Source: Gigantopelta aegis (taxonomy: Eukaryota; Mollusca; Gastropoda; Neomphalida; Peltospiridae). From it: DNA of 64,000 nucleotides. The notes beneath the pieces are model-generated. The model searched no databases, was not told the origin of the DNA, and worked only from the letters and a program-made list of their open reading frames with translations. Positions 1 through 64,000 of this stretch are shown here, piece by piece. How positions within the stretch are numbered: position 1 is the first letter of the stretch; each line of letters opens with the position of its first letter. The translations under genes and the position numbers were made by a program. The stretch is taken from positions 31,183,959-31,247,958 of the forward strand of contig NC_054704.1 of the NCBI RefSeq assembly GCF_016097555.1, written 5' to 3'.

Positions 1-110
1 TAATGTTTTTTTCAAGATTTGTGTCTGGACAAACTTTGGAGGAAATCTAACAGCAATTAAAGGTAGGAGAGTAATTTTTCGTAGTTGTTAACAATTTGGT
101 TTGGACAATA
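1..110 (+). repeat. Terminal-repeat family, copy 1 (window edge)
   Basis: The same ~100-bp sequence recurs at 2851-3028 (inverted, split by a small insertion) and at 4736-4840 (direct). Shared landmarks are a TAATG-T-run start, 'GTCTGGACAAA' and 'AAAGGTAGGAGAG'. It looks like the end of a DNA element whose outer base lies just outside the window. No transposase can be assigned to it. Confidence 0.6.
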
Positions 111-1240
111 ATTGGCATAATTCCAAGATGGCGTCCAAAATGGCTACATAATACTGAATGAGACATAACTTTGCATATAGAAGAACATTTCAAGTGGCAC
201 TTAAAAAAAGAAAGTCCAATACACAAATTCTCCACCCCTCCTCCTCCCTACCATATCCCAGATAATAATTAAAACCCCCATCCAATCAAAAAGTCCACTT
301 TAATAAAGAATGATGTTCAATCATTAAAAACATCAGGCCTATACATGGTGTTTAATATAGTACAAATGAAACTTTCATGAATTGTCATTATTTATCATTA
401 ATAACTATCCTACATACTACTATTTAAAGATTACTTCATTATTAGTGCAAAAGTTTCGAACATACCAAAATACAGCAGAACTCGAGCTAATCATATCAGG
501 CAATTACATTTTTTTCAGGAATTGAGTGATGTTTTCTTACACAGACATTTGACCTAAGCCATACGAAGAAGGACAGCTTTGAAAGCAGAACTGGAGAAGT
601 TTCTCAAAAACTTTGGGAGATATTCAACCCTCTCTACAGCCATGATTCGCAATGCTGAGCATTATTTGGGGAAGGTGCTGAGATACCACAAATGTATGTG
701 ACCTCCATGCAGGTTTTAGATTTCAGTAAAGGCAGGTCTCTCGACAACCTGCCCCCGACCAGTCATGGTATTCTGCCTCATATCCAGCATGCGTTCTATA
801 ATGCCCACACCACCATGCATGCCTTGCAGAGCCATCTAGACCCTGAAACTGTTGAATCACTGAAACCGCAATATTGTGGCTATGAGCATGACCAAGGTCA
901 ATTAATGCCTGCAACATCGTAGAAAACCTTGAGGTTAATTGGTCAGTCATATGCTCATGTCATAAGTGTATCAGGTCAATTTGTCCTTGCAGGATGGCCG
1001 AGGTCAAATGTTGCAAATTTTGTCGGTGTAAGAAAACAACATTCAATTCATGTAAAAAATGTAATTGTCTGATAAGATTAGCTTGAGTTCTGCAGTATTT
1101 TGGTATGTTTGAAACTTTTGCAATAACGATGTAGTAATCTCACTTGAAATGTTCTTCTGTATGCGAAGTTAACTTTAAGTCTAATTCAGTATCCCGTGGC
1201 CATTTTGGATGCCATCTTGGAATTATGCTAATTAGGTCAA
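100..1240. repeat. Imperfect long inverted repeat (foldback-like)
   Basis: The stretch around 100-215 is repeated in reverse complement at about 1140-1240 (shared 'CATAATTCCAAGATGGC' and 'AGAACATTTCAAGTG'). The stretch around 440-510 is repeated in reverse complement at about 1055-1120 (shared 'CATACCAAAATAC' and 'CAATTACATTTTTT'). The left arm holds about 220 extra bases that the right arm lacks. The arms enclose the broken gene at 585-1086, so this may be an element that carries that gene. Confidence 0.55.
585..1086 (+). pseudogene. Decayed gene: LPPTS motif plus Cys-rich tail
   Basis: Three consecutive pieces in different frames look like one protein. The first (585-693) reads as an amphipathic helix with AEHYLGKVL. 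The second (692-922) contains NLPPTSHGILPHI, a run of aromatic and His residues, then YCGYEHDQGQLMPA. The third (994-1086) is Cys-rich (CCKFCRCKK, CKKCNC) and ends in a stop. From memory, this order (AE-fl helix, LPPTS-HI-RA, GY-xx-G-LxP, CxC cluster) recurs in many uncharacterised invertebrate proteins of transposon-like copy number. I cannot name the family. The frame changes between pieces mean it is broken here, unless undetected introns join them; position 992 is preceded by an acceptor-like 'CCTTGCAG'. Confidence 0.45.
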
Positions 1241-1887
1241 CTCCAAAAAAAATCACAGTAATGATACCAATCAATTTTTGGGGGATCAAAACATATTTAT
1301 AGACACAAAGATTAACTTCTTATGACACTTACTTTAGGAGATTTGGTCAATTGAAGAAATGCCCTAAAAGTGTTTATTTTAGGGGGTAGGGATAAAATGG
1401 GCCCCATTGGTATCATCCAGCAACCCGAGGTATCAAATTGAAAACTGTATTGCTCTGAGCACTTAATGAAGAAACTTTTGGCCAATTTGTGGAACTCTGC
1501 TTACAGTATTGGTTGACTGAGAAGCCATTAGACTTGAGCTACTTTCAAATCTAAAGCAATTTCCAAGTAAAATTATATAAAATAAGGTCATTGGGTACCC
1601 CCAACCCAGGTTTATGGCTATGAATAATGCTAAAATATAGTCAGTAACACCGTCATTTTAGCCTTTTCGCGGCCAACCAAATATCATAAATATGCTCTTC
1701 TGAGAAAACGTACTTAACCAGGAAGTGTTACCCCAACTTTTTCGGAAGACCTTGGTATATAGAACAACAAAATTTAAGTTAACTCTCTAAAAGAGAAATG
1801 TATGCGAACTACCCCCCAGAGCCAGGACTACAAACCATTCTTATTTTTGATTCTGACGTAATTGAAATTATCTTATGTAGTGGTGCA
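1241..1887. other. Gene-free stretch
   Basis: No convincing reading frame, RNA gene or repeat structure is visible here beyond AT-rich unique-looking sequence. Confidence 0.4.
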
Positions 1888-1895
1888 AGGTCATA

Positions 1896-2280
1896 GAAAG
1901 AAATGTTTTATTTAACGATGCACTCAACACATTTTATTTACGGTTATATGGCGTCAGACATATGGTTAAGGACCACACAGATTTTGAGAGGAAACCTGCT
2001 GTCGCCACTTCATGGGCTACTCTTTCCGATTAGCAGCAAGGGATTTTTATTTGCGCTTCCCACAGGCAGGATAGCACAAACCATGGCCTTTGTTGAATCA
2101 GTTATGGATCACTGGTCGGTGCAAGTGGTTTACACCTACCCATTGAGCCTTGCGGAGAACTCACTCAGGGTTTGGAGTCGGTATCTGGATTAAAAATCCC
2201 ATGCCTCAACTGGGATCCGAACCCAGTACCTACCAGCCTGTTGACCGATGGCCTAACACGACGCCACCGAGGCCGGTCCT
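1896..2280 (-). mobile_element. tRNA-derived SINE, near full length
   Basis: On the minus strand the head contains a near-consensus Pol III B box (GGTTCGGATCC) about 60 bp from the 5' end. It is followed by the SINE body shared with copies at 13880, 39323, 43007 and 49328 (landmarks: CCTGCCTGTGGGA, CAGCAGGTTTCC, GTCCTTAACCATATG). It ends in a short AAATAAAACATTTC tail. A likely 8-bp target duplication, AGGTCATA/AGGTCACA, flanks it at 1888-1895 and 2281-2288. This copy has a different tRNA-like head from the copy at 50366. Confidence 0.85.
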
Positions 2281-2288
2281 AGGTCACA

Positions 2289-2850
2289 GTTTCATTGTGA
2301 GATTAAAGGACAGTTTTAGGGGCAGCTGGTTTAACCTTGGTCTCAACCTTTCACATTTGCAAATTCACTGTGTTGGGGAAAAGAGGCGGACGAATTCAAC
2401 ACATTATTTCACATGAATTCTCAACAAAAATCTCAGACATTAGACCTTTGATTGTATTACTGCAAATCGGGGGTAATGAATGATTTAGATCATGTGAACT
2501 TTGTATTTCCACGTTTGGCAATAATGTACATTCGGTGACCCAATGGTTGGCCGAAGGCCTTGGTGTTAAACAAATAGGAATTATGCAATTGCTACACAGA
2601 AAAAACAAGGACAGTGCAGGTGGGAAAATATAACTCTGCGGTGGATAAAATTAACTGTCAGCTAAAAAAACTACCATATGTGCTTTCTCAAACAATAGTT
2701 TTTACTGGTGACATAAGGGGCTAAAAGGTGCGTTGACAGAATGCCTGAATGCTGACGGCGTTCACTTGAGCCGGCATACGAAAATACATTTACTCTGTAA
2801 GAGGTTCGGCTCCCATTTGGTCAATGAGTTAGCGGTACTATAAATAGCCA
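2289..2850. other. Gene-free stretch
   Basis: Only short frames without recognisable domains are present. I see no tandem repeat or RNA gene. Confidence 0.4.
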
Positions 2851-3028
2851 ACAAATTACTCTCCTACCTTTTCCTGTCATGTGCCCACGACAGACGTGCA
2901 CTACAACAGCTTGTTCTGAATGTGCACGTAAAACCCTATGACCTGACCTGACCTGACCTCTCCTACCTTTAATTACTGTTACATTCCCCCCAAATTTTGT
3001 CCAGACACAAGTTGTGAAAAAACCATTA
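2851..3028 (-). repeat. Terminal-repeat family, copy 2 (inverted, split)
   Basis: This is the reverse complement of the sequence at 1-110, in two parts (2851-2871 and 2971-3028) separated by the insert at 2872-2959. It abuts the left end of the hAT-like element exactly. Confidence 0.65.
2872..2959 (+). mobile_element. Severely 5'-truncated LINE 3' end with TGACC tail
   Basis: This 88-bp insert ends in GTAAAACCC-TATG followed by three to four TGACC repeats. It is bounded by an 11-bp direct repeat, CTCCTACCTTT, at 2861-2871 and 2960-2970. The reverse complement of the same sequence, with the same TGACC tail, forms the 3' end of the minus-strand LINE at 9615. It is therefore best read as a 5'-truncated copy of that LINE or a SINE sharing its tail. 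It splits the terminal repeat at 2851-3028. Confidence 0.75.
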
Positions 3029-3466
3029 CAGTGACACCAAGCCTTGAAATAAGTGGCCGGTCACGGTCATTGTCTGGTACAAATTTGTAACTTGTCAGTA
3101 ACAATGTCGATTGCGCCGGTCACCCTGTCCGAAGCTCGCGTTGTAGTAAAAGCCGGCTGTTTTGGAGTCAAATACACTTAATGCACCGATTAAAAAAAAA
3201 AATGATTACGAATGAAAAAATACAAATGTGTACCAGTGGGATTCGAACCGGTTCACGGGGCACTTGACAGTCCAACACGAAGTTCATCTACAGTCCACAT
3301 ACCTGTTTAGTAGGATTTTTTATAGTCTCGATTTTGCGGGAACTTACATTGTGAAAAGTGATGTCACGCATATTAGTAATTGACCTTTCGTACTTAGCGT
3401 ATACTTCCTGTGGCGTTTTCGTTTAAAGTTTGCAGTTCAAATTGCCTCGTGGTTAACAATTAAAGG

Positions 3467-3907
3467 ATGTTGAACAAAATAACTTCAGTCTTTGCTGTAA
3501 AAGAACAGACAGGTACCGATAATGACAAATCAACTGTCCCTGTTCCCAGTATCTGCGGCGGGCAGCCGCCGATTAAATCGTCCCCCAAAAATTCCCAAAC
3601 GAATATCCCGCAGAGTAGTATCTTAAAATCTAACACTGAACTAAAATGGTAAAAGGAGTATGTAGTTAAAACAAATGCCTCTTTGTGGCTACAGTTTGAA
3701 GAAAACACCAAAGTCGAGGTTACACTTATGACATGCTCGCTCTGCAAAACATTTAAAAAAGAAATGCAGTATAATCACGATTTTTCGGACACATGGATCA
3801 AAAAGTCCACAAATCTGCGTGTGTCAAATGCTACAGATCACTCGGCAACCAAAAATATAGAATATTACCACAAACAAGACACTGATAACATTGAAAAAAA
3901 TGGATGA
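3467..3907 (+). pseudogene. TTF/hAT-type zinc-binding N-terminal domain fragment
   Basis: One frame runs from 3467 to 3907, with a single TAA at 3650-3652. After the stop it reads as an aromatic-rich WLQFEEN segment, a CSLCKTFKK zinc pair and a DTWIKKSTNLRVSN-ATDHS stretch. The order 'W-x-x-F ... C-x-x-C ... FSxxWIxxSxNLRxSNxxDH' is typical of the N-terminal domain in ZNF862/hAT-related proteins. Nothing after about residue 145 is recognisable, so the catalytic RNase-H-like fold is missing. It lies between hAT-like ends and is interpreted as a remnant coding region of that element. Confidence 0.55.
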
Positions 3908-3985
3908 GTCTGAGTCAGATCATCATGAATCTGAAAGTTCAACACAAAATGATAGTGACAACAGTTTCATGGGTTTCTTAAGCCC

Positions 3986-4166
3986 TATTCTAACTGGCTG
4001 TGAGTGATTATTTTAGAAATCATTGACTTCCATTGCCGCATCCTAACTGTACGCGCACGACGCGACATATTTATATGTTGCGTCACACGCGTGCGGTTAA
4101 GATATGGCAATTGAAATCCATGATTTCTAAAATAATCGCTCATGTAGCTCGCGGCTGGTTAGGATA
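3986..4166. repeat. Foldback hairpin MITE, ~90-bp arms
   Basis: The arm starting TTCTAACTGGCTG-TGAGTGATTATTTTAG is mirrored by an arm ending CTAAAATAATCGCTCATG...GGTTAGGA, with a short AT-rich loop around 4070-4078. A TA dinucleotide sits at each edge, compatible with a mariner-type TA target, but that is inference. It is inserted just downstream of the hAT-like fragment. Confidence 0.7.
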
Positions 4167-4436
4167 CAGCTTTACCAGAGGACATATATTAATGCATCAT
4201 AGACTAGTAAGTATGTAAAAATAATAAATGTTATCATTTGGTGACTATTGCCTTAATTGCTGCATTGGTTATTTAGTAATTAAATAAATCAATTATTAAA
4301 CAACACAAAACATAATTTATTTCATTTTTATTTACAATGTTTTGTGACAGGTACAATTTCTTTCATGTCAGGGCACAAATTGATTGGTGCAGGACATTGT
4401 GTCAGGTACACTAAAATGTTTTATTTCAAGGCTTGT

Positions 4437-4731
4437 GACACAGATTCCACATATGAGACTGTAATGATGTCGCCAGTATCGACTTCGCTGAAATAGCATA
4501 GGAGGCCTCAGACCACAATTAATTTCGCTATAGGTTTCTATATAGCCTTAGTGGCTTAACATGTTAAGACATTGTTGTAACATTAAATCATATCCTTTCA
4601 CCCCTCTGAGAATATTCCATAAAAAGTCGAAATGGCAGCCGGCAACAAAATTACATGCTTTTTGCCCTATGTGATCTTAGCGAAGTCGATATAGGTGACA
4701 TGGTTATCATCTGGTATGTGGAATCTGTGTC
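4437..4731. mobile_element. MITE nested in the right end of the hAT-like element
   Basis: Termini are GACACAGATTCCACAT and ATGTGGAATCTGTGTC. The inverted arms extend about 53 bp inward, including ATCGACTTCGCT / AGCGAAGTCGAT. It is about 295 bp long and non-coding. It splits the terminal inverted repeat of the element at 3029-4735. I could not fix its target duplication. Confidence 0.7.
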
Positions 4732-4735
4732 AGTG

Positions 4736-4840
4736 TAATGGTTTTTTCAAGATTTCTGTCTGGACAAAATGTGGGTAAAATCTAAAAAAAAATAAAGGTA
4801 GGAGAGCAATTTTTCGTGGTTGTTAACATTTTGGTTCCGG
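4736..4840 (+). repeat. Terminal-repeat family, copy 3 (direct)
   Basis: Same sequence as 1-110 with a few substitutions (TAATGGTTTTTTCAAG, GTCTGGACAAAA, AAAGGTAGGAGAG). It immediately follows the hAT-like right end and mirrors copy 2 across that element. Confidence 0.65.
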
Positions 4841-5054
4841 CTTTAATCTGTTCAATATTATAATTAAACTTGACCTAATTAGTTGGGTGTAGTTATTTTA
4901 GGACTCGTACAAGTTATACATATGTTGGTTAATGACATTCACGGTTTTCTGCCCTGAACATTTTAGTGTCCTATTGGTTATTCCAGGTGGGTAGCAGATG
5001 CATATTAGGAGAGAATAATATTGTAATATTATTATGTGGCGATTGTGTCATTAT

Positions 5055-6225
5055 GATACTGTCGTGTTGGTTAATCCAGCGGAACGACTGATAAAATATT
5101 GTTGTGTTGGTTAATACAGCGGTACGACTGATATAGTAATATAGTATTGTCGTGTTGGTTAATCCAGCGGAACGACTGATAAAATATTGTGTTGGTTAAT
5201 ACAGCAGAACGACTGATATAGTATTGTTGTGTTGGTTAATCCAGCAGAACGACTGATATAGTACTGTCGTGTTGGTTAATCCAGCGGAACGACTGATAAA
5301 ATATTGTTGTGTTGGTTAATACAGCGGAACGACTGATATAGTATTGTCGTGTTGGTTAATCCAACAGAACGACTAATAAAGTATTGTCATGTTGGTTAAT
5401 CCAGTGGAATGACTAATATAGTACTGTTGTGTTGGTTAATCCAGCGGAATGACTGATAAAATATTGTTGTGTTGGTTAATACAGCGGAACGACTGATATA
5501 GTATTGTCGTGTTGGTTAATCCAGCGGAACGACTGATAAAATATTGTGTTAGTTAATACAGCAGAACAAGTGATATAGTATTGTCGTGTTGGTTAATCCA
5601 GCGGAACGACTGATATAGTATTGTCGTGTTGGTTAATCCAGCTGAATGACTGATAAAGTATTGTCGTGTTGGTTAATCCATCAGAACGACTGATAAAGTA
5701 TTGTCGTGTTGGTTATGCCAGCGGAACGACTGATAAAGTATTGTGTTGGTTATGCCAGCGGAACGACTGATAAAGTATTATCGTGTTGGTTATGCCAGTG
5801 GAACGACTGATAATCTATTGTGTTGTTTATGCCAGCGGAACAACTGATAAAGTAGTGTTATGTTAGTTAATCCAGCGAAACGTCTGATAAACTATTGTCA
5901 TGTTGGTTATGCCAGCGGAACAACTGATAAAGTATTGTCGTGTTGGTTATACCAGCGGGACGACTGATAAACTTTTGTCATGTTAATTAGGCCATGCTAT
6001 AGTTGTGATGGTACAACAGAATAACTAATATGATATTGTCATGTTGGTTAATGCAGCAGAATGACTAATAATATTGTCGTGTTGGTTGATATGGCCGTGC
6101 GGCTAATATGATATTGTCGTGTCGGTTATGCCAGCGGAACAACTGATATAGTATTGTCGTGCTGGTTAATCCAGCGGAATGACTGATATAGTATTGTCGT
6201 GCTGGTTAATCTAGGTGAATAACAA
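5055..6225 (+). repeat. Minisatellite, ~40-bp unit, about 29 copies
   Basis: Each unit reads roughly TATTGTCGTGTTGGTTAAT followed by CCAGCGGAACGACTGATAAAG. Subtypes differ by C/A at 'CCAGC/ACAGC', 'TTAATCC/TTATGCC' and 'GATAAAG/GATATAG'; some units lack about 7 bp. Divergence rises toward both ends. It abuts the DIRS-like element at its right edge. Confidence 0.9.
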
Positions 6226-6307
6226 ATATAGTGTGGTGTTGGGGTTTTTTCCATCATACAGGGTTTATTGTCATGTTGGCTATGCTTATTTTCTGTTTTA
6301 GGTCACT

Positions 6308-7129
6308 ATGCCTCCAAGAAGGTCTCAGAGGGTCACAGCTAGAAAAATTAAATACATCAGCAGACGGCCTATGCAGAGTTCCGACGGGACGGAAACGCCC
6401 ATCAATCCACCAGATCACCCAATGCCTCTACCGGAGCCGTCAAGACAACAGCCACAGGCAGCTACATCAGGTTTGGGGGAAGGTATAGCCCAAGAGGCGT
6501 CATTGCCTGGAGGAATGGGGGTTGGTACAGCGGACCTGGCGGCAGAAATATTGCGACAGATGAAATCACAGGGTCTGGTGATGGCAGCCTCCCAAAGAAC
6601 AGGCACAACATCGACTACATCTGCCAGTATTGGTGCTCCGCCCGCAGTGAACCTGACTGGATTAGTTGGTGGGGATAACGTCACTCTGATGCCAAATATT
6701 GCTATGCAACCAAACATTCAAGCGGCTGTGGCAAATGTCTTGTCACAGTTTACAGGTGATGTGAATAGTTTTAGCAGCATATCCAGACCTGTCGACATAC
6801 ATTTAGATTCAAAACTAAAAGCCAAATTTTTTAGCAGTGAATATGTAGATTTCGGCTCATTTCTTTCAGCTAATTCATCAGGGGAAGAATACAATCTACA
6901 ATTTGATGGATCAACTGTATCGCCAATACCCAAACGTAGAATCCAACAAATTAAAACTATGGATCAATGGACGGATGCATTCCATATTGTCGTGTCTGTA
7001 TATGTCCAAGCACATCCTCATGAAACCCAGAATTTGATGAAGTATGCTCATACAATTCAATCATTGTACAAACGGTCTGGATTTGCTGCTGCCAGGTCTT
7101 ATGACACATCTTTTCGCAGGTGGCGCTAA
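6308..7129 (+). pseudogene. DIRS-like gag protein, N-terminal part
   Basis: An open frame of 273 codons starts with a basic MPPRRSQRVTARK segment, followed by a low-complexity Pro/Gln/Thr region. It then has a folded-looking domain containing SRPVDIHLDSKLKAKFF, a WTDAFHIVVSVYVQAHP helix and ARSYDTSFRRWR. That order (P-x-D-hhh-x-x-K-x-K hinge, WTxAF helix, YDxxFRxx-R) is characteristic of gag proteins of animal DIRS-like elements. The family normally continues into a CCCH finger, which lies about 130 bp further on in shifted frames, so this stop at 7127 is a lesion. Expected role: RNA packaging. Confidence 0.65.
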
Positions 7130-7202
7130 CAACAGCCATACTTGTATTGGGAAATAGTCAGTGCTGAGTTGTTCTTACAGGCCTCGACAATAAGTTTAAG
7201 AA

Positions 7203-7480
7203 ATACACATTTTGGGTCATTCCCAGGGTCCCTTTCGAGGTGACAGGCCAGCAAATGGAAACAGAAACCATTGCTGGTCATTTTCAAAAAGTGGCACATG
7301 TCCCAGGGGTACATATGCAGATTCCAACACTCATGCTCCATCTGTAGTGAAAACCACTTTTTCAGACACTGTCCCAGCAAAAATATGTTACCTCAATTGG
7401 GAAAACAAACACAGGACAGAAACCATGTTTCCCGTCGGGCAACAGGTACAAACCCTACCTTCGGTAATAACCGTGGATAA
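7203..7480 (+). pseudogene. CCCH/knuckle finger of the DIRS-like gag
   Basis: Two overlapping frames together give a CCCH-type finger. The frame entering at 7212 supplies HCWSFSKSGTCPRG and the frame from 7271 supplies YICRFQHSCSICSENHFFRHC. One frameshift near 7310 separates them. Cysteine and histidine spacing (C-x8-C-x5-C-x3-H, then CxxC...H...C) fits a nucleic-acid-binding finger. It lies downstream of the gag domain and upstream of RT, as in other DIRS-like elements. Confidence 0.6.
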
Positions 7481-7495
7481 ACACATAATTCCAAC

Positions 7496-8404
7496 TCCAG
7501 TTAATGTTAAGACTTTTGTCAAATATCTTGATGGGTATGAGAAAGATAACCGTTTACTGCTTTATTAGGGGTTCACCGAAGGTTTTCATTTGTCATATGA
7601 AGGGAGTCGCCATTTTAGAGATGCCAACAATTTAAAATCGGCTATAGATCTCCCTCACATTTTGTCCAAAAAAATTACAAAGGAAGTTGAATTAGGTCGG
7701 ATTCAAGGACCATTTTGGTTTCCCCCCTTTTCAAACCTTCAGGTTTCTCCCTTCGGACTCATACCTGAAAAAGAACCTAATGAATATAGATTAATTCATC
7801 GTCTGTCCTTCCTGGAGGGCTGGTCTATTAATGATGGTATCTCCCGGAACACACATTTGTACAATATCAAAGCATAGATGATGCTATTCATTTGATTCAT
7901 TCTTTTGGTCCTGGTGCTTTGTTAGCCAAAACTGATATTGAATCAGCTTTTCGGATAATGCCTATACATCCCACTGATTACAAACTACTGGGTATGAAGG
8001 TTGATGGGCTATACTACTTTGACAATGGGTTGTTCAGTTTCTTGTAAGCTTTTCGAGGCATTTAGTACAGCCTTACACTGGATTATGATTAACAAATTTA
8101 AGGTAGCTGGTATGGTGCACATTCTGGGTGATTTCTTATTCATCGGCCTGCAAAATTCACCAAAGTGCGAAAAAGATTTAAATTCTTTTCTGCAATTTTG
8201 TTCAATCACAAGTATTCCTATCAAAACAATCAAAACAGTTGAACCGTGCACTACAATAACATTTTGGGGAATTGAACTAGATTCTCTCATTTACATGATT
8301 TTTCTGTCAGGCAAAAAGTTACTTTGAAGGAACTTCAGTCTTTAATAGGGCTTCTGAATTTTGCGTGCAAAGTTATAGCACCTGGTAGAACATTTTTACG
8401 CAGG
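7496..8404 (+). pseudogene. DIRS-like reverse transcriptase, first segment
   Basis: Starts around TPVNVKTFVKYLDGYEK and continues through GFTEGFHLSYEG, PFSNLQVSPFGLIPEKEP and RLIHRLSF, then LLAKTDIESAFRIMPIHP (catalytic Asp of motif A). The YxDD box reads HILGDFLFIG, so one of the two catalytic aspartates is glycine. In-frame stops and frame changes occur at 7566, near 7877 and near 8045. The segment stops at FLRR where the solo LTR is inserted. The product would be an inactive polymerase. Confidence 0.75.
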
Positions 8405-9463
8405 TGTGACGGAACATGCTCTTAATTTTGTTTTCGCCTGTGGCGATATTAATTGTTTTAGAGGGCCGTGTGCAGTTCTCAATACACACCCAGACCAGAT
8501 GCGGAGGCCATGTGGCCAGTAGTTACGTAATACCTCCACGAGTGCGGTTTTTACGACCGAATAGGCGACTGAGTCTGGCCATCTAAGAGAAAATTGCCGT
8601 CATGGTCGCTGTGGAAATATCACTTGATAGGGGGAGGGCCGCGATGTACCCCCAGGCGATATTCGGGTTTTATGATAAATAGCTAGGGTTTTAGAGATAT
8701 CAGGGAGAACCATAGGAAGGCTCCCAGGGAGCGCGTCCGTTTGGACTGGTAATTATATATTTTCTGCTCTGTGTATAACCTTGATGTGATTGATGTGACT
8801 TTAAATATATTAATACTGTATTATACCAATATTATTTAGACGGTGCTGCCGGTCATCTGACGCAGTAAACTGTAGGCTCACTGTTCTATATATATAAAGC
8901 TTAACCAGTCATCCTAGAGGACCTAGGTAAACTGTAGGTTAGTGTCTTTATTGTGATAGGTACCAGTATTAATTCTGTGTTACAAGGTTACTGAATGAGT
9001 AGTTAAGGGTTAATTAAAAATTAACCAGTTAGGAATAGAGTTGTAATTCCTGTATTAATTAAGTTCCCCTGGCAGCGTTTCTCAATTATCACACGTGTGG
9101 GTGTTGTGTCACGGTGAAGTGATTAGCATATTGTGTAAACTAGACACCTAGAGATTAACTAATTAAGTGATCAGTTCTGGGTTGTTATTATTTGTTGTTG
9201 TTAATTAACTACTGCGGCAGTACATTTGTCAGCATAGGTTAATACAGATTCCAAAGTGTATAGTGTTTTTGTTGTGTTTTCTAGTGAACTAAACGTGCTA
9301 TATATTATATACTTTATATAAGATCTTATCTCTGATCATACCTAGACGAGCCAGCGGGTTTTAAACTGCCCGTTACAGAGAGATCTAATAGATATACAGT
9401 TAGGAGAGATATTTGGATAATCGTGTTTCATTCAGTTACGGGTATTATAGGATCCCCGTGACA
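8405..9463 (+). mobile_element. Solo LTR (1,059 bp)
   Basis: The insert begins TGTGACGG and ends CCCCGTGACA, with perfect 5-bp direct repeats GCAGG at 8400-8404 and 9464-9468. TG...CA ends and a 5-bp duplication are the signature of an LTR retrotransposon; with no internal coding region this is a solo LTR left by recombination. A TATA-like stretch (CTATATATATAAAGC) near 8885-8900 could be its promoter. Removing it plus one GCAGG lets the RT frame continue (FLRR then LIDLTRG), which confirms the boundaries. Orientation is not certain. Confidence 0.92.
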
Positions 9464-9614
9464 GCAGGCTTATAGATTTGACAAGGGGTGTTGTAAAAGC
9501 ACATTATCACATACATCTGAATAAGGAAGCAAGAGCTGACATAAGCACTTGGAAACTTTTCATTGATTCGTTCAACGGGATTTCCCTATTTTTGCCTGAT
9601 AAGTGGTCCAGTTC
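9464..9614 (+). pseudogene. DIRS-like reverse transcriptase, second segment
   Basis: Continues the frame broken by the solo LTR: LIDLTRGVVKAHYHIHLNKE, then WKLFIDSFNGISLFLPDKWSS. This is the connection region between RT and RNase H in DIRS-like polymerases. It is cut at WSSS by the LINE insertion at 9615; the frame resumes at 22611. Confidence 0.8.
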
Positions 9615-11049
9615 AGGTCAGGTCATAGGGTTTTACATGCACATTCAGAACAAGCTGTTGTAGCGCATGCCTGTCATGGGCACAAGAGCTGGCCTCGGCT
9701 GGCTCCTCCGTCCATGACCGGAAAGGTGGTGGTGGTTGGGGGGGGGGGGGGGGGGGGAGCGGAGGGACCGCCTGCACTGGCAGGTGCAAGGGAGCACTAG
9801 CAGCCCGGCCAAGGCCGGTAGCAGGCGAGGGTGGGTGGTGGTGATGCTATGGAATTTTGAATGGAGCAATAAATATGCCAAAGAGAAAAGGTGCGCAGGT
9901 TTTGATTGAGGAATTTGGGCACAATTTTGAAAGGTCGGTCAAAAGGAAAATGGTAGAGCTAATATAAATTTTGACATTAGTGAATCCAGAGTAGCTTGTT
10001 AATTAGACCTTCATGATGCTGTGGTGTCTCCCTAGGTTGCCCATAGGGCCCTGAAAAAGGGCATGACAACCCAGGGGAGTTTCGTGCAATTGTGTAGATA
10101 CCGGTAGGTAAGGCACTGTTGTTCCGGGGTTTTGTCCAGGTGTTTTTGATGTAGCGATCCACAGTGTCCTCCTCTTCAGTGTCAGCAAGTACAAGTTAGA
10201 CTACCAGCAGCAAGTACTTGGGAGTTGGATAGGGTAGGCTGGTATTCTTTTTTCCAGCTTCCCCTGGGTGCAGTGCAATTGTGTACTCGGAGCTGGGTTT
10301 TTTTTGTCCGGCTCCTTATGAGAGTTTGTGCTGGGCCATTAAATGGGGGCGGGTGCATTGTTATCATTAGTCAATTCACCCTATGTACTTTTGCGTTGTG
10401 TATGCTGTCTGTTTGTAAATCCTAGTTTCATGTTAAGGTTGTACCTATTGTCCTAAGTCCTTATGCTAATGAAATCCAACGGCAATCAAGAGCCACCCCT
10501 CCCCCCCCCCATCTTTGGATTGTAATGGAATACAAAGACAGAGGGGGAGTTATACTAACCTAGCTATCTAGTTTGAAGGGATGGTTATACCCTTATAGTG
10601 TAAGTATTGGTTAAAAAGCCTAGTGCTTAGCATACTTAATTTTATTCCCAATGCAACATTGAAACAATCACATACTCTCAAGCAAGTCAACTGTTAGTAG
10701 GGGGAAGTAGGAAGAAACAATTGTATACATGTACTAAGTTAGAAGACATTTTTTGATTCCCGCCCCTGTAAGAATTATTATTACTAATTTATTATTGGTA
10801 GCAGACAAATAATGTTTTATTAGCAAGCTTACTTGTGGTCTTGTCTGAATATCTGGGTAGTTGGTTATCAGGTTTCTTTTATCTGTCTCTTCTTCTGGAA
10901 CCCTAAGTGACTCACCTTGTGAAGCTATAATTGAACTTGTCATTGGTAATACATGGTGCAGGTGCAAAGGCAAATCGTGAAGTTTATTTACAGTTATGTG
11001 CAGTTAATGGTCTTGATCCGTGATTGGCTGGTTTGGACCAATAGTAAAG
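9615..11049 (-). other. LINE 3' UTR and tail
   Basis: Non-coding LINE sequence. On the minus strand it ends in GTAAAACCCTATG plus TGACC repeats directly against the target duplication. It contains a G-run at 9739-9758 and a C-run at 10499-10510. I see no open frame with recognisable domains. Part of 9700-9980 could be a further inserted repeat. Confidence 0.6.
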
Positions 11050-11700
11050 CTAAAAAAGAAAGATTACAGTTAACGGCTCCCTATCTTGGTTGATTAGCTG
11101 GCGGTGTTGATTGGCGGTGATAGTTTTATCTACATGTGAATTTGAATGTTTAGGTCTTAAAGAGTTGACTCGTGGTTTGATATTGTAGTGCCATGTATTA
11201 GGTGTTTGGTCCCAACTTTCTTGCCATTTGTTAATGTAGTGTTTTCTTGCTTGTGACATTAGTTCTGTGATTCCTAATGGTAATGTTGTAATTTTGCTAG
11301 TGATTGATAATGCAGCTACTTCATTGCCAATTATCCCTACGTGAGCTGGGACCCATTCAAAAACTACTGTGAGGTTAAGTTGGTTTAGTTCATGGAGGAT
11401 ATTGTGGACAGCTGCCATAATATCAGGTCTAGTGGATTTATTTGTTTGAAGTGATTGGATAGAGCTGAGACTGTCTGAGAAGATAACGCTTTTTGAGTAT
11501 TTTTTTAGTTTTAATCCAAATAAGAGCTTCATATATGTCAGTTCTGCTGTATATACTGATAGATTGTCTGACAGCCTAGAGTATTTAACTAGTTTAGAGT
11601 GTCTAGAGAGTTTTTCTTCAACTACTGCGAAGCCAACCTTGCCATTATCCAGGTTTTTAGAGCCATCGGTATAGATGTGGATGTGCTCGGGGTAATTTTC
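11050..11700 (-). pseudogene. LINE RNase H domain
   Basis: Minus-strand frames give IYTDGSKN (first catalytic Asp) near 11690-11665, FAVVE, then SDSLSSIQSLQ (Asp), and WVPAHVGIIGNEVAA near the end, where the usual final Asp after GNExA is replaced. The order D, E, D and AHxGIxGNE is that of a type I RNase H. The frame from 11532 runs to the stop at 11050. It follows RT directly, as in I-type LINEs. A frame break lies between the first Asp and the 11532 frame. Confidence 0.75.
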
Positions 11701-12498
11701 GTTGGCTGCGGCTTCAAACAGGATTTTCTTAAAGGGTGGAAATTGAGTTGAATCTGTTGCTTTTTTTTATTAAGTATGGTGTGTGGCACTCGATTGGCTG
11801 GTTAATATGATATAGTGCCACTGGAGTGTTGTCTATTCCTACTTCTATTTCTAGTTTACTGGCTTTAGTAGTGAAAGAATCGTTGAGGTTTTGATTGGTT
11901 TTAAATATAAGTCCTGGTCTAGCTATGATTGGAGTGAGTTCCTGAACTGGGTGATCGATTTTTAGCGAATGGATTTTAAGATGATAGTTAAGATGTTGAA
12001 GATTGCGGCGGTATTTGAGCGGCATAATATTAAACTCAACTTCTAGACTTTGTCCGCTGGTATTTGAAGGAACTTTAGCTATAATTCTAAGAGCTTGGTT
12101 TAGAATAACATCTAATTTATGTAACAGTTTGGGGGCGGCTCAACTGTAGGCTTGGACTCCATAATCTATTCTGAAGAGTATGCATGCTTTGTAAACCATA
12201 AGCATTGCCTCTGTTTGCGCTTCCCAACTGGTACCTGAGATGGCTCTTAACAAGTTTAGAGTATTTTTTGAGTTCCTGACTATGTCAATGATATGGTCAC
12301 TAAAGGTTAGTTTTGAGTCAAAAGTTACACCTAGAAATTAAAAATGTTTGACTCTTGGAATTATTTTGTCACCTGATTTAAGTTGGTGATTTTCTGATTT
12401 ATTGACTTTATTAAAAAGCATATAGACAGTTTTAGTTTCTGATAGTTTAATGCCCCAGTCCAGGGCCCATTTGTTAAGTCTATTCATATCAGCTTGCA
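11701..12498 (-). pseudogene. LINE reverse transcriptase, C-terminal part
   Basis: After the Polinton the RT resumes as MNRLNKWALDWGIKLSETKT, the segment that follows the catalytic F/YADD box in LINE RTs, then FNKVNKSENHQLK. The thumb and connection region continues at 12025-11729 (MPLKYRRNLQHLNYHLK). Several frameshifts are present. The join with the upstream RT piece at 18018 is in frame after discounting one CTTGCA. Confidence 0.75.
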
Positions 12499-12640
12499 AG
12501 TAGTAAGGGGGCCTGTATAGAGTCATGACCTACTTTCCGTGACCTTGACCTACTTTCCGTGACCTTGACGTCACGTGACCTCGTCCTACTGGCCCTGACC
12601 TACTTAGACTGGCCTACTGTGCTGTGTGCAACGCCCTACT
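12499..12640 (+). repeat. Polinton left terminal inverted repeat
   Basis: Matches the reverse complement of 17870-18011 with few differences. It contains two tandem copies of GACCTACTTTCCGTGACCTT and then several GACCTACTTAG motifs that continue into the element to about 12720. Such iterated subterminal motifs could bind a transposition or replication protein; that is inference. Confidence 0.88.
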
Positions 12641-12737
12641 GACCCGGTCCTGACCTACTTAGACCGGCCCCTGACCTACTTAGTCTAGTCCTGACCTATT
12701 TAGCACGGCCCTGACCCGTCGTACTTAGCAACGCCCG

Positions 12738-12893
12738 TGCTATCCTGTCTGTGGGAAGTGTAGGATCCCTTGCTACTAATGGGAAACTGTAGCGGGTTTC
12801 CTCTCTAAAACTGTCCAAAAGTATGTTTCACATCCAATAGGCAATGATTCGTAAATCAAGGTGCTCTAGTGGTGTCGTTAACCTACCACATCT
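12738..12893 (+). mobile_element. SINE fragment (variant tail)
   Basis: Contains the SINE core GCTATCCTGTCTGTGGGA, the segment TAGCGGGTTTCC, and the alternative 3' tail with CATCCAATAG and GTGCTCTAGTGGTGTCGTTAA. It lacks the tRNA-like head. Its 3' part is included in the 470-bp tandem duplication. Confidence 0.7.
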
Positions 12894-13743
12894 AAGGACT
12901 CGGCCCGACGCCAGGTAGTGTGTTTAATTTTAGCGCCCTGAATGATGAATGGTTATCACTGCTTACATCCGGGAAGCGGTGGTATCCTATTTTATTGTTG
13001 GTGGCAATACTGAACTAGAAGTTACATTCTTAAAGACGTGAAATAAGAAATGATTTAAATGGTGTAAAATAGAATTCTCGTTCTACGCTATCTGATAGCG
13101 CATTCACAAGATTATTATTAACTAACCTATTTCGTCACTTTATTCCGCGCTTCGCCGCTCACACATATAACGGTTTAAATGACAGGTTTTGTTAACATGC
13201 GTTTAGTAGTCAAGTGCGAACGACTTCGCGTCCAGCGCTGAGGGTACGTCGTTCATATCTAATGTGGGGAAATTCTAAAACTGTCCAAAAGTATGTTTCA
13301 CATCCAATAGTCAATGATTCATAAATCGAGGTGCTCTAGTGGTGTCGTTAACCTACCACTTCTAAGGACTCGGCCCGACGCGAGGTAGTGTGTTTAATTT
13401 TAGCGTACTGAATGATGAATGGTTATCACTGTTTACATCCGGGAAGCGGTGGTATCCTACTTTATTGTTGGTGGCAATACTGAACTAGAAGTTACATTCT
13501 TAAAGACGTGAAATAAGAAATGATTTAAATGATGTAAAATAGAATTCTCGTTCTACGCTATCTGATAGCGCATTCACAAGATTATTATGAACTGACCTAT
13601 TTTGTCACTTCATTCCGTGCTTCGCCGCTCGCACATATAACGGTTTAAATGACAGATGTTGTTAACATGCTTTTAGTAGTCAAGTGCGAACTACTTCGCG
13701 TCCAGCGCTGAGGGTACGTCGTTCGTATCTCATGTGGGGAAAT
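12804..13743 (+). repeat. 470-bp tandem duplication inside the Polinton
   Basis: Copy 1 (12804-13273) and copy 2 (13274-13743) are nearly identical, each starting CTAAAACTGTCCAAAAG and ending near CATGTGGGGA. The high identity implies a recent event. The unit includes part of a SINE and a GC-richer segment with CGCTGAGGGTACGTCG. No coding potential is seen. Confidence 0.9.
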
Positions 13744-13879
13744 TATATTTTTCTATTATTTTTAAACCAAAATAATAATTTATAGTTTGTTTTTATTTTA
13801 CTTATTTACTTACTTATTTATTTGTTTATTTATTTATTATGTTACGATTTTTTTTTCAAGCAGCCTCTAATAACCCTGT

Positions 13880-14171
13880 GGGGACGAGACGTAACTCAGT
13901 GTTCTCTTGATGTGCGGTAGGTCTGGGATCGATCCCCGTCGGTGGGCCCATTGGGCTATATCCAGCCAATGCTCCACAACTGGACAACGGTATGTACTAT
14001 CCTGTCTGTGGGATGGTGTAGGATCCCTTGCTGCTAATCGGAAGAGTAGCCCATGCAGTGGCGACAGCGGGTTTTCTCAATCAAAATCTGCGTGGTCCTT
14101 AACCATATGTTCGTATAACCGTAAATACAATGTGTTGAGTGCGTCGTTAAATAAAACATTTCTTTCTTTCT
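13880..14171 (+). mobile_element. tRNA-derived SINE inside the Polinton
   Basis: The head GACGAGACGTAACTCAGTG (A-box-like) and GGGATCGATCCCC (B-box-like) is followed by the shared body and the tail TAAATAAAACATTTC. A second short copy of the tail lies at 14172-14222. Confidence 0.8.
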
Positions 14172-14297
14172 TGTATAACCATAAATAAAATATGTTGAGT
14201 AAATAAAACATTTCCTTCCTCGTAAAATAAAGATTAATTGAACACAAATATTTTATTTTGTTTTAGCCATAGGAAAAGAAAGACATATTTGTCTCGA

Positions 14298-14398
14298 AGA
14301 AAGGAATGTTTGTTAAGAAGAAAGGCATATGTGTTAAGGAGAAGAAAGGAATATTTGTTAAGGAGAAGAAAGGAATATTTGTTAAGGAGAAGAAAGGA

Positions 14399-14448
<50 letters not shown>
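14298..14448 (+). repeat. 24-bp minisatellite next to a (TG)n microsatellite
   Basis: About four copies of an AAGGAGAAGAAAGGAATATTTGT-like unit run directly into roughly 23 TG dinucleotides at 14401-14448. Frames across this region are artefacts of the repeat. Confidence 0.9.
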
Positions 14449-14452
<4 letters not shown>

Positions 14453-14607
14453 TCCCCAGCCCATTGCTTTGAAGAAAGAACGCGTGACTGCAACTGAACG
14501 CTCCGACCTAAACTATGATCTTTTAGCTGCATTTTAAGCACAAGTATTTCCCTAGAGTACAAGCCTTTTTACAGGGCTTTTTAATTACCAAATGGGTAAA
14601 TACAGTG

Positions 14608-14760
14608 GTCGATCTAGGATCGATCCCCGTCGGTGGCCCATTAAGCTATAGCCAACTAGTGTATTATGTCTGGTATATCAAAGATAGTGGTATGTTCTGT
14701 CTTGTACACACAGCTCTTGCTACTATAAAGTAGCGGTAGTAATATCCAATCACAAATCTA
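14608..14760 (+). mobile_element. SINE fragment
   Basis: Contains the head element GGATCGATCCCCGTCGGTGG and the start of the body (TGGTATATCAAAG), but diverges after about 14700. Confidence 0.6.
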
Positions 14761-14810
14761 GTCATAGAGTAAAAAACACAAAAAACAAACGCAATGTTTT
14801 GGTTTTTTCA

Positions 14811-14816
14811 TTTATT
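14811..14816 (-). terminator. Poly(A) signal for the ATPase gene
   Basis: AATAAA on the minus strand, about 95 bp beyond the ATPase stop codon. Confidence 0.5.
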
Positions 14817-14909
14817 TCTAAATTACAAATCACTGACACATATATAAAATGGACACACACTGGGTTACATCGAGAGGCCTTAAGGGCGACATGTGAATAA
14901 TATGAGTGT

Positions 14910-16391
14910 TCATTTCTCTTCATCATTGTCGTCCTCCTCATCGTCGGTATCGTCGTCGTCTTGTTCATCCAAATATTCGCCGATCCATGAACGATACTGA
15001 TTTAATTTAGAACGAATCTGTGGTCTCACATCTTTGTCTGGATTCACAAACTGTAAAATTTTCCTGGTGTTGGGACCTTTGTCAAAGTAATGCATATAGG
15101 TCAGAAAGCGAGAGTACGTGTCTTTAAATAACTTCCATTGCAATGTCTTCATGTTTCTTTCAATGGCATCTTGGGACATGTTTTTTTCTTCGTAGCGTTT
15201 CCTCTTGCTTTCGATATAGTCACGATTGATGTCGAATTCACGTTCCACCATGAGACGAATGCCTTCGTTTTCCAGGTCGGGCGACGGCTCTTCTTCTTTT
15301 TCATTTCCCTTTTCGCACGTTTTCACGTGTCGCTGCAAGTCGCTTCCGTCTTTAAAGACCAGACCACACGTATCGCAAGACTGCATCCTCTTGACTTTTT
15401 TCAGATAGGGTTCTACCTCATCATCTTCTTCGTCGTCACTTTCGTAGGCGGGTATGCCTGGTAGTTTTCTCTTGAATGCGTTTCTTTGCATGATTTGCAT
15501 GTAGAGCTCTTTCTTCGTCGGTGGCTGCAACTCTTCTGAGACATTCGCCGTTACGTTCGTGCTTTTATACCATTCGGACGGCCCCGTCTCTAAACCATTA
15601 GGCCGAAGACGCCAATGTTCGGGCGTGGTCGGTTTCAAGTCCACCAAGAGATATCCGTAGGGCCTATGGGTAGCTTCCTCAAACCGCTGCATGAAATGAC
15701 GAGTATTTCCAGGATACATCTGCTGTGCCAAGGTTAGGACTTGCTGCTTGTCGATGGGGTTGTTAAACAGTGCCAGGTAATGACAGTTTCTTCTCTGTGT
15801 CGGGTCCTTGCTGTGATACAAGTTCTGGTTGATGGCAATCACAGAGAGGTTTCTGTGGTGACTTCCTTCCGTGAACAGGTCGGTGATGCGAGGGTCTTTT
15901 CCAGCTGTAGACATCAAGTCGTCCAACACGATGAGATTTCTGACTCTGGGATCCAAATAACGATCCTTTTCCAAATTATCGGGTATGCCTTGAACAAATT
16001 TCACTCGAGCAACCATTTTGATCGTATCATAGAGGGGTTGCCATCGTTTGTAGAGCCAGATGATGCGCTGGGGAGGCGGGTGGATTTTACCATCCCTTAG
16101 CAGTTTGTACAACAAAACTGTCTTTCCACACGACGTGGGTCCCGACACGATCATGGTGAACGGATGTAACAATCTTAGGGGCTGCTGCTGCTGCTGCTGC
16201 TGTGGTGGTGGTGGTGGTGGTGGTGGTGGTGGTGGTGGTGGTGGCTGCTGCTGCTGCGGCGGCGGCGGTGGTGGTGGTGGTGGTGGTGGTGGTGGCTGCT
16301 GGTTGTGGTGGTGGTGGTGGTGGTGGTGGTGGTGGCTGCTACTGTGGTGGTGGTGGCTGCTGCTGTGGTGGTGGTGGTAGACCTTTAGCAT
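14910..16391 (-). CDS. FtsK/A32-type DNA-packaging ATPase
   Basis: A 493-codon frame. Residues 1-70 are a His/Pro/Gln/Ser tract encoded by triplet repeats. The P-loop is GPTSCGKT (about residue 85) after the family-typical LHPFTMIV strand. Walker B is NLIVLDDLM (about 150-158), followed by FTEGSHHRNLSVIAINQNLY (sensor region), YLALFNNP and a Pro-rich exit. A C2H2-like finger (CDTCGLVF...H) lies near residue 350, and the C-terminus is a basic helix (KRKRYEEKNMSQ) then a very acidic tail. Known role of the family: pumping element DNA into capsids. The domain is intact, with no stop. An N-terminal C2H2 finger sits upstream in another frame. Neighbours are the small protein and the BIR gene on the same strand. 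Confidence 0.87.
   Translation of the reverse strand: MLKVYHHHHSSSHHHHSSSHHHHHHHHHHNQQPPPPPPPPPPPPPQQQQPPPPPPPPPPPPPPQQQQQQQPLRLLHPFTMIVSGPTSCGKTVLLYKLLRDGKIHPPPQRIIWLYKRWQPLYDTIKMVARVKFVQGIPDNLEKDRYLDPRVRNLIVLDDLMSTAGKDPRITDLFTEGSHHRNLSVIAINQNLYHSKDPTQRRNCHYLALFNNPIDKQQVLTLAQQMYPGNTRHFMQRFEEATHRPYGYLLVDLKPTTPEHWRLRPNGLETGPSEWYKSTNVTANVSEELQPPTKKELYMQIMQRNAFKRKLPGIPAYESDDEEDDEVEPYLKKVKRMQSCDTCGLVFKDGSDLQRHVKTCEKGNEKEEEPSPDLENEGIRLMVEREFDINRDYIESKRKRYEEKNMSQDAIERNMKTLQWKLFKDTYSRFLTYMHYFDKGPNTRKILQFVNPDKDVRPQIRSKLNQYRSWIGEYLDEQDDDDTDDEEDDNDEEK
16178..16380. repeat. Coding triplet repeats (CTG/GTG)
   Basis: Alternating blocks of TGCTGC and GGTGGT on the plus strand encode poly-Gln, poly-Pro and poly-His on the minus strand. 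They are prone to length change and to assembly error. Confidence 0.95.
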
Positions 16392-16392
16392 G

Positions 16393-16467
16393 TTTTTGTT
16401 GAAAATGTCTTAACATGGCGTCTCTCCTCGAGAATGTGAAACCACATTCTGAACATGTGCTCTGCAT
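16393..16467 (-). other. N-terminal C2H2 finger of the ATPase gene, out of frame
   Basis: From an ATG at 16467 the minus strand encodes a C2H2 finger (TCSECGFTFSRRDA, then MLRHFQQKH). That frame enters the triplet-repeat tract and meets a TAG, while the ATPase frame is one base away. Related ATPases commonly begin with such a finger, so 16467 is the more likely original start and a slip within the repeat (16178-16380) separates the two. Real lesion or assembly error cannot be told apart here. Confidence 0.6.
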
Positions 16468-16508
16468 GACGACTCCAAATGAAATGACGATATCTGACCC
16501 ACACAGTT

Positions 16509-16518
16509 CCTTTTATAG
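16509..16518 (-). promoter_or_regulatory. TATA box for the ATPase gene
   Basis: CTATAAAAGG on the minus strand, about 42 bp upstream of the ATG at 16467. It matches the TATA consensus well and supports 16467 as the start. Distance to an unseen transcription start would leave only a short leader. Confidence 0.6.
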
Positions 16519-16523
16519 CTTAT

Positions 16524-16861
16524 TTAGAAATGCTTCTGCAGTTTCGGGGCTTTCCAACCCGTACCACTTTGTTGTTGTTGTTGTTGTTGTTTCCGTTTCA
16601 GATCGGCCTTGGCTTGCTCTACCACTTGTTGTGTTGGGGAGACCATGACGACTTTGGGTGTCGGGGACTTGTTTTGTTCCTCTTTTTTTTTTTCCACGTG
16701 GGATCGTAGAGTTCTAGACATCGATCCACACTGTACATGATCTGACTTTTCCCACCACGTTGCACTGGAAAATGAGGTTGAAGTTTACCTTCTGCCTGCA
16801 GTTTATAGAAACGGGTCCACTTATCCACGTCGGGTACATATAACTTGTACTGGTCTGACAT
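16524..16861 (-). pseudogene. Small basic, Gln-rich protein with a KLYVPD N-terminus; one frameshift
   Basis: The frame from 16861 encodes an N-terminal part with YKLYVPDVDKWTRFYK and a PTWKKKK basic patch. In an A/T run around 16682-16692 the sensible frame changes, and the second half (16721-16524) contains KVVMVSPTQQVVEQAKADLK and a Gln run near the C-terminus. Combined length would be about 110 residues. I do not recognise a domain; similar KLYVPD-type small proteins seem to accompany ATPases in Polinton-like elements, but that is recollection only. The frameshift sits in a homopolymer and may be a sequencing error. It has its own TATA box. Confidence 0.6.
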
Positions 16862-16914
16862 GTTGCTCCTCTGAAAGTTCTACCTCAAATGACGAGTTTT
16901 CCAAAACTATTTTA

Positions 16915-16922
16915 CTTATATA
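16915..16922 (-). promoter_or_regulatory. TATA box for the small Polinton gene
   Basis: TATATAAG on the minus strand, about 55 bp upstream of the ATG at 16861. Confidence 0.55.
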
Positions 16923-17142
16923 CCTTATGACGCATAAAGATATGGTACAGGAATGTTTGAATGTGTGTGATACGTATGAGCAGTGTCCCTCCTCCCAAGC
17001 ACAAATCTCATCGTGCGAGCTCACAAAAATAATCGTTACCAAAATATTACCCTTTACCAGTGTTACTACCATAGGGACACGTCCAGAGACACACTCATGG
17101 ACCCAGGACATAAATAAGAAAGCAAAACCTGTTATTCACGGT

Positions 17143-17148
17143 TTTATT
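17143..17148 (-). terminator. Poly(A) signal for the BIR gene
   Basis: AATAAA on the minus strand, about 46 bp beyond the stop codon at 17194. Confidence 0.55.
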
Positions 17149-17193
17149 CACAACATACAACATGATAACATAGCACACAAGTGTCTAAAACAT

Positions 17194-17724
17194 TTAATGT
17201 CTGAACAGGTTGTTCACATAAGGACATCTTGGAGAGAGTCTGTAATGTTCCATCACTGGGTCGTCCATTCTCTGCCATCGGTAGGCGCGTAGTCCACAAC
17301 AGTAACAGACGACGGCATCGTGGTCTCCCGTGTAGTAGTAGAAACCGGCCTTGGCAAGTTCTTTTGGTTTCTGACGTAATTGTATGGGCCACCACCCAAA
17401 TGTCAGCATCCGGGCATAGAAATGTCTCATTTCAGGACGATGACAGAACAAGTAACGTCTCGAATAGCAGTCTTCCTCATCCCAGGCAGCGTCTGTGTCA
17501 CAGGCAGCATCCGTCTGATCTGTGGGTTCATCCACGAGTTCGCCATCTTCAATTCTATCCCCAATTTTGCGTGTAGCATCCGCTTGATCCACACAATGAG
17601 TACTCTTCTTCTCATCTGGTTTGGTAGCCACTCTTTTGATCGTATGTCTTTCTGAACATTTGCAGACCAAGATGTCGTCCTCGTCGCTACTGCTACTAAC
17701 ACTGCTCGAATATCCCGATGCCAT
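17194..17724 (-). CDS. BIR-domain (IAP-type) protein carried by the Polinton
   Basis: The ORF is open to an ATG at 17781, but the ATG at 17724 (AAGAAGATGG, good Kozak context, 176 codons) is the likelier start. An acidic, Ser-rich N-terminal half (SSSSDEDD) is followed by one BIR domain over the last ~75 residues: MRHFYARMLTFGWWP, LAKAGFYYYTG, then CYCCGL, a Trp, DDP-x2-EH and P-x-C. All zinc ligands (C, C, H, C) and the AGF-x-YTG core are present. The BIR fold binds caspases or IAP-binding peptides; baculovirus IAPs are the known viral users. There is no RING finger, unlike most antiapoptotic IAPs. It is the most upstream gene on its strand, close to the right terminal repeat. Function is inferred, not shown. 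Confidence 0.85.
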   Translation of the reverse strand: MASGYSSSVSSSSDEDDILVCKCSERHTIKRVATKPDEKKSTHCVDQADATRKIGDRIEDGELVDEPTDQTDAACDTDAAWDEEDCYSRRYLFCHRPEMRHFYARMLTFGWWPIQLRQKPKELAKAGFYYYTGDHDAVVCYCCGLRAYRWQRMDDPVMEHYRLSPRCPYVNNLFRH

Positions 17725-17869
17725 CTTCTTCGTTCCAGATAGAGTGCAACAAGACACAATAATGTCAGAATCATAAAACACGTCTGTTCTCTAGTAAAAC
17801 GAACGTATATCTGGTCGTTTTCGGCGAGCGAATGACAATGAAACCGTATCTAGCCTTTTTTTACTCTTT

Positions 17870-18011
17870 CGTGCCGGCCTAAGTAGGTCATGGGCCGGTC
17901 TAAGTAGGTCAGGGTCAGTAGGACGAGGTCACGTGATGTCATCAAGGTCACGGAAAGTAGGTCAAGGTCACGGAAAGTAGGTCATGACTCTATATAGGCC
18001 CCCTTACTACT
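17870..18011 (-). repeat. Polinton right terminal inverted repeat
   Basis: Inverted counterpart of 12499-12640, carrying the same tandem CTTTCCGTGACCTT units and CTAAGTAGGTC motifs. It ends CCTTACTACT directly against the CTTGCA duplication. Confidence 0.88.
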
Positions 18012-18017
18012 CTTGCA

Positions 18018-18900
18018 TTAGGTGAAATAAATTAGTGGTTGTGTTGCCTGTGCGCCAGTTGGCGCAATCATCGGCAAATAGTGCTGTGTTTAATGGCGTG
18101 GTCGTTTTTGTTTTTCCTTTAGCATTAAGTGCTTTAGTTATGTCATTAATAAAAATTTTGAATTAGGTTGGTGAGAGGACTGAACCTTGTGGTATGCCAT
18201 TAATTATTTCAGTTCTATCTGAATAGTGAACGTTAACTCTAACTGAGATTGATCTATTATGGATGAAATTGTTGATAAAATTAAACATATTTCCTTTAAT
18301 ACCGTTACTCTGTAATTTATTTAGTAGACCTTGACGCCATACCATATCAAAAGCTTTTTCAATATCTATGAATATTGCTAAAACCTTACGAGATTTTCGA
18401 AATGCATCATTAATACTATTTTGTAATCTAACTACACATGTATTTGATCTATTGTTGAATGTTTAGTTTTAAATCCGCTCTACATTAGTTATTAGATTAT
18501 TTTCGAGTAGGTAATTGTTGAGTCGTTTATTGATAATAGTTTCTAAGGTTTTGCACATGTGGGACATGAGTGTTATCGGTCTATAACTCCCTAGGAGGGA
18601 ATGGTCTTTTCCCGCTTTAGGGAGACTAAAGCATTCTGCATGTTTCCACACAGTGAGCATTTGACCTGCCCTCCAACTTTGGTTAAAGAGCGATAACACT
18701 ACCTTTAGGGCTAGGTCCGGCATGTGCTTGAGTAATGTGTAACTTATTTGATCAGGCCCGGTGGCAGTACTTTTTTTTAGCTTTAAGAGCTGTTTTTAAT
18801 TCTAACATTGTTATTGGTTTATTAAATTCTAAGTTATCAGTAGTTGGGTGATTTGCTGTTTTAGTATCATTAGTTGGTAGAGAGTTATCTTTCTTAAGTT
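18018..18900 (-). pseudogene. LINE reverse transcriptase, N-terminal and catalytic part
   Basis: Minus-strand pieces give SLPKAGKDHSLLGSYRPITL (18640-18560), KTLETIINKRLN, then a MVWRQGLLNKLQSNGIKG segment, NGIPQGSVLSPT (18190-18163) and LFADDCANW (about 18075-18050), the catalytic FADD box. Motif order is that of LINE RTs. Frameshifts separate the pieces; the segment is cut by the Polinton 30-40 bp after FADD. Confidence 0.8.
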
Positions 18901-19300
18901 TCTCAAAACATTATTTAGGAAAATTTTCGTTGCTACTGTTTTTACTGAAAGTTTTACTGAGAAGGTCGGCCTTTTGTTTATTAGTAGTTGCTGTTTTATG
19001 TTTTTGAAGCACTGTGGAATTAGCGTGTTGTCCTTGAATAGACTTAATTTTTTTCCACATTTCTCTAATAGATGTTGTATTGTTAATTTCACTGCAAAAT
19101 TTATGCCAGCTGGCTTGTTTAGCATTGATGATAAGCTTACCTACTTCGTTTTTGGATATTTTATATTTAATGTGATAGTCTTGTTTCTCTGGTTTTTTTA
19201 TAAAGTTTACGCATCCTGTTCCTAAAGCTGCATTTGGATTTAATTTCGTCCGTCCACCAGTTAACTGGTCTATTTTTATTGAAGGGTTTAGTTTTATGAA
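18901..19300 (-). other. LINE linker between endonuclease and RT
   Basis: Minus-strand fragments (for example 19125-18901) are Lys/Thr-rich helices with no named motif and several frame breaks. The position matches the endonuclease-RT linker. Confidence 0.45.
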
Positions 19301-20200
19301 TATTCTTTTCAGCTATTTCTATTATTTTATTAATAAGTTTATTAGTGGCGTCGTCAATGTTTAGGCTATTTTCTAACTTAATTTTGCTACAGTTGCTTGT
19401 AAAGCCAGCCCAGTTAGCTTTACTAAATTTAAATTTAGGTATAAATTTTTCTTCTTCTGTATAAGAGGTATTACATTTTTAGCTGGTTAAAATGGGGAGG
19501 TGGTCGCTGTCGAGAGCTTCTATCACCTCCCATTGAGCGTTTGCACCTATATTGTTAGAGGTGATAGTTAGGGGTCGATGACGGATGTGCCTAGATAATC
19601 GTGGATAAAAGTAGTACTGCCATCGTTGAGACATACTAGATTGTGTGTATTGATGAATTCCTCTAGTATGTCTCCCTGTGCATCAGAGTGCAGACCTCCC
19701 CACAGTGTGCTATGACAATTAAAATTGTCTACAAGAATTAAGTCATTGTTTGAGTTTATGAGTTTATTGTAATCTCTTAACATTAGTTGATTATGGGCTG
19801 TAAACATTGATGACATCAAAAGGCATTTTATCGTTTTGTATAGTAAGTCCTAGGACTTCTAAGTTTGTATTAATAGAATTGTATTTAATTTCAGTATGAG
19901 GTATGGTATTTTTAATTAATGTGGCTATTCCACCTCTGGTGCTGTTATCTCTATTTTTATAGTAACTAGTATATCCTGGAATGTTAAATACTTTTTATTA
20001 TTATTTTTAGTGCCGATTCCTAGCCATGTTTCTTGTAGGCAAATTATATCTGGCTTAATGTTGCTAGTGCTAATTAGTTGAATGAGTTTAGCACCATGTC
20101 CCATTGAATGGAGGCCTTTAGCGTTCCTTTGGAGAATGCTATGGCCCTTTTTTACTGTGTTGATATTATTAGTGGGGGCATGTGGAGACGTATCTCCCAT
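19301..20200 (-). pseudogene. LINE APE-type endonuclease
   Basis: From an ATG at 20200: ILQRNAKGLHS (first strand), then KPDIICLQETWLG with the catalytic Glu, and later NNDLILVDNFNCHSTLWG, in which the usual GDFNAH-type motif is altered (D-N-F-N). Frameshifts occur near 19925 and 19830 and there is a stop at 19568. Family role: nicking the target DNA to prime reverse transcription. Confidence 0.75.
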
Positions 20201-20243
20201 TACGCAGGCCCGAAATTATGGTTGATGATGTTTAGTTTTAGCT

Positions 20244-22349
20244 TTAGTTTTTAGAGGTTACCAGGCTGGATTTAATATTAAACATTTCCTGAACTAGTTG
20301 TTCGATGATAGTTTTGAGTTTTCTAAGCTGAGTTTGGTCAGTAGTTTTAAGTTTGTCGGCATATGTTATTGAATGAGTTACTGTTTCTGGTTTAGAAAAA
20401 GGTCTGCTTTGCTTAGTTTGACTAACTTGGTTTAGTTTGTTGTTAAGTTGTCGAAGAGCCCTCTGGTAGATGTGGCACCTGGGGTCATGTGCCATGTGCC
20501 ATGTGCCATGTGCCTACTAAGACAGTTTGCACATTGTATCGGTTGGATGTTTTTGACCACATTGGCTACAAGTAGGAGGTTCCCTATAATGTCGGCATTT
20601 TGCAGCCCTGTGCCCCCCCCTGTTGGCATTTGCTTGGCTTCCTTTCAAATGGAAGAAGCTGATGTTGGCGACCATTGATGATGATGTGTATGTCGCCGGT
20701 GGTGGTGGTTGATATAAGAACATATTCATTTGACCATGTGGTGGCATTGTCAATCTCAAGGTGGGGGTTATCAGTTTTGAGAGTGTCTAGAGCTGTGGCC
20801 TGAGGTGGAAGTGGGTGAAGTTTGGCTAGCCACTTGTTGGTAAGGTTCAGTGGAGCGGTTAGGTTGGAATGGGTGTTAGTTGGTGGGGTAGGGGTGGGTT
20901 GGCTTGGTGATTGGCTGTGCTGTTGTGGCTGGTGCTTCAAGCTACCAGTGGCCTTGATGGTCACCTCTTTATAAAATGGTCCAGGGGACAGTGAGGTGGT
21001 GTTGTTAGTGGGTGGGTTCACTACCTTATTGGGCACTTTGACTGGTTATCTTGACTCTTTTTTTTCTGGTTGAGATGGTTTGTTTATTTTAGTTTTGACA
21101 AAGGATACAGCTGTCAGTGGTTTGGTGTGTTTTATTGGGCTCCTAACTTTTCTATTGCAAATTTTCCTTGATGGTCACCTTTTTATAAAATGGTCCAGGG
21201 GACAGTGAGGTGGTGTTGTTAGTGGGTGGGTTCACTACCTTATTGGGCACTTTGACTGGTTATCTTGACTCTTTTTTTTCTGGTTGAGATGGTTTGTTTA
21301 TTTTAGTTTTGACAAAGAATACAGCTGTCAGTGGTTTGGTGTGTTTTATTGGGCTCCTAACTTTTCTATTGCAAATTTTCTTGTTAGCAACTACTCTGAA
21401 CAAGGGACTGGCTTTTTTACCTGAGTTGGAGTCGTTTTGATGGTTCGGCTTGCTACCTGTTGCACCAGGTTGCTTAGTGGCAGACCTCATGTTGTCTGTT
21501 TCGTCAGTACCGGCTTGTTTACCGAAGGTGAACGGTATCTTGCCGGTGGATGTCGCACCTTCTGTTAGGCCTGCACTGTCCGCTCTGATGATTTGACAGC
21601 TGCAAGTTGCAGGTGTCTTTGCAGTTTGGTTCGCCTGAGTGGCTTTGTGGACCAGCGTGTTTCCTTCTTTGTTTTTTGCTTGCTGGGGATTTGTTAATTT
21701 GGCTTTTTATGGTTGAGTGAATACTCTGGCTAGCTGCTTTGCTTTGTTTGAAATAGTTTTTACCTAAGGCTTTATCCACCTGTTTTGGTTTCGCTCTGGT
21801 GAACATGTCCCAGTTTACTGGAGACTCGCAACGTGAGAAATTTAGCCTTTTTGTTGGCACGGATGGGTCCTGGTTTTTTGTCACTGCCTAACACTTGAAA
21901 CCTATTTTTAACCACCACCTCGGGGTGGATATCTGATTCAATGTCACTATTCTCGGGGTTGATTTCTTGACTGAGGTTGGGTGAGCCCTTTCGTTTGGAA
22001 GAGCTGCGGGGGGTATTTGTACCGGTTTTAGAAACTGATTTTACTGCTAGGTTGAAGGCATGGGAAATGGCATTGATTTGAGAGTTTGTGGACACAAACT
22101 CCACGTCTGGGTCAACGTCCTGGTTGTTAGCTGACCCTACGACAGGCACCTCCGCTTCGGTGTTGTGTGGGTCAGTGGTCATGTTGGTGGTCATAGTCAT
22201 GGGTGTTGGTGGGGGGGGGGGGACCTAGGTGAGTCAGTTGATGTCTTGTCATTTGTGGTCTCTATTTCAAGCCTTATTTCGCAATTTTCAGGCATGGTTG
22301 GGTTAGTCCCATTATCTTGACTAACTATATTCTCTGTTAATGTTTCCAT
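20244..22349 (-). pseudogene. LINE ORF1 (gag-like, zinc knuckles)
   Basis: Likely start ATG at 22349. A C-homopolymer at 22209-22220 breaks the frame before the 22200 ORF. The protein is Ser/Thr/Pro-rich, with basic tracts, then a folded segment with HPLPPQATALDTLK and EYVLISTTTTGDIHI. Zinc knuckles follow (CRHYREPPTCSQCGQKHPTD, then CANCLSRHMAHG). It ends in a helix (LRKLKTIIEQLVQEMF). At least five frame breaks and a 215-bp internal duplication are present. Family role: RNA binding. Confidence 0.65.
20952..21380 (-). repeat. 215-bp tandem duplication in LINE ORF1
   Basis: The block starting CCTTGATGGTCACCT at 20952 repeats at 21167 with near identity, both ending near GCAAATTTTC. It repeats part of ORF1 and shifts the frame. 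Confidence 0.88.
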
Positions 22350-22609
22350 TGTTTGACTGGTTTAAGACTAGGCTAGACTAAAAATTTGGTGTATTTAAAA
22401 ACAGGCTAATTAATTATCCTACAGTCAATTGCAAAAGTAATGTACACACAAGTAGTCAGAAAAAAACAAGTAGATACTACAGGTCAAGACTGAAATCAAA
22501 TTAATACAGAGTATGGATGCAAAATGACTATTAGGAAAAAATTAAATCACCAACTTTACTCCTTTGTTCAAGAGCGGCTCCTAAGTGGTGTGAGGACGAC
22601 CTAACAATG
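22350..22609 (-). other. LINE 5' UTR
   Basis: Non-coding sequence between the probable ORF1 start and the target duplication GGTCCAGTTC at 22610-22619. Confidence 0.55.
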
Positions 22610-22720
22610 GGTCCAGTTCTCAGAGATTGCACTTTTATATTGATGCCAGCAACTGTGGGTTTGGGGCTCTGGACATTCATGGTTTTGTGATCAGACAGAC
22701 CTTACTAGTCGATAAACAAA
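22610..22720 (+). pseudogene. DIRS-like RNase H, third segment
   Basis: Directly after the LINE target duplication the plus strand reads SQRLHFYIDASNCGFGALDI, the opening of the RNase H domain expected after the segment ending at 9614, in the same frame. Similarity fades after about 22720, so the element is truncated here. Confidence 0.78.
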
Positions 22721-22892
22721 CGTGTAGTACGCGCAAAGTGAATGTGAAACTGACTCTCCAGTTACTTATTCGATATTGAATAAGGAATGAAGAAAGAGGA
22801 ACAAGTAACCAACTTCACAGAGGTCGACACATTTTTATTTTGCAAAGGGAACCATGCAGTGTCGTTTTGGTGTCTCATGCGCCATTTCAATC
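22721..22892 (+). promoter_or_regulatory. Probable TPR promoter and 5' UTR
   Basis: About 170 bp separate the end of the nested transposons from the TPR start codon. An upstream ATG at 22854 is in frame with 22893 but would add 13 residues. No TATA box is evident. The close abutment means distal promoter sequence has been displaced by the 16-kb insertion cluster; effect on expression is unknown. Confidence 0.35.
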
Positions 22893-23048
22893 ATGGCGAG
22901 GTCCAGTGATGTTTCAAATGTTTTGGAAAATGAGGAATTTAAGTTGCTGTCAACTACATTTAAAGAAACTATTGAATGCTTTATAGCATCAAAAAATTTG
23001 AGGTTGACGAATTTAAAACGAAATACGATCGCCTTTTAATAAATTCCG
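22893..23048 (+). CDS. TPR: TPR exon 1 (start codon, one frameshift)
   Basis: Starts [16 protein letters not shown] and continues [18 protein letters not shown]. After a six-A run at 22991-22996 the frame shifts to [16 protein letters not shown]. This matches the pattern of the vertebrate N-terminus and ends in phase 1 at CCG|GTAGTG. One missing A in the run would explain the break, so sequencing error is likely. Confidence 0.85.
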
Positions 23049-26000
23049 GTAGTGGTCCTAATGAATGTAAAGATTGTCAATACCAGCGGAAGTATATCCT
23101 AGACCTATCGAAAACTGTGTCAAGTGATAACACGTTGCTACTCTTGCGTTGAACCTTCTGCTTATGTTGTCTTGTTATGTCGGACTTGCAATCCTTTCCT
23201 GTGTTCTGTTTATTGAGTCATTCTCCATTAACTGTAGCAACTGTAGAAAATAGTTGTCACAGCACTTTGACCTCTGATTGTACAGTAATAATTAAATGTA
23301 TTATAAAATAAACACTATTTTTGAGTTGTGTTCATTTCCTGTACTTTTGATTCATTATTGAACCTGCCATTACTCTCCTTTCCCTCCAAAAGGACCGTGG
23401 GAAATGCCGACGCTTAAAAATACCCATGTCGCAAATGAGGATCAGCATAAAACGGGCATCACAAATACATGATTGTTACCTCTAAAGTATGTTTTATACT
23501 CGGGTAAACACAACAGCATGGCACCTTTTCAAAATGTGTCTACTCTGCTTAAAATCATCTTAAATTATGGAATATTCATGTCACAAATTCTCGGTCACGT
23601 ACGTTATCCAATTTGAAAGAGCAAACTACGTAGGCCTGACGGTCTAGATCGATTGGGATTATAGACTAAATCCTGGTAAATATACTTAATTATGTGTATC
23701 TGTTTATCCTTCCTCTGAAAATGTACGTTAGAGATGCAGAAAGACAATTAATCCATAATACTGGAGCATGTCTGTATGGGTGTCACGTATGAACACAAAA
23801 GTAGACACTCGAGCGCATTAATACATAGTTTGGCTTGGAGATGTACAAGGGCGCAAGCAGAGAAAGGATGATAAAATGTAGTACAGGCCCTTCTTACTAC
23901 AAATGGCACGTACGAAACTGTTACGTACGTTATCCGACATCCATCAATCTGCGTTCCAGGCTGAATCAACATTTTAGATACAACATCGACGGGCAAAATT
24001 GTCGTCTGCATGGCGCACATGTTTGGACCCCGATTTTATGCTTAAATACATCATGTATTCTACAGATTCATTGAATATTTCTGCATGTACTGATAGTTCA
24101 GTAAAGAATCAAGGTTTGAAAAAAATAAGCCCCGAAATACATTGTAATGCAGTAATGGTTACTTATGACTTTGCAAACACGTGGTGGTCCATATAAAATA
24201 CGAACACAAACGGACGGAACGTAGATATCGTGCGTGACATTTGAGATATCGTACGTGACACTTTTGGCTATAGATATTTATTTCGTTATTGGCTATGAAA
24301 CTGAAACATCAACTGTCTATACTTCTGGTCATTTTATAGAATGATACCCCTACATCATGTCCATGGCCAATTTCAACCTGTGGTCTTGTTTTCCTAGGTT
24401 GCCTACAACTTCGTTCATTACTGGACAGATAGTCCAACTTCACAATATCGCAAAAAATCCATCTTCCAGATAGTTGCAAACAGATCCTGATGTTTCGCAT
24501 CTAGGGCCCTGTGGAATTACTTCGAAGCAGGCCATGGGAAGGGAGTCTGTGACGGGCTTGGTCGAACAGTAAAACGACTCGCTGATGATGCAGTCAAGAG
24601 GGAAGTGACAGTCATCCAAGACCTGCGGGATTTCTTTGCATGGACGCAAACTCTGGACAGTGAAATGAACTTTCTCCAAATCCGAATGTGTCCTTGCAAG
24701 GGAAGAACTTGAAACCCTATGCAAGAACATATGTTCCATCGGTGGCACGATGAAACTTCATGCTGTGTATGGCCAATTTGATGATCAGATTAAAGTTGCT
24801 CAACTCTCGTGTTACTGCGAACGTTGCTTTGATACTGGTACGATGTATTGCGGGTGCGATTCGTGGGATCATCGTGTCATTGAGAGCAAGTCTAGGAAGG
24901 CCACCACAACCAGAGAAGATCCGGCATCAAACCTCGTCACTGCAACCACCGTGAAGACATGAACTAACCCTCCCCCCCCACCCATCCGCTGCGACAGCAT
25001 CTCAAAGTAGCCCTGCCGTGGAGGTCACACAAACTACCACTCCTCCAGTCATGCCCTGCCGTGGAGACCGTGCGTCCCCACTCCTGTTCATCCCACTGCC
25101 TATTTGAACAAATGGGTGATAGTACTGTACAATGGCAACCACTATCCTGGAATGGTACAAGCCGTAGATGAGGACAACTTGGAAATGAAGGCAATTTGGA
25201 GGGGGGGGGGGGGGGGGGACAGGTGGAACTCTTCCAGGAATATTACTGTATACTGTATTACTGTATACATGTATATGAATCATTACAGGGCATAAAAACT
25301 GGCACGCACGATTTTGTCGTTCGTCTGTCTGTTATAAATCCAAAACCCATATCGACATGAGTTTGACCCCTACCCCCTTTCAGTGGTTAGGTATTTTTTA
25401 GGTATAGGTATAGGGTTAGGGTTAGTCTTTAGAGCCTTTGATATAGAGGGGGACGAGTCGAACTCTTTTTCCAATATACGATGGATCGTTCGTGCAAAAG
25501 CGGTAATCGTTCGTCAGAAAAATTTAAAACAAATTTATCATTGTTGTTGGAAGAAAATAATCCCACATTGCCGGTGTGAGAAAAATACAATGTAGTATCC
25601 ATTTCAAATCGGCATGGCAGTCGGCGCTGTGTTTATAAGGACCATACATTTTTGGCAAGTATCTGTAAAGAGAGTTTTGCCAGGAGACGCCGTGACAATC
25701 ATGTGACTTCAATAACAAAATAGCAGTACAGCTGAGAACAGACAGAAATAGTTTGTAAAAATAAGATTTCTTTCAAATAAGTCTTCGAAAATCATAGAAA
25801 AAAGGTATTAAGAAATGTGCCGTGTTTATGACAGGGTAAAGTTCGATCTTGCTTGCTTTGCTCATTTTAACCTTATTTTTACGAACATTTCTGTGAATGT
25901 AACAGACATTTGTTTACTTTCTCCATGCAAAAATCAACGATGTCAGAAATTTTCAAATGTACATATTGTTGAGCACAAACGACGAAACCACCGAAACAGG

Positions 26001-29000
26001 ACCATGGACGATTCTCGTTGCCGTGAATGGCATTTTACATAATTTTTAATTTCCAATGTATCTTAAACTGACATTAATAATTTTTTGTTAAATTATATCG
26101 AGGTTTTAAAATGTCTGACAAATATCATTTACAGATCAATATCATATTTGTTTAAGCCTACATTGAATTGTTTAAATATTAACAAAAAATCATCCTCAAA
26201 AGAGGTCGAAAAAGATTTTAACACGTGTCGATTTTCAATGTATCTGTCGGGTTGGGACAAACAAACCTAATTTTTATTTTTGAAAATCGCTCATCTTAGA
26301 TTCCCGTTGGAATATTTTTGCCAATTAACCTTTTCATTTGTATCTGAAAAAAATCATTTGTGTAAACACTAAAACCACACAATCGACATATTGGTTGTCT
26401 GAAAAATTGAAATTTTATGCCCTGCATAATGATTCTCATTTACTGAAAGAAATACTTTAATATTTATTGGTTAATTTTTATGGGTCAGCTTATAAAAAAA
26501 CCCAATTCAGGGCTTAAAATTAGGGTCTCGACTTACAGGCAAAGATATACAGTATATTGAAATCTTTGTTAAAGTATAACATTAAAACTTTGACTGGTTC
26601 ACCAAAATTAATGCCCCTGAATGACAGACTAACAATATCTAGTTTAACTACATATATCAACTTTTTTGTACCAGATACTGAGAGGCAAAATAAGGAGCAG
26701 GTAGACTAATGAATCTTTTTTCTAGTTTTAATGTTCACCCAGTGAGAACACTGCTTATCAAATATTGTGCATTTTGAGCAGCATTTGCTACCTTCCTCAG
26801 GCTGTCTGTTTCAAACCAAGTTCTGCTTAAAAGGCATTCTCATTGTGCGGTTAGTCGCACTAACTTGTCGCATGCCATCGAATCGTACTGTATTGCTTTA
26901 AGGGGCGTTCTCATTGTGCGATTAGTCGCACTAACTTGTCGCATGCCATCGAATCGTACTGTATTGCTTTAAGGGGCGTTCTCATTATGCGATTAGTCGC
27001 ACTAACTTGTCGCATGCCATCGAATCGTACTGTATTGCTTTAAGGGGCGTTCTCATTATGCGATTAGTCGCACTAACTTGTCGCATGCCATCGAATCGTA
27101 CTGTATTGCTTTAAGGGGCGTTCTCATTATGCGATTAGTCGCACTAACTTGTCGCATGCCATCGAATCGTACTGTATTGCTTTAAGGGGCATTCTCATTA
27201 TGCGATTAGTCGCACTAACTTGTCGCATGCCATCGAATCGTACTGTATTGCTTTAAGGGGCGTTCTCATTATGCGATTAGTCGCACTAACTTGTCGCATG
27301 CCATCGAATCGTACTGTATTGCTTTAAGGGGCGTTCTCATTGTGCGATTAGTCGCACTAACTTGTCGCATGCCATCGAATCGTACTGTATTGCTTTAAGG
27401 GGCATTCTCATGATGCGATTAGTCGCACTAACTTGTCGCATGCCATCGAATCGTACTGTATTGCTTTAAGGGGCATTCTCATTATGCGATTAGTCGCACT
27501 AACTTGTCGCATGCCATCGAATCGTACTGTATTGCTTTAAGGGGCATTCTCATTATGCGATTAGTCGCACTAACTTGTCGCATGCCATCGAATCGTACTG
27601 TATTGCTTTAAGGGGCATTCTCATTATGCGATTAGTCGCACTAACTTGTCGCATGCCATCGAATCGTACTGTATTGCTTTAAGGGGCATTCTCATTATGC
27701 GATTAGTCGCACTAACTTGTCGCATGCCATCGAATCGTACTGTATTACTTTAAGGGGCATTCTCATTATGCGATTAGTCGCACTAACTTGTCGCATGCCA
27801 TCGAATCGTACTGTATTGCTTTAAGGGGCATTCTCATGATGCGATTAGTCGCACTAACTTGTCGCATGCCATCGAATCGTACTGTATTGCTTTAAGGGGC
27901 ATTCTCATGATGCGATTAGTCGCACTAACTTGTCGCATGCCATCGAATCGTACTGTATTGCTTTAAGGGGCATTCTCATGATGCGATTAGTCGCACTAAC
28001 TTGTCGCATGCCATCGAATCGTACTGTATTGCTTTAAGGGGCATTCTCATTATGCGATTAGTCGCACTAACTTGTCGCATGCCATCGAATCGTACTGTAT
28101 TGCTTTAAGGGGCGTTCTCATTATGCGATTAGTCGCACTAACTTGTCGCATGCCATCGAATCGTACTGTATTGCTTTAAGGGGCGTTCTCATTATGCGAT
28201 TAGTCGCACTAACTTGTCGCATGCCATCGAATCGTACTGTGAGAACACCTAAATCGGAAAGACATTAGTCTTATACGACAAGTCATGTCGCAGTCGTATC
28301 GATTAGAACATGTCCTATGTCTCATGACAAATCGTAAGCTCTCGGCCAAACAAATCATATTCAAGTTCAACCGTTCAGTTTTGTTACCTTGCATTTTTGT
28401 TGCTGTTAACTTTAAATAACATGACAAAACCATAAAACCCATTATTGTCCAGATGTGGTCAATAATTGTTTCTTACATAATGCCATCAGTAAATTTTCTA
28501 CATTCATGTTTTCTTTGTTTCAGCTTTATTTGATGTCAGTGAAACTTATGACATCTTCCCACACATACAATTTGAGTCGCTACAACAAATCACATGCAAT
28601 AAGTCAGTGCAACAAATTGCATAATTAGAATGCCACTTTACCTACAATTTAAAAATATTTTTCAGGTCCCCATTAATAATTTTATCAATGTTACTCTATT
28701 TTAAAAACTGTTTTACAATAATACTTTAATTGTCAATTGAAAAAACTTTTTAGCAGTGCTAAAAAATATGGCGAACTGATAGTCAAAAATGAAATAAAAT
28801 CCAAAATCTGATACAATCAAGTAAAAATTACAAGTGGCCCTAATGACTCAGGTTATTTGGTACACGTATTGTCAAGTATAGAAGCACAAAGGCATCACAA
28901 CAAACCATCTGTTAAGAGAAAAAAACTATTATTCTAATAAATAAACTTACAAACAATAACTTGTAAAGTTAAACATAACAACTTGTAAAAAATTTACATT

Positions 29001-31483
29001 TTTCCATGTTGCTTTTCAAAAATATTTTATTTCATTTAGACTTCTGTCTTGGTAATTATCAAATCATGCAATTGTGTCAAATGGAACTTCACTTTAGGTT
29101 TTAATAAATAAAGTGTACATTAGCAGGGCTTCAAGAATTTTTATAAAATTCACTAGCCATGGGATCAGTGGTTTTAAAAATTTACTAGTCAAGATTAAAA
29201 ATTCACTAGCCCACTTCACTTTAAGTTAATACAAATTTTACTAAATATATAATAGTAATAATTGGATATGTTACCTAAAGAGGGAGATAGAGCTTAAGAA
29301 CACTTAACATTGGTGGGTAGGGGTGGGAGCAGAATATTCATATTTACAAAGTAGACCTAAAGTCTAAACTGCAACATTTGACCCAAAACATTCACTAGCT
29401 GTCGGGCATGGTATTTACTAGCCCAACATTGAATATCACTAGCCATAGGAGTGGGGCTGCCATAATCTAGAAGCACTGAAATTAGTAAATTGTTACTTTA
29501 GTTATAAATCCTACAGATAAGAAAGCGTTTACTGGGTACATTTTGTTAGACAAACATGAAATGTTTGGTTTCTGTATGAATTGATTTAAACTACATGTAT
29601 GTTTTGTTTTGTATCCATGAACTGATTTAAACTGTTTCCATGATACACATTATTAGTAAGTTGGTGGAATTTGTATGACTTGATGTTTAAACTTACCAAT
29701 TGCTAAGGTGTAACCATTTTATTTTATAGAACAATATTTTTATGATATACATTATTAGTAAGTTGGTGGAATTTGTATGACTTGATAATGTTTAAACTTA
29801 CCAATTGCTAAGGTGTAACCATTTTATTTTATAGAACACTATTTCTATGATATACATTATTAGTACCGGTAAGTTGGCAAACTTTATATGCCTTGATAAT
29901 GTTTAAATTTACTAATAGCTAAAATGTAACTATTTCATTTTATAGAACAACATTATTTTGAAGTGGAAAAGCAGCTGATAAGTAGCAATAACAAACTTGA
30001 ATCTGCAATAGCTACTAACAATGACCTTCAAAGCAAACTCTCTGACCTTGGTAAGTTGAATGTTTTGTTTGGGACTTTTAATTGTCATGATTTTATCTTG
30101 TAGATGTACACCCACAGGGCTTTATTCTGTGGGTCTGAAGATAGGCCCCTTCTCAAAAGAAAGTGGCACTTAAAAATTCCCAATTTTTATGCTAAAAATT
30201 CTCATTATATATATTTAATATATGTCTGTTGTAATAAATTAATTTAACAGTGAAGTACTGCATCATTTAGTGGCCTGAAAAAATATCCTCTAAGTATGAT
30301 TTACTCAAGCTAATATTCCCAATCTCATCAGACATGAGACCATGGCAAAAAATCCTGGATACATCCTTGACCCAGCAAAGATAATAATTAAGAGTTCTCC
30401 TTATCTGTTTGATCACAGAATTTTATTTTATTAGAAAAATAATTTTATTTCAACAGGGGATCTCTAATTTTTTTTATTATTATTCAGTTGCCATGCTTAA
30501 AAAATCACTTGCCCAATTTTAACTGTTGATAAAATTAAAAGTAATTGTTTGATAGCCCAAGACTAAAAAAAGGGCCACCAAATTCAAAAATCCCTGTTTT
30601 AGCTATGTTAAAATCTTGTTTTTGTTTGATTTACAGAAGAGAAATTTGCTGAGGCCACTAAAAAGCTACATGATTTGGAAAAGATCAGTGAAGAGACTCA
30701 ATCATCTCAGGTATTAGACGGAACTTTTACTGCCAAAACAGAAAGTACAGATTCACTGAACTGTATCAGAGCTTATCAAATATTTAATGACAGCATTGTA
30801 TGGCTTGCAATGGCATTGAAATCTCAGACACTATTTGAATTGTTGGTCTAGTTTTATAAGCATGGGGTCAGAAAGGGATCTTAATTTAACAACATTTTAT
30901 TGAAAAATAGCTTATTTATTCAAAACTTTATTAGCCAAATACTAATCTTTTAATCCATTTTAAAATACATTAATACAAACATGAATAACTGGTTAACTTG
31001 GCTATCAATTATTGGATTGGTGCATTTGATTGTTTTGGACCATGTTACCTTAATATTAATTAAGCCCAGGCATTAAAGGAGCTCAATCACGGATTTAGTG
31101 GGCCTTGTTTCTCTAAATATGAATTATAAATGGAAATTACATTCATTTGGAATACCAAACCTAGTTACTGTATGATCTAAAACATTTTAATTGAACTACG
31201 ATCGAGGGAATTCCACGACACTCTTCATTTTTAAAATTTGGAAGTCTTCTTATAAAAAGTCATAAAAATACGGAAAAACAGACTCGTAGTGATGAGGCTA
31301 TATATACGACAACCGTATAATGTATTTGTGGATTTTATATAAACGATCACCCTGTATAGAGACTTGGCAAATGAGGGCCGGCTATATATACATGGCAAAT
31401 AATAAAAAATATATTATTTCATGACGAAAATAACCGCGAATACGCTGAAATAAAATAATAAACAGTCGGAACATGAACTCACC

Positions 31484-31515
<32 letters not shown>

Positions 31516-31796
31516 GGCGCGTGTGCAAATTATTTTGACTGGTTCGCAAAGTGGTATTTCGGTTTTAATGTATAGCGTAAAAAAACAGTGTACTCTTGCA
31601 TGTTTTGTCGTCCAAAGGTTGGCTAATTATTACTTAACCCAGTTGAATCCAGTTCTGTGTGTAGGGACAAGATCAGCCTGCCGTTTGTGTGTGTGTGCAC
31701 GCACGTTAATCTTGCATTTTTATAGCCAAAACTCCTCCAGATAAAACACCGCCCCTCCACCCCAAAAAGGTAGTAGTAGGCTAATAATAATAATAA

Positions 31797-31888
<92 letters not shown>

Positions 31889-34800
31889 ATAATTGTGTAT
31901 TATTATTATTATTATTATTATTACATGTATTATAATGTTGGTAAAATCACATTGCGGTGGGGTGGGGTGGGTGGGGGCGGTTGTTACAGAAACGTTACAT
32001 AAATTTAGAGGGGGACCCAGGAGTGGTCTAAGCTTTACTAGTAGCCTATAAAAAAAAATATTTTGAGTTTTATTGACCCTTGCAATTTTGAGCATTTGAA
32101 ATGTGACTAAATACAGCAAAATAATCTTTTAGTCATATTTATTTATGGTAAAATTAACTTTTTTTTACAAAATTTACCTAAGCAGCCTCAAAATTGCAAT
32201 CAGTGAAAAATTATTAAGTTCAAGCCCTGTTGTTAGTTTGTGTACTGTCCGTAGTTAGTTTCTCTTTCAGTTAATCTACCTCAGCCGCTGATAATTTGTA
32301 ATTGTTATTTTTATTTATTTATTTCATCATCATCATTATTATTATTGTTATTATTATTATTTATTTATTATAATTAATTTTTTGTTAGTACTATAGGGAC
32401 AATATGACGCTATTCATATATCTATGGAAAATGTACACAAAAGGGTCCGCTAAATTCATATACTCCCCCACCCCGTCCCCTGTTCAGAAAATGCACTGTT
32501 CATACAGTACTTAGTATGTATTCTTCCTATTCCAGATGGTTCGGTAATATGGATCAATCAAATACATGTACTTATTTACCGCCTATATACATTTTTGCTG
32601 TGAATATAGCCAGCCCTCGTTAGTGGAGGCTATAGACACAGCCTTCGTAATAACATCGTATATAAACACTGTCTAGTTCAGACTATTCTTTAAAAATGTA
32701 ACAAGTCAGCTGTTATGGCATATTTTGTATAATAATGAATTTGACAAGGTGGAAAATGACGGTGTTTATGATCCAGATGTTTAGAGTTTTTCGCGTACGA
32801 CTAACTAGTCGGATTGTCAACGTTTAACATGCTTCTGTTACTAAAATAAATTAATGTATAAGCTTAATATCATTCAGTACATGTTTTTATTAATTATTAA
32901 TAACTTATTTTCATTGGGGTTTTTTTCTTCTATTTACCCTACATCGCAGAGGACGGTCAAGCGGTCTCGTTACACTAGCTTGGTAAATTGTTTTGGCACT
33001 GCGGTTATTCGGGGAATGCCCGTCACGTGACTCAAAATAATACGTCACACCTCTGCTATCCAAATTGCCGTTATTTTTCTCAGAATTATGGAATAATTCA
33101 ATTATTTTTATAAAATATCAATAATAAGTGTGATATGGTGGTTATGTAGATGGTTCAATAAAGTACTTTTAGGTACAAATCAAATGTATATATTGTCATA
33201 TAATATTTTGTTGGGTCAGTAATTAGGTCAACCATCCGTGACAGAGTGCGCTTAATCTAGCTGGTGAAAAGACACCCCTTTTTTTTCACTGAAAGTTGGC
33301 TAAGTCGCCAAGTTGCCAATAGGGAGTAGTCGAAATCACCATAATATTTTTGACATAATCCGATTTTTAAAACAAAATCATAACAGATGTTAAGACACTG
33401 ACATTTTTAGTGTCGTAGCTCTCTTAGCACCTTGTGGAAAGGAAGGAAATATTTTACACACTCAACACATTTTATTTTACGGTTATATGGTATCGGACAT
33501 ATTGTTAAGGACCATCACCACATGCACCATCCCACAGACAGGATAGCACGTACCACAGCCTTTGATATACCAGTCATGGTGCTCTGGCTCGAACGAGAAA
33601 TAGCCCGATGGGCCCGCCGACCACCTTGTTGGAGCCATCTTTTACTTTGACATTAGACTGTACATCAACTCATGTCAAATCATTTGCAGTTGAACAGTTG
33701 AGCATTGTTTGGTTCTTCGCTGGATTCATTTCAGTAATGCCAGAAATACCCATTATTATTACTTTCATTTTAAAATAACACATTAATTATCAATGACTTA
33801 ATACTATCTTGTTTTTTAATGGAAATATTCAACTGTTTTGTTTAAATTTTATTACCCATTTGGAGTATTTGTCATGGAAATATTACGATTCAGACCAAGA
33901 GTGTATTTCAAAACCTTTCCGAATGCACAAAAAACATGACAAAACATTACAAAATACTGATAAATGTTTACTTTGCCCGTTTTATAGATGGTCTCCCATT
34001 TTTGGGGGGGAAAGGAGAAGTCACTTCTACTTTTTCAATCCATGATTAGTGTCTGAAAACCTTTCAGAATTTCAGTGGGAAAATTCATTAACTGCTTGTT
34101 TCATTTCATCGATAAAGTTTTTTGTCATTCTTATTTTTCATTGTTAATGGAAGTGTTCATCTGATATTATGCAGTCATTGTCTTTTCTTCTTTATTTTTT
34201 TTTTTTAGGTCAAATTGACAAAATTGAAAGATGAGTTAGAATATGATAAAATGAGCTGAATGTGCTGTTGGAAAAGCGCAACCTTGAAGTAGACCGGCTG
34301 AATGGTAATGTTCATGAATAGTTTTCACTTCACACTGAATTATTATTACAATGTGTTTATGGACTGTATTTGAAAAGATGTGTAAATACAGGGTGGAAAG
34401 GTTACAGGATTAACATATTATTTTATAAATATTAAATGTATTAAGTAGCAGAGATGAAAAACACCATAAGAATTCTACAGATGTTATAGTTTGTTGTCAA
34501 TGAATTCTGACATCAATCAACAGCACAATGTCGTAGTTATTTTCTGTTTTCCATCAATTAGTTTATAAGAAGCTGTAAATAGTAATAATTTCACTGATCA
34601 GCTGAGCGTTTCATAGCCTGGATTTGGTGGGTAAATCTATGGCAGGGCTCACCCTGTCCTTTGCCAAATTAGCCAGTTGCTAATTTTTATACTAAGTGGC
34701 TACATTTAGTATTCGGCTAATAAAATATTTTTTAAACTAACCAAATTTTAATAATTCCTAAGGAAATACTCTATATATCCTAAAATTGGCTAAACCAAAA

Positions 34801-37800
34801 AATTTTCCTGTGTGTTTTATTTTGAGTGACAACATTAAAAACATTTCTTTTCAACATCACCTGGCCTCATAACTAGTGCATATTCCCTACGATTAGTAGA
34901 CTGGTCCGAACATCCCAACAGACAATGGGATGGCTTAAATTCTTCCACTGTGTACCCTTCCTGTTCCGGTCACGTGACTATAACATCCTTCTTTTTCTTC
35001 GCTCTTATGGTTCGAACGTTCTTTATTTTGCTCTGTCGTAATCTGAGCCATCTGTTTTATTACTTTGGATTATGTTTCGATTTATCGTGATGACACATTC
35101 TTTAATGTTGTTACTTTGCTATTATACCATTATTTTGGTTGTAATCATTTTAGTTTAAGTGTTATTTACACTTTAATTTTTTTTAATTTTTTTGCCATGT
35201 GTGCCAGTTACCCTGTAGGTCGCCATTTTAAAATGGCGTCTTCTGGTTTACCAGATTTTTGCATTTTTATGTGTTTGCTTTCTCATTACAAATAAATATT
35301 GAGAATGTCGGATACTAGCTCTGCTAGAGTCATGCGTTCCTGTACGAAATGCAGGAAATTTATGGTGGGAGGAGACCAGCACGATGTCTGCCCCGGGTGT
35401 CGGTCACCCTGTGATGTCGAATCACGTTGTCTACTCTGTCTTCCTCTCGGACCAACTGAATTTGACAACTACTTGAAGGTCTTGGCTCAGCGCTCTAGGA
35501 AATCGGATGCTGTTTCGGCGGCTTCCCCTCCAGTTACACCGACTTTGGAGTCTATGACTGAATTGCTGAAGTCTATCTTACCCAGTATGGTTCAAGAAAC
35601 TCTCGCTTCGCTACAAGCCACTACTAGACCTACGGCTACCGTGACGGTACCAGTTTCAACTCCAGTGTCTACTACGGTGTGCGCTACGGTTACCACACCG
35701 ATGGATACTACGGTGTCTTGTCCGCCTAGGGATTCCACTGCGGATCATCACCGACCTACTTCATCTGTTGTTGGGCATTACAATTTACGGGAGGCCGTGT
35801 CAGCAAAAACCGCATCCAACTCCGTATTAACACCAGCGATCATCGTGCCCACAGCAAGAGATTTAATCACCACATCCTCTGGGGCTGTGTCGGTAACAAT
35901 CATAGGTACCGGTCCCTTCCGGGTAGGCGTCGGTGGTCGAGGTAGCGATGGTAGAAGCTCATAAACAACGGATAAACAGTCTTTCATTGTCATATTATCC
36001 ACGGTATCTGAATCATCCACAACGGAATCCTGTGGTTCATCCTCAGGGAAGTCCCGCAAAAGCCGAGCACAAGCATGCTGATCCGCCGTACTTTAAGGAT
36101 GTGGAGACCATGAACTGCCGTAACGGGAACCGGAGGGTGACCGTGAGGTATAACACTGGATACTACGAAGACCGATGACGGTGATGAGAATAATCTGTAG
36201 ATCGTGGAGAACAGCCAGTCAACAAGCTGGTCGAGAAGGGAGCAGTACGGAAGTTATCGCAGCAACATCTATCTCCGGGATTTTACTCAGAAATCTTTCT
36301 GGTTCCCAAGAAGGATTCACCCGACCTCAGAATGATTCACAATCTGGCATACTTCAATTTACATCATCTAGACCCTTCGCCACAGTTCAAGATGTTCACA
36401 GTCAGCGATGTGAGAACAGTCATTCAACCAGACGATTGGTTAGCGTCGCTGGACATCAAGGATGCCTACCTCAACGTACCCATCCATCCAGCTTACCACA
36501 AATATCTCAGGTTTGTGCTGCAGGGAGTGCATTACAAATGGATGGTTCTGCCATTTGGCATTTCGGTCGCTCCTTGGCTATTCACGAGAATAACAGCTCC
36601 AATGTCGCGAATTCTCCATCAGCAGGGTATATCATTTTACCCATACCTGGACGACTGTCTTTTGAAGTGCCAGAACCAGCTGAAGTTAGTGAACCAAATC
36701 AATTATGTACTTCAGTTCTTGAAAACACTAGGTTGGATTATCAACGAGGAAAAGTCGCGACTGTTACCAACACAGAATCTCCAATTCATTGGGATTCAGA
36801 TACGTACCGATCTGGGACTTCTTCAGGTTCCTGCAGACTGATGGAACAAGATTCAATTGGCGGTATCCAAAGTTCGAACCTGTGACATTCCATATGTGGC
36901 AAAGCCTTCTGGGCCTGTTGACTTCAGCCCAGGACTTGACCTTACGGGGTCGCCTACAGTTACGACGTTTACAAGTCTTCCTGAATCCGTACATAGTATT
37001 GAACAACCCCAGTCTGTTGATCACTCTACCCGACAATCTTCAACACAGTCTACAATGGTGGATGACTCCGTCGAATGTCTTAGGAAGAGTCTCTTTGGTG
37101 CCATTCCAAATGACTCACCATCTGTTTGTGGACGCTTCAAGAGAAGGTTGGGGAGCACATCTCAACAGTCAGACAGCGTCAGGGCTGTGGTCTGCTGAGG
37201 AATCAAGTTTTCACATCAATGTGCTAGAGCTTCTGGGAGAGTTCAACGTGATACGTCATTGGCGTCATCTCTTGATAAATGCAACACTAATGGTAGCAAC
37301 CGACAATGTGACAGCGGCGGCTTACATCAGTCGTCAAGGGGGAACTCATTCCAGCAGCCTACTCGATCTGACTTATCGTTTGTTCAAGATGACAGATGCC
37401 ATTCCGCTACATCTCGGAGCACGACACATCCCAGGAGTGTCAAATGTTCTGACCGAGTGGATGCTCAATCCGGAAGCGTTCCGGTGGGTTTGTCAAAGAC
37501 TGTGGACTCAGTTCAATCATCAACTAAGACTGTATGTGTCGCCGGTACCGGATTCCAACGCACTGGATCTCGACGCCTTGGCCATCAGCTGGGACAATCT
37601 GGACACGTATGCTTTTCCGCCTCCAATATTACTACCACGAGTCCTCCAGCGATTTCAGGAGTTCCATTGTCGATTACTTCTCATCGCTCCAAATTGGCCA
37701 AGCAGAATCTGGTATCCAGACCTACGTCTTGCAGAACCAGATCCTCTACCGCTACCAGATTGGGATTGCCTCTTGCTTCATCCCACGTCGAGACAGCATC

Positions 37801-40800
37801 ATCCAAATCCAAGCTTGTATCAACTAGACGCGTGGACATTATCTCCGAGGGTTTAAGGAAGAAGGGATTCACTTCACAAACCACATCGGCGATATTGAAA
37901 GCACACAGAGATTCTACATCTGCTGTATATAACGTTCGGTGGTTATGCTTTCATCAATTGTGCCTCAGTAAAAAACTAAAACCTCAGACTATTCGCGTTG
38001 AAAGACTTGCTGATTTCCTGTTATACCTCCGGTCACAAAAGCATGTGGTTATTGGGCAACCGATTCCATCTTTGCTAACTACTATTTGCGGGATGTATCG
38101 ACCGAAGACGTAGAAGGATTCCATCACCTGGGTCCGGTGGTTGCAGTTCAAACTCTGGTTAACTCTGGTTGTCCTCGTCGTCGTTGATGTCGGATTCATG
38201 ACTGTACATCAAGATGTCCACTGTATCGACAGGTGAGGACTTCATTTGACAAATTGTTTCTGCACACCTTTCTGAAGTTGCACTGGCTGGTGTCGGTACT
38301 TTTTGTTTGGATAACATTAGTTAGTCAATGCACTGCACACTAACAACCTGTTTTCCTCTTAATTGAACTAACTTCTCCACCGTTTTACTAGTAAGAAAAA
38401 TTCGGGGTTTTGTTGGTTTATGTTCTGATGGATGCTTCTACCATATTTGTTTCCGTTGGTATACAATTATTGGTTGGTTGGTTACCTAACACCTGCATCT
38501 GCGGTGGTGACGCTTACCCACCTTTCAGAACTTCCTTGTTGGAGAACGAATTTGTGACATTTTCGTGCTTCACGACTTCGTTCCTCCACACCACTGACGG
38601 ATGCTTCCTTCCCACTGTCAATACTAACAGCATGGATATTGGTTGTTATGCATCATTGGAGGATGGGCTAATTTTGGTTGGCTTTCTTTCTTCCACTGTC
38701 AGTTCTTACCGGTCCATGGGGTGAACACTTGTACATCTTCGGAGTATGGAACCCGCCACCATCTGTTGAATGCTGCACTAGTTATGAGGACAGGTGATGT
38801 TGAAAAGAAATGGCGAAAACTTGAGGGTTTTTCTCTTTTATAGATACATCACCTGTCCTCATGGAATGATTTCCCACCCTTCCTCCCCTCTTCCAGTTCT
38901 CCGTGCAGTTCGCTCAGGGAAAAGAAGGAAGTTGTAGTCACGTGACTGGAACAGGAAGGGTACACAGTGGAAGAATTTAAGCCATCCCATTGGCTGTTGG
39001 GAAGTTCGGAGCAGTCTACTAATCGTAGGGAATATGCACTAGTTATGAGGACAGGTGATGTATCTATAAAAGAGAAAACACCTCAAGTTTTTTCTATTTT
39101 TTAAATTCCTTGTTGCTTAATTCAATTATTAGGTTCATATGAACATTAAAATTTGATGTTTTGTTTTTCATTTTAGATGAATGTAAAAAATTGACACAGA
39201 GAGTGTCGGTTCTCAACAATGAAAAGTGTGTTGCACAGGCTAAACTGGAGGAATGTCAGTCAAAGGAAGTGGCAATGGGGGTTTGTGTAGTTACCATAGT
39301 TACTAGACATGTTCTTAAAAGTGTACCATGACTGGTATATCAAAGGCTGTGGTATGTATTACCCTGTCTGTGGGATGGTGCATATAAAAGATCACTTGCT
39401 GCTAATTGGAAAGAGTAGCCCATGAAGTGGCGACAGCGGGTTTTCTCTCTCAATATCTGTGTGGTCCTTAACCATATGTCTGATGCCATATAACCATAAA
39501 TAAAATGTGTTGAGTGCATCGTTAAATAAAAGATTTCCTTCCTTCCTTCCTTAAAAGTACTGAAAGTTGATTGTAAGATGTAGTTACACAACATGTAATT
39601 GAAAAATGTATTCGTGTGGGGTGGGGGATTAATGATAGTATATGCTTTTAACATGAACAACAAATGTTGATACAGATATCTGTTGTACATCATCCTTTTT
39701 AATTTACACCTTTGGGAGAGGGATATCAAAAAAACTGGATACACTTTGTACTCATAAAAATTATAACAATTGAAAACTATCTAACTGGACTGTGTAATTA
39801 GTTCATTTTCATGATGACTAATTGATATTTTTCTAAAATATTGTCAAACAGTTGTAATTTAAGATTTATAGCATTTTAAATGAAGTGTACCTTTTTTTTC
39901 TATGATTAGCTTTCGTCACATCTGTCTTCTGAAAACAGTTTTAATGTTTATGAAAGAACGTGTTAAAAAATCAGTTTGGTTTGTATGAATGTTTTTCTAA
40001 CAGCCTAATCTCTAATCTATTTCACTTTCCTCCTATCTGAATGGAATGGTCCTAATATCTCAATGGCTATAATTGCCAGGACACCATGTTTTTTTCCAAT
40101 TTCTACTGAAGCTTCTCGCATACATGTACCTTGCATTTATTACTTGCTGTTTAATTCATTCTTTCAAATAGTTTATTAGGGCCTTTTACAACTTATTAAT
40201 ATTTTTATGATTCTGCAAGACTTGCCAACTAGTTATTGTTTTTATCCTGCAGTCAATAAAAAATAAGGGGGAAAGCTATTATTTCTGTTATTTCAGCAAC
40301 ATTGAAGCTCAAATGAGTGATTTTGTAATGTAGATATGCATGTGACATTACATGTGTGATGTTAAACGTCATACACTGCTAGTGTACGTTTATGACTGTA
40401 CTTTAATCGCTCATCATAATTGGCCAATACAAACAGTGGTTTCAGGATAAAGTATTATATATGTGGGTTTAACTTGCATCTTGTTGGATTCATCTCCATG
40501 TTAAAGTAAATAATATTTTCTTTTCTATTCCTTAAAGTTAGCTGAACTGTTTGTAAAAAGAACCCTTTTAAATGTGCTTTTAGTAGGTGACTTATTAAAA
40601 CATTGCACCAGGAGTCTTGTTATCAGATATACCTCCTCTTCTTTTTTTTTTCTTTTTTTTCAAATTTCAGTATTTGTTTTGTAGGCAAAATTTTCACAAA
40701 GTAGGTTAGATTTGACCGGAACTTGGAAAAAATTTATCTTCTTTAGAGTATGATATAATTTTCAGCTTTTTAAAAAATGATTTGAGCTTTTGTTTTTAAA

Positions 40801-43800
40801 TGGATATCATTTTGTTTTCAAATGGATATCACGCCCAGCAGAAGAATCAGCTGGATGCCAAGGTAAAGGAGTTAATTTCCCTACATCGACAGGTGACTAC
40901 CTTAATGGAAGAACAGAAAACAGCAGCTGTTAGATGGGAGGTATGCATTATGTTCTGTCTGTTCTTCCATAGTCGTTCTAGCCAGTGCATCACAACTATT
41001 ATATCAAAGGCCATAGTATGTGCTATCCTGTTTGTGGAATGGTGCATATAAAAGATCCCTTGCTATTAATGAAACAATGTAGTGGGTGTTTCCAAATTGC
41101 CAAATGTTTGACATCCAATAGCTGATGATTAATAAATCAATGTGTTCTAATGGTGTCTGTGAACAAAACAAACATTAACATTTACTTCAATAAATTATAA
41201 CTACAAATTAAATTATGAGAATATACATTTAATGGTAATCAGATAAAAAAAAAACAATTTTTATATGAAAACCAGCCTCTCCCAGGGAGTTAATATATTT
41301 TTAAACATGATATGAATAAAAAAAGGCTGTTTAAAAAAAAGATAAAGATAAAGAATTTACTGTTTGAGTAGTACAGTTATCATATCCAGAGGCACAATTC
41401 CTCATTGATATCATTTGTTTTAAATTGATGTGTCTTTTCCTGTGTTTAAGAAACGTTTGAAGGATGTTGAAGCAAAACTACAGGAGGAACAGAAGAGAAA
41501 CCATTTAAAATAAAATATTTGACTTTGCTTGAAATTAGTTTAAGCTGAAAGTACTGTTATTACATAATGTCAGTGCAGGTTTTAGGTATTTGATTGGTAT
41601 AATCCACATAACAGAACAATAGGTAAAAATCATGATTATCTAAGATTTTAAACACTGTCCCCTGCCAGATTCCCTACTACTGAGCTAAATTCTGCTTTCT
41701 TTTATAGTAGAAGCCATTTCAGTGTTCAGTGAAATGTTTACTAATGTAATACAGGATGGATTTTGTGTGTGTTTTTAATTATATATTTATTTTGATTTAA
41801 AAGTAAAATTCATATCATTCATTTCAGACTAGCAAACAGTTTCAAGATNNNNNNNNNNNNNNNNNNNNNNNNNNNNNNNNNNNNNNNNNNNNNNNNNNNN
41901 NNNNNNNNNNNNNNNNNNNNNNNNNNNNNNNNNNNNNNNNNNNNNNNNNNNNNNNNNNNNNNNNNNNNNNNNNNNNNNNNNNNNNNNNNNNNNNNNNNNN
42001 NNNNNNNNNNNNNNNNNNNNNNNNNNNNNNNNNNNNNNNNNNNNNNNNCATAACAGAACAATAGGTAAAAATCATGATTATCTAAGATTTTAAACACTGT
42101 CCCCTGCCAGATTCCCTACTACTGAGCTAAATTCTGCTTTCTTTTATGGTAGAAGCCATTTCAGTGTTCAGTGAAATGTTTCATAATGTAATACAGGATG
42201 GATTTTGTGTGTTTTTAATTATATATTTATTTTGATTTAAAAGTAAAATTCATATCATTCATTTCAGACTAGCAAACAGTTTCAAGATGGTTTGGAAAAG
42301 AGAGCTTCTGAAATGAAACAAGGTAACTTATGAAAGAAAAATCATTGAAACTCACCACCCATAAAATACTTTAAATTCTTCTCATTCATTCCATGGTATT
42401 AAGTAAGATTAAATAAATGTGGAATACTGTTGCAGTGTAAAAACATTAGTTACTTTTCTGTAAATTATACAAGAAAGGATGAAATTATTTTGACATTTAC
42501 TGGATTAATATTCTGTGTTGTTGTTTTTGCAAAAACACACCTTAGCACATGTTCACAATTTGTAAATTGTGCAAACTGTTGGAATCTGCAGTGCTTATGC
42601 TGCATTCATTTTGTGCTCATGAATATCTTTAATTCACAAGTTCCAAATTGTGAACACGACTTCACCAAGTGGCGACAATCTGCACTGTCACTCCAATCTC
42701 ACTCACCCCAACTTGTAATTGTACGAATGATTTGTGTTTGTTCTGCCATTTTATCCACGAGATGTGAAGACAAAAAATCATGCTCCAGTTCACAAGTTGT
42801 GTTCAGGTGGTTATTTTGCCAAAAGGACACTCTTCACAACTTGTGAATTTGGAAGGATTATATTCACGACTTGTAATGAATGCAGCATTATCTACAAAAT
42901 GAAAATCATGCATGTGTATAAATTGTGTGACTTCGGTTCTGCACAAATGATATAAAATGAATCCCCCTCCATATTTTCCCCAGGGTACAATATTAGTATC
43001 GAAGAAGGAAGGAAATGTTTTATTTAATGACGCACTCAACACATTTTATTTGTGGTTATATGGCGTCAGACATATGGTTAAGGACCACACAGATATTGAG
43101 AGAGGAAACCCGCTGTAACCATTTTATGGGCTACTCTTTTCGATCAGCAGCAAGGGATCTTTTATATGCACCATCCCACAGACAGGATGGTACATACTAC
43201 AGTCTTTGTTACACCAGTTGTGGAGCACTGGCTGGAACAAGAAATAGCCCAATGGGTCCGCTGGGCTACATCACGCTTATTGAGTTATTGAAGAATGATA
43301 AAAATACAGTGGTTGCTTTTACTGTTGTTTTAAAAATTCAGAAAATGTTTAGCTCGTAGTCAAATCATTACAATGTATAATTAACAGTATCTGCTCTAAA
43401 TTGACTACATCATAATTAGTTATTTTTGGTGACATGAATATAAAAGAAATCCATGTAGGACTTTGTAAGATGATAGGGGGTCAAGGGCACCTCCCCCCCA
43501 CGCAAGTGGTCTGGTCCGAACATCCCAACAGCCAATGGGATTGCCTAAATTCTTCTACTGCATACTGCTCTCTAGTTCCGGTCACATGACTGTAACTTCC
43601 TTCTTTTTCTCTTCGCTAAAGGGTCTGGACGTCCTTTTGCTTGGCTCTGTTTTGGAGTCAATTTTTTTATAAGACCTTTGGTTTTGTATTCGTGTTTGGG
43701 TGAAATGTGTTTCACCTTCGTTTTCATTAGCTTTCGCAAGCTTTCGTATGTCTTTTCGCGTATTTCGCTTGACTTTCCAAGCGTTTATTTACATGAAATG

Positions 43801-46800
43801 TTGTTATATTGCAGGTTGTCGTGTCGGACGCCATTTGCAAAATGGCGTCTTTGTTGACAGGCTTTGTGTTTGTGTCATGGTTGGTTTTTTCTTTCTCTTT
43901 CACAGATTGAAATTTTTTTATCATGTCGGATGTTAATGTTCAGCGACAGATACGAGCGTGTTTACGCTGTAATAAATTTACTGCCGGCGGTGACCCTCAT
44001 GATTTATGTCCGGGTTGTCGTGTTCCGTGTAGCCTCTCTTTTCGAGATGCGACCTGTGTTCGGGGCTGTCTAATGTTGAGTTCGCGGCTTACCTGAAAGT
44101 GGTGTCAGCGAGAACCAAGAAAGTGGAATCTTCGCCTTCAATTGCTGACTCCGTAGCGGAAGTGTTACATTCAATTCTACCGACCATGCTGAAAGAAACA
44201 ATGGCGTCAATGGCGCCCTTACCAAAACCGGCGGTTTTGGGGTCAGGTCCGGTGCAAGTCCCCTCTTCAGGGGGTGCGGCTTCTTCAGCTCTACCGATAC
44301 CTAAGACATCTTCGGCGCATCGGAGCCGGGACCGTAGCCGTTCCCCACGACCTGCACGGCTCCCTACGGGTTCCATGGATCGTCAGCGCCGACCTTCGAT
44401 TGATGTGACTTCCAGGGCCTACGAGGGTTCTCGACCGGACCCGTCCACGGTCCGGTTCACCGGCGGCTTCCATTTCGGCAGATCGATTAGCCTGTGCTTG
44501 AGTGCTCCAAGACTTTGGAGATGCAGCGCCTATATCGGTTTCTATCATTGATGAGCCTGACTCTGCTGACCATATGACTATGAGGGATTGCTTGGCGGCC
44601 GTCTATGACATGTTGCCGTCCTTGCCACATCCACCAACGCCGTCCAAGAAGGGACCGACACCGATGATAGCGACTGATGTCCCTCTGGAAGATGTGGTTA
44701 TCCGTTCCTTGGCAGCCGGTACACTCATATCCGATGTGGCGACGGATTTAGACCGCACCTTTAAAGACGCAGCGTCCTTTGTCGCCTTCCCGTCTTGACA
44801 TGCCCTTTAAAGATGGGGCTCCGTCTGTGGATGAAGATGTTCACCGTCTTGGGAAGTCGTCAACTGTGGATTTGACGGACAAACAGGTCCAAGCCATGGA
44901 TACTGCCCAGAGACATTGCTTGTTTGTGTTATCTTATTTGGACATTTTCCTTGCTGCGATGGCCACCCAGGCAAAAGATGCACGGTGCTATGCGCTGTTT
45001 CAACAATCAGCGCAGATGCTGGCTTTCCTGACGTCTTCGGTTACCTCTATGTCATCGATGTTGATGCAGTACCGTCACCAGGCTTATCTGAAAAAGTCAA
45101 CTTTGGATTTCCAGCATAAGAAGGAGCTGTTAACTCAACCGTGGTCTGCAACAAAGTTGTTTGCAGGCAAGGTTTCTGACGTGGTTACGGCCAATGATAA
45201 GGACCAACAGTCGACAGCAACTGTCAAAGCTTTGCAACTTATTTCGACGTTGGAATCCACGAAGCAAAAGTCTACTTTCACTGCACAACCACCATCTAAG
45301 CGCTGGAGAGGTTCCTTTTGAGGTCAACCTTCTCGACGGTTTCCGGACAGACGACCATCCGGTCCTCCAGCTCGGACCCAGGGTAAGCCTGGTCGACGTT
45401 GACGCCAGCCAACAGATCTTGGACTGCTCAGATTGTCTCGACCTACGCCCGCCCCTGATTTTGAACCAGAACAACGACTCGGGTTTTGACGCTTCCGGTG
45501 TGCAACACACCGGTCGAAATATCCATGGTCGGAAGTCGACTTCGCCATTTGTCACGTCGATCTTGAAGACAGGGTATCATCTGCAATTGTCTGCCATCCC
45601 TCCATTGACCACTTCACCTCGAGAACCGCGGCATTCTGTATCACAAGTCAAGGTTCTACAGGAGTCCGTCAACAAACTGGTGGAGAAGGGAGCCGTTCGC
45701 AGCATTTCGGAAGAACGCTTAACACCCGGCTTTTATTCGGACATCTTCCTCGTACCGAAGAAAGATTCTCCGGAGCTGCGAATGATCCACAACTTGGCGT
45801 TTTTCAACGACCACTACCTGCTTCCTCCTCTGACCTTCAAGATGTTAACGTTGCGAGATGTCCTTGCCGTGATCAAACCGGGGGATTGGCTTGCCTCGCT
45901 AGATCTCAAGGACGCCTACCTTCACGTTCCGATGCATGCCGATTGTCATCGCTACCTCCGGTTCGTACTACAGGGTCGGCATTACGAATGGACAGTCCTG
46001 CCCTTTGGGATATCCATGGCGCCATGGCTGTTCACCAGAATCACGACTCCGATGTCCCGCTTCCTGCATCGCAGAGGTATATCCTTTTACCCGTACCTCG
46101 ACGATTGCCTGATGAAGTGTCAGAGCAAGATAGGGCTTACTGCACATGTTGCCTTCATCATGGACTTTCTCAAGCATCTGGGTTGGATTATCAACATCGA
46201 GAAATCTCAACTGGCTCCCACGCAGTCTCTACAGTTCATAGACGCTTGGCTTCGACCCGACCTGGGCCTCGTTCAAGTTCCTCTAGACCGTTGGGAGAAG
46301 ATCCAGACCATGATTGCCATAGCCCTCACCGCTCCAATGACCTTTCATGGTTGCCAGAGTCTCCTGGGTCTCCTCACTTCTGCCCAGGATTTGACACTCA
46401 GAGGTCGTCTCCAGTTGCGGCGCTTGCAGATGTTTCTCAACCCGTTTGTTCGTTTCAACAATCCGGACTTGATCACCTCGCTCCCAGACAATCTACGCTC
46501 CAGCCTGCAGTGGTGGCAGCTCCGATCGAACGTCTTAGACGGTGTCTCTATGCGGGCCTTCCTAGCCACTCATCACCTGTTCGTCGACGTGTCACTGGAA
46601 GGTTGGGGAGCCCATCTAAGCAACCAGACTACTTCAGGGCTGTGGTCTCCCGGCGAACTCGGACTCCACATCAACCTGCTAGAGTTGTTGGCAGTCTACT
46701 ACGCTATCCTTCATTGGCGATAGATGTTGACAGGGGCCTCTCTCATGGTGGCCACAGACAGTACCACTGCGGCGGCTTATATCAACCGTCAGGGCGGAAC

Positions 46801-49800
46801 CCACTCCAGCAGTTTGCTGCAGTTGACTTATCGTCTCTACAAGCTGGTCGACGAGATTCCGTTGCAACTTCGGGCTCGCCATATTCCAGGGGTTTCCAAT
46901 GTACTAGCCGACACACTGTCTCGGCTGTCGTCTCCACAGCCGACGGAATGGATGCTCCATCCCGAAGCGTTTCGATGGGTGTGCGACAGACTTTGGACAC
47001 CAAACATCGATCTCTTCGCCACACGATTCAACCATCAGCTGAGGGTTTACGTGTCTCCAGTGCCAGATCCCGAAGCTCTGGATCTCGACGCCTTGGCCAT
47101 CAGCTGGGAGCAGATGGACACGTACGCTTTTCCTCCACCAATCCTCCTTCCAAGGGTGCTTCAGAGGTTTCAGTTGTACCATTGTCGCCTGTTACTCATT
47201 GCTCCGATGTGGCCATCCAGGATGTGGTATCCAGATCTAATACGTCTTGCCGATCCACATCCTTTACTGCTGCCAGACTGGGATCATCTGTTGCTGCATC
47301 CCACGTCAAGACTATACCATCCACGTCCGCAGTTGTTCCAACTGCACGCGTGGACTTTATCTCCAAGAGTTTGAGGAAGAAAGGTTTTTCTTCACAGTCT
47401 ACGGCGGCCATTTTGAAAGCGCACAGATCATCTACTACTGCGGCTTACAACGTCAGATGGCTTTGCTTTCACTGATGGTGTGTCCAGCAAAAACTCAAAC
47501 CTCAGACGATCCAGATACCTCGTCTTGCTGATTTTTTGCTGTATCTGCGGACCACTTTACGATTAAAGGGGTCTACCATCGCTGGGTACGTTTCGGTCAT
47601 CGCTACTGTTCGTGATGTTGCTACTGGAATGAAGTTATCGGGTATTCCTGAGATCCATAAGATGATCAAAGGGTTTCGCCTTGATGATCAAGTACACCGG
47701 TTTCGGCCACCAAGATGGGACCTGAATCTGGTGTTACGAGCGTTATCGACTGCACCTTATGAGCCGATCGAATCCTCTTCCCTGCAAGACTTGACGAGGA
47801 AGACGGTGTTTTTACTCGGTTTTGCCACGGCTGCCCGTGTCTCAGAACTCCATGCTCTTGATGTAGACTTGGTACGTTTTCACCGAGATCGGCGTGCAGT
47901 CAACTTGGGGTTACTCATGAACTTTGTTGCAATGAATCAGTTACCAGACCAAGCGCCTCGTTCGTATGTTGTGCAGGCCCTCTCCTCTATCGTTGGTCCA
48001 GCGGACGTTGAGGACTTGGCGTTGTGCCCTGTCAGAGCCCTGCACCAGTACATCGAGAGGACCAGATCTTTTCGACAACATCGCAAAAGACTTTTCCTTT
48101 CCTGTAACCAGAGTCGGTTGAGGGATATTACCAAGAACACGGTGGCCACCTGGATCCGGTCTTCTATCCTGACCGCCTATCAGAAGGAGGGTTTACTTGC
48201 TCCATCTGCTTCTAATCCGCATGAACTCCGTGCCTTGGCTGCCACGATGTCCCTGCACTGCAACACACCCATTCAGCACATTATCACTGGTTGTTTCTGG
48301 GCTACGGACTCCATCTTCGCCAACTATTATCTGAGGGATATCTCCACAGAAGACGTTGAGGGGTTCCATCATCTGGGTCCGGTTGTTGCTGCACAGACTG
48401 TTGAATACAAGCCGTCCTCGTCGCCGTTGATGTCTGTCTGATTCTGGGCTGCATACCGAGATGTCCATCGAATCGACAGGTGAGGATTGCTTAGACTTTT
48501 GTTCTTTTGCACTGGTGCCGGAACTTTTGTCTCGATAACCTTTACCCTGCACTGCATGTGGTTATTTGTTGTCGTTACTGAACTAACAGTTCTTTGGTGT
48601 ACTAGACAGAAAACACTTGGGGGTCTTGTTCTGTTCAATGTTCTGACGGATGCACCTCATTAGGTTGTCGCTTGTTATTACAAAAATAACACTTCAATAC
48701 GTGAGGGTTACCTAACACCTGCATCCCTGGTGGCTACGACTTCCCACCCTGTCAGAACCAGCATGAGATGTGGCAGCTGCCTCCTGGTCCCTGTTCTAGG
48801 TGCTGTACCTGCCACTGCTGACGGATGCCACCATTCTGGTTGGTGTTACTAACATCACCTGCATTGGTCTGTGACGGGCATCCCTAGGAGGAGAGCTTAC
48901 CAAGGTTGGCCTTATTCTTCCACTATTCAGCCTCTTTCCGGTTGGGGAGTTATCACAAGCATCTACGGATCTCGGCACCCACCACCATCTGTTGAATGCT
49001 GCCCTTGTTTGAGGACAGGTAATGTCTAAAGAAATGGAGAAAACTTGGAGTGTTTTCTCTTTTATAGATACATTACCTGTCCTCAAACAAGGGCACCTCC
49101 CCCCCACGCAAGTGGTCTGGTCCGAACACCCCAACAGCCAATGGGATGGCCTAAATTCTTCTACTGCATACTGCTCTCTAGTTCCAGTCACATGACTGTA
49201 ACTTCCTTCTTATTCCCTGAGCGCATCGCACGGAGAACAGGAAGCGGGGAGGCCCGGGCGGGATGAAATCTTGAGGACAGGTAATGTATCTATAAAAGAG
49301 AAAACACTCCAAGTTTTCTCCAGTTCTCGCTCTAGCCAGTGCACCACAACTGGTATATCAAAGGCCCGTGGTATGTGTTATCCTGTCTGTGGGTTGGTAC
49401 ATATAAAAGATCTCTTGCTGCAAATCAAAAAGAATAGCCCATGAAGTGGTGACAGCGGGTTTCCTGTCAATATTTGTGTGGTCCTCAACCATATGTCAGA
49501 CGCCATATAACCGTAAATAAAATGTGTTGAGTGCGTCGTTAAATAAAACATTTCCTTCCTTGTAAGATGATAAAGGAAAATATTTGGTAAATTAACACAT
49601 CATTAATAATTTTCTGCATGTTCTTCCAGAAATAGAACAGTTGGAAGAACGAGTAGAGGTCATGGAAAAAGAAAGACAAGATTTGTTGAATGAAAATATC
49701 AAAATATCAGAAGAAAGTCATGCACTGGTAAGAATTGTTCATTTGTTTATTAGAAATGTGAAAAGCTCTTGCCATTACTAAATTAAAATTACTAGGACAA

Positions 49801-52800
49801 CCAGTGGCCGTAGCTCCTTGAACTTTGACCCATTGATTTGCCATTTGGTATATAGTGCCTGTTATATTCATGATTACAGAACGGGCTTATATTTCTGGTT
49901 ATTTAGCAAAGTTTTACCAATGTTATTTTACCTAATTTATTTCGTGGCTGAAACATAACTGTTGTTTCATTATTAATTGGAAATGGTAATTTTGCAAGAA
50001 TGCATGTTTTTAGAATCACTAATTGCCAAATTTGCAAAGCTTATTTATTTCTTATATGCATGTAACTACATACATTTACAATCCTTAAACATATGCTTTT
50101 AAGAAAAACAGGCTTCGTAATTTCGGTCCTTAATGACATAAACTTCTGTTAAACATAATTTGTTATTTGTTTTCTCGGTTTTAGTAAACACATATAAAAT
50201 ATACTTTGTGCACTTGCATTTGTCACAAATTATTAAATGTACACAGCAGTTTAAAAAAGTTACCTAGGGCATAAATACATTTTAGAAATTTAGTCCTTAG
50301 ATTTTTTTTGGTTGATTTTTTTCCCATTTTAAAATGCTGATTTTTGGAAGCAACTGTCTAGTCTTTGGGGCGGGATTTAGCTCAGTCGGTTGAGTGCTCG
50401 CTTGAGGTGCTTGCTTTGCAGGATCAAACCACTTTGGTAGATACATTCAACTGATTGGTGTTTTTCTCATTGCAACCAATGCACAGCAACTGGTCAAAGG
50501 CAGTAGTATGTGCTTTCCTGACTGGGAAGTGCATATAAAAGATCCCTTTCTGCATTAGAAAAAAAATGTAGCATGTTTCCTCTACCAAATGTTTGACATC
50601 CAATTGCCGATGATTAGTTAATCAATTTGCTCTAGTGGTGTTGTTAAATAAAACAAACTTTTTTCATTTTTTTTCTGTCTAGTCTTAAAGGCATATAAGA
50701 TATACCTATGGTATAAATACCTTTTGTACTTTCAGCCATTAGATTTATTTATATTTTAGAATGCTGATCTTCGGAAGCAGCTGTCAAGTCTGCAGAACGA
50801 GCTGCAGGAAGCTGTGGAGAAACGCGAGGTGGCCATAGCTAATGAGGAGTCGGCCAAGAGAGACTTCGATGCGCAGATTAAAATAGTTGCTGAGGTTCGT
50901 TATTAGTCCGTCCGTCTGTCCGTCATCTAGTTTTCCCCCCGACTTTTTTTTTTGTTTCACAATGCCTCAAGATATTCAGGTGAAATTTTGTGTATAGCTT
51001 TATCATATACTGTTACAGATCAAGTTTGACTTTCATGTCGAATTACTCATGTTTCACAGAGTTATGAATTTAGGAGATATAAAAATGTGTTGGTGCCCCG
51101 TAGGGAACATGTATTCATTAGCAGTACTCTCAGAATGTTTATGTAGATAATATTGATGGTGTTTGTTTTATATATTTTTAAAGTTAGGCATCTGTGTTGA
51201 ACATGGTGCATATAAAAGATGCCTTGCTACTAATGGAAAAAGGTAGCGGGTTTCCTCTCTAAGACTATAAGTCAAAATTACCAAATAGCAGATGGTCAAT
51301 AAATCAATGTTCTAGTGATGTCCTTAAACAAAACAAACATTCGTTTATTTTCTCTCTTAAACTATATGTCAAAATTACCAAATGTTTGACATCCAATATT
51401 CAGTGTGCTCTAGTGGTGGTGTTAACAGGCCGTCAAGTATCCTACTTTTTCCTATTTATTCCTATTTTTTTTATGAGTCCCTGTTTAGCCCTCTTTTTGA
51501 TGAAAATTCCTATTTTATCCCTCTTTTTTTTGCACTTTTGACCAGTTTCATATTTTTATTATTTTTAAGTTTTTTTAGCGACACCATATTTTTTCTCTTC
51601 ACACCATTTGCCCCAGATGACTTGCTATGAGGCATATTGTGATACTTGTGGCATAGTCATTGAAATCTAAATATGCAGATGGGATGCATGATTTCATCTC
51701 CAGCTTTTAAAGGGACTGTCCCGAAACTGTTGCTGTTGTAAGATGCTTTTGAGTAATTGACCTCTTTTATCAAATTAAATCGCCTATTAAACACATTATC
51801 TTATTTAGAATATCAGTGCCAGTATATACAGTGTATTGAAAATTTGTGATTGTCCTAATGTTTGTACTACAGTAGCTAAAAAAAAAAAGAGGAAATAAAT
51901 TGAAGATTGAGCTGCTAGAAACATTAGGATGACGAGAAACCTGTTGTTTACTTAAACACTAACAGTCTAAAATGAGAAAATGTATTTAATGTTTAATTTT
52001 AGTCAAGGGCATGAAACTCGGAACAGTCCTTTTAAATTTAGCTCCTGTAGCATCCTACTACTTTGATCCCAGTCTCGGCCATGACTTTGGAGTTTTAAAA
52101 ACCTGGGCACTACTTTATAACATCATTAGTGTAACATCATTGCCATTAGAGGCTTCCAGTTATTAATTTTCACAAATAAAGTCCTCTTATTTATAATTTC
52201 TGAATTTATGGATATGTTTCTGTTTTTTGGTAATATCTGATCTTGTTGAATGCTCAAAACTAGAAGGTTGAAAGGATATGGCAACCCTTTCAGTCTAGGC
52301 CTAGTGACCTGATGAATGTTCAGTTTAGCTTGCTATCTGGTGGATATCGTATATTGCCTTGTATTAATTAGCCGACTTTTGAAGTCTAGAAATACTTTCC
52401 AAAAGTAGAGAGTTGGCTTATACACGGAGGCAACAAATTGGTGCATAAAATTCCGATAGAAAATACTCCCGACCACGACTTATAAATTTTGATCAGACCC
52501 GTAAAGCCTTTCACAAGAACCTATACTTGTTTAAAACAAGAAATGATCAGTATTTAGCTCAATGCATAGTTAACCATCACACAAGGTAACACAACACAAT
52601 GTAGCCAGTTGATCATAAAACTGAATTTCCCTCTGGTTACCTACTTTCAATTTATAACGTGGTCATTAACTGTTTTAAAATGTTTTATTAGTGTACTTGC
52701 ACCTTAGCATTTGGATTAATATTTTATTAGTATACATTTAGTCTACAAATTTGATATGTAACTTGTGGTGAATTATGTAGTGGCTGAATTTGGTTCAAAG

Positions 52801-55535
52801 TGTAACTGTACAGAGTTCCACAGTGACTACGTGCCTACTGGCCCAGAGTGGATTTAGGGCTGTAGGGCCATTATATTTTAAATTTTGGTGGCCTGATTGT
52901 TTTTTCTAAAAAAAAAAAAAAAAAATGCTAAATTGGGTGGGTGGGTGGGTGTTTGTGCAAATATCTTACATTTTCCACATTTCTCATCATGTCTAAATTG
53001 TACGAATTCAGGCTGAAGCTGTTAGGGTTACCTCTGATATACTGGTGCATGGTGTGTAAGGAAGTAGGACTTCAGTGCTTATTTGCAGGTTGTGCTTTGC
53101 TTACCATAACAAGTATTCTATTAAATGTACACACCTGCAGTATCATAATGATTTGACATATTTCTACCAATTGACCCCTCCGTACGGCGTGATTGACAAC
53201 TGCGCTGGATCAATCATGTTTCGTGGTTCAGAAACAGCGGGGCCCAAATTTGCTTGGACGCCATTAGGTTAGACAACATAATTTTTTTCGATGTGTAAAG
53301 TTTTTGTATAGTTAGCATTAAAATTAGTTAAAATAATTGTCTCCTCCAACTGAATTATAATCACAGTAAACATATACTTCTGCTGACATGTGTTAACAGC
53401 GATGACAACTATGCGGAGCCTACGATTGACGTAAAATCAGTGTTTTCCTGCGAAACTGTCACATGGTATTGAAAATGAAGTTTTGCCGAAATCCATCAAA
53501 ATTCAACTGATATATAAATTCTACGAAGGTAAGAATTTAAGAATCACTTTCCCTCCAATGTAATGGAATTTACTGACTCATTTAATCAGTCTTCGATGTA
53601 TATATTGTTGTTAAGAATCCGTTGTTAAACTGCACACAGTCAGATGAATGGCCAAAATAAAGGTTTTGGCAAGACCTCCGATCGTTCCAGCATTCAGTTA
53701 ATTCAGGTTTAAGTTAGGTTTAGGGTTAGTGATAGTATTAACAAGAATGCTGGAACGTTTGGAAGTATTAGCCTTTTTCCTTTTCTTTTTGTTTGTAGGC
53801 GTGAGTGTGTGTATGTGCTTTTGTGTGAGGAGGGGTGAGGGAGTAACCTATATGGTTGTGAGCTTTAGGGGGATAAGAAAGTATTGTCTGGAAAGTTATA
53901 AATTAGGCAAATTTTATGTAGGGACCCTGAAATGTTTCAAAGCAAAAAAACAAAAAAACAAAAAAAAATTGTGATTTTTGCAATCGGAACAGATAATATA
54001 TGCCAGTTACGGTTTCTCGGTTTGATTTGATTTAAGTCAGTGCATCACGACTAGTATATCAAAGGCTGTGGTATGTGCTATTCTGTCTGTTGGGTGGTGT
54101 ATATATATAAAAGATACCTGGCTACTAATGTAGCAGGCTTGCACTCTAGACTATACATGTCAAAAGTACAAAATGTTTGACATCCAATAGCTGATGATTA
54201 ATAATTCCTTGTGCTCTAGTGGTGTCTTTAAACACAAAAAACTTTAACTTATCCATTAGTCCCCCTCCACCCCACCCCTCAATTGTAAGAACCCAATTTT
54301 ACCATAATATATATTAAAACAATTCCTCACCTAACAGCAGATCAATTACCAATCTTGGGTAATTTATAATAAATACTGGTAAGACATTTTATTATTCCTT
54401 TATTGTTCTTAGAATTTTCAACTTAATGGTTTCTGCCAGAGGGTACTGAGGTTAAACTTACGTCCCCTAAAATCTTGGAAATTAATAGATATATTTTTTA
54501 ATGTTTAGATAAATGATAGTAAAAGAATTGCTTTTTATAAATGGTCATGTGCTTGAAATGTAATGTCCTAACCCTAATTTCAAAACATTTCAAACCCATA
54601 ACCACCTAGATGAGGCACTTACATCTGTTTTGTTTTTATTACCTACCCTAAATATGATTTTCTTTTGGAGACAGTAGTTTTGTTTTTCATCATTATTTTA
54701 TACCCCAAATTTTAGCAAAGCATGGGCATTTTTCTTCTTCCACATATATGTAGCTTTGTGCAACTTTCTAACAGAAATCAAATAACATCATGAAAGTTAA
54801 ATACATTGTTTATTACTTTTCTTAATTTAATTCTATACTTTTTAATTTTATACTTTGTTTAGTCACACTGATTTTGTTTCCTGTTAAAAAGATATTTTCC
54901 TCAAATTAAATTAAACTTTAAATTAATACAACGATATGTAATTAAGTTACAGACTAATGTACTTCTTCAAATGGATGTGAAATACTTAACATGTTTGTTT
55001 TTATATATTTCAGCAACTGGACCAAGGGATGTGGAGTCATTGATTAGATGTCGAAAATGAGATTCTGAAGACAAACTATTAAACAAATTACATTGCATCT
55101 TGATATTGAGAACAGAATGATAGAAATAATAGAACAGTTTCTACTGATATGTGAAAGAAACACTGGGGCAGGGGGTGAAATTGCTGCTGAAAATGAAACA
55201 CTTTCAACAATTTCATTTAATACAGTATTTTATTGTTTTTTGTGTTTGACATATTGCTGCTAAGGAATAATTCAGACTTCCAAGACTTGGGATTCAGTTT
55301 GACACCACCCATCAAATGGTAATCCTTAATTGCTCAGATGACTGTACAAGTTTCGAGGATTTGGAGATGGATGTCACAGAAAGATACATTTTTAAATAAA
55401 TATATTGACCTGTACCAGACTGCATGGGGATTAATATGTAAAGACCCTCTCTTTGAGAAAAAAGAAAATCTTCGGAAGTATTCTCATAAATATTAAACAA
55501 ATTGTGCGAACTGCAATCTGTGGTTTAGTTTCATG

Positions 55536-55622
<87 letters not shown>

Positions 55623-58600
55623 ATTTTGCCTTTTTTATATATATATATATACATTTTTTTAATTCAATTTTTATTTTGTATTATTATTACTGTTAGGTAG
55701 GCATGGGTTGTCTTATAATATTTATTACTATTTTTTATCTGCCTATGCCTCTAGAACAGATAAAGCTTTGGGAGTACATTTTGTGTGACATTAGGATAAC
55801 TAATGGGGTTGAGATTGGGTTGTGGGGGCCAGAAGCTTCAAGTTTGATTCCCAACAGTTGTTGCCACAACACATGAGTTTATAATTTATTTAAACACTGT
55901 GTTGTACTGGCTTAATTGGCAAATATTTTACAGTCTGTCCAGCAATCCTACTTTTTCGTACTTTTTGGTCCTATTTTTCCTACTTTTTCTTCAGAATACT
56001 TAGTTTTTCTTACTTTTTTGTTTGAAAATGCCACAAATTGCTGTTAAAGTGTGCATATTCCTTGTGTTATTATAAAAGTCATCAGTTATGGGAATTATTT
56101 AAATTTTTCTTAGCAGCAAGATATGTCTCCCAATTTGTGGCACCATATAATCTCAATATAATTATTAAAATTATACCCTCAAAGCCAACATATTTTCCAA
56201 TGAATAACATGATTATAATGTACAATGTGTATGTATGACTTCAGAATCTATAATACATTATGGAAAACTTAAATTAATCATGTTAACTCTGTTTACTGTG
56301 CATCAGCATTCCTATGCATGTAAATATGTTTATTGATTAATATAGTGTTCAGTAATTTGAAATAACTGTATAACGTGACCGTTACATAAGATCACATTAT
56401 TTTTGATAGAACACAAAATACATGTACAAACTGAGCACCACATAAAAGTGTTTTGAGCATGAATAATGTCGCTACGTACTGTTTCAGTCCTACTTTTGTT
56501 CTACGTTTTACTACTTTTGTCCTACATTTTCTATATTTTCATTCCTAATTGTGTCCAACTTTTTCAAAAGGGTGCGCTGGACAGCCTGATTTTATAAAGA
56601 GGGGATGGGGCACCCAAACGTAAACAGCCCTAATATGTCTTGTTAGAACGAAGATGGGCCAATATGTTAGTATACATAACTGAAGGCCGAAAGATGTGGT
56701 CCCTACCAGCTATGCCATTTTTTTTTTTTTTTAAATTTCGTGTATGGTTTTGGTTTCAAAAATAGTATATCGGTTGGTTCAAGCAGTGCAGCTATATAAG
56801 AATACACCCACAAACTTCGCAATCCCACAGTCTAATCCACTGCTTGCATAATTATTGCACATGTGACTGTATCCTGCTATAGTTTTGTAACCTTTTGTGC
56901 ATAAAATTATAATACACTGATAGCATTCCCCCACGCCTTGTATTTTAATGTTACTGCTCACGCCCCCCCCCCCCCCTTTTTAAAAAACCCAAACAAAACA
57001 TTTAACGCAACCTGACTGAAAATAAAGATGCCACCGTTTTAGGCCGGGTCGTCGCCGCGCCTTCTATTCACTTGTTCCTTGGCATATTAGGATTCCATAA
57101 ATATAAAAGTCGAACAACAACAAAAATTAAGATCAAAAAGAAGAAAAACGAAACAAACAAGACATTTTAATTTGTCAGTTCTGACAAAAGTTAGCATAGG
57201 ATGTTTTAAATCATCTTTTGCTTGCATTTGACGTTCGTCACTTCCGGGTTCTTGTGCTTCGATTTACTGACGTAAAAATGTTTTTGTCGATTTAAATCAC
57301 GTTGTCATCGTAAATGTACCCTGTAATGAAACACTTGAATGTCTCTTCTTGTCGGCTTTTTAATTAAACAACGATATTTCTAAATACATTAAGGCAAAAA
57401 CTTAATTGGCAGATCGGTTGATTTTGCTATCGACCTATGCGAATCAGCAGCCATTATTGAAAGTTTGTCTAACCTTGCATCACATGTGGCGGGGGGCATG
57501 GTTAACTCGTCATACGGAGAAGTCAATTCAGTTAGCACACAGCTACTAAATCCAGCTATATTATCCAGTTGATCTACCAAGAGAAAACTAATTTAAAAAC
57601 AGTGTCCATACCCACATTCAATCACATACACACACACACTGCCATTGCTGCTGTTTTTGATGGTGTCACTGGGTCAGCAATGCCTTGTTGTGGGGGTTTT
57701 TCAGTAAACACCCCTGTCATTTCAGAGTTAAAATTTGACCTTGCAAGTTGTATTATTCAATAGCATAAAAGGAATACTGCATTGTGTTGCTTTTTAAAAG
57801 TCTTACACCAAAGAACCAAATTCAAACACTGCATTGTCTGAATAAAAAGTGATGGATCGGGATGGCTATAAGGGGTGTTGGGAGGCCATCTTAAAACAAA
57901 ATAAGTGCCTATTTTATTCCTATGATATACACATTGTCTTATTTTCCTGTATTATTATCTTTTCAGTGGTTTTCTATTTCCATATTTAGTTTTTTGAGAT
58001 GACTCACTCACTTGACCCCTGCAATATTCTCTATTTTGGGACATTTACTTTTATACAAAATTCCTATTTTCTTCCTATTTTGTGGGCAAAATTCCTATTT
58101 TAACCCTATTTTCAGGTAACAAAAATTCCTATTTTCCTATATTTTTTTACCGACCGCCTCACTTGACGCCTGTGTTAAACAAAACAAACTTCAACACTTC
58201 CCGGAAAGTGTTATTATGAATATAGCTTGGGTCATCCATTAACAAATATTATGTTTTTTTATAACCCAAACCACCATTTGACCTTTTTTTTCTTTGGTTG
58301 ATGGGGGGAATGAAGAAAGAATTTGGTTTAAAAATTTTTGAAGAATTATCATTATTTGTATTGTTAAACAAAACAAGGAAGAAAACATTTGTGCTAAAAG
58401 CAGTTGGGGCATACATTTGAAGAAATGTTTTATTTTGGTGCAGGCACAAAACAAGTATGAACGAGAACTGATGCTTCATGCTGCTGATGTAGAAGCTCTG
58501 ACATCACACAAGAAACAGGCGAGTTCATCAACATATGTTAATTTATCTCAGTGTGTACTTAGCGTTTCGATCAACATGGAAAATACATTTTGCAAATATT

Positions 58601-60668
58601 TTTACAAATATTTTTTTTACAGTGTGACACTTCATTTGTTTTAAACATAATTATTAGTCTGAAATTAGCCATTTTTGGATTGAAAAAAAAAAGAGCTGAT
58701 AGTATAGCCTTTCCCAGCATTTTAATCAAAATACATTTATCCAGTCGGCAACATAAACATTGTAATTCAAGCATCGTTTTAAAGAACAAAAACAAATAAA
58801 ATAAAATAAAGATGGAATGGTTTGTTCTTAGTATTTATTTCATTTTGGGTTGTTGCTTTTTTCAATGTAGATTGAAAATTTCAATGCACTGCTAACAGAA
58901 GCACAAGAAGTGGGTAAAAAAGCTGAACAAGAATTAACAGAATCACGGGTGAGTGCGAGTTTGTTTTGTGATCATCTGTAAATTATAAATCCATTGTTTA
59001 ATGTCTTTCATAATCTAATAATTTAATTGTGTTTCCTTTTATACATTTTAGGACAATCTGGAGAAAACTTTAAGTGTTTTCTCTTTTATAGAGATATTAC
59101 CTGTCCTCAAAACAAGTGCATTCCCCCCCCTCCCCCCCCCCCTCCCCACGCAAGTGGACTGGTCCGAGCATCCGATGGAGCCGCTGGAGTCCGTGGTGAA
59201 TGACTTCTACTACGTCTGGCACGGTGACCCATGGACCCGTGCGCCTGCACCTTGAAGGATGGATCAGACCGGCGATCAGAAGATGATATCCGCTTCAATG
59301 ACGAAGTACCCTTTTCGGCCTGTACACTGGATCCCGCAGGCACCCGTGATGAATGTTTGTCCGCCTCCGGAGACTTCCGTGGAGCCGTAGATCCCGGTTT
59401 AGTAGTTGGGGCCCCTCCGTCTTAGGTTGTGGATCCGCCCTGGCTGCTGCTGACATCGCTGCCAAGGTCTCTTGTAACATTGCAGGCAACATCAACTTCA
59501 AAGCATCGACCACCGAGTTGGCTATGGACGGCGCCGAAGACCCTGCCGTGGTTGACTTCGCCTTCTTGGCCCTAGTAGACAGCAAAGTCAAGTAATTCCC
59601 AAACTCCAAGTCGGACAATTTGGAACAAACATCGCATCTCGTCTCTGCCGAACAAGGCACACGGCATGAAGGACAAAGCTCATGAGGATAATCACGTGAT
59701 TGGAACTTCCAACAGCGAGCACAAGAACGTTGTCGGCACGTACTAGTATCTGACATGATAGAATTTCTACAAAGAGAAATAATAACAAACCATTAAGACA
59801 TAACCGGTAACATGGCCACCATCTATGCAAATAGCGACCATGCAACGTTTACCGGTAACAACAATTTTGGAAGTAAAAACACACTAAAATAATACAACTA
59901 GAAACAATTACAACAAAGACAGAAACGAATCTGTCAATTATCAACAATAGTATCACATAAAAAAAACCCAAATCTGACTCCAAGAACAGAGCCAAAAGAA
60001 AACACATCTGACCAGTATAGCGAAGAGAAAAAGAAGGAAGCTATAGTCACATGACCGGAACTACAAGGGAGCATACTGTAGAAGATTTAGGCCATCCCAT
60101 TATCTGTTGGGATGCTCTGACCAGTCCACTTGCGTGGGGGGGAAATGCACTTGTTTTGAGGATAGGTAATATTGAAAAGAAATAATTGGTTGAACGATGC
60201 TTATTTGTTTGCATTCATAGCTTTATGATAAAAAAACAACATTAAACTGAACCAATCAATAAAGTATCTTTAACTATATTTAGCTTAAAAGTCTCAGTAA
60301 AAACATGGGAAATTTTATTTTCTTATTTGGCAAAATCATTTAATGTAATGATCAATATTTTTTTTTAAATGGGTTTGTACAATTTTTGAAGTTAAACATA
60401 AATTGGTGATATGTTCTGTTCACCCAGAGTTAGCCCTGATTAGGTCAAATAAAGTGGACTGTGAATAATGAAAACTGTTCAGTAGCTAGCTGTGTGTTCA
60501 TGATATTTTGCAGTATGTTGAAAATGATGTATTAACACAGTGGTGTTTAAATTTCAGACATCGTGGTTAGAACAGGAGCGCATCATGCGTGAAGAATGCC
60601 GTTTAATGGATCAGCTAGTTCAAGAACTCACCCAGCAAAATAATGTCTTACATCAACAGAAGGAGAAA
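22893..60668 (+). CDS. TPR: Nucleoprotein TPR, 13 exons seen, 5' half in two blocks
   Basis: TPR is the large coiled-coil protein of the nuclear pore basket. Exons: 22893-23048, 29946-30050, 30637-30710, 34209-34304, 39177-39280, 40839-40940, 41451-~41510, 42268-42322, 49630-49727, 50760-50894, 58444-58518, 58871-58948, 60558-60668. Each has an AG acceptor and phases agree at every junction except after exon 7. Diagnostic identities to vertebrate TPR are YFEVEKQL (exon 2), SLQNELQEA (exon 10) and [17 protein letters not shown] (exon 11). Exons 1-5 match about the first 180 residues; exons 8-13 match near the protein's middle (roughly residues 1,000-1,200). Hundreds of intervening residues are missing. 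The gene continues past 64000. Confidence 0.9.
23049..24502 (+). other. TPR intron 1, first part
   Basis: Intronic sequence without a gene I can name. Short ACGTACGTTATCC motifs recur near 23595 and 23922 and GATATCGTGCGTGACA/GATATCGTACGTGACA near 24225-24260, hinting at an old MITE. Confidence 0.45.
24503..25200 (+). pseudogene. Decayed 'GHGKG' repeat gene with Tudor-like tail
   Basis: Frame 24503-24709 reads [19 protein letters not shown] then [14 protein letters not shown] and [10 protein letters not shown]. After frame changes, 25105-25200 reads [20 protein letters not shown] followed by DEDN. From memory, the pair (F-x-x-GHGKG-x-x-DG-x-G-x-x-KR followed by a W-x-x-x-Y-x-x-x-x-YPG-x-V module) recurs in many uncharacterised, repetitive invertebrate proteins, probably of transposon origin. 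I do not name the family. Upstream parts are missing. It lies in TPR intron 1, same strand. Confidence 0.5.
25201..26830 (+). other. TPR intron 1, middle part
   Basis: A G-run at 25200-25218, a short GGTTAGGGTTAG stretch at 25416-25430, and otherwise AT-rich sequence without a recognisable gene. Confidence 0.4.
26831..28240 (+). repeat. 71-bp satellite array, about 20 copies
   Basis: The unit begins AAGGGGCGTTCTCATTATGC, followed by GATTAGTCGCACTAACTTGT, CGCATGCCATCGAATCGTAC and TGTATTGCTTT. Copies are almost identical, differing mainly at GGGGCG/GGGGCA and at CATTATG/CATTGTG/CATGATG. The first unit is the most divergent. It lies in TPR intron 1. Confidence 0.97.
28241..29636 (+). other. TPR intron 1, last part
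   Basis: AT-rich. Around 29130-29460 several degenerate copies of 'TTCACTAGCCCA' occur, resembling a transcribed intronic repeat. No gene is seen. Confidence 0.4.
29637..29945 (+). repeat. Triplicated intron end (three splice acceptors)
   Basis: Three tandem copies of a ~105-bp unit, each containing ACATTATTAGTA, TTTAAACTTACCAATTGC and ending in CATTTTATTTTATAG|AACA or a close variant. AG dinucleotides lie near 29732, 29836 and 29945. Only the last precedes an open exon. Confidence 0.9.
29946..30050 (+). CDS. TPR: TPR exon 2
   Basis: After the phase-1 junction it reads [18 protein letters not shown] and ends LSDL in phase 1 at the donor GTAAGT. The first residues align directly with the vertebrate EQQYFEIEK-type segment. 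The acceptor lies in the last of three tandem copies of the intron end. Confidence 0.92.
30637..30710 (+). CDS. TPR: TPR exon 3
   Basis: Phase 1 to phase 0, coding [16 protein letters not shown] and ending in SSQ at the donor GTATTA. Coiled-coil heptads. Confidence 0.85.
31085..33247. mobile_element. Possible degraded DNA element with inverted ends
   Basis: The left edge ('ATCACGGAT...CATTTGGAATACC') resembles the reverse complement of the right edge ('GTCACGGAT...CATTTGATTTGTACC'). A second inward pair lies near 31375-31400 and 32605-32640 (shared 'GAGGGC-GGCTATAT'). Identity is low and no gene is inside. Confidence 0.3.
31796..31887 (+). repeat. (TAG)n microsatellite, ~30 copies
   Basis: Uninterrupted TAG triplets, flanked by (AAT)n and (ATT)n blocks to 31923. 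The poly-Tyr frame it creates is not a gene. Confidence 0.97.
33440..33635 (-). mobile_element. SINE, internally deleted
   Basis: Minus-strand SINE with the terminal AAATGTGTTGAGTG-type tail and the core (CTGTCTGTGGGATGG), but lacking the central CAGCGGGTTTCC block. The head end shows GGCGGGCCCATCGGGCTAT. Confidence 0.75.
34209..34304 (+). CDS. TPR: TPR exon 4 (one frameshift)
   Basis: Acceptor after a long T-run. Reads [14 protein letters not shown], then shifts frame at a four-A run (34248-34251) and continues [17 protein letters not shown]. It ends in phase 1, agreeing with exon 5 only if one A is missing from the run. Confidence 0.82.
35305..35964 (+). pseudogene. DIRS copy 1 gag (with inverted internal segment)
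   Basis: ATG at 35305. The N-terminus has a zinc-binding pattern (CTKCRKF...[11 protein letters not shown]...RCLLC), then a [14 protein letters not shown] helix and a Thr/Pro-rich linker. After about residue 155 the sequence turns nonsensical, because the next ~280 bp are inverted. Compared with copy 2, about 800 bp of C-terminal gag are also missing. Family role: particle or RNA binding. Confidence 0.8.
35778..36062 (-). other. Inverted gag segment in DIRS copy 1
   Basis: Read on the minus strand this segment gives [20 protein letters not shown] and [11 protein letters not shown], which in copy 2 is encoded on the plus strand at 44560-44790 ([19 protein letters not shown]). The flanking gag and RT are in normal orientation. 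Confidence 0.9.
36205..37856 (+). pseudogene. DIRS copy 1 reverse transcriptase-RNase H
   Basis: RT opens with [11 protein letters not shown], then [37 protein letters not shown] (motif A Asp), [15 protein letters not shown] and the YLDD box in [18 protein letters not shown] at 36839-36841 and a frameshift near 36890 interrupt it. RNase H follows: [16 protein letters not shown], then [18 protein letters not shown] and [11 protein letters not shown]. Small deletions after VSNVL and after RLW remove about 20 residues. The frame ends at 37856, overlapping the recombinase start. Confidence 0.88.
37826..38200 (+). pseudogene. DIRS copy 1 tyrosine recombinase, core deleted
   Basis: The N-terminal part ([38 protein letters not shown]) is followed at about 38037 directly by the C-terminal end ([20 protein letters not shown], then HHLGPVV). 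The catalytic Arg and HxxR motifs between them are lost. It cannot be active. Confidence 0.85.
38774..38862 (+). repeat. DIRS copy 1 internal complementary region
   Basis: The first half (38774-38812, GCACTAGTTATGAGGACAGG then TGATGTTGAAAAGAAATG) is the reverse complement of the left terminus at 34842. The second half (38813-38862, TTTTCTCTTTTATAGATACA then TCACCTGTCCTCAT) is the reverse complement of the right terminus. This head-to-head arrangement is the hallmark of DIRS-1-type replication through a circular intermediate. Confidence 0.9.
39177..39280 (+). CDS. TPR: TPR exon 5
   Basis: Reads [17 protein letters not shown], then [14 protein letters not shown], and ends in phase 0 at GTTTGT. 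It corresponds to the vertebrate segment around residues 140-180. Confidence 0.82.
39281..40838 (+). other. TPR intron 5
   Basis: Contains a SINE at 39323-39549 and otherwise AT-rich sequence. Most of the missing TPR coding region should follow exon 5 or exon 7, but no further exon is recognisable here. Confidence 0.45.
39323..39549 (+). mobile_element. SINE (headless)
   Basis: Starts within the body (CCATGACTGGTATATC) and ends in ATTTCCTTCC repeats. Target duplication CTTAAAAGT at 39314-39322 and 39550-39558. Confidence 0.9.
40839..40940 (+). CDS. TPR: TPR exon 6
   Basis: Thirty-four codons, phase 0 both ends: [18 protein letters not shown], then [11 protein letters not shown] and the donor GTATGC. 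Its exact counterpart in vertebrate TPR is unclear. Confidence 0.75.
40968..41172 (+). mobile_element. SINE (variant tail)
   Basis: Body start GTTCTAGCCAGTGCATCAC and core (CCTGTTTGTGGAATGG), then the alternative 3' tail with TTGACATCCAATAGCTGATG and AACAAAACAAAC. Confidence 0.8.
41451..41510 (+). CDS. TPR: TPR exon 7, 3' edge not resolved
   Basis: After the acceptor GTTTAAG it reads [17 protein letters not shown] and then meets a TAA at 41511 without any GT donor. Either the exon is damaged or the sequence beyond it is misassembled; the N gap is 340 bp away. Confidence 0.65.
41607..42288. repeat. Duplicated flanks of the assembly gap
   Basis: 41607-41848 and 42049-42288 are the same ~240 bp with only a handful of differences (TATAGTAG/TATGGTAG, TTTACTAA/TTTCATAA, one GT unit). 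They meet across the N run. This is the signature of an unclosed overlap between two contigs or haplotypes. Confidence 0.93.
41849..42048. other. Assembly gap, 200 N
   Basis: Exactly 200 N, a conventional scaffold gap of unknown true size. Confidence 0.99.
42268..42322 (+). CDS. TPR: TPR exon 8
   Basis: Reads [18 protein letters not shown] and ends in phase 1 at GTAACT. Its first 21 bases also occur at 41828-41848, immediately before the N gap. Confidence 0.85.
42598..42887. mobile_element. MITE with TTA duplication (Harbinger-type)
   Basis: Ends TGCTGCATTCATT and AATGAATGCAGCA, flanked by TTA at 42595-42597 and 42888-42890. Inverted similarity extends inward (AATTCACAAGTT / AACTTGTGAATT). 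A 3-bp TWA duplication suits PIF/Harbinger. Non-coding, 290 bp. Confidence 0.82.
43007..43280 (-). mobile_element. SINE
   Basis: Minus-strand copy of the common SINE: tail (AAATGTTTTATTTAA as read on plus), core TTTTATATGCACCATCCCAC, and part of the head near GGGCTACATCACGC. Confidence 0.85.
43923..45321 (+). pseudogene. DIRS copy 2 gag
   Basis: ATG at 43923. Zinc-type N-terminus (CLRCNKF...[11 protein letters not shown]), frameshift near 44050, then [13 protein letters not shown] and a Ser/Arg-rich linker with an [13 protein letters not shown] patch. A second frameshift near 44510 leads into [19 protein letters not shown], and a third near 44790 into a long helical region ([20 protein letters not shown] ... 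[14 protein letters not shown]). The stop is at 45321 after KRWRGSF. Expected role: structural or RNA binding. Length is about 460 codons overall. Confidence 0.85.
45400..47374 (+). pseudogene. DIRS copy 2 reverse transcriptase-RNase H
   Basis: A continuous frame from 45161 enters recognisable RT at [17 protein letters not shown] (about 45673). It continues with [37 protein letters not shown] (motif A), [27 protein letters not shown] (YxDD) and [12 protein letters not shown]. RNase H runs through [16 protein letters not shown] and [13 protein letters not shown] to a TAG at 46721-46723, then continues in the same frame with [35 protein letters not shown] and [18 protein letters not shown]. The stop is at 47374. 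Only the TAG breaks it. All catalytic aspartates of RT are present. Confidence 0.92.
47290..48441 (+). pseudogene. DIRS copy 2 tyrosine recombinase
   Basis: The frame overlaps the end of RT-RNase H in another phase ([14 protein letters not shown]), has a TGA at 47473-47475, and is open from 47536 to 48441 (301 codons). Catalytic residues are visible: Arg in [12 protein letters not shown] (47835), His and Arg in [11 protein letters not shown] (48220-48231), and Tyr in [13 protein letters not shown] (48325 or 48328). DIRS elements use this enzyme instead of an integrase to insert circular DNA without target duplication. The core is intact apart from the early TGA. Confidence 0.92.
49001..49092 (+). 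repeat. DIRS copy 2 internal complementary region
   Basis: Contains CCCTTGTTTGAGGACAGG and CCTGTCCTCAAACAAGGG as an inverted pair around TAATGTCTAAAGAAATGG and AGTGTTTTCTCTTTTATAG, complementary to the two element ends. Confidence 0.88.
49328..49559 (+). mobile_element. SINE split by DIRS copy 2
   Basis: Starts in the body (TTCTCGCTCTAGCCAGTGC) right after the DIRS end and finishes with ATTTCCTTCC. Its 13-bp target duplication TTGTAAGATGATA is at 49560-49572; the matching copy lies at 43463-43475, before DIRS copy 2, with only a short G-run of possible SINE head left beside it. Confidence 0.85.
49630..49727 (+). CDS. TPR: TPR exon 9
   Basis: Joins exon 8 in phase 1 to give [18 protein letters not shown] and ends ESHAL in phase 0 at GTAAGA. 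Aligns with the vertebrate EKKLMEVEKEKQEL-type stretch. Confidence 0.88.
50330..50365 (+). pseudogene. Decayed copy of the start of TPR exon 10
   Basis: 'AAATGCTGATTTTTGGAAGC' followed by AACTGTCTAGTCTT mirrors the exon 10 start AATGCTGATCTTCGGAAGCA then GCTGTCAAGTCT. The upstream ~80 bp also resemble the intron end before exon 10. The acceptor AG is changed to AA. A SINE is inserted at its right edge. Confidence 0.65.
50366..50674 (+). mobile_element. tRNA-derived SINE, full length
   Basis: The head TTAGCTCAGTCGGTTGAG is a perfect Pol III A box; a degenerate B box (GGATCAAACC) follows. The body (TATGTGCTTTCCTGACTGGG) leads to the variant tail with TTGACATCCAATTGCCGATG. Target duplication CTGTCTAGTCTT at 50354-50365 and 50675-50686. 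Confidence 0.92.
50760..50894 (+). CDS. TPR: TPR exon 10
   Basis: Forty-five codons, phase 0 both ends: [18 protein letters not shown], then [17 protein letters not shown]. Strong match to vertebrate TPR (SSVQNEVQEAL-type motif). A decayed copy of its start lies 430 bp upstream. Confidence 0.92.
51190..51425 (+). mobile_element. Two SINE 3' fragments in tandem
   Basis: 51190-51350 has the GGTGCATATAAAAGATGCC core to AACAAAACAAAC tail. 51355-51425 repeats the TTGACATCCAATA tail portion. Confidence 0.65.
51427..51636 (+). repeat. T/C-rich repeat segment 1
   Basis: Starts CAGGCCGTCAAGTATCCTAC and continues with repeated 'TTCCTATTTT'. The same wording recurs at 55932 and 57900. Confidence 0.5.
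54035..54250 (+). mobile_element. SINE (variant tail, headless)
   Basis: Body from CAGTGCATCACGACTAGTAT through CTGTCTGTTGGGTGG to the tail with GACATCCAATAGCTGATG and TGCTCTAGTGGTGTC. Confidence 0.8.
55538..55619 (+). repeat. (TA)n microsatellite, ~40 units
   Basis: Uninterrupted TA dinucleotides; a shorter (TA)n follows at 55637-55652. Confidence 0.98.
55932..56590. mobile_element. MITE-like T/C-rich element
   Basis: Left end AGTCTGTCCAGCAATCCTAC, right end GCGCTGGACAGCCTG: a short inverted CTGTCCAGC pair. The interior has 'CCTACTTTTTC' repeats at both sides. Confidence 0.45.
57900..58170 (-). repeat. T/C-rich repeat segment 3
   Basis: Many 'TTCCTATTTT' units end in CCGCCTCACTTGACGCCTG, the inverted equivalent of the edge at 51427 (CAGGCCGTCAAGT). 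Confidence 0.45.
58444..58518 (+). CDS. TPR: TPR exon 11, with a GC donor
   Basis: Twenty-five codons: [19 protein letters not shown] then TSHKKQ. Near-identical to vertebrate TPR. The 3' splice donor is CAG|GCGAGT, a GC-AG intron with otherwise consensus context; exon 12 starts in the required phase 0. Confidence 0.95.
58871..58948 (+). CDS. TPR: TPR exon 12
   Basis: Reads [18 protein letters not shown] and ends TESR in phase 0 at the donor GTGAGT. Confidence 0.88.
59044..60183 (-). mobile_element. DIRS copy 4, minimal (gag fragment between terminal repeats)
   Basis: On the minus strand the left terminus (reverse of 60040-60183) carries the family end TTCTTTTCAATATTACCT. Then come the 5' leader, a gag fragment and the right terminus at 59044 (complement GAGGACAGGTAATATCTCTA). 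RT, RNase H and recombinase are all missing. It is inserted in TPR intron 12, opposite to the gene. Confidence 0.85.
59295..59756 (-). pseudogene. DIRS copy 4 gag fragment
   Basis: ATG at 59756. Reads [28 protein letters not shown], a [14 protein letters not shown] helix and [20 protein letters not shown], then loses family similarity after about residue 110, where an internal deletion joins it to the element's 3' end. Confidence 0.82.
60558..60668 (+). CDS. TPR: TPR exon 13
   Basis: Reads [20 protein letters not shown], then [10 protein letters not shown] in phase 0 at the donor GTAAGC. Aligns with the vertebrate ASWEERERMLKDE...NRLLHDQIEK-type segment. Later exons lie beyond the window. 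Confidence 0.9.
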
Positions 60669-61438
60669 GTAAGCATCTGTGATTTAGGATTTGTGTATAG
60701 TTCAATAAGAATCATATTGGGTGTATTCCACATTAATGGCCTTGGTGTTGTCTTAGTTAAGATTTAAGGCTGGGATTGCAGCCCGGTACCAACGACTTCT
60801 CTTTCACTAACCAGTAATAACTAATCACTAACCTATTGTCCTGGACAGAGCCCAGATAGCTGAGGTGTGTGCCCAGGACAGCGTGCTGGAACCTTAATTG
60901 AACATAAGCATGAAAATCAGTTGTAATGAATATTCCATATGGATCTTTTGCATGGACTGTTTCTGTTTTGTGTATGCAGGTGTTAGATATGTAATTTCTT
61001 TTCACATTACCTGTCCTCGACAAGTGCACCTCCCCTCCCCATGCGAGTGGTCCGGTCCGAACATCCCAACAGCCAATGGGATGGCCTAAAATTCTTCACT
61101 GTATGCTCCCTGTAGTTCCGGTCATGTGACTTCAACTTCCTTCTTTTCCTCTCGCTTATTCGGTTCGGACATGGGTTTTTTGGCTCTGCTGTTGGAGTCA
61201 AATTTTTCCGTCATATTTGTGGTTTATTATGGTGGATTTGTTTCCTCCATTGTCTTATTATGCTTGTCGCTACCTTCGTTTGGCTTTTAACGCTTGTTTT
61301 AAGTGTTATTTTTCCACATTTTGTTGTATTTCGCCGGCTTTTTGGTGGCCGCCATTTGCAAAATGACGTCTTGTTTACCGGTTTGTTGCAAGTTATGGTT
61401 GTGTTTCTTTCAATTTCACAGATTGAACAGTTTTTATC

Positions 61439-62029
61439 ATGTCTGATGTGAGCATGTCGCGTGTTGTGCGTGTTTGCTCTAGATGTAAGAAGTTCATGTC
61501 ATCTGACGACCCTCGTGACATCTGCCCGAGATGTCGTGTGCCATGCCAGACGGAGATGAGATGTGTTCAGTGTGCTACACTGACCACACAGGAGTTCACC
61601 GCTTATCTGAAGGTGCTAGCCACTTGTGCTAGAAAGGCGGAGTCGTGTGCTGCGACGGGGTCAAGTGCGCCTTCCATTTCTGAATCCGTTGTGGATGTGT
61701 TGAAGACATTACTACCAGCTATGCTCAAAGAGACAATGGCTTCAATGGGTTCCGTCACAGGGGCGAATCTAGTGTCGGAGGTTTCCGGGCCGGTTCCATC
61801 TGCTTCCACAGTACCGATAGCCGGTGCAGCGGCTCCATCCAAGCGACCGTCAGCTCTTAAGGAGTCCAGTGGTCAGCCGTTTCAGATAGTTTCAAGCAAG
61901 AAGCGTTCCGAGGCATCTAAGCAGAGTCATCGAAGAGGACCGAGTCTGCTAGGCGTTCCGGTTCCAAGGGTTCCCGACGGGATCGTCCATGGTCCATCTC
62001 TCCGGTTCATCTTCATCTTCACGTACTGA
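61439..62029 (+). pseudogene. DIRS copy 3 gag, N-terminal part
   Basis: ATG at 61439. VCSRCKKFMSSDD, DICPRCRVPC and RCVQCATL form the zinc pattern, then FTAYLKVLATCARKAE and SISESVVDVLKTLLPAMLKE. It reads cleanly to about residue 190 and then runs directly into RT sequence, because roughly 1.5 kb (gag C-terminus and RT N-terminus) is deleted. Confidence 0.85.
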
Positions 62030-62690
62030 TTCATCCAGCATACCACCGTTATCTGAGATTTGTACTTCAAGGCATTCACTACGAATGGACAGTCCTGCCC
62101 TTCGGGATCTCCATAGCTCCTTGGCTCTTTACGAGAATTACAGCTCCAGTGTTGCAGTTCCTTCACCACAAAGGTATCTGCTTTTACCCGTACCTGGACG
62201 ATTGTTTGATGAAGTCTCGTTCCAAGACCCAGCTATCGATCCACGTCCTAGAGTTCCTGCGGTCGCTCGGGTGGATAATCAAGTTAGAGAAGTCTCAGTT
62301 GCATGCAACGCAGGACATACAGTTTATCGGAGCCCGTCTGCACCCAGATCTTGGCCTGGTACAGGTTCCTCTCGACCGTTGGACAAAGATACAGTTAATG
62401 GTCACCAGAGCCTTGACGTCTCAGATGCCTTTCCAGTTGCGCAGTCTTCGGATGTTCCTGAATACTTACATCAGGTTCAACGATTCAGACTTGCAGATTT
62501 GTTTACCAATCGACTTGCATCCCAGTCTCTGTTGGTGGCAACGCCGATCGAACGTCTTAGACGGAGTCTGTTTGCGGCCCTTCCAAGCGACACACCATCA
62601 CTTCGCAGATGCGTCTTTAGAAGGTTGGGGAGCTCATCTCAACGACCAGACTCTACACAGCCGTTCTACACATCAATCTTCTGGAGGTGT
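62021..62690 (+). pseudogene. DIRS copy 3 reverse transcriptase, truncated
   Basis: Begins at the deletion point with [15 protein letters not shown] and [15 protein letters not shown], then the YLDD box in [14 protein letters not shown] and LGWIIKLEKSQLH. The motif A region with its catalytic Asp is lost in the deletion. A further ~60-bp deletion joins SQMPFQ to LRSLRMFLN. Frameshift near 62150. Confidence 0.85.
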
Positions 62691-63351
62691 TGGCAGTGTA
62701 CAATGCAGTCCTTCACTGGCGTCCGCTGTTGATTGGAGCGTCCCTGATGATAGCTACCGACAGTGTAACCATGGCAGCTTACATTAATCGACAAAGCGGT
62801 ACACACTCCGGCAGTCTTCTGCAGATGACGTTCCGCTTGTATGACCTGGTGGACAGCATTCCACTACAGCTCCATGCTCGACACATTCTCGGGGTATCCA
62901 ACGTCCTGGAAGACAGCCTATCCCATCCGTCAGCTCTGAAGTCAACCGAATGGATGTTACATCCGGAAGCTTTTCGATGGGTTTGCAATCAGCTTGGGAT
63001 GCCAAACATAGATTTGTTTGCCACGCGGTTCAACCATCAGCTGAGAGTTTATGTGTCACCAGTCCCGGATCCAGACACCATAGATCTAGATGCCTTGGCC
63101 ATCAGATGGATGCGTACGCCTTTCCACCGCCCATCCTGCTGCCCAGAGTGTTGCAGAGATTCCAGCAGTTCCATTGCTGTCTTCTCTTGATCGCGCCAAT
63201 GTGGTCCACGAAAATGTGGTTTCCAGACCTCGTCAGGCTCACCGACCCACATCCTCTACCTCTGCCAGATTGGCATCCCACATCAAAGTTACACCATCCG
63301 CATCCTCACTTGTTCCGTCTACACGCGTGGACATTATTACCAAAGGCTTGA
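62687..63351 (+). pseudogene. DIRS copy 3 RNase H and connection region
   Basis: MIATDSVTMAAYINRQSG, ARHILGVSNVLEDSLS and [18 protein letters not shown] in one frame to about 63110, then a frame change to [20 protein letters not shown]. The first RNase H Asp ([16 protein letters not shown]) lies just upstream in another frame. Confidence 0.85.
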
Positions 63352-64000
63352 AGAAGAAGGGGTTTTCTTCCAAGACTTCTGCGGCAATTTTGAAGGCTCA
63401 TCGTTCTTCTGCTACTGCTGCATATAATGTCCAATGGCTGTGTTTCCACCAATGGTGTATCCGGCAGAAACTACAACCTCAGTCTATTCCGGTGCCTCGA
63501 CTTGCCGACTTCCTGATGTATCTTCGTACGTCATTGCAGGGTACGTGTCTGTGATTGCTACGGTTTGTGATCCGGTCACTACTACGAAGCTGTCTACCAT
63601 CCCTGAGATACATAAGATGATCAAGGGATTTAAGCTAGAAGATCAAGTCCATCGCTTTCGTCCACCGAAGTGGGACTTGAATCTGGTCTTATGATCTTTG
63701 ATGTCGGCACCATATGAACCTATTGAAGAGTCATCCCTGGAAGCATTAACACGGAAGACTTGTTGGGGTTCACTACAGCTGCACGGGTTTCTGAGATTCA
63801 TGCCCCAGATGTGGATCTGATCCGGTTTCACTGTGACCGAAGTTTCGTTACCTTGGGTTTCCTTATGAACTTCGTGGCTAAGAATCAGCTGCCTGATCAA
63901 GCTCCTCGTTCCTACGTGGTAGAAGCTTTGTCATCCATTGTGTGCCCGGACGATGTGAAAGACTTATCCTTATGTCCGGTGAGAGCTTTGCATCATTACA
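63305..64000 (+). pseudogene. DIRS copy 3 tyrosine recombinase, 5' part
   Basis: Starts RVDIITKGLKKKGFSS, AYNVQWLCFHQW and RLADFLMYLRTSL. A frameshift near 63530 leads to [10 protein letters not shown] and [17 protein letters not shown], with a TGA at 63692-63694. The rest continues with several frame breaks to the window end; the catalytic HxxR and Tyr lie outside the window. Confidence 0.82.

Follow-up and report, generated by a model that had tools for sequence, protein, structure and literature searches.

What is a 5.5-kb insertion with Polinton-like ends and three genes doing in the genome of Gigantopelta aegis, a deep-sea vent snail? An earlier note proposed that it may be a satellite-like element, which is partly supported by our analysis of the window (the whole 64,000-nucleotide stretch of DNA) and of the genome. 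We favor, with a probability of about 0.6, the reading that the element belongs to an extensive family of non-autonomous Polinton satellites, chimaeric in origin, whose members carry their own ATPase, plausibly for entry into helper capsids.

The element in the window

The insertion at 12499-18011 is complete and measures 5513 bp. It is bounded by inverted ends of the AG...CT type, AGTAGTA...TACTACT, with arms at 12499-12573 and 17937-18011 that are 96% complementary and more arms up to ~12683. The left terminal inverted repeat and its subterminal repeats (GACCTACTT... units) occupy 12499-12740 on the plus strand and the right terminal inverted repeat occupies 17870-18011 on the minus strand; both have matches elsewhere in the genome. 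A terminal 32-mer, allowing up to three mismatches, occurs at two sites in the window, the two ends of the element, and at none in 100 shuffles. The target site duplication CTTGCA is present at 12493-12498 and 18012-18017, with six of six bases identical. An empty-site query of 400 bases was built from 200 bases per flank with one duplication copy. The joined flanks ran uninterrupted at all 40 scored places (from 370 candidates) at 96-98% identity, each match spanning at least 396 of the 400 bases. The claim that this is a whole integrated unit with inverted ends and a 6-bp duplication is upheld. LINE-like ORFs flank the element on both sides, with an RNase_H match at 11050-11766 and an RVT_1 match at 18469-18723 that falls below its cut-off.

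The window copy encodes three genes, all on the minus strand. The BIR protein (17194-17724) has one BIR domain (PF00653, E 1.8e-19; best match to solved BIR structures, E 3.1e-29). SM (16619-16861) is a small conserved protein common to a long Polinton lineage; it matched no Pfam family and its predicted structure has a mean pLDDT of 68. The packaging-type ATPase (14910-16391) contains the Walker A motif GPTSCGKT, a second C2H2 motif, and an acidic tail. Its Pfam matches are weak, Pox_A32 at E 1.1e-4 and Adeno_IVa2 at E 0.002, both below the curated cut-off. Other molluscs were covered through protein databases, in which ATPase homologues are present in bivalves, and through one stray contig (L094). 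On this contig, a C2H2 ATPase is accompanied by an ORF on the opposite strand that was labelled PolB-like by eye; Pfam gives this label no support. The junction diagnostic of the type-A short form (16901-17175, minus strand) lies between BIR and SM and has whole or partial matches at 43 or more loci. No PolB, protease, capsid gene, or integrase of the RVE type or otherwise was seen in the window copy, and the ORF list holds no protein-primed PolB inside the element. This agrees with the earlier note, which described a unit of about 5.5 kb with three genes and lacking those for replication, integration, and capsids.

The remaining left 2.4 kb (12499-14909) is non-coding, without an ATG-initiated ORF longer than 92 aa. 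It holds two tandem copies of REP, a non-coding unit of ~470 bp (12791-13740; direct repeat 97% over 300 nt, spacing 470), with REP matches recurring at many related loci. It also holds a piece that we take to be SINE-like (13916-14160), with three repeats in the repeat search. No relatives were found among viral contigs, and the PHROGs search returned one match, at E 0.075.

The window copy itself is partly decayed, given a frame split in the ATPase and an altered SM. The N-terminal C2H2 zinc finger is encoded at 16400-16467 on the minus strand, and its start (ATG at 16467) is out of frame with the catalytic part. Across 60 stretches examined, zinc finger and catalytic part share a single open frame in 35 and lie in separate frames in six, including the window copy, while one of the two parts was not found in 19. 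SM is 80 aa long in the window copy compared with 110-144 aa for the rest of the aligned sequences, from which it diverges past residue ~62. Many other copies of the family, unlike this one, are not decayed.

A large short family and its relatives

Each count from the genome searches is a minimum, since only the top candidates were scored. A 24-mer from the ATPase tail gave at least 386 matches with up to one mismatch and a 22-mer from the BIR-SM junction at least 197, with no match for either reversed control; the window copy is not a unique internal deletion, the outcome that the earlier note had named as counting against its reading. Duplications could be read in 12 elements on eight contigs (the end pair L087/88 was left out), 11 with six of six bases and one with five of six. 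Among the top 30 ATPase stretches, the window copy included, SM is present in 29 and BIR in 25. The gene trio thus recurs among copies, but BIR is not universal. One stretch, L042, has the ATPase without SM or BIR. Besides the window copy, 11 facing satellite-end pairs lie ~2.6-6.0 kb apart, measured between match starts, and pairs less than 3.5 kb apart exist. Since some copies lack BIR, L042 retains the ATPase alone, and such close end pairs occur, the three genes are probably dispensable in cis for insertion. None of the PF03175 (PolB) matches listed genome-wide falls inside the 79 distinct satellite-end places. Across 69 stretches, the MCP-like and protease ORFs of L070 have no match, and a penton-like match occurs in L020, L021, and L064 only.

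Short forms are therefore numerous, and the comparison of short with long forms that the earlier note called for also brought out a longer form with an integrase. Two complete relatives of 7.4-7.6 kb have in addition an integrase and a gene that we presume to be penton-like, with no major-capsid or protease match. The complete 7.6-kb element L097 has an open integrase of 375 aa with rve and chromodomain. On the ATPase tree, in which one place was entered twice (L041 and L069), the 7.5-kb forms are interspersed with short copies, and L064 nests among these short copies. This nesting indicates that related elements exchange sequence, and part of the selection described below may have occurred in the 7.5-kb form. 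In one copy, L016, the junction still contains the beginning of the integrase ORF, which implies that deletion is recurrent.

An element with a matching end, a candidate for the full-length relative that the earlier note had supposed, was located at C8:61024480. Its left end is identical to the short-element end at 91 of 92 bases, and an integrase and an MCP-like gene lie 1.6 kb and 4.3 kb inside. This element, known from its left end, integrase, and MCP-like gene, is a possible helper by sequence; a PolB for it is absent from the PolB matches listed. We also considered a C5 element as helper; its terminal sequence is common only in part and the C8 element fits better. The satellite ATPase is contained at one of 40 places with a C5-type end, so the association of ends with genes is not a strict one. 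In the end comparison, two end pairs were off register by one triplet, which lowered the within-copy figure. The MCP and penton labels are putative and derive from gene position and relatives, without a domain match, and a PDB sequence search with the MCP-like and penton-like ORFs gave no match.

The three genes differ in their closest relatives. At 86% identity for SM and 71% for BIR, these two resemble proteins that one long Polinton of this genome encodes, whereas the satellite ATPase has 37% identity to the ATPase of that lineage. The catalytic part of the ATPase (residues 74-265) is instead 83% identical to the L099 ATPase, from a second Polinton family. SM and BIR thus match one Polinton lineage and the ATPase another, implying more than gene loss from one Polinton, and we reject a simple internal deletion of one long parent. 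The L099 ATPase sits between PolB-like ORFs, one of which matches DNA_pol_B_2 at E 3e-4 (below the cut-off), and an integrase, ruling out the idea that ATPases of the satellite type are never near PolB.

We also looked for a long Polinton carrying the satellite ATPase itself. From 127 ATPase places, 100 taken from one match list and 27 picked from another, a single one (C10:62178666) has an MCP-like match within 12 kb, where we estimate ~0.26 by chance. A PolB match lies within 20 kb at one of the 100 ATPase places listed, L100, which we read as an ordinary short element; a long Polinton of this kind may still lie beyond the matches listed. In favor of the satellite reading, of 96 integrase places, 40 are near MCP or PolB, five near the satellite ATPase, and none near both. 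A second count found the ATPase tail at eight of 37 integrase places, with MCP at none of the eight.

Selection and competing explanations

Type-A copies have one junction in common, which suggests a single origin, and in these copies all three proteins are under purifying selection. On internal branches, the ratio of N to S was 29 to 36 for the ATPase (P 4e-6, transitions weighted four-fold), 35:30 for SM (P 0.001), and 79:48 for BIR (P 0.007). ATPase stops number zero on internal and nine on terminal branches. For BIR the values are 0.42 with three stops on internal and 0.29 with five stops on terminal branches, opposite to the expected pattern.

The family looks like a satellite because it lacks genes for copying, integration, and capsids and has ends that match a capsid-gene-bearing Polinton. 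We strongly infer that it is copied and inserted in trans. A Polinton PolB would copy the satellite, and integrase supplied in trans, from long Polintons or 7.5-kb relatives, would insert it. By analogy, it is plausible that the ATPase is kept to enter helper capsids: during helper activity the satellite would make its own ATPase, perhaps with SM, the ATPase would pump the short genome into helper-built capsids, and BIR would delay death of the producing cell. The further proposal, of an animal counterpart of phage satellites that steals Polinton capsids by means of an ATPase taken over from a second family of Polintons, is tentative and we hold it at somewhat under even odds.

Several observations would also suit passive derivatives, short copies moved by any end-recognising integrase, with hitchhiking genes and selection inherited from the 7.5-kb form or an unseen long parent. 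The ATPase tree groups the 7.5-kb forms with short copies, same-end pairs lie less than 3.5 kb apart, L042 has the ATPase alone, and the integrase remnant at the L016 junction reflects recurrent deletion. Against this stand the internal branches of type-A, with their N to S ratio and no ATPase stop, and we regard passive derivation as unlikely, though a serious contender. We consider it improbable that the family is a capsid-free transposon, in which the 7.5-kb integrase form is the active master, PolB acts in trans, and the ATPase handles intracellular DNA. L097, with an open integrase and no MCP or protease match, would fit, as would the absence of observed vertebrate Maverick particles as of 2021 (PMC8097293). 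However, the ATPase resembles packaging ATPases, if weakly by domain, and its relative in L099 sits beside PolB-like ORFs and an integrase. The 7.5-kb form, moreover, has kept what is presumably a penton-like gene.

Retention by the snail for a benefit of BIR or the ATPase, for example against full Polintons, is very improbable. Molluscs have expanded IAP genes (PMC8917759), but the dispersal of hundreds of matches, together with the ends and duplications of 12 elements, resembles selfish spread, and BIR is missing in some copies. For an assembly artefact, whose likelihood is negligible, we found no supporting point, and the duplications on eight contigs and the intact empty sites argue against it.

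Polintons have capsid genes. A high-copy dependent element with a selected packaging-type ATPase, unlike that of the long lineage, makes the question of Polinton particles testable, and satellite DNA protected in particles would prove that they exist. If the capsid-stealing reading is true, selection on the ATPase is indirect evidence that Polintons of living animals make particles; the satellite reading, if true, extends satellite biology to animal Polintons. Retroposition has been proposed for intronless mollusc IAP genes (PMC8917759), and the satellite is one possible vehicle for such genes.

Comparison with known systems

The snail element shares 6-bp duplications and (AGT)2...(ACT)2 ends with Polintons (Mavericks, polintoviruses), as well as SM and BIR proteins close to those of a long Polinton. 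Its ATPase may correspond to their FtsK-type packaging ATPase, given the Pox_A32 match below the cut-off and the relative in L099. It differs in size, 5.5 kb, in that PolB, integrase, protease, and capsid gene were not seen in it, and in an ATPase nearer another Polinton family. Virophages such as mavirus are likewise small Polinton relatives that depend on a larger virus. In contrast to the snail element, they encode their own capsid proteins (PMC11071308). Polintons measure 15-20 kb (PMC4028283) and vertebrate Mavericks have the (AGT)2...(ACT)2 end motif (PMC8097293). The Tlr elements of Tetrahymena were formerly proposed to be non-autonomous Polinton derivatives, a likeness to the snail element; unlike it, they carry MCP, penton, and helicase (PMC4028283).

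Phage satellites, including phage-inducible islands and Mulch and Flayer (PMC10690885), similarly lack replication genes, bring a packaging-related gene, and have a helper, which for the snail element is presumed. The snail element differs in residing in an animal genome and in having a Polinton as its presumed helper, in whose particles it may be packaged. With non-autonomous transposon derivatives and MITEs it has in common shared ends, presumed movement in trans, and high copy number. The satellite is set apart from these by its trio of genes, which are under purifying selection and include one nearer a different lineage.

The insertion at 12499-18011 and its genes

The unit at 12499-18011 is a clean insertion, and the ends, terminal arms and duplication that the earlier note had described by inspection were all confirmed from the sequence. 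When the flanks were joined across the unit (400 bases), all 40 places scored showed an unbroken match, with an identity of 96-98% and a coverage of at least 396 of 400 bases; LINE-like ORFs lie close to both flanks. Of ten further end pairs, one (L087/88) was unreadable. The nine readable pairs, two 7.5-kb relatives with integrase and the window copy make up 12 elements with duplications, 11 of which scored 6/6 and one (L079/80) 5/6. Over the first 26 bases in 12 elements, agreement was 0.86 within a copy, a figure lowered by two pairs out of register, versus 0.68 between copies, and only 2 of 10,000 shuffles were as good. Within-copy identity alone could be explained by recent insertion. Together with the variation between copies, it would fit a mechanism in which protein-primed replication templates the two ends on each other. 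Next to the left end, many copies have kept a tandem 470-bp unit (12791-13740 in the window). It might function as a signal, acting in cis or for packaging, or it might simply have been inherited.

All three genes lie on the minus strand: a BIR-domain protein (BIR; domain match E 1.8e-19), a small protein (SM) without a Pfam family, and a packaging-type ATPase that matches Pox_A32 and Adeno_IVa2 weakly, both under their cut-offs. In the window copy SM is shortened, and the N-terminal zinc finger of the ATPase lies in another frame than the core. We found 494 homologues of the ATPase; among the best 120 listed, the species-named ones come mostly from bivalves and many carry C2H2 domains. In three gene models the ATPase is fused to another domain: an integrase core in P0098, a chromodomain in P0043 and an adenain-type protease in P0087. 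A protein from a metagenome contig (P0001) is ~70% identical to the window ATPase with the tail included, so the tail also exists outside this genome. A contig from a mussel symbiont bin (L094, JACCHT010000018.1) encodes a C2H2 ATPase of the satellite kind (52%) and is for that reason probably host DNA; the Pfam test gave no support at all for its PolB label. The Gigantopelta aegis model P0127, named putative inhibitor of apoptosis, has SM-like text after its BIR domain, which suggests that satellites may carry host IAP gene annotation. Elsewhere in the window, 44033-48441 holds a reverse transcriptase (RVT_1, E 5e-22) and then a tyrosine-recombinase-type ORF (Phage_integrase, E 8e-5, under the cut-off), which we take to be a DIRS-like element; more RVT_1 ORFs lie at 36194-36841 and 61921-62787.

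Recurrence of the short form and its 7.5-kb relatives

The short form is a family rather than a one-off. Matches in the genome numbered at least 197 for a 22-mer taken from the BIR-SM junction and at least 386 for a 24-mer from the tail of the ATPase (each with up to 1 mismatch), while the reversed patterns had 0. This goes against a unique internal deletion, the outcome that the earlier note named as refuting its reading. The gene trio, whose conservation the note proposed to examine, recurs in most stretches, but BIR is missing from some. SM was present in 29 and BIR in 25 of the 30 top ATPase stretches (L039-L068), a set that includes the window copy, and the 29 stretches chosen by SM (L010-L038) had BIR in 17 and ATPase in 27. 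Stretches of both sets span only 3-4 kb, so that certain genes seem absent because the stretch ends too early (L044, L066); other absences are genuine within the stretch (e.g. L024, L028, L042). Many stretches have a BIR-SM distance of ~336 bp, and 43 loci matched the junction sequence, whole or in part, mostly at 93-99% identity. In six copies (L014, L019, L026, L032, L035, L037) the junction is related to this one but has diverged. That of L016 retains the beginning of the integrase ORF, so this copy came from a separate deletion. In a diverged sub-family (L024, L027, L028), SM and ATPase adjoin an end with the ~470-bp repeat (REP), with no BIR in the stretch.

The 40 left-end and 40 right-end matches represent 79 distinct places. 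They include 12 facing pairs, one of which is the window copy, with distances of 2.6 to 6.0 kb from match start to match start. Among the ATPase matches listed, the satellite ATPase lay inside at least 16 left-end and at least 8 right-end places (of 40 each), and none of the PolB matches listed fell within 22 kb inside the 79 places. Still shorter relatives have the same ends (C10:66558367-66563398, L042 and other short pairs); certain pairs are just ~2.6 to 3.4 kb apart, and ATPase alone was seen in the L042 stretch. Two longer elements are complete, C1:425028-432662 (7635 bp, integrase open, also a PC4-domain ORF) and C10:57506468-57513842 (7375 bp, integrase broken). Both contain BIR, integrase, a penton-like ORF, another ORF, SM, the satellite ATPase, REP and the other end; neither has a match to the MCP-like (major capsid protein) or protease ORFs, nor a leftover stretch able to house PolB. 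Among the first 100 listed tails (C1 to part of C6), the ATPase tail lay downstream of integrase on the same strand at 8 of 37 integrase places; MCP was present at 12 of the 37 and within 8 kb of none of these 8.

Selection on the three genes

In 36 full ATPase stretches (one place counted twice), nonsynonymous to synonymous changes numbered 119:107 on internal and 269:160 on terminal branches, with 1 versus 14 stops. Sets restricted to short copies with the same BIR-SM junction (type A) comprised 27 ATPase, 37 SM and 23 BIR copies, and the neutral expectation was computed with a four-fold transition weight. ATPase (internal 29:36, terminal 119:78, stops 0 and 9) was constrained on both internal (ratio to expectation 0.32, P 4e-6) and terminal branches (0.60, P 4e-4). 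SM (35:30 and 25:12, no stops) gave 0.45 on internal branches (P 0.001) and no departure from neutral on terminal ones (0.80, P 0.31). BIR (79:48 and 74:66, stops 3 and 5) gave 0.62 on internal branches (P 0.007) and, contrary to simple expectation, a tighter 0.42 on terminal ones (P 5e-7). Since type-A copies have one junction in common, the short form is probably where much of the selection took place, barring frequent recombination with the 7.5-kb form; the position of L064 on the ATPase tree indicates that such recombination does happen.

ATPase origin, candidate helpers and proposed working

With a Mytilus homologue as query, the top 13 places were absent from the matches listed for the satellite ATPase. 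One of them is L099 (C14:21171300-21179000). On a single strand it carries PolB-like ORFs that are broken, next a C2H2 ATPase whose frame of 496 aa is open, and then an integrase (rve, E 1e-13) that is broken as well; it appears to represent a second Polinton family of the snail, although Pfam supports the PolB label weakly (one ORF, DNA_pol_B_2, E 3e-4, under the cut-off). Its ATPase is identical to that of the window at 159 of 192 positions (83%) over residues 74-265 and at 47 of 199 (24%) beyond residue 265; the catalytic half thus agrees with the second family, while divergence or replacement has altered the tail. Among the matches listed, 96 integrase places had MCP or PolB at 40, the satellite ATPase at 5, neither at 51 and both at 0.

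Two long elements are candidate helpers. That on C5, read from the end at C5:14047324, runs through PC4-like text (by eye), BIR, integrase (rve and chromodomain), a penton-like ORF, SM, an MCP-like ORF, an adenain-type protease, ATPase and a PolB match. The MCP-like and penton-like ORFs are presumptively named by where the genes lie and by their relatives, the MCP having no domain match; relatives of the MCP-like protein are present in many molluscs and beyond. Its BIR is 71% identical to the satellite's in protein and 85% in DNA, and its SM 86%, but its ATPase only 37%, with an N-terminus that is also zinc-finger-like by eye. The element at C8:61024480, whose end is identical to that of a short element at 91 of 92 bases, has a PC4-domain ORF; its integrase lies 1.6 kb inside and its MCP-like gene 4.3 kb inside. 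It is the sole one of the 40 right-end matches listed with MCP inside. Inside 40 places with the C5-type end, the matches listed gave MCP at 7, PolB at 3 and the satellite ATPase at 1. At C3:33189900, a C5-type end has the satellite ATPase 2.6 kb inside, possibly as a recombinant of the two end kinds.

Because the genes are missing, the ends match and duplications are present, replication and insertion of the satellite are most likely supplied in trans. Its own ATPase would package satellite DNA into helper capsids, as suggested by what the gene encodes, by the selection seen and by its distance from the ATPase of the C5 lineage. Helper and satellite have both kept SM, which may for that reason serve in packaging or belong to the virion, and BIR may block cell death.

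The earlier note knew of no described family with this gene set, and we found none in the open-access library searched, where six phrases, e.g. non-autonomous Polinton or Maverick, are absent from every paper; one may exist elsewhere, as in subscription papers or repeat databases. What is new, on sequence evidence, is a putative satellite that has Polintons as its candidate helpers, resides in an animal and appears chimaeric.
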